The notes under the pieces: generated by a model
What the model saw: the letters and a program-made list of their open reading frames with translations, nothing else
What the model was told of the DNA's origin: nothing
Database searches by the model: none
Origin: a virus
Virus record (IMG/VR): IMGVR_UViG_3300023237_000098
Location: 1-20,063 of that record
Length of the DNA: 20,063 bases
Reading direction: 5' to 3' (one strand)
Position numbers and translations under genes: made by a program
In this document: positions 1 through 20,063 of the stretch, piece after piece
Layout of the letters: the number at the start of each line of letters is the position of its first letter
How positions within the stretch are numbered: position 1 is the first letter of the stretch

Positions 1-1597
1 CAATGACAATACCTGCATCATTAGCGGGAGTACCTGTAGTACCTGTACCCAATTCAATTAGGGCATCCGATACAGTCATGTTAGTTGTAGCTACTGTAGT
101 GGTTGTACCATTGACAGTTAAGTCACCACCGACTATTACATTTCCTGTAGTAGTAATAGCATCAATGTATCCATGCGACCAATAGTTAGAGCTATCACCA
201 AGACTATACGAGCTATCTGCACTAGGTATAAGATTAGATGCGACATCTGCAGTAACTGTAACAGTATCGGTAGCAGCATTACCAATTATGGTGTTGCCAT
301 TTAAGGTTGCTGCACCTGAAACTGTGACTGAACCAAAAGAGTTAGCACCTGTAGATGTTACGTTACCTGTTAGATTACCTGTGACAGAAGCAAACGTAAC
401 ATTATCACCTGTGGCTAGACTTTGGTCTGTATCAGATAAGTCAGTAGCAGCGATAGTGATATTAGCACTACCGTTAAAAGAGTTTCCAGCAATAGTTCTA
501 GCTGTCTCTAGTATAGTTGCACTAGCGGCATTACCTGAAGTACTCTGATTACCCGCAGCATTAACACCGGGAAGATTAATATTGGCACTACCATCAAAGG
601 AAACACCACCGATTGTTCGAGCAGTTTCAAGTACCGTTGCATCTGCTGCAGTACCGGATGTGTCTTGATTACCTGCAGTATTAACACCCGGCAAGTTAAT
701 ATTAGCTGTACCATTGAATGATACACCGCCAATAGTTCTTGCTGTTTCTAGTGCAGTAGCAGTGTCTGCATTACCTGTAACATCGCCTGTTACTGCACCT
801 ACAAGCGATGTACCTGTAATTGTAGTACCTGTAATAGCAGCTGCAGAACCAGCACCAATAACAGTACCGTCAATGTTACCCGCATTAATATCTACTGTAG
901 CTAGTGTAGCTGTGCCCGAAGCATTCAAAGAAGTGAATGTACCAGCAGCAGCACTAGCTCCACCAATGACAGCACCATCAACAGTACCACCATTAATGTC
1001 TGCAGTGTCAGCTACAAGGGCGTCTATGTTAGCAGTACCATCTACGTATAGGTTACGCCACTCAGAACCTACAGCACCTAAGTCATGTGTATCATCAGCG
1101 GAAGGTATTAGGGGGGAAGCAACGTCAGCAGTAATCGTAACAGTATCATTTGCGGCATCACCAAGAATAGTGTTACCACTAACCGTCAAGTTTCCTATAA
1201 TACCAGCATTTGCATCTACATCAAGCGTATCTATGTGTGCAGTACCATCAATATACAAATCTTTAAACTCTAGGGAGCTTGTGCCAAGATCAATATCATT
1301 GTTAGTAACTGGTACAATGGCACCATCTTGAATACGTATTTGTTCTACGGCAGCACTAGACACTTCAACAAATACACCAACACGATTGTTAGCTGTGTTA
1401 ATAGCAACTTTATTAAGTGCGTCTGCGTCAGCAATTAGTGGTACATAGGCACCTTCTGCTGCTGTACCATCATGCTTGTGTCCACTACTAGAATTAAATG
1501 CATCTCTCAATGCATTGTACTCTACGTTCAGCGGGTTAGCACGTACAACAGCTGTTGCAATAATATCTGCTGAAGATTGTCTTGTATATCCTGCCAC
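1..1597 (-). CDS. Tail fibre protein, repeat-rich (3' end cut by window edge)
   Basis: Receptor-binding or tail fibre protein; 532 residues are visible without a stop, and the C-terminus lies outside the window. I chose the GTG at 1595-1597 because AGGAGA sits just upstream, inside the end of the nozzle gene, whose stop is 3 bases away. The N-terminal part has a HKHDGTAAEGA stretch (residues 40-50) typical of marine phage fibres. Modules of the type DLG..W..LY.DGTA occur near residues 101-123, 171-192 and 460-477. A larger segment containing DTVTxTADVAS and LIPSAD appears twice (about 137-195 and 423-480). Three 40-residue units that begin LETARTI occupy residues 283-402 and look like the phage tail-repeat type. 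No enzyme motif is visible. The product is Gly/Thr/Asn/Ala rich, as expected for a trimeric beta-structured fibre. The role follows from the repeats and from its place after the nozzle gene. Confidence 0.85.
   Translation of the reverse strand, partial: MAGYTRQSSADIIATAVVRANPLNVEYNALRDAFNSSSGHKHDGTAAEGAYVPLIADADALNKVAINTANNRVGVFVEVSSAAVEQIRIQDGAIVPVTNNDIDLGTSSLEFKDLYIDGTAHIDTLDVDANAGIIGNLTVSGNTILGDAANDTVTITADVASPLIPSADDTHDLGAVGSEWRNLYVDGTANIDALVADTADINGGTVDGAVIGGASAAAGTFTSLNASGTATLATVDINAGNIDGTVIGAGSAAAITGTTITGTSLVGAVTGDVTGNADTATALETARTIGGVSFNGTANINLPGVNTAGNQDTSGTAADATVLETARTIGGVSFDGSANINLPGVNAAGNQSTSGNAASATILETARTIAGNSFNGSANITIAATDLSDTDQSLATGDNVTFASVTGNLTGNVTSTGANSFGSVTVSGAATLNGNTIIGNAATDTVTVTADVASNLIPSADSSYSLGDSSNYWSHGYIDAITTTGNVIVGGDLTVNGTTTTVATTNMTVSDALIELGTGTTGTPANDAGIVI
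392..751 (-). repeat. Three tandem 120-base coding repeats in the tail fibre
   Basis: Three in-frame units of 120 bases (40 residues) start at 751, 631 and 511 on the minus strand, each encoding LETARTI followed by a (G/A)-x-SF-(N/D)-G-(T/S)-ANI segment. The first two also share NLPGVN and AGNQ. The third diverges in its second half. The period is seen directly in the DNA: the AAT(A/T)GTTC stretch recurs at 491, 611 and 731 on the plus strand. Such repeats can change number by recombination and so alter fibre length. Confidence 0.85.
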
Positions 1598-1600
1598 TTT

Positions 1601-3385
1601 TTATCTCCTGTCACCTAGTCCATACAAAATAGAAATTGCTTGTATTGTATGACTAGGACTTGTACCGTTTGTAACGTACGCTATTGAAATAGAATCGCCT
1701 GAACCACTTATATTAGTAACACGGATTGGTGTAGGGTTTCCATCGTAAATATCTGTTTCATCGTACAGTGTAGAACTTGCGTCAAAGAAAGATGCGGCCC
1801 CCGCTGTAGTTAAATCAAAGTTTGAAGGTGTAGCAATTTCAGAGTCGCCAAAGTTATACTCAATGCCTACAGCTATAGTAGCTTCACCTTCTGACTTTAG
1901 AAAAGTTTTAACTCTATAAAATATCTTACGTAGTTCTGGGTCGCCCATAAAATAAAACGGTGTTTGGTATACGCTTAGTACATCATCACCACCAAAAGAA
2001 TTACCCTCTTCTTGCTTGAATACTTTACCTGAACTGTTCCCATGTAGTACAAATTCAAACTGGCCTATATAACCACTAGCTACGGAAGTTGCTTCAATGC
2101 CTACAAGTTGACTATACTCAAAAGTAGATTGTGCAGAAGAACTTTTACGAATAGCTGCTAGGAGGGATAGAGAAGTATTAGCTTCAAAGAATAAACGGAA
2201 CTGAGACTTACGGCGTATAACCAAAGCTTTTAGTTTTGTTACGTCTTCGTTGGCTGTATAGTTTTCAAAGGTTTTTTGAATTTCACGAGATACTGTTTCA
2301 AGTTCAACGTCACCAATCCTAGAAGTACCTGAAATGGGGCGAATACCATCTGGTCCAAGAAAGATAATGTCACCACCAAATTCTACCACAGTATCAGGCG
2401 CTACGCAACCCAAGTCATTAGTAACATTTTCTACGCTAAAGTTAGAATAGTTATCTCCAACAATTCTTTTAATCTGGTTTTGACCAAATACATAAAGTTG
2501 GTTACGAAAAGATTTTAATTGGGTTACGGTAAAACCAATGTTAATAACGCCAGCACCATTACCGGGATCAAAGTCTATATCAGAGTTAGGTGAAGAAAAG
2601 TATATATTAAAAGGTTCGTCAGGATCACCCGCTAACCAAAGATGATTTGCAAAGGCACTAGCAAACTTAGGGTTGTTAGGTGCGTTAGCGTGGGTAATCT
2701 GCACATAGTTAGTTCCATTATACTTAGCGGCAGGATTAATTCCATCTGTAAGGAGTAGTACTTCTTCCGTCCAGTTGTATCTTTCAAACCGTACAACGTC
2801 AACACCTGTCATTGTAGGACTACCAGCTGACGTTACAGCCTGCCAACCTTTTACAGTAGGTGTGCTTGCTACTGTACCTGTTGCTGCAGAGGTAACTCCT
2901 GTAATAATATTGCTTGTAGCAAATACAGAACTGGGTAACTTACCAAAGTCTACTACAATAGCGTTTGAGGTTTTAGATATAACAGTGCCAGTCACTGCTG
3001 TTGCAGTACTATCTCCTGAGCTAACTACCGCAGTAAGAGACTCACTTACACTAAAGGCCGTTCCCTCACCTGATCCAAGAGCTACATCGTAGTAATGATT
3101 GTACCAATGTAAGTAGTTAGTTCCAGAAGAGGGCTTTCTACACCCCAGTATGCCCTGATTTATTTCGCCATTTACGGCAAGACCTAGTACTTTTTCTGTA
3201 CCGGGAAGTGTACCATAAGAATTTGCGTAACCTGTTATACGTCTATATCCACCCTCAAGAGAAGGCTCCATGTTAATTAAACGTATTGCGCTACCAGACA
3301 AAGAATTGCTCTGCGTCAAAGGGTCTACGTTAGTTACTAGCCCCCCAGCACATACAGAAACAAAAGTTTGTAGATTATCCGCCAT
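1601..3385 (-). CDS. Probable tail nozzle / tail tube protein (P22 gp10 or T7 gp12-like role)
   Basis: A 594-residue virion protein. The N-terminal region carries an asparagine-methionine-glutamate-proline motif followed by EGGYRRITGY (around residues 38-54), a pattern I associate with P22 gp10-like tail nozzle or packaged-DNA-stabilising proteins. The rest is beta-rich in appearance with many short Gly/Ser/Thr/Asn turns, for example FASAFANHLWLAGDPDEPF and QLKSFRNQLYVFGQNQIKRI, which resemble blades of a beta-propeller. No signal peptide, membrane segment or catalytic motif is seen. It sits 2 bases after the adaptor gene and directly before the fibre gene, the usual nozzle position in podoviruses. 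No strong ribosome binding site precedes the ATG, so coupling to the adaptor gene is likely. The assignment rests on position and a short motif; another tail hub component is possible. Confidence 0.6.
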   Translation of the reverse strand: MADNLQTFVSVCAGGLVTNVDPLTQSNSLSGSAIRLINMEPSLEGGYRRITGYANSYGTLPGTEKVLGLAVNGEINQGILGCRKPSSGTNYLHWYNHYYDVALGSGEGTAFSVSESLTAVVSSGDSTATAVTGTVISKTSNAIVVDFGKLPSSVFATSNIITGVTSAATGTVASTPTVKGWQAVTSAGSPTMTGVDVVRFERYNWTEEVLLLTDGINPAAKYNGTNYVQITHANAPNNPKFASAFANHLWLAGDPDEPFNIYFSSPNSDIDFDPGNGAGVINIGFTVTQLKSFRNQLYVFGQNQIKRIVGDNYSNFSVENVTNDLGCVAPDTVVEFGGDIIFLGPDGIRPISGTSRIGDVELETVSREIQKTFENYTANEDVTKLKALVIRRKSQFRLFFEANTSLSLLAAIRKSSSAQSTFEYSQLVGIEATSVASGYIGQFEFVLHGNSSGKVFKQEEGNSFGGDDVLSVYQTPFYFMGDPELRKIFYRVKTFLKSEGEATIAVGIEYNFGDSEIATPSNFDLTTAGAASFFDASSTLYDETDIYDGNPTPIRVTNISGSGDSISIAYVTNGTSPSHTIQAISILYGLGDRR

Positions 3386-3387
3386 GT

Positions 3388-4104
3388 TTATATTTTATCT
3401 GATATTAAATTATAGGAAGACCTATACATAACTGTAGATCGTACATTTACAGGTTGGTCAACAAGAAGTCTGCGCATCATTTTAATACCGTCTTCAAACT
3501 TCTGACTATGCAAAGAAGCACTTTGCTCATTAGACCGGAACAACATCATGTACATCATAGCACCATCAATAACTACATGCTTAAACCTATCAGGAATAAT
3601 AGCCTCATCGTCATGTAAAACAAGGTCTGCAGGGTATTTCCAGTAACGGTACTCAACTACGTAAGCTGCATCCGAAACTGGACTAACCCCAAACTTTGTA
3701 TCCTGTGTCATGTACACGTACTGAGGCGTATCTCTAGCCCCTGTACCACCCGTGTCTTCTGCTGATCTAAAGTTAGAAATGTATTGATCGTATGTAATTA
3801 ATTCTAATTTTTGTGGTGTGTTGTTTTTAGAGGAAAGTTGTTTAATGTAAAACGTATCCCAATCTGCCTTTGAATAGTCAGCAGGAAATAAATAAGTATT
3901 AGTACCAGCAGAAAGAGTGTGCTCATAGGTTATAAGAGTAAAGGGCCACTCCTGTGCATCCTGAAGTGCCTCACGAATAGCAGAGTTTATAGCGTCTTTC
4001 GCCAGTGCCTGAACATTCTTAACGGCACTAAAATCAGATTGATCAATTTGAACTTCGTTTAATCGACGCAGCAGTTCATTTGTTAAATTAAGAAATGTAC
4101 TCAT
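3388..4104 (-). CDS. Head-tail adaptor, tail tubular protein A-like (T7 gp11-like)
   Basis: A 238-residue protein that resembles the tail tubular protein A or adaptor family, which sits under the portal ring and links it to the nozzle. Visible hallmarks are an N-terminal helix (FLNLTNELLRRLNEV), then a helix ending in EWPFTL (about residues 48-55), a beta strand followed by YLFPADYSKADWDTF, and later VVEYRYWKYPADL plus IPDRFKHVVIDGAM. This order, a helical bundle with an inserted beta domain, fits the family. T7 gp11 is about 196 residues, so this version is slightly longer. The gene lies 2 bases after the preceding 128-residue gene and 2 bases before the nozzle gene. An AAAGG lies about 9 bases before the ATG. 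Confidence 0.8.
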   Translation of the reverse strand: MSTFLNLTNELLRRLNEVQIDQSDFSAVKNVQALAKDAINSAIREALQDAQEWPFTLITYEHTLSAGTNTYLFPADYSKADWDTFYIKQLSSKNNTPQKLELITYDQYISNFRSAEDTGGTGARDTPQYVYMTQDTKFGVSPVSDAAYVVEYRYWKYPADLVLHDDEAIIPDRFKHVVIDGAMMYMMLFRSNEQSASLHSQKFEDGIKMMRRLLVDQPVNVRSTVMYRSSYNLISDKI

Positions 4105-4106
4105 TG

Positions 4107-4493
4107 TTATAGCCTTTTAGCGGGGGTGAAGTACAGTCTAGCAGAAAGTGTAGCATCAAACTCATCTGACCCACCGTGCCTAAATAGTAATACCTTGTCG
4201 CCTGCATGTAAGAACAGTGGACCGCCACCAATAAACTGCCTGTGGTTATTTCCTGCTATAGCTTCTTCTGCTACAAGAAAGTGGTATGTAGTATCCTCTG
4301 CGTGATATACTTGGATGCCAATTTTTGCTGTAGAGGTTGCTTCATTAGCTACCATAAGAAATACTATTTCAGCTTCGTGGCTTTCAGGACAAGTAAATAA
4401 TAACGTAGCGTTACTGGGATCACCAGAAGTACTGGCAGAGTTACCTACAATACTAGCAAACTTACTAGCTGTCCTGAAGTTAACTCCAGCCAT
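4107..4493 (-). CDS. Small protein of unknown function, beta-rich, between capsid and tail genes
   Basis: A 128-residue protein that I do not recognise. It is rich in predicted beta strands with alternating hydrophobic residues (ATLLFTCP, HEAEIVFLMVANE, KIGIQVYHAED, DKVLLFRHGG, LSARLYFTPAKRL), which suggests a compact beta sandwich. There is no signal peptide or membrane segment. The gene begins directly after the stop of the 70-residue gene (TAGATG) and has no clear ribosome binding site, so it is probably translationally coupled. Its place between capsid and tail adaptor genes fits a minor head or head-completion role, but this is inferred from position only. Confidence 0.75.
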   Translation of the reverse strand: MAGVNFRTASKFASIVGNSASTSGDPSNATLLFTCPESHEAEIVFLMVANEATSTAKIGIQVYHAEDTTYHFLVAEEAIAGNNHRQFIGGGPLFLHAGDKVLLFRHGGSDEFDATLSARLYFTPAKRL

Positions 4494-4706
4494 CTACTTT
4501 TTATTTTTACGGTTGTCTGTAATTTTTACGGGATTACAATAGTTCTTTTTAGTTACTACGCCACCATCGTACAAACCCATAGCGGATGTAGTACCCCTAG
4601 AGGATAACATACCTTGCGGCGCACGATTAGCGGAAGGGCGATAACGACTATCTTCTTGTTCGGGAGTTGTTACACCACCCAAAGCATACTTTTTAATTTT
4701 AGGCAT
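4494..4706 (-). CDS. Small basic hypothetical protein
   Basis: A 70-residue protein with basic ends (MPKIKKYALGG at the start, RKNKK at the end), several Gly pairs and no hydrophobic segment. It looks largely disordered. An AAGGA lies about 8 bases before the ATG, just after the hairpin that closes the capsid unit, so it probably begins the next translated group. The YALGG and YDGG stretches resemble the Gly-Gly-rich starts of other virion-associated proteins in this window, such as the 1030-residue protein. No function can be assigned. Confidence 0.7.
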   Translation of the reverse strand: MPKIKKYALGGVTTPEQEDSRYRPSANRAPQGMLSSRGTTSAMGLYDGGVVTKKNYCNPVKITDNRKNKK

Positions 4707-4727
4707 TTCGTATTCCTTATACTGTAA

Positions 4728-4753
4728 AGTGGGGCCATCGAAACAGCCCCACT
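4728..4753 (-). terminator. GC-rich hairpin after the capsid unit, possible weak terminator
   Basis: A perfect 8-base stem (AGTGGGGC paired with GCCCCACT) with a 10-base loop lies 10 bases after the stop of the 159-residue gene. In the late transcript it is followed by TTTACAGT, a poor U tract, so I expect partial termination or mRNA 3'-end protection rather than complete stopping. It closes the unit that begins with the capsid promoter at 6537-6564. Confidence 0.5.
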
Positions 4754-4763
4754 AAATATTTAT

Positions 4764-5243
4764 TTACGCAAGTGCGTCACGATCTACTTCCGCAGGAGCG
4801 GCGTCACGTTGGTCACTAACGTCCATCATTACAGCGTAAACACGAAGTTTACCAGCTGAGAATGTTGCACCGGAACCTGCAAAGGTAAGGTCCAACGTAT
4901 CTGCAGCAGCAAGTGTAACGTCAGCCGCAGGTGTAGCAGAAGGAGCGTACGCACCATCAGCCGCACCGTCAATGTCAAACGCTGCAACAAACTCATCTGC
5001 ATCTGCTGCACCAAGTGTAACAGTTGCGTCTGTTCCTGTATTCATTGTTGCAGACGCAACAACACAAACACCTGCGTGTAGTACACGAGTGTTAGCAGGA
5101 ATAGTTAAGCATTGAACTACGTCACCAGCGGAACAGTCAATAGCCTGATCCGAAAGAACAATAGTTTTTTGTACCATGTACGGTGCACGTCCACGTTGTG
5201 AACTACCGTGAGCAGGTAACAATAGTGTTGAAATAGTAGCCAT
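4764..5243 (-). CDS. Probable capsid decoration or head-associated protein
   Basis: A 159-residue Ala/Asp/Thr-rich acidic protein, beta-rich in pattern (VVQCLTIPANTRVLHAGVCVV, then an alanine- and aspartate-rich middle, then FSAGKLRVYAVMMDV). No catalytic motif, signal peptide or transmembrane helix is visible. A strong GGGAG ribosome binding site precedes the ATG. The gene follows the major capsid gene by 13 bases, and a GC-rich hairpin follows it, so it appears to share the capsid promoter and be highly expressed. A small protein co-expressed with capsid is often a decoration or head fibre protein. That role is inferred from position and composition; I do not recognise the family with certainty. 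Confidence 0.65.
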   Translation of the reverse strand: MATISTLLLPAHGSSQRGRAPYMVQKTIVLSDQAIDCSAGDVVQCLTIPANTRVLHAGVCVVASATMNTGTDATVTLGAADADEFVAAFDIDGAADGAYAPSATPAADVTLAAADTLDLTFAGSGATFSAGKLRVYAVMMDVSDQRDAAPAEVDRDALA

Positions 5244-5256
5244 TTTCTATTCTCCC

Positions 5257-6315
5257 TTATGCTAAATGGTACTTGGCGTTAACCAAGGCTTCAGGCCGAA
5301 GAATTTTCCGACCATACAAATGCATTCCACGAACAATGTCCGAGAAGCTGTCTGGGTCACGATATGTTTCAGTTTTGTTGATCTGCTCAGCAGTTGCAAC
5401 AGATGAATCATGTCCCGCAACAATCATACCGTAGTTAGTAGAAGAGTTCGTACCTGTAAAGGACGGACCATCACCAACCGATGGCAAGTTGTTAGACTGG
5501 TATACACGGAAACCGTGGATGTTCATACCGATTTGACCATTCTGGAGACCAGAACCACCGAAGTCAGCATTGAACAGACGAGAATCTTCGTCTTTCAAAA
5601 GTTCCATGAATACGGGATCAACTACCAACCAACGACCTTGTGTATCGACGTTTTGCTGGTCAAGAAGACGAGACATACGTGCAATAACTGTCAATGGAAA
5701 AGTATCACCAGCGGCAGGTGTAGCGTCTGTAGCTCCACCAGTACGTGCTGCAAGAGCAAGAGCTTGCGTTGCAGTACCACCAAATGACGCTGCATCAATT
5801 TTCATTGAAGACAACAATTCGTCAGTACCTGCAGTAGAAACCGCAACAGTACCGTTAGTGGTTGTGTTAACGGTGTCAGGTGTACCGTGGGTTGCAGACT
5901 GTTTGAAGCCTGTCAGATAACCAAGTACGTCTTGGTCAAACTGGTCAGACAAACGATACGCAGCACGATCCGAAGCAAGGCTTTGGAAGTTGACGTGACT
6001 GTGCGCTTCCTCAATGTCGTCAACCTTGAAAGCAAAATAGTTAGCTTTGTCGATTGTCAATGAGAAATCTTCATCGTCCAAGTCTTGTGGTGTAATAGTT
6101 GTACCACGTAGGTAAGGTTGAACAGTGATCTCAGGTTCTTTAATAATTTTAACTGAGTCACCCATATTGGCGATTTCGCCAAAATAATCAGAGTTAGTAA
6201 TAGCTTCACAGATAGATGCTTTGCGGAATGCAAGTTGCACCTGTTTGCTATAAATGACTGGTGAGAAATTACCGTTTGGTAAATTGCCATAACCAGCAGC
6301 GGTTCCGAATGCCAT
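5257..6315 (-). CDS. Major capsid protein (HK97 fold, P22 coat-like)
   Basis: A 352-residue protein that forms the head shell. The N-terminal third reads like phage coat proteins of the P22-like type: FSPVIYSKQVQLAFRKAS (about residues 17-34), then EIANMGDSVKIIKEPE, VQPYLRGTTITPQDLDDE and a FKVDDIEEAHS stretch. Later comes RMSRLLDQQNVDTQGRWLVV, a spine-helix plus beta element seen in many such capsids, and near the end YGRKILRPEALV. Length suits a podovirus coat protein (T7 about 345, P22 about 430). It has an AGGAGA ribosome binding site, its own consensus promoter at 6537-6564 and a leader of about 215 bases with a hairpin. It follows the scaffold gene and precedes a probable decoration gene. 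The capsid role is secure; the exact subfamily is less so. Confidence 0.92.
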   Translation of the reverse strand: MAFGTAAGYGNLPNGNFSPVIYSKQVQLAFRKASICEAITNSDYFGEIANMGDSVKIIKEPEITVQPYLRGTTITPQDLDDEDFSLTIDKANYFAFKVDDIEEAHSHVNFQSLASDRAAYRLSDQFDQDVLGYLTGFKQSATHGTPDTVNTTTNGTVAVSTAGTDELLSSMKIDAASFGGTATQALALAARTGGATDATPAAGDTFPLTVIARMSRLLDQQNVDTQGRWLVVDPVFMELLKDEDSRLFNADFGGSGLQNGQIGMNIHGFRVYQSNNLPSVGDGPSFTGTNSSTNYGMIVAGHDSSVATAEQINKTETYRDPDSFSDIVRGMHLYGRKILRPEALVNAKYHLA

Positions 6316-6486
6316 ATTAATTCTCCTAGCATTAGATACAGATGCAAACGACTAATGACTTATACAGAGGCTAATTACTACTAGGGTGCGTTAACAAGAA
6401 AGTTGGCCTACCTTCTAGTATAACGGGCCATGAGACATTAGGTTGTCCGAAAGCGTTATTGTTGTTTGCGGGAAGTTTAGTTAGTT

Positions 6487-6521
6487 GTAGTGTGGGTAGT
6501 CCTATGTAGGGGCCACACTAC
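6487..6521 (-). promoter_or_regulatory. 5'-leader hairpin of the capsid transcript
   Basis: A perfect 9-base stem (GTAGTGTGG paired with CCACACTAC) with a 17-base loop lies about 10 bases after the predicted transcription start of the capsid promoter. It is not followed by a U run, so a terminator is unlikely. A hairpin at the very 5' end of an mRNA often slows decay. A second, weaker stem (TGGCC with GGCCA) lies further down the leader near 6406-6432. The leader from here to the capsid start shows no open frame with a ribosome binding site that I can support. Confidence 0.5.
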
Positions 6522-6536
6522 TACATTGTACATATA

Positions 6537-6564
6537 GTTATAACATAAATAAATTATATGTCAA
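6537..6564 (-). promoter_or_regulatory. Sigma70-type promoter for the capsid gene
   Basis: On the minus strand, a perfect -35 (TTGACA, 6564-6559) and a near-perfect -10 (TATAAC, 6542-6537) are separated by 16 bases in the gap between scaffold and capsid genes. Few places in the window match the consensus this well. It would start a transcript about 215 bases before the capsid ATG. The same TATAACT -10 occurs twice in the tandem repeat at 17477-17505, which supports a shared late or middle promoter type. The -35 starts only 5 bases beyond the scaffold stop codon. Confidence 0.65.
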
Positions 6565-6569
6565 TAGGT

Positions 6570-7427
6570 TTATCTAGCATTACCAGACATATCGTAAATA
6601 AATTTACCCGTACGAATAGATTCCATAATAGCATCGGAAGCTTTTTCGTATTGTTGCGGTGACATTTTATTTACTTGAGACTCTTTAAAAGTACCAGAGG
6701 AGTTGCTTGTGTCAGGAACACTACGATTATTACGACTATTTACAGAACGTGCAGCGTCTTTGGGGCTTGCACTTTTCTTTGTTTTAATACCCATATCCGC
6801 TTTGTACAAATCAATTGCACGTGCAGCAGAACGGGAATCACTATCATTTTCATACAGAGCGTCTTGTACCCACTTAGGTTGTTCATCAACCCAATTGTGA
6901 AACTCGTCACTGTCACGTATATCACCAAAATCTGGATGCGCAGACAGCAATTCCGACTCAGCTTTTTCACGTGCGGCACTAGCTCTCATCTCATCAATTT
7001 CTTTTACCCGTTCTTCAAAACCCGCAGATTGTTCCCGTGCCTTTTTAATAGCAATAGTTTCTACAATAGCCGCTACGTCAGGATATTGCTTTGCCCAAGC
7101 GTCAATGTCTTCATCGGATTTAGGAAGTTTAATTTCTTCTTTAGTAGATTGCTCTAATTGACGTTGTATAAGTTTAAACTTATCGTCCCAATCTTTTTCT
7201 TTTTCTTGCATGTGGCGGCGAAGATCGCCATAACGTTTCTTAAAGCTTTTATCTTCTGCGTTTACTGGTTCATCTTCCTGTTCAGGAGCTTCGCCACTTT
7301 GTTCCGCAATAAGTTTTTTTAGTTCTTCTTCTTCTATTTTACGTTTGTCTTCATTAGAGTATTTACGATTTGCAAAGGCTACCTTAGTAGGGGCTTGCAT
7401 TTCTTCTGCCATAATAGTATCGTTCAT
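6570..7427 (-). CDS. Scaffold protein
   Basis: A 285-residue, highly charged, mostly helical protein directly upstream of the capsid gene, the standard scaffold position. Visible features are a Glu/Lys-rich N-terminal third (KRKIEEEELKKLIAEQ near residue 30), a coiled-coil candidate (RRHMQEKEKDWDDKFKLIQRQ, about 70-90), a conserved-looking segment with IDAWAKQYPDVAAIVETI (about 107-124), a second coil (FEERVKEIDEMRASAAREKAE) and a basic, Ser/Asn-rich hinge near 215-240. The C-terminal 40 residues end in a short helix (QQYEKASDAIMESIRTGK), where P22-like scaffolds bind coat. No protease motif is present. An AGAGAG ribosome binding site precedes the ATG; a second ATG at codon 6 is possible. The family is inferred from composition and order. 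Confidence 0.8.
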   Translation of the reverse strand: MNDTIMAEEMQAPTKVAFANRKYSNEDKRKIEEEELKKLIAEQSGEAPEQEDEPVNAEDKSFKKRYGDLRRHMQEKEKDWDDKFKLIQRQLEQSTKEEIKLPKSDEDIDAWAKQYPDVAAIVETIAIKKAREQSAGFEERVKEIDEMRASAAREKAESELLSAHPDFGDIRDSDEFHNWVDEQPKWVQDALYENDSDSRSAARAIDLYKADMGIKTKKSASPKDAARSVNSRNNRSVPDTSNSSGTFKESQVNKMSPQQYEKASDAIMESIRTGKFIYDMSGNAR

Positions 7428-7502
7428 TTTATTCTCTCTTACTGGGGCCGCCGTAGCCTAGTGTGTTGTCAGGGGGATGGGTAGCCAGTCAAATATAGCG
7501 GA

Positions 7503-7712
7503 TTATCTACGTGCCGCTAAGCCACGCTTGGGTGTAGGTGTAAGCATTGAACTAAGCATTGTCAAGTCTGGACCTAATACTTTTGCTAGTATAGCACCTT
7601 GAGGAGATGTTTGCAAGGAACTTAATGTAGATTTTTCTTCATCTGATAGTTCAGCAGCACGGCCTTGGACTTCATTGAAGTACTCTCCAAATGTATATGT
7701 TTCTTCTTCCAT
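7503..7712 (-). CDS. Small hypothetical protein next to the scaffold gene
   Basis: A 69-residue protein that I do not recognise. It begins with an acidic amphipathic segment (MEEETYTFGEYFNEVQGRAAELSDEEK), continues with SSLQTSPQGAILAKVLGPDL and ends in a basic tail with RGLAARR. No hydrophobic membrane helix is seen. It starts 1 base after the stop of the 1030-residue gene, with only a weak AGG upstream, so coupling is likely. About 75 bases without a gene separate it from the scaffold gene. Its position suggests a minor virion or assembly role. Confidence 0.65.
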   Translation of the reverse strand: MEEETYTFGEYFNEVQGRAAELSDEEKSTLSSLQTSPQGAILAKVLGPDLTMLSSMLTPTPKRGLAARR

Positions 7713-7713
7713 G

Positions 7714-10700
7714 CTATTTACCTATCTTTTCTTTAATGACACCCGCAACGTATACTAATGGGTGTACAATCTTGCACCAGATATTACCTAAAATATCATC
7801 TTTAGCTTTACCTTTAGTAAGTACATGACGAAGGTGTTGTGTTCTATGTTTGGCTAAAGCTGCACCTAACTTAGTTAGTATAGAACTATTCTTCATACCT
7901 TTAACGTAAGGTTTGAATAACCAATGATAACCTATTTGATGTAGGGGTGTCAAGTGCCTTTTTTGATATATGTCCCAAATCTTTATAGACCGTTGCCAAT
8001 CTACCAGTTGGGTTTGGCGATACATTTCGGTACATACAATTTTATCTTCGTTGCCACCATCGTTTCCGCTGTCCTTATTACTGCTGCTTGCAACTGGTGT
8101 AGGTGCAGGTTGAGCAGCGGCACGTTCTTTTACAAGTTCGTTAGCTCTTGGCGTCCAGCCATTTGCTATTTCTTTATTGATGTCTGCCTGTACAGCTTCT
8201 TTACTACGTGAGCCTACAACTTTTGCAGCTTTTACTTTAGTGACTGCATTAGTTCCCGGTTGTACCGCCCACACATTACCTGCACCAGCATCTCCAAATC
8301 TATCCTGATTGGCTTTAGCTATAGGAGCACTTGTCTTATTAATAACATTTGCAGTGGCAACGTTTTTACTTGCAGCGGGAGTAGTCTTTGTTTTAGATTT
8401 ACTACTTCCGGTAGTAACAATCTCACCACCTACATATTCTTTATCATCACCGGGGGTAAACAAATTTGCTGCAGTTTGGTATAGACTATTAGAACCTGCT
8501 TTAGCCGCTTCAGCTGGTTTAGCAAGATCAGTAGTGTATCTTTCTGTTTTACCATCGCCATCTCTGTCATAGCTAAACTCTTTAGCACCTGCTGCACGAT
8601 TTGTTGCAAAGGTTTGGTTAAATGTTTGTGCTGTAGCAGCAGGAAGACCTGTACTAGAGATAGAAAGACGTGGGTCTACAGGAAAGGTAGGTGCGACAGG
8701 TGCCCCAGCAACAGGTGCGGGTGGTTGCTTAGTCGAATACGCAGGCACGGTATCGTACGTGCTTCCCGCAAAAGCTTGTTGTGTTTGGTCTTGTACGGTT
8801 GCAGGAAATAGAGTAGTATCCATCTGTGTACCATAGTTGTATGCGGTATCTGTATAATTACGTGGGGATGATGGTACATCAAATTTAGGTACTTCAGTAG
8901 TCATTTTAGGCGTAAACTGCTGCGTTGACTCTAGTGTAAAGTTAGGATCAACACCGGGAAGTGGCCCAAGGTCCGTTTTAAAATCATACCCTTTAACTAG
9001 ATTATTTACTTCGGTAACAGTATTTGCAAAAGCTGAGCTATCTGCTAAAGCATCGTCTGCATACTTACGTACAGTAGCATTAGCGTACGGTTTACCAAAC
9101 ATATCGTAGCTTGGTGTGCTGGGCGTAAAGGAAGGTGTTTGTTCTTCTTTCGTTTGTACTGGATAACCTGCCGCCTCTAATAAACGAGGATCAGCGGTTG
9201 ACGCAGAAAAAGGTACGCCACCGGAAGGTGTTATACTGGCACGTTTAGCTATTTGTTCTTCTGTAGATAACTTAGGCCGACCAAAGTTAGGGCCAAATAA
9301 ATTGGCAACAGTATTGTTTGCGTAATCTGTGTTGTAAAGTGTAGTCATACTATTAGATTGTATTTCACGAGCCGCATCTTTACCCAGCCTCACCGAAGCA
9401 TCCTTTAAAATGTACTCTAGTACATCTCTTGGCTTTAGGTTCTTTTCTACCTCGGCTAGTGCTATACTGTACTTACGTGTAAATGCATCAAATTCATCTT
9501 TAAATTTTTCTTCGTCTTTTGCAGTGGCTGCTGGCATGTTAGCTGTACTTGTAAATTCGGGTTCACTAAGCTCACCCGGTAGGTCTGTAGATAAGGAAGG
9601 AGATTTACTATACTGACCTTCTACATCGCCAAAATTAAAAGTTTCGTTTTCAATTTTAACTACCTCTGTTACTGCTTTTTTCTTTTCTTCCTCGTCTGCA
9701 CCAAACAGGTCGCCTATAGTTCCGGTAATGCCATCTACTACTTTACTTAAAATAGATTTTTTTGATTCTTCATTTAGTGAATCTTTAATTTTTTGTAACG
9801 CTGCAACCTGTCCCGGCATAGAAGTTTTTTTAGCCTGTGCAATTTTTTCGTCTAAGTCTTCTATCACACGGTTCCGTTGACTTTTATTTAGTAAGTATAC
9901 AGGAACACCTAATCCAAAAACAGAAGCAACGCCAGAGACTACAGAAGACGTACCATCAAAAAATTTAGTCGCTTCGTCAATCCAAAGCTGTAAATCTTTA
10001 CCGTCGGAGCCTGTCGTATCCATATCCCAGCCACCAGATTTTTGAAATTGAGACTTTGGCACAGTAAAATTGTTATCGTCTTTGTCGTTGCCCGTTGCGG
10101 CGTTTATAGCGTTACCTACTTCCGTAGCTATAGCGGTAGTACCCTGCGATGCTCCGCCTGTAGAACCACTTTCGTCAGAGGTCGGTGTATATTCTGTATA
10201 GCCTGATGGAATAGGATATGCGGGAGAGCCGCCCACAAAAGGTATTAACAAAGAAGTGCCTGCTGAGTTACGATATTCTTTAAACTCTACGTACCCTTTA
10301 CCCATAAATTCTTTAAAACTAACGGCTGATCTTTTTGCAGTAGGGGTTGTAGTAGTTAGTTGACGAGGCGCAGCAGTTTGAGCAACACCCCCAACTAAAG
10401 AACGAGGTGCCGCATTTTGTACTACCCCACCTTCCGCCATGCCAACAGGGAGACTTAATGGTGCGTCATCTGGAACAGTAGCTTCTTCACTATTGCCCAT
10501 TTGCCCCATGTCATCCATATTTTGAAGTCCTGCCTTAGCTTTCTGTCGCATCTGCATAAGTTTATCTAAACCAATATACCTAACTACATCTTCGGGAAAT
10601 ACAAACTCACCTTCGCTGACCATAGCGGGTATGTCATCACGAACACCTTTACGTGTACCGCCTACAGGAACTTTATTACCAGACTCTTTGTCTACCATGC

Positions 10701-10806
10701 CACCCTCTTCTTTAAGACCACCATCGTTAAAAAGTTTCATTTGTTTCCGCATTGGGGTTCCACCTCTGTTAAATTTTAAACCTTGACTTACTTTTTCTTC
10801 AGCCAT
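7714..10806 (-). CDS. Large virion-associated protein of unknown function (possible internal or ejection protein)
   Basis: A 1030-residue, mostly disordered-looking protein with three recognisable parts. The N-terminal module (about 13-95) has GGTRKGVRDDIPAMVSEGEF followed by a VFPEDVVRYIGL stretch, a pattern seen in many marine phage structural proteins. A 13-residue tandem repeat (GGV.Q.AAPR.L.) spans 126-151, then EYRNSAGTSLLIPFVGG follows at 177-193. The middle is Pro/Thr/Ser/Ala-rich, with a hydrophobic patch near VVSGVASVFGLGVPVYLL. The last 108 residues form a compact domain beginning IVCTEMYRQ and including IGYHWLFKPYVKGM, which I have seen as a conserved unknown domain in phages. It sits between portal and scaffold genes, so it is probably packaged in the virion. 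It overlaps the 79-residue gene by 8 bases. Internal virion or ejection protein is a guess from size and position. Confidence 0.75.
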   Translation of the reverse strand: MAEEKVSQGLKFNRGGTPMRKQMKLFNDGGLKEEGGMVDKESGNKVPVGGTRKGVRDDIPAMVSEGEFVFPEDVVRYIGLDKLMQMRQKAKAGLQNMDDMGQMGNSEEATVPDDAPLSLPVGMAEGGVVQNAAPRSLVGGVAQTAAPRQLTTTTPTAKRSAVSFKEFMGKGYVEFKEYRNSAGTSLLIPFVGGSPAYPIPSGYTEYTPTSDESGSTGGASQGTTAIATEVGNAINAATGNDKDDNNFTVPKSQFQKSGGWDMDTTGSDGKDLQLWIDEATKFFDGTSSVVSGVASVFGLGVPVYLLNKSQRNRVIEDLDEKIAQAKKTSMPGQVAALQKIKDSLNEESKKSILSKVVDGITGTIGDLFGADEEEKKKAVTEVVKIENETFNFGDVEGQYSKSPSLSTDLPGELSEPEFTSTANMPAATAKDEEKFKDEFDAFTRKYSIALAEVEKNLKPRDVLEYILKDASVRLGKDAAREIQSNSMTTLYNTDYANNTVANLFGPNFGRPKLSTEEQIAKRASITPSGGVPFSASTADPRLLEAAGYPVQTKEEQTPSFTPSTPSYDMFGKPYANATVRKYADDALADSSAFANTVTEVNNLVKGYDFKTDLGPLPGVDPNFTLESTQQFTPKMTTEVPKFDVPSSPRNYTDTAYNYGTQMDTTLFPATVQDQTQQAFAGSTYDTVPAYSTKQPPAPVAGAPVAPTFPVDPRLSISSTGLPAATAQTFNQTFATNRAAGAKEFSYDRDGDGKTERYTTDLAKPAEAAKAGSNSLYQTAANLFTPGDDKEYVGGEIVTTGSSKSKTKTTPAASKNVATANVINKTSAPIAKANQDRFGDAGAGNVWAVQPGTNAVTKVKAAKVVGSRSKEAVQADINKEIANGWTPRANELVKERAAAQPAPTPVASSSNKDSGNDGGNEDKIVCTEMYRQTQLVDWQRSIKIWDIYQKRHLTPLHQIGYHWLFKPYVKGMKNSSILTKLGAALAKHRTQHLRHVLTKGKAKDDILGNIWCKIVHPLVYVAGVIKEKIGK

Positions 10807-11038
10807 TTTTTAATACTTCATCTCTAAGTAGCTTTAGCCTACGCAATGTGTATATAGCACCTTGTGACCTATACATAATCTTGTCATTGTCAGACTGTTC
10901 CATAGTACGATGCTGTTGCGCTATCAATGTATCAATATAACTACTGAACTGGTCCCATTGCTGGGGGTTGTTGACCATTGCCTTGAGCTTGCTCAGGTGC
11001 TCCTTGTCCTTGTGCATTTCCACTAAATCCTTGTTCAT
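10799..11038 (-). CDS. Small helical protein overlapping the portal gene
   Basis: A 79-residue protein with charged helices (LVEMHKDKEHLSKLKAMV, then LIAQQHRTMEQ, then GAIYTLRRLKLLRDEVL). Its first 33 codons lie inside the portal gene in another frame (10941-11038), and its end overlaps the 1030-residue gene by 8 bases. No ribosome binding site is clear at this ATG; the second ATG, at codon 8, is an alternative. The sensible helical sequence continuing beyond the overlap supports a real gene, as does its place in a packed operon. It may be a small connector or assembly factor, but no function can be assigned. Confidence 0.7.
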   Translation of the reverse strand: MNKDLVEMHKDKEHLSKLKAMVNNPQQWDQFSSYIDTLIAQQHRTMEQSDNDKIMYRSQGAIYTLRRLKLLRDEVLKNG

Positions 11039-13070
11039 TAGGCACTGGAACTTGGCCCGTACCTATATTACCACCACCTGCGCCTGTAGGGTCCATTGGT
11101 CCCTGACTTCCATTTGCAGCTGGTTGTTGAAAGCCCTTCATAAGCTCAGCTTGAATAGCTGCTTCGTCCATATTGTTGGTAACTTTATCTGGGTCTAGTT
11201 CAAGAGACTTTGCAATCTCTCGTATAATATACTGGAATTTTGCAAAAGGTGCAAGTGCTGGACTAGAAGATATTTGCATAAACTGCATTAATCTTTGACT
11301 ACGTACTTCATTAGCCATTAAGCTTTCTGTACCACGTGCTTTAACTTCCAAGTCACCCTTAATGGCAGGATCATAATCAAACTGCATATTAAATCTAAAC
11401 AAACCTTCACCTAGTGGGCGAAGCAAGTAGTCATCAATATTTTTAATTACGTTCTTTACTCCGCCTTGGGCTGCTCCCATAAGCATAGATATGCCAGAAG
11501 CGGTACGTCCTACGCCAGATACGCCTGTCTGACCATGCGCAAAAGAAGGGAAGCCTGTGCTTTCATCTGCAAGTACACGTGCCTTGTCAAACAACTGTAA
11601 GTTTTCTTGGGCTACGTTAGGAAACTTAGTACCAAAGATACTTTGTCCCGGCGCACCACCTTGACGCCTAAACACTTTACCGGGATACACAGACAAGTCT
11701 TGTCCCGGTACTAGATTAGTTTCGTCTACCTCAATAAGTAAGTTACCAGACAGTACGGCGTTATCTACTGCCATACGCATAAAACCATTCATCAAAGTTT
11801 GTGTATCGTCCATGTTTTCCGCAATGCCTACGCCAAAAAAACTATAAGGATTAAGCTCATAAGGCACCGCCATGTAAGGAATATTTGCAGGTTTAAACGG
11901 ATTAAGAACCATACGAAGAAGTTTACCATTGCAAATCCATACATTAGCTTGCAACTCATCTACGTTTTCTAGCTCTTCAGGAATGTCTACGCCTTGATCC
12001 ATAAGCATCTCGACATCTACCATGCCCCAATACTCCAGTACCTCAAACCGTTCTACGCCGTGTTCTGGTGCGTAATCAGAAAGATCGTCTTCCCAAGATT
12101 CTTTATTATAGTTTTCACCAAGTTGGACTGCTTCATCAATTACGTTACGGCGAAAGTGTGGCCTACGCTTTAATCCACGCAACTGTGTACGAGACATCTT
12201 GTGACGTTCAATTACAAACTGTGCTTCATCCATGTTATTTGCGTCTGGGTCAGGATAAAAGTTCCACACGGATACATGGGATACTTGTGGAATTGTTTTC
12301 ATAATAGGTGAATACTCACCGTCTTCACCCCAGTTAGGATACTCTTTATCTACTGCGAAGGGGCCTTTCATAACACCTGTACCAAACAGGGCCATTTCAA
12401 AGGCCGTACTACGTAAATGTTTACTTGCGCTAGACTCTTCTAGTTGGTCGTGGATTTTCTTTTGCATCATCTTAGCGGCGATCATTGCAGGACTAAAAGT
12501 AACTGCAGTAGGAGTTTTACCTACACCTACACGAACATTATCAATTTCGCTAATCTTATCTTTAAGTGGCCCTATACTATCTAACAATGTTTTAGCGGTA
12601 GCGCCTGCAGGTAAATCTTTACCGTCACCAGCAAATCCGTAAGGGCTAACGCTGGCATTTAGTTCAGAAGTACGAAGCTGATCCGGTTCTTTAGGGTCAA
12701 AGTGTACATCTGCAACTACGCCTTCTGGCAGTTCAGTAGGGTCAACTGTAAGGGGAAACTTTTGACCCGCAAATAACACGTCAACAATTTGCCCGTAGGC
12801 AGCTAGAGTTTTAGTTTTTGTTACCTTAATAAATACACGAGACTTTTCTGCCTCTGTAAATTGTACATCGGGACCGTACAAACCCCTGTAGTTACGATAC
12901 GCACGTAGCCAGCGCAACTCATCCTGCTGACGATAATCATCTGCACGATTATACTTTTCCATAATGAATGGAATAATTTTAGAAGTATTGGCATCGTCAA
13001 TAGAAGAGTCTTCACTATCTTCTAATACAATTGAATCATCTTCAATAAAGCCTTCAGTATCTTCTTCCAT
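10941..13070 (-). CDS. Portal protein (head-to-tail connector)
   Basis: A 709-residue protein that forms the twelve-part ring at the head vertex through which DNA passes. Recognisable features are an acidic N-terminus (about 1-30), then RADDYRQQDELRWLRAYRNY, a KVTKTKTLAAYGQIVDVLFA stretch (about 84-103), SVWNFYPDPDANNMDEAQF with ERHKMSRTQLRGL, and later the NGFMRMAVDNAVLSGN and TASGISMLMGAAQGGVKNVI segments typical of P22-like and related podoviral portals. Length is close to P22 gp1 (725). The last 60 residues are Gln/Gly/Pro-rich and overlap the next gene. An AAGGAAG ribosome binding site precedes the ATG, and the terminase gene ends 10 bases upstream. Confidence 0.92.
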   Translation of the reverse strand: MEEDTEGFIEDDSIVLEDSEDSSIDDANTSKIIPFIMEKYNRADDYRQQDELRWLRAYRNYRGLYGPDVQFTEAEKSRVFIKVTKTKTLAAYGQIVDVLFAGQKFPLTVDPTELPEGVVADVHFDPKEPDQLRTSELNASVSPYGFAGDGKDLPAGATAKTLLDSIGPLKDKISEIDNVRVGVGKTPTAVTFSPAMIAAKMMQKKIHDQLEESSASKHLRSTAFEMALFGTGVMKGPFAVDKEYPNWGEDGEYSPIMKTIPQVSHVSVWNFYPDPDANNMDEAQFVIERHKMSRTQLRGLKRRPHFRRNVIDEAVQLGENYNKESWEDDLSDYAPEHGVERFEVLEYWGMVDVEMLMDQGVDIPEELENVDELQANVWICNGKLLRMVLNPFKPANIPYMAVPYELNPYSFFGVGIAENMDDTQTLMNGFMRMAVDNAVLSGNLLIEVDETNLVPGQDLSVYPGKVFRRQGGAPGQSIFGTKFPNVAQENLQLFDKARVLADESTGFPSFAHGQTGVSGVGRTASGISMLMGAAQGGVKNVIKNIDDYLLRPLGEGLFRFNMQFDYDPAIKGDLEVKARGTESLMANEVRSQRLMQFMQISSSPALAPFAKFQYIIREIAKSLELDPDKVTNNMDEAAIQAELMKGFQQPAANGSQGPMDPTGAGGGNIGTGQVPVPNEQGFSGNAQGQGAPEQAQGNGQQPPAMGPVQ

Positions 13071-13080
13071 TTATGCTTCC

Positions 13081-14673
13081 TTAATATCCAAAAGTAGCAT
13101 CTGCTACTCTCATAGTATTTGATGGTCCACTGTTGGGATCGTAGTCCCATATACTAAATCGTGGTCTTGACATAATACCATACCTTAGCGCATCGTACAA
13201 GTGGTCTTCTGAGGTAGTGTCTATGTCCTCTGGGTTTCTTTTGTCTATGGGTAGCGCAGGTAACTGTGCAACTATGTTAGTACAGGTGTTAAAAAATATA
13301 AGTCTAGGTTCTTCTGTAAACTCATCAACCTGTAATCGCCTGTGTATTTCATTCTTACCTGCTACACGAGAGCCTTTAGAACGATCTGATGGACGCCACC
13401 GACAACCCCTTTGTACCATCTGCTCCGCTAGGGACGGTCCCGTATCACCACGTTTGTGCCAAAGAGAGCTATCCAATACGCCGTATTTAATGTTTCCGTC
13501 TTCCGCTTCTAGGTTAAGAACCATGTCTGCGAGGTCAGCAGCAAGTACCTTTGTTACGTATAACTCACGATACACTACTAACTGTTCACTAGGGGATACA
13601 GCAATCCAGACTACGCCAGATTTACTTCCATATCCATAGTCACATGCCCGAAACTTAACCCAGTTAGATGGTATCTTAAAGGGTTCAACTACGTGGATGT
13701 TTCTATCGAACTCCGTAAATGCTGCACCTTCTTTAATGTCCCAATCACCGTCTAGTAGTTGCCTACGTTGTTGCTCAGGCAAGGATAGAAGCATTGCCTC
13801 ATAGTCGCCTTGCTCAGCTAGGTATGGATTATCTCTTAATCGTGCAGGAATAAACTTACGTTTGAATAGTGCCTTCCCTGCTTTCTCATGCCCTGCAGGG
13901 TAGCGAAGTACTTCAGTAGTTTCAATATCAGTAGCGTCAAAGGATACACCGTATGCAGCAGGGTCAATAAACATTTTCTTAACCCAATGGTGTCCTCTGC
14001 CTCCGGGGTTAGTAGTCGCTCTCATGTACACTGGTAGGTCTTTAGCTGTAGAACGTAAACGTGATCTCATGTAGTTCCAAGCGAAGGGACTAGGCCATTG
14101 CGTAAGTTCGTCAAAGCCTATCCAGCTAAATGCTAAACCTTGATAGCGAAGTACGTCATCTTCTTTATCTAGGTAGGACATCCACAGTCTGGCACCAGAG
14201 GGTGCAGTCCACTGCATCTTACGTTCTGACCATTTAATACCGGGCCAAATCTTAGGATACATTTCTTGTGACTTAAAGATAAGTTCTCGTAGTTCTTCCG
14301 TGGTATGCCGTAGGAGCAATCCTGAGAAGGCTGGGTGGCCCATAAAGCGTAAAGGGTCAGCTAACATAGCGTAACTCTTTCCACCCCCTGCAGAGCCTCC
14401 GTATAAGACCTCACGCTCACTTGCAGCTAGGAAGTCTGTCTGTGGCCCAGCATTAGGTTTAAAAATAATGTTATGCTGTTCTTCTACCTGCGACAAATCT
14501 TCTACAAGTAAGGTAGTAGGTTTAGGCTGCGTCTGCTTTTGGCTTGTCTTCCTCGCCTTGGGCTTTTGCGCCGATCCTTGTGCGCTCGATTTCTTCCGCT
14601 TTGGCGATTGCCTTTTTCGCATAGTCTGCCCATCTGCGTAGGCTTCCAGCTTTGTTTTTTCTTCTTCGCTCAT
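13081..14673 (-). CDS. terL: Terminase large subunit
   Basis: The DNA-packaging motor, ATPase plus nuclease, 530 residues. The Walker A motif LYGGSAGGGKSY lies at about 90-101, Walker B SWIGFDEL at 183-190 with D188 and E189, and the coupling motif ATTNPGG at 219-225. The C-terminal nuclease acids are likely D345 (RACDYG), D401 (GVLDSS) and D494 (HLYDALRYG). The first 55 residues are Lys/Arg/Gln-rich and disordered, and are coded within a 152-base overlap with the upstream HTH gene. The ATG at 14673 has only a weak GGTTGG upstream. An ATG at codon 18 or a TTG near the end of the overlap would shorten the protein without touching the ATPase. It precedes the portal gene, the classic order. Confidence 0.95.
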   Translation of the reverse strand: MSEEEKTKLEAYADGQTMRKRQSPKRKKSSAQGSAQKPKARKTSQKQTQPKPTTLLVEDLSQVEEQHNIIFKPNAGPQTDFLAASEREVLYGGSAGGGKSYAMLADPLRFMGHPAFSGLLLRHTTEELRELIFKSQEMYPKIWPGIKWSERKMQWTAPSGARLWMSYLDKEDDVLRYQGLAFSWIGFDELTQWPSPFAWNYMRSRLRSTAKDLPVYMRATTNPGGRGHHWVKKMFIDPAAYGVSFDATDIETTEVLRYPAGHEKAGKALFKRKFIPARLRDNPYLAEQGDYEAMLLSLPEQQRRQLLDGDWDIKEGAAFTEFDRNIHVVEPFKIPSNWVKFRACDYGYGSKSGVVWIAVSPSEQLVVYRELYVTKVLAADLADMVLNLEAEDGNIKYGVLDSSLWHKRGDTGPSLAEQMVQRGCRWRPSDRSKGSRVAGKNEIHRRLQVDEFTEEPRLIFFNTCTNIVAQLPALPIDKRNPEDIDTTSEDHLYDALRYGIMSRPRFSIWDYDPNSGPSNTMRVADATFGY

Positions 14674-14953
14674 TGTCCAACCGTTTCTTTAATCCTACGT
14701 GAGATATACTTCTGCCTGTGTTTCGTGTAAGCCAGTTAGCTACCTCACGATAAGAGTACTGCTTTAAGTATCTCTTAGCTTCCATAAGCATATCAAGTTC
14801 GTGTACAATTGGCAAGAGTATTCCGCTATCTTCTGGGTCTAATTGATACCCGAAGGGAACTGTTCTAGCTACACGTGGGATAGGAACCCATTCGTTGTCT
14901 TCTTGTAGGTCAGTCGGTTGTGGTAGTTTCCATTGTCCTAATGGCTTAGTCAT
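14522..14953 (-). CDS. Helix-turn-helix protein, probable packaging-associated DNA binder
   Basis: A 143-residue protein with a clear helix-turn-helix at about 65-92 (YSYREVANWLTRNTGR, then SISHVGLKKRL), followed by a long basic helix (RRRKNKAGSLRRWADYAKKA) and an acidic-basic tail. The N-terminal part holds RVARTVPFGYQLDPED, which I recall from similar proteins of marine phages. It lies between the small and large terminase genes, so it may recognise packaging DNA or help the small subunit. Its start overlaps the small terminase gene by 8 bases and has AGGAAG upstream. Its last 49 codons overlap the large terminase gene in another frame. It could itself be described as a second small-terminase-like protein. 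Confidence 0.8.
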   Translation of the reverse strand: MTKPLGQWKLPQPTDLQEDNEWVPIPRVARTVPFGYQLDPEDSGILLPIVHELDMLMEAKRYLKQYSYREVANWLTRNTGRSISHVGLKKRLDNERRRKNKAGSLRRWADYAKKAIAKAEEIERTRIGAKAQGEEDKPKADAA

Positions 14954-15320
14954 CGTCTTCCTGTACTTGTTTAGCTGGCATCAGCATGACACCACCCTTA
15001 GATTCTACCTGTACCTTCTCAGTTTTAACTAAGCCTGTACGGTCTAGTAGTTCTTTAGCTGCCGCCATCTTTTCACGAATGCCTAACTCAGTAGGATCGT
15101 ACAAGGCACTAACCATAGCGATAGCAGCTTTAGGTACGTTACGTGCTAGATAGCTATGTGTTGTGTCAATGATTTCTTCTTTCAAGCTATTAGTAATTTC
15201 TGTATTAGAAGTATTTTCTGAATACCCTGCAAGTTTTTTGGCGGTAGTAACATCACCACCTGCCTCATCCATAAGGACTGCTAAAAACTTTTGTTGACGT
15301 TCCGTTAACTCACGTGCCAT
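14946..15320 (-). CDS. terS: Terminase small subunit
   Basis: A 124-residue protein with the look of phage small terminases. It has an N-terminal helical DNA-binding region (LTERQQKFLAVL at about 5-16, then TTAKKLAGYSENTS, a helix-turn-helix-like pair), then a central oligomerisation helix (SYLARNVPKAAIAMVSAL) and DPTELGIREKMAAAKELLDR. The C-terminus is acidic (EDDD) after a VMLMPAK stretch. The small subunit recognises viral DNA and loads the large subunit. The gene has an excellent AAGGAAG ribosome binding site. It precedes the HTH and large terminase genes, with an 8-base overlap at its end. Confidence 0.85.
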   Translation of the reverse strand: MARELTERQQKFLAVLMDEAGGDVTTAKKLAGYSENTSNTEITNSLKEEIIDTTHSYLARNVPKAAIAMVSALYDPTELGIREKMAAAKELLDRTGLVKTEKVQVESKGGVMLMPAKQVQEDDD

Positions 15321-15330
15321 ATTACTTCCT

Positions 15331-15783
15331 TTACATCAACTCAAAGTGTGGGCCATCAATAAAGGGCCTACGACCTTCACTGCGGCGAAGATCAATGTAT
15401 TTCATCATTGCGTCTTCCGATGTACCTTCGTACGTACGAATGTCACCCTCTGACCATGCGGCACCCCACTTGATTGCCACATCAAGTTCCTTAGCTGCCT
15501 CTTTCATTGCGTCACATAGATCGTCATAGACGTTTAGTTCCCAGCAACCCTTACCTTCTACGTAAGCCATCAAGTCAACTGCCCTACCTACAAGGTGCTT
15601 AGACTTCATAGTCTGAGACTTACCTGCAGCTACAAGTTTACGTTGCTCCGCTTGTGTACGCATACCATAGATAACTCCGAAGTCTATCTTCGTAAGTTCA
15701 ATGGCACGTTTAACTACAGACACAAGTGTTTCATCTACGCCTTCCATCTTGTCAAGGCTACGTTGTGATAAATTAAATGCCAT
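15331..15783 (-). CDS. M15 family peptidase endolysin
   Basis: A 150-residue zinc peptidase of the M15 (D-Ala-D-Ala carboxypeptidase or L-Ala-D-Glu endopeptidase) type that cuts peptidoglycan peptides at lysis. The zinc motif SKHLVGRAVDL gives H63 and D70; the second motif DGPHFEL gives H146 and probable catalytic acid D143. The segment YGMRTQAEQRKLVAAGKSQT (40-59) is typical. The length is normal for a single-domain phage endolysin without a wall-binding domain. There is no signal peptide, so it needs the nearby holin-like membrane proteins for access. Its ATG overlaps the stop of the preceding gene (TAATG), with GGGA upstream. Confidence 0.92.
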   Translation of the reverse strand: MAFNLSQRSLDKMEGVDETLVSVVKRAIELTKIDFGVIYGMRTQAEQRKLVAAGKSQTMKSKHLVGRAVDLMAYVEGKGCWELNVYDDLCDAMKEAAKELDVAIKWGAAWSEGDIRTYEGTSEDAMMKYIDLRRSEGRRPFIDGPHFELM

Positions 15784-16049
15784 TACATTTTTCCCAACGG
15801 CTTAAAACCACGAGTGCTTGACGTATTACCTACGCTACCAGCGACCAGTGGACGACCTTTTGGACGTAGTGAAGTTGTAGGTGCTTTAACTTTATCTTTT
15901 GTTAGCTTTTGTGCAGCCATAATGGAAGCTGGCTTGTATTTCTTTTTAGCTGCAGAAATACCGTTAGCTGTAATAAATCGTGTCACAGCTGCTGGTGTTC
16001 CGTCTACTTTACCCATATTTGCGGGACGTGCCTTTGGTCGCATAGCCAT
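15783..16049 (-). CDS. Small basic hypothetical protein in the lysis cluster
   Basis: An 88-residue, strongly basic protein with Pro/Arg/Lys-rich repeats of the pattern RPKxRP (residues 4-8, and again about 63-67), a central ITANGISAAKKKYKPASIMA and no hydrophobic segment. I do not recognise it. It lies between the holin-like gene and the endolysin gene and shares a TAATG junction with the endolysin. The GGAAG before its ATG lies in the end of the holin-like gene. A second ATG at codon 3 is possible. Confidence 0.7.
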   Translation of the reverse strand: MAMRPKARPANMGKVDGTPAAVTRFITANGISAAKKKYKPASIMAAQKLTKDKVKAPTTSLRPKGRPLVAGSVGNTSSTRGFKPLGKM

Positions 16050-16050
16050 A

Positions 16051-16407
16051 TTACTTACTTCCTCCGAAAAACTTACTTACTGATCTCATTCCTATGCTGG
16101 CACTTACAATGCCACCTAAGCTATATTGATACCATGTCGGCATTACTTCAAGTGCAGTAAAACCTGCTTGTACTATTTGATTACCCCAGTCACCACAGAA
16201 GGCTAGTATCAGGGGGATACTGAAAAGTAGAGTTATCCATTCATCCTTCCAACTATTCTGTGTAGCCTTGATAGCTTCAATGTCCCAGTCAATCTCACCT
16301 GTGGCTTGTTTGACTTTAATCTCTGCATTAGCTTTCTGTACTGCTACCTTACCGTCGAGGTAAGTGCTGGCAAGACTACCTACGGCACCTAAGAGTTGAC
16401 CAATCAT
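16051..16407 (-). CDS. Holin-like membrane protein (3-TM holin superfamily type)
   Basis: A 118-residue protein that probably forms the membrane lesion that lets the endolysin reach peptidoglycan. The N-terminal segment (1-17) is mildly hydrophobic. It is followed by a charged stretch (18-52), then a clear membrane segment DEWITLLFSIPLILAF (55-70), and a second at about 92-107 (WYQYSLGGIVSASIGMRS). The combination of DEW before the membrane helix, P-x-WY, and a small-residue helix ending in GMRS matches holins of the three-transmembrane type known from gene transfer agents and marine phages. Its start overlaps the upstream gene by 4 bases (ATGA). The endolysin gene lies 268 bases downstream. 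Confidence 0.75.
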   Translation of the reverse strand: MIGQLLGAVGSLASTYLDGKVAVQKANAEIKVKQATGEIDWDIEAIKATQNSWKDEWITLLFSIPLILAFCGDWGNQIVQAGFTALEVMPTWYQYSLGGIVSASIGMRSVSKFFGGSK

Positions 16408-16724
16408 TTGCTTACAGCTTTCTTAGCTAGGTTAGTTACGCCCATAAAAACAGATACGACCCCAGCAACTGACACAAAGTAAACGCTTGCCATACTGCCG
16501 ATGATTGAGGAAGCGTTGTCAAGGCCGAGCGCACCCGTTGCAACCACACCAAAAGGATAAAGGAGCATTCCCCATAATGCGAACCAAGCCATCTTTCTAG
16601 TTTGGTCTCTGTGTGCATCTTCATCTTCTAATCGCCTACGTTTATCTTCTAATAGTAAAGCGTCCCATTCAGACTTCTCAATAGAACCATTACAATCTTT
16701 GTCAGCTTCTTCAAAGGATGTCAT
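16404..16724 (-). CDS. EF-hand membrane protein in the lysis cluster
   Basis: A 106-residue protein with one canonical EF-hand loop, DKDCNGSIEKSE at residues 8-19: acidic or amide ligands at loop positions 1, 3, 5, 9 and 12, Gly at 6, Ile at 8. A charged helix follows (EDKRRRLEDEDAHRDQTRK), then two hydrophobic helices at about 45-65 and 74-96. The loop should bind calcium. The protein probably sits in the inner membrane with the loop on one side and may regulate or supplement the holin. A strong AGGAGGG ribosome binding site precedes an ATG that overlaps the previous stop (TAATG). Similar proteins occur in other marine phages as far as I recall; their role is unknown to me. Confidence 0.8.
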   Translation of the reverse strand: MTSFEEADKDCNGSIEKSEWDALLLEDKRRRLEDEDAHRDQTRKMAWFALWGMLLYPFGVVATGALGLDNASSIIGSMASVYFVSVAGVVSVFMGVTNLAKKAVSK

Positions 16725-16981
16725 TAGACCCTCCTAAAACGTTTGGCAGTTTTAGCCGCCGCTTTAGGTTGCTTAGATACTTGCTTACCTGCCGCTGTAT
16801 CTTTTCTTTTCTTTGCCGTAGTTTTTGCGTACTCTGAGCTAGACATAGCTTTGATCGCCCCAGCAGGTAAATAGCGTTCACCTGTAGCATTACTACCTTG
16901 TGTCGAAGGCTTACCACTTTTAGTTCTCCAATTTTGCTTTGTCCATTTACTAAGACTCTTTTGGGATTTAGCAAGGGCCAT
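16724..16981 (-). CDS. Small lysine-rich phage protein
   Basis: An 85-residue basic protein. The N-terminal half has a recognisable phage pattern (ALAKSQKSLSKWTKQNWRTK, then SGKPS, GERYLPAGAIKAMSSSEYA); the C-terminal third is a Lys/Ala-rich tail (TAKKRKDTAAGKQVSKQPKA). I have seen this arrangement in many marine phage and some bacterial proteins of unknown function. The Trp-rich start followed by a basic tail suggests nucleic acid binding, which is inference. Both ends have TAATG overlaps with neighbours, so translation is likely coupled. Confidence 0.8.
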   Translation of the reverse strand: MALAKSQKSLSKWTKQNWRTKSGKPSTQGSNATGERYLPAGAIKAMSSSEYAKTTAKKRKDTAAGKQVSKQPKAAAKTAKRFRRV

Positions 16982-17151
16982 TACTTCTTGACCTTCTTCT
17001 TAGCGGTAGCTGACAGTTCCTTTACGTGGTATAGATACTTACTAGACGCTACGTGCTTTGCACCGGACATTAACTTGCCCTTAGCGTCTTTGTGGGTTGC
17101 ACCTTTATGTTCTACACCATCTTTAAAATAGTGCTTCATTCCAGCTGCCAT
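16981..17151 (-). CDS. Small basic protein, 56 residues
   Basis: An open frame of 56 residues that fits exactly between its neighbours, with a TAATG overlap at both ends. The product begins MAAGMKHYFKDGVEHKG, continues HKDAKGKLMSGAKH and ends in KELSATAKKKVKK. A short Gly-Lys-His rich beta-hairpin-like start and a Lys tail suggest a nucleic-acid-binding or virion-packaged small protein. I recognise the general pattern from phages but no function. The exact junctions on both sides are the main support. Confidence 0.75.
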   Translation of the reverse strand: MAAGMKHYFKDGVEHKGATHKDAKGKLMSGAKHVASSKYLYHVKELSATAKKKVKK

Positions 17152-17336
17152 TACTTGTAACCCCCACCTGCTTTTTTGTACTCTGCTGCCAGTAGCTGTG
17201 CCTTACGTGCAGACCACTGCCCTGCGCTGCCGCCCTTGGTTCCACGCTTAATCCGCTCAAACAAACGTTTCCGCATAGTAGGCTTAGTATAATTTCCTGC
17301 CTCATTGACTGTAGATTTTACTTTTGATTTCGCCAC
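17151..17336 (-). CDS. Small basic phage protein with GGxxGxWSARKAQ motif
   Basis: A 61-residue protein that starts at GTG (17336), with AGGA 8 bases upstream inside the DUF1127-like gene. It reads NYTKPTMRKRLFERIKRGTK, then GGSAGQWSARKAQLLAAEYK and ends GGGYK, a pattern conserved in many small proteins of phages and marine bacteria whose role is unknown to me. Two basic helices around a Gly-rich turn suggest nucleic acid binding. It overlaps the upstream gene by 35 bases and the downstream gene by 1 base. Confidence 0.8.
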   Translation of the reverse strand: MAKSKVKSTVNEAGNYTKPTMRKRLFERIKRGTKGGSAGQWSARKAQLLAAEYKKAGGGYK

Positions 17337-17445
17337 GAGTAATTCCTATATCACGTAAGTCTTTGTTGGTCATGTTATGCAGCAGCCAATAGTCTGCACG
17401 GCGTTGTTGGCTTTCTTGTAAACTTTTAAGTAAACGTTTTAGCAT
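17302..17445 (-). CDS. DUF1127-like small protein
   Basis: A 47-residue protein, MLKRLLKSLQ at the start, with the sequence LRDIGITRGEI at residues 30-40. This matches the core of DUF1127 (YjiS-like) domains, where a short basic helix precedes L-x-D-I-G-(I/L)-x-R-(G/S)-(E/D)-I. Bacterial DUF1127 proteins are small and widespread in alpha- and gammaproteobacteria; some have been linked to RNA binding and to phosphate or stress responses. The ribosome binding site is exceptional (AAGGAGATATATACC before the ATG), and a tandem promoter lies just upstream, so it is probably strongly expressed. Its end overlaps the next gene by 35 bases. Confidence 0.75.
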   Translation of the reverse strand: MLKRLLKSLQESQQRRADYWLLHNMTNKDLRDIGITRGEIKSKIYSQ

Positions 17446-17476
17446 GGTATATATCTCCTTGTATTAGTGCCAAGGA

Positions 17477-17505
17477 AGTTATACCATACTTAGTTATACC
17501 ATACT
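17477..17505 (-). repeat. Tandem 14-base promoter repeat
   Basis: Two perfect copies of AGTATGGTATAACT (minus strand) lie at 17505-17492 and 17490-17477, a period of 15. Each holds an extended -10 (TGGTATAAC), so the duplication doubles a promoter core. Confidence 0.8.
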
Positions 17506-17521
17506 ACAGACAATAATGCAA
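17478..17521 (-). promoter_or_regulatory. Probable promoter for the small-gene, lysis and packaging operon
   Basis: On the minus strand, the upstream -10 TATAAC (17498-17493) has an extended TGG before it and a weak -35 TTGCAT (17521-17516) at 17 bases. A second extended -10 (17483-17478) lies 15 bases on. The DUF1127-like gene begins about 30 bases further on, with a very strong ribosome binding site. The 110-base gap holding it is one of the few gaps in the late block, which supports a real start of transcription here. Confidence 0.6.
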
Positions 17522-17555
17522 TGCCGTTATGCGTTTACTGTAATAGGGGAGATTA

Positions 17556-18116
17556 TTACTTCTTACCTTTTGTGTAGCCGCCTTTGCTAAACTTCATGTC
17601 GGGAGCAAGTGATACAGGCTTAGCTTTTTTGTTAGACTTACCCTGTGCCATTTGGCGACCTGACTTATCTACCTCAGATGCATTTGACTGCCGAATACGT
17701 TTAACAATTTCCGCACGTTCAGCTTTAGTAATACTACCTGCACGAAAGTCTATGTCAGCTTTTAACAAAGCAGCTGAACGTTTAGCAGAGGACATAGAAC
17801 GATACGAACTCATTGTCAAAGGCTTGGCCCCTGCTTTAGTAGTACCTGCAGAAATAGAACCTGTAGCTTCTTTTAAACGTTCTTTGCTAGTCTGCTTCTC
17901 TGCAGTGTTAGGCTTACGATCTTTACGCATTACCACTTCAGAAATATCACCGGAGTCTTTAGCTTTGGGTTTAGCTTTAGCTTTCTTAGCCTTCGCTACC
18001 CTTGCCTTAACTACCGTATCTACATCAAGGTCGCCCTTGCCTGCGTTCTTCTTTAGCTTAGCCGCTGCTTTACTAGCTTTCATTGCGGCACGTGCTGCAG
18101 CTGATAGTACACCCAT
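17556..18116 (-). CDS. Lysine-rich histone-H1-like late protein
   Basis: A 186-residue, very basic protein. Residues 5-55 are Ala/Lys-rich with AKKAKAKPKAK-type stretches that resemble histone H1 tails and bacterial H1-like proteins. The middle (about 60-100) has VMRKDRKPNTAEKQTSKERL; the C-terminal part includes LLKADIDFRAGSITKAERAE, where a helical domain is likely, followed by a Gly/Lys tail. An AAAGGA ribosome binding site sits 8 bases before the ATG. It is in the late direction, ahead of lysis and packaging genes. DNA condensation or packaging inside the head is a reasonable guess, but no function is proven. A plus-strand open frame over the same bases is a shadow of its alanine and lysine codons. 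Confidence 0.75.
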   Translation of the reverse strand: MGVLSAAARAAMKASKAAAKLKKNAGKGDLDVDTVVKARVAKAKKAKAKPKAKDSGDISEVVMRKDRKPNTAEKQTSKERLKEATGSISAGTTKAGAKPLTMSSYRSMSSAKRSAALLKADIDFRAGSITKAERAEIVKRIRQSNASEVDKSGRQMAQGKSNKKAKPVSLAPDMKFSKGGYTKGKK

Positions 18117-18128
18117 TTTAGTAATCCT

Positions 18129-18416
18129 TTACCATTTAACTTTATCTGCCCAGTACGCAGCGCTTAGCTTACCACGGGCTATATTCTTTCCATGTCGAGC
18201 TTTGAATGATGCCCGTTTCTTTTTCATTGTACTTGATTCACCAGCTTTTGGTTTACCTGCTGTGGAAGCTCCCTGTTCACCAAAGCGAATAGTCTTAATG
18301 GTAGTACCTTCTTTAGCCACAACTACGTGTGACTTCTTAGGGTGACTAGGAGTACGCTTAGGTTTATTAAAACCTGACACCCCTGCACGTTCTAATCTAG
18401 GGTCTTTAGCTATCAG
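18129..18416 (-). CDS. Small conserved phage protein, start uncertain (CTG or GTG)
   Basis: A basic protein of 83 residues from the GTG at 18380, or 95 from the CTG at 18416. The core GFNKPKRTPSHPKKSHVVVA, then KTIRFGEQGA, KKKRASFKARHGKNIARGK and the ending SAAYWADKVKW is a pattern I recognise from many phage small proteins of unknown role. I favour the longer form because KDPRLERAGVSGF reads like the usual N-terminus of the family, and because an AAGGA lies 4 bases before the CTG whereas the GTG has only an AGGGG touching it. No ATG exists in that frame before the core. The longer form overlaps the upstream gene by 11 bases. RNA or DNA binding is suggested by charge only. Confidence 0.75.
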   Translation of the reverse strand: MIAKDPRLERAGVSGFNKPKRTPSHPKKSHVVVAKEGTTIKTIRFGEQGASTAGKPKAGESSTMKKKRASFKARHGKNIARGKLSAAYWADKVKW

Positions 18417-18612
18417 TCCATCCTTCTTTACGCATAGCCCACTCTACATGCTCTAAAGTAAATGGAGTACCGTAGTGGGCTTCCACTGCAGTCTTTACGT
18501 AGAATACATCACTATGGGGAATATGTAAGTTCTCAAGTTTTCCATCAATTACATGATTATAGAACTCTTCAAGAACATTGTCTGTATATAGTTTTACTGA
18601 TTTCTTTGCCAT
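18406..18612 (-). CDS. Small hypothetical protein, first gene of the leftward block
   Basis: A 68-residue protein from the ATG at 18612; a TTG two codons earlier (18618) is an alternative. It reads MAKKSVKLYTDNVLEEFYNH, then IPHSDVFYVKTAVEAHYGTP and ends MRKEGWTDS. The Phe/Tyr/His content and a C-terminal helix (TLEHVEWAMRKEG) suggest a small folded domain. The ribosome binding site is weak. It is the first gene after the control region, so an early or middle start of leftward transcription probably lies just upstream. I do not recognise the family with certainty. Confidence 0.7.
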   Translation of the reverse strand: MAKKSVKLYTDNVLEEFYNHVIDGKLENLHIPHSDVFYVKTAVEAHYGTPFTLEHVEWAMRKEGWTDS

Positions 18613-18696
18613 TGTCAATACTTATTTTATTATTAATACAAATATTCGTTCGCCTATCGGCAATTGTATGTCTACGGATTGGTACATGTAAGTGTA

Positions 18697-18783
18697 ATCA
18701 CTGTACGTGTATACTTATATGTATATATAGTTAAGTATAATTATAAGTAAGTATATATACATGTATATGTATCACTGTACGTG
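18697..18783. repeat. 13-base direct repeat flanking an AT-rich palindrome
   Basis: ATCACTGTACGTG occurs at 18697-18709 and again at 18771-18783. Between the copies lies an inverted repeat: ATGTATATATA at 18719-18729 pairs with TATATATACAT at 18752-18762, and the centre holds TATAATTATA, itself a perfect palindrome (18736-18745). Such an arrangement suits an origin, a protein-binding array or a cruciform. Confidence 0.75.
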
Positions 18784-18999
18784 ACCCTACCCAACACCCA
18801 ACATATATAGTTTTACACATTCTGTATTACATGTCAACCCCTAATCGTACAGTACAACACATTATGTGCTAGAAGTTGCATGTTTGTCGTATTATGTGAT
18901 CACAAATAACACCCTACGTATATGTAAACCACCCTATGTGTATAGTGGTTAACAGTATCATTTTCCTGATCTGTGTAGAAGTACATGTATATATACGTA

Positions 19000-19029
19000 C
19001 CCACCCCCTATGGCCCCTGCCCGGCCCCC
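19000..19029 (-). other. Potential G-quadruplex on the minus strand
   Basis: On the minus strand, five runs of three to five G (complementary to C runs at 19025-19029, 19020-19022, 19014-19017, 19004-19008 and 19000-19002) are separated by loops of 2, 2, 5 and 1 bases. This fits the standard four-run quadruplex pattern. CCACCC (19001-19006) could instead pair with GGGTGG (19041-19046). The tract is abrupt in an AT-rich surrounding. Confidence 0.6.
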
Positions 19030-19130
19030 TCTCAACGTGCGGGTGGTCATGTATAATGCCTTGCAGGGCTGCGGTGAGAACAGAATTGATGCCTCTATCC
19101 ACCATACCATACGAAGTATGAGCATAAACA

Positions 19131-19346
19131 GTGACTTACTTGTCTACGACAACTGTTATGCAATCAGTTGCCACTATATATAGTGATGTGAATCATGGGA
19201 TATACAAAAACCGTGAGTGTTGCAGTGTTGATGCATATAACTACCTAACAGAGTTAGTACTGTCACAGATTGTGAAAACATTTGGTCCAATGTTGGACTT
19301 AGACCCATATACAAAGTATATGATAAATATGTCACACCAATCGTGA
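19131..19346 (+). CDS. Weak small open frame in the control region
   Basis: A 71-codon frame from a GTG, or 62 codons from the ATG at 19158, on the strand of the rightward gene. The product has a protein-like middle (NRECCSVDAYNYLTELVLSQ and IVKTFGPMLDL) but matches nothing I know. No ribosome binding site precedes either start, and it lies in repeat-rich DNA. It may be a small early gene or chance. Confidence 0.25.
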   Translation: MTYLSTTTVMQSVATIYSDVNHGIYKNRECCSVDAYNYLTELVLSQIVKTFGPMLDLDPYTKYMINMSHQS

Positions 19347-19448
19347 TATGATCCGAACCGAAGCCTCGCATGAGTTTAGCGCACGAGTTTCGTAATTACT
19401 CTATAATTACTGCAACGGCGTGGGAAACGACCTGCACCGAGGATCACG
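19342..19448. other. Structured segment with 11-base-period direct repeats
   Basis: TAATTACT occurs twice with an 11-base period (19393-19400 and 19404-19411), next to a small hairpin ACGA-GTT-TCGT (19383-19393). The ends can pair in two exclusive ways: TGATCC (19349-19354) with GGATCA (19441-19446), or CCTCG (19363-19367) with CGAGG (19438-19442). Two sites one helical turn apart suit a regulator; the alternative pairings suit a leader RNA. A TATAAT at 19402-19407 lies inside the repeats. Confidence 0.35.
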
Positions 19449-19504
19449 CTATGAGAACCGACTTGACAAAACTTATACTATATTCTACTCGTTTATAAAG
19501 AGAA

Positions 19505-19534
19505 ATATATCTCACTTCTTTGTGAGAGATATAT
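19505..19534 (+). promoter_or_regulatory. Hairpin in the leader of the rightward gene
   Basis: ATATATCTC (19505-19513) pairs with GAGATATAT (19526-19534), or CTCAC with GTGAG in a shorter-loop form. It is AT-rich, has no U run after it, and ends 28 bases before the ribosome binding site. It may be a transcript-stabilising or operator element. Confidence 0.4.
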
Positions 19535-19576
19535 GTTCTCTCATATAAACAGAATATAGATAAAGGAAGTAAAACG

Positions 19577-20063
19577 ATGGAAAATTCAGCAACAACAACA
19601 AAACCAGCAATCAATACTCTCGAAGAGATTGGTGCTGTAATTGGTAAAGAATGGAAAGCCATCACCAAAGGTGATAAGGTTCGTTTCGATGCTTACACTA
19701 AATCCGATGGATTTGATATGAAGCTTGGAAAGCTTATGGTTGAACTCAAAGCCGAAGGCGGTGATCGTATCTCTAGCCAAAGGCTAAAGGATTGCAGCAT
19801 CAACTCTGTTGATAAACGCCGTAGAGCCGAGGCTATGTGGTTCGTTGAAAACGAAGTAGAGTGCCGTAAGTTCATTGCTGAAAGCAAGAAAGGCTTTACG
19901 TCTTTATCTGCTTTGCAGAAAGCGATTGCCATTGCATCTAAGCCAAAGGCTGAACCCGTAGAAACCACCGAAGGTGAGACAGAAGCTAAGTCCGATGTCG
20001 GACCTAACACCGAAGGTGAAACAATCGTAGTCACCAAGCAACTTGTGTTTGACCACTTGGTTG
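19577..20063 (+). CDS. Rightward gene of unknown function (3' end cut by window edge)
   Basis: An open frame of 162 codons that runs off the window; it begins MENSATTTKPAINTLEEIGA. A clear AAGGAAG lies 7 bases before the ATG. The first 110 residues look helical and charged (KEWKAITKGDKVRFDAYTKS, then KLGKLMVELKAEGG, then DKRRRAEAMWFVENEVECRK and a following SLSALQKAIAIA). A Glu/Thr/Pro-rich linker (about 120-150) follows, so another domain may lie beyond the edge. Its pattern recalls small helical DNA-binding or host-takeover proteins, but I do not recognise the family. It is the only gene on the plus strand and probably begins the early or replication block. Confidence 0.8.
   Translation, partial: MENSATTTKPAINTLEEIGAVIGKEWKAITKGDKVRFDAYTKSDGFDMKLGKLMVELKAEGGDRISSQRLKDCSINSVDKRRRAEAMWFVENEVECRKFIAESKKGFTSLSALQKAIAIASKPKAEPVETTEGETEAKSDVGPNTEGETIVVTKQLVFDHLV

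Follow-up and report, generated by a model that had tools for sequence, protein, structure and literature searches.

A probable composite control region at the divergent gene junction of an HMO-2011-type podovirus

Positions 18619 to 19576 of the IMG/VR virus record IMGVR_UViG_3300023237_000098 separate two gene blocks that are read away from each other, and the question raised by this locus is what almost 1 kb of DNA does at such a place. Within the window, that is, the whole stretch of 20,063 bases analysed here, the virion genes start at 18618 and run leftwards, those of a second block start at 19577 and run rightwards, so the interval indeed sits where transcription diverges, as an earlier note on this DNA had claimed. 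The TerL encoded in the window is 80.8–87.7% identical to that of Puniceispirillum phage HMO-2011 and of the Roseobacter phages CRP-1 and CRP-345, and the first protein on the early side of the junction has homologues in the same three phages; TerL and this junction gene together place the phage among the HMO-2011-type podoviruses, in subgroup I. The first early gene (19577–20063, plus strand) is cut by the window end and encodes 197 aa in the full-length relative, a contig of 55,985 bases, 99.7% identical over the region (loci L107–L109), from which the rest of the genome was taken. The 197-aa protein yields an all-helical model, for which no known fold or family was matched. At the left end of the window, an imperfect tandem repeat (459–761, 120-base unit, 2.5 copies) lies within a large leftward gene. 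Alignments were built from 33 and then 91 non-redundant relatives, with an overall divergence of up to ~47%; these relatives are mostly metagenome contigs that are not mutually independent, the alignment of the variable stretches is uncertain, and all the evidence is sequence-based.

The way in which these contigs end has been considered as well. Thirty-two of 80 relatives (L020–L099) stop in the first 1 kb beyond the left gene on its right-hand side and few do so on the virion side, with a contig-end hazard of 0.25–0.69 per kb in that 1 kb. A fixed genome end at the junction was rejected, as the ends are scattered across the region; they are probably assembly breaks at blocks common to co-occurring phages. 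One contig (IMGVR_UViG_3300046167_000032, 80,374 bp) has the control region twice (L173 and L191) and exceeds a single genome of this phage group, being likely a concatemer or a chimera.

The interval is non-coding. The longest internal open reading frames encode 55–71 aa and overlap one another, in agreement with the earlier reading that no convincing gene is present in this ~1 kb. Among 73 relatives, the longest stop-free run has a median of 79 codons on the plus strand and 69 on the minus strand, not far above the 65 of shuffled sequence, and the distances between conserved blocks fall into all three classes modulo 3. The HMO-2011 record lists gp72 and gp73, both small, as genes in the homologous stretch (L100, 5666–5929); they are likely to be over-annotations rather than genes. 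The window contains no tRNA and no Rfam family at the gathering score, and when the interval and five relatives were searched below the Rfam threshold, no match over motif H or hairpin I (see below) reached a cut-off; miRNA-type matches at 18700–18785 were far below threshold and were discarded as AT-repeat noise. Term searches of the main genome papers on HMO-2011-type phages met, in the passages that such terms reach, no mention of a promoter, an intergenic control element or a non-coding RNA.

What is conserved in the interval is a series of short near-invariant blocks amid variable sequence. These blocks are more conserved than the flanking coding sequence, first over 33 and then over 91 non-redundant relatives, which is far beyond chance. 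The alignment of the junction across relatives, a check proposed in the earlier note, shows that the repeats are kept while the sequence between them varies, and this pattern supports the regulator-type sites that the note had placed in a divergent control region. The most conserved pieces had been overlooked there, namely TAGTTTTACACA, GTGGTTAACA, CTGATCTGTGTA and CAACTGTTATnnnATCAGTTGCC, together with the structured stretch 19285–19563. Taken as a whole, the interval is, on balance, probably a composite divergent control region, made of a leftward promoter, P_L, and a structured leader of the early block. Its established parts, at the level of sequence, are P_L as a signal, the conserved blocks with their spacings, and the covarying helices.

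P_L, the putative promoter of the virion-gene block, lies on the minus strand at 18808–18837 and consists of TTGACA (18837–18832), 16 nt and TAAAACTA (18815–18808). Over ~85 relatives, the hexamers and their spacing are near-invariant and the spacer is variable. The −35 hexamer is TTGACA in nearly all relatives that reach P_L (TTGACT in two), and the −10 is off-consensus in most of them (TAAAAC/AAAACT). At the same position, the HMO-2011 clade has TTGACA, 17 nt and TATAAT, with an extended TGn before the −10. The alignment mean of the sigma70 score is the highest of the region at P_L, and by its TTGACA and TATAAT-like hexamers, 16–18 bp apart at a conserved spacing, P_L qualifies as a sigma70-type promoter sequence. 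The exact string TTGACA-16-TAAAACTA occurs only twice in the genome, the second occurrence being P_L2 (18589–18618, minus strand), which overlaps the beginning of the left gene, from its start codon into the next few codons; in 25 relatives, among them HMO-2011, CRP-1 and CRP-345, both of its boxes persist down to the choice of codons. A near copy, TTGACA-16-TATAACTA, was also seen upstream of the capsid gene, at 6564 (6535–6564).

Left of P_L, the 13-base direct repeat described earlier, ATCACTGTACGTG, is present exactly at 18697 and 18771 and nowhere else in the full-length relative. The AT-rich palindrome that it was said to flank is there too, imperfect and with an RNA fold z of −3.4 in the window; as a folded structure it fares poorly, with a median z of −1.5 across relatives. 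The elements conserved at this place across relatives are 11-bp quasi-palindromes, a set comprising CACTGTACGTG, CACTTATAGTG and CACTTTAAGTG, of which the 13-base repeat is a part: operator-like copies of CACTGTACGTG lie within its left (18699–18709) and right (18773–18783) occurrences. Such quasi-palindromes average 1.56 per 135 nt here versus 0.12 in the background, a 13-fold higher density for a motif that was picked after seeing the data. Of the 20-base degenerate tandem repeat, also claimed before, there is only a weak trace (Tandem Repeats Finder: period 6, 18708–18772, score 35), and it does not stand as a separate element.

On the other side of P_L, three elements form a rigid unit on the plus strand. 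Block C (18945–18977), GTGGTTAACA-n6-TTTTCCTGATCTGTGTA, is near-invariant, its halves being 20 or 21 bp apart in 66 relatives, and is a candidate activator site or rightward promoter region. Block D (18999–19022), CCACCCCCTATGGCCCCTGCCC, is conserved and C-rich; it belongs to the isolated C-rich tract that had been noticed before, which runs over 18999–19035 and is conserved around CCACCCCC..GGCCCCTGCCC. Element F (19148–19172), GACAACTGTTATGCAATCAGTTGCC, is an inverted repeat, CAACTG-N9-CAGTTG, with near-invariant arms and a variable centre. The distance from C to D is 64–66 bp in 67 of 72 relatives and that from C to F has a median of 203 bp (range 192–207; 80 relatives), the unit spanning from GTGGTTAAC to CAACTGTTAT(N3)ATCAGTTG, ~203 bp apart in those 80 relatives. 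The filler between D and F is variable in sequence, and the distances from P_L to C and from F to H vary freely. The consensus fold of the unit reaches −31.9, versus −10.3 ± 3.0 for shuffled columns, with much of this value coming from F and the adjacent hairpin hp2. A helix at 19038–19051 proposed by the consensus fold was rejected, G-T and A-C being about equally frequent in it. No conserved signal of a rightward sigma70 promoter was detected across relatives.

Rightwards from F, the interval is a succession of base-paired elements, all given here as plus-strand sequence. The 14-base perfect palindrome reported earlier is hp2, CACTATATATAGTG, at 19172–19185, which follows the F inverted repeat after one unpaired base. 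Of 67 distinct relatives, 54 pair it completely (5/5), and the fully paired arms come in 13 different sequences; G-T pairs amount to 0 of 150. A further hairpin seen by eye between F and pal14, hp3, was dropped, as the count gave no support for its anchoring. The palindrome pal14 (GTCC-N6-GGAC) has its first copy, GTCCAATGTTGGAC, at 19285–19298 and its second at 19990–20003, within the coding sequence of the first early gene, whose protein has S-D-V-G at this point of a variable linker; across relatives, the in-gene copy keeps S-N/D-V-G while the rest of the linker varies. In the full-length relative, the form GTCCRAYNYYGGAC has five copies, all within 2.3 kb (19285–21573), and across relatives pal14 is found in 340 distinct contexts, almost all of them 0 to +4 kb to the right of F. 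Its bases 5 and 10 co-vary (A-T 248, G-C 71, G-T 13, A-C 3), and the element looks like an operator of the early region or a repeated RNA hairpin. The next hairpin, hp4 (19306–19322), CATATAC-AAA-GTATATG, folds in the window and shows compensating changes in the alignment.

The two largest structures come last. Motif H, of ~95 nt (19354–19458), contains a GUUU/AAAC helix, a 3-bp helix and a stem of 7–8 bp, with conserved GAAACGRC and GAGGAT. A covariance model built from 29 sequences detects it in 69 sources, once in each. The paired cells make up 99.6%, and double changes are seen at 11 of 15 pairs. Its covariation is 0.466, versus 0.136 for shuffled and at most 0.114 for slid controls, and the H pairs are the top covarying columns when no structure is assumed, in an alignment that was itself fitted to the H model. 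Among the matches listed in viral contigs, the H core is at this junction except in four cases, which look like chance matches in coding sequence. Hairpin I, a near-continuous hairpin of ~90 nt (19473–19563), ends just 5' of the ribosome site that precedes the first early gene, and the distance between them is short in most relatives. Its z value is −6.1 in the window and below −3 in 61 of 70 relatives (median −5.4), despite their differing sequences, and its outer helix covaries. A few relatives (for example L026, L097–L099, L191 and L209) are without H or without I and keep the left-hand blocks. For the 91-row alignment, errors in the aligned rows limited what RNAalifold windows could show.

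These observations allow us to propose a model. P_L would drive the virion genes leftwards, with the operator-like quasi-palindromes downstream of it and P_L2 where the left gene begins. A separately regulated rightward start, which we infer without a consensus promoter, would lie in or near blocks C and D (18945–19022) and give rise to an early-block leader of ~0.55 kb carrying the base-paired chain F, hp2, pal14, hp4, H and hairpin I. Such a leader may influence, in cis, both transcription and the early message. Hairpin I could be a site of RNase III-type processing or a stabilizing hairpin, and in this way set how the first early gene is translated. It speaks against the model that no conserved rightward sigma70 promoter was found and that the helices are nearly devoid of G-U pairs, which is odd for RNA.

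In lambdoid phages, divergent control regions comprise PL and PR with their operators, and the present region resembles them in its divergent promoters, its clustered operator-like dyads and its proposed early leader before the first early gene. It differs from them in that the leftward promoter would serve virion genes, the interval holds no repressor gene and no consensus rightward promoter was found in it. The pair formed by F and hp2, one unpaired base apart, recalls the putRNA of the lambdoid phage HK022, with its two adjacent stem-loops in an early leader (PMC9378689), and could act on RNA polymerase in a like manner. HK022 putRNA is ~70 nt long, and a distance of ~270 nt separates putR from the start site upstream of it (PMC9378689); the likeness is that of two adjacent stem-loops, no sequence similarity is claimed, and the factor-independent antitermination in cis that marks HK022 put would apply here by analogy. 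As for pal14, the stoperators of cluster A mycobacteriophages are also short, repeated, regulator-type sites found along the genome beyond the main promoter, although they are asymmetric with one predominant orientation (PMC6550527), whereas pal14 is a palindrome and almost restricted to the early region.

The scarcity of G-U pairs deserves closer attention, since covariation is normally taken as proof of RNA and covarying helices almost without G-U are therefore a puzzle. Motif H has 0 G-U among ~908 paired cells and hairpin I 2.5%; the alphaproteobacterial SRP RNA has 14.7%, a figure counted on minimum-energy folds and only roughly comparable with that of H, which was counted on fixed pairs. 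The mismatches of hairpin I show no strand bias. Folding energy was also tried as a guide to the strand of the structured element, and the better folding of the minus strand proved to be an effect of composition, as shuffled sequence behaved equally. The helices are real, and covariation alone does not say that they are RNA: strict pairing in RNA helices, DNA hairpins, or arms copied via template switching would each account for the scarcity. It is a tentative and rather doubtful possibility that 19020–19577 is one structured non-coding element of ~0.55 kb, undescribed so far, restricted to this phage group and controlling the switch into early expression through Watson-Crick-only helices. If so, such helices would point to structure at the DNA level, alongside or instead of RNA.

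A replication origin, which the earlier note had raised as a possibility, would make the AT-rich repeats, the C-D-F unit and DNA hairpins the loading site of a phage DnaB-type helicase and primase. The strict spacing with variable filler does suggest a nucleoprotein architecture, an AT-rich palindrome and direct repeats are present, the lack of G-U fits DNA hairpins, and the minimum of the cumulative GC skew, computed on the full-length relative as the note had proposed, falls inside the region, at 19036. The skew maximum, however, is at 39147, which is the convergent gene junction and not the antipode (~47.1 kb), so the skew reports gene orientation. The direct repeat, examined as a possible iteron, is exact and also operator-like. 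The word TTTTACACA, unchanged in most relatives, does agree with the DnaA-box consensus TTWTNCACA; it is the complement of the P_L −10, and because in HMO-2011 this place holds a consensus −10 hexamer whose distance from TTGACA is that of a promoter, we read it as part of the promoter. It is the region's one match to TTWTNCACA. Neither the skew nor the DnaA-box evidence supports an origin, which we regard as unlikely.

The geometry of F invites comparison with site-specific recombination, the core site of lambda integrase being an inverted repeat of 6-9-6 geometry with a variable overlap. F, with its near-invariant arms and variable centre, has this same geometry, and it could be the core of an attP or resolution site bound by a tyrosine integrase, with C and D, at a fixed distance from F, as arm or bending-protein sites. 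A tyrosine integrase gene does lie 5 kb downstream, a separation that lambda does not share, and was present in 18 of the 32 contigs that were tested, the others being mostly fragments. An exact-pattern scan for the F site over 84,980 genomes gave 23 matches, none of them a host junction, and no credible attB, with the proviso that the genomes may not include the natural hosts and that the arms of attB may not be identical to those of F; judged by eye, the 23 are a coding stretch shared by SAR11, a mobile-element-like stretch shared by Bacilli, and scattered coding-type sequence. No prophage with this integrase was found in 385 alphaproteobacterial genomes, in a search that had no positive control. 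In CRP-3, moreover, the integration site is in tRNA-Met (PMC6918029), and the core is elsewhere, near the primase gene. We located in that genome (L111, ~3195, minus strand) a tRNA-like 3' end near the primase gene, not at the divergent junction, which fits the published tRNA-Met core. A recombination site would, besides, leave H, I and P_L unexplained, and is in our view quite improbable.

Least probable of all is that control is exerted by DNA hairpins with no functional leader RNA, in that inverted repeats would extrude from supercoiled DNA and be read by a polymerase or regulator as at the N4 early promoters, whose short, small-loop inverted repeats also lie upstream of early genes (PMC4496689): the Watson-Crick-only compensation in H and hp2 and the loops of 3–4 nt in several hairpins would suit it, but no N4-type virion RNA polymerase was found (the longest proteins of the full-length relative, of 1030–1255 aa, have no Pfam RNA polymerase match, and the N4 vRNAP has ~3,500 residues; PMC12633501), and the stem sequences here are not conserved, unlike those of N4 promoters, which are so in part (PMC4496689).

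The composite control region proposed here, with P_L on one side and a structured early leader on the other, is kept across the largest subgroup of the HMO-2011-type phages, which are among the dominant marine viruses. It supplies a consensus for a leftward promoter, a candidate early operator in pal14, and, in H, a new covarying motif without a database family. All three can be searched for in other genomes and, since CRP-1, CRP-345 and others can be grown in culture, could be put to the test in such phages.
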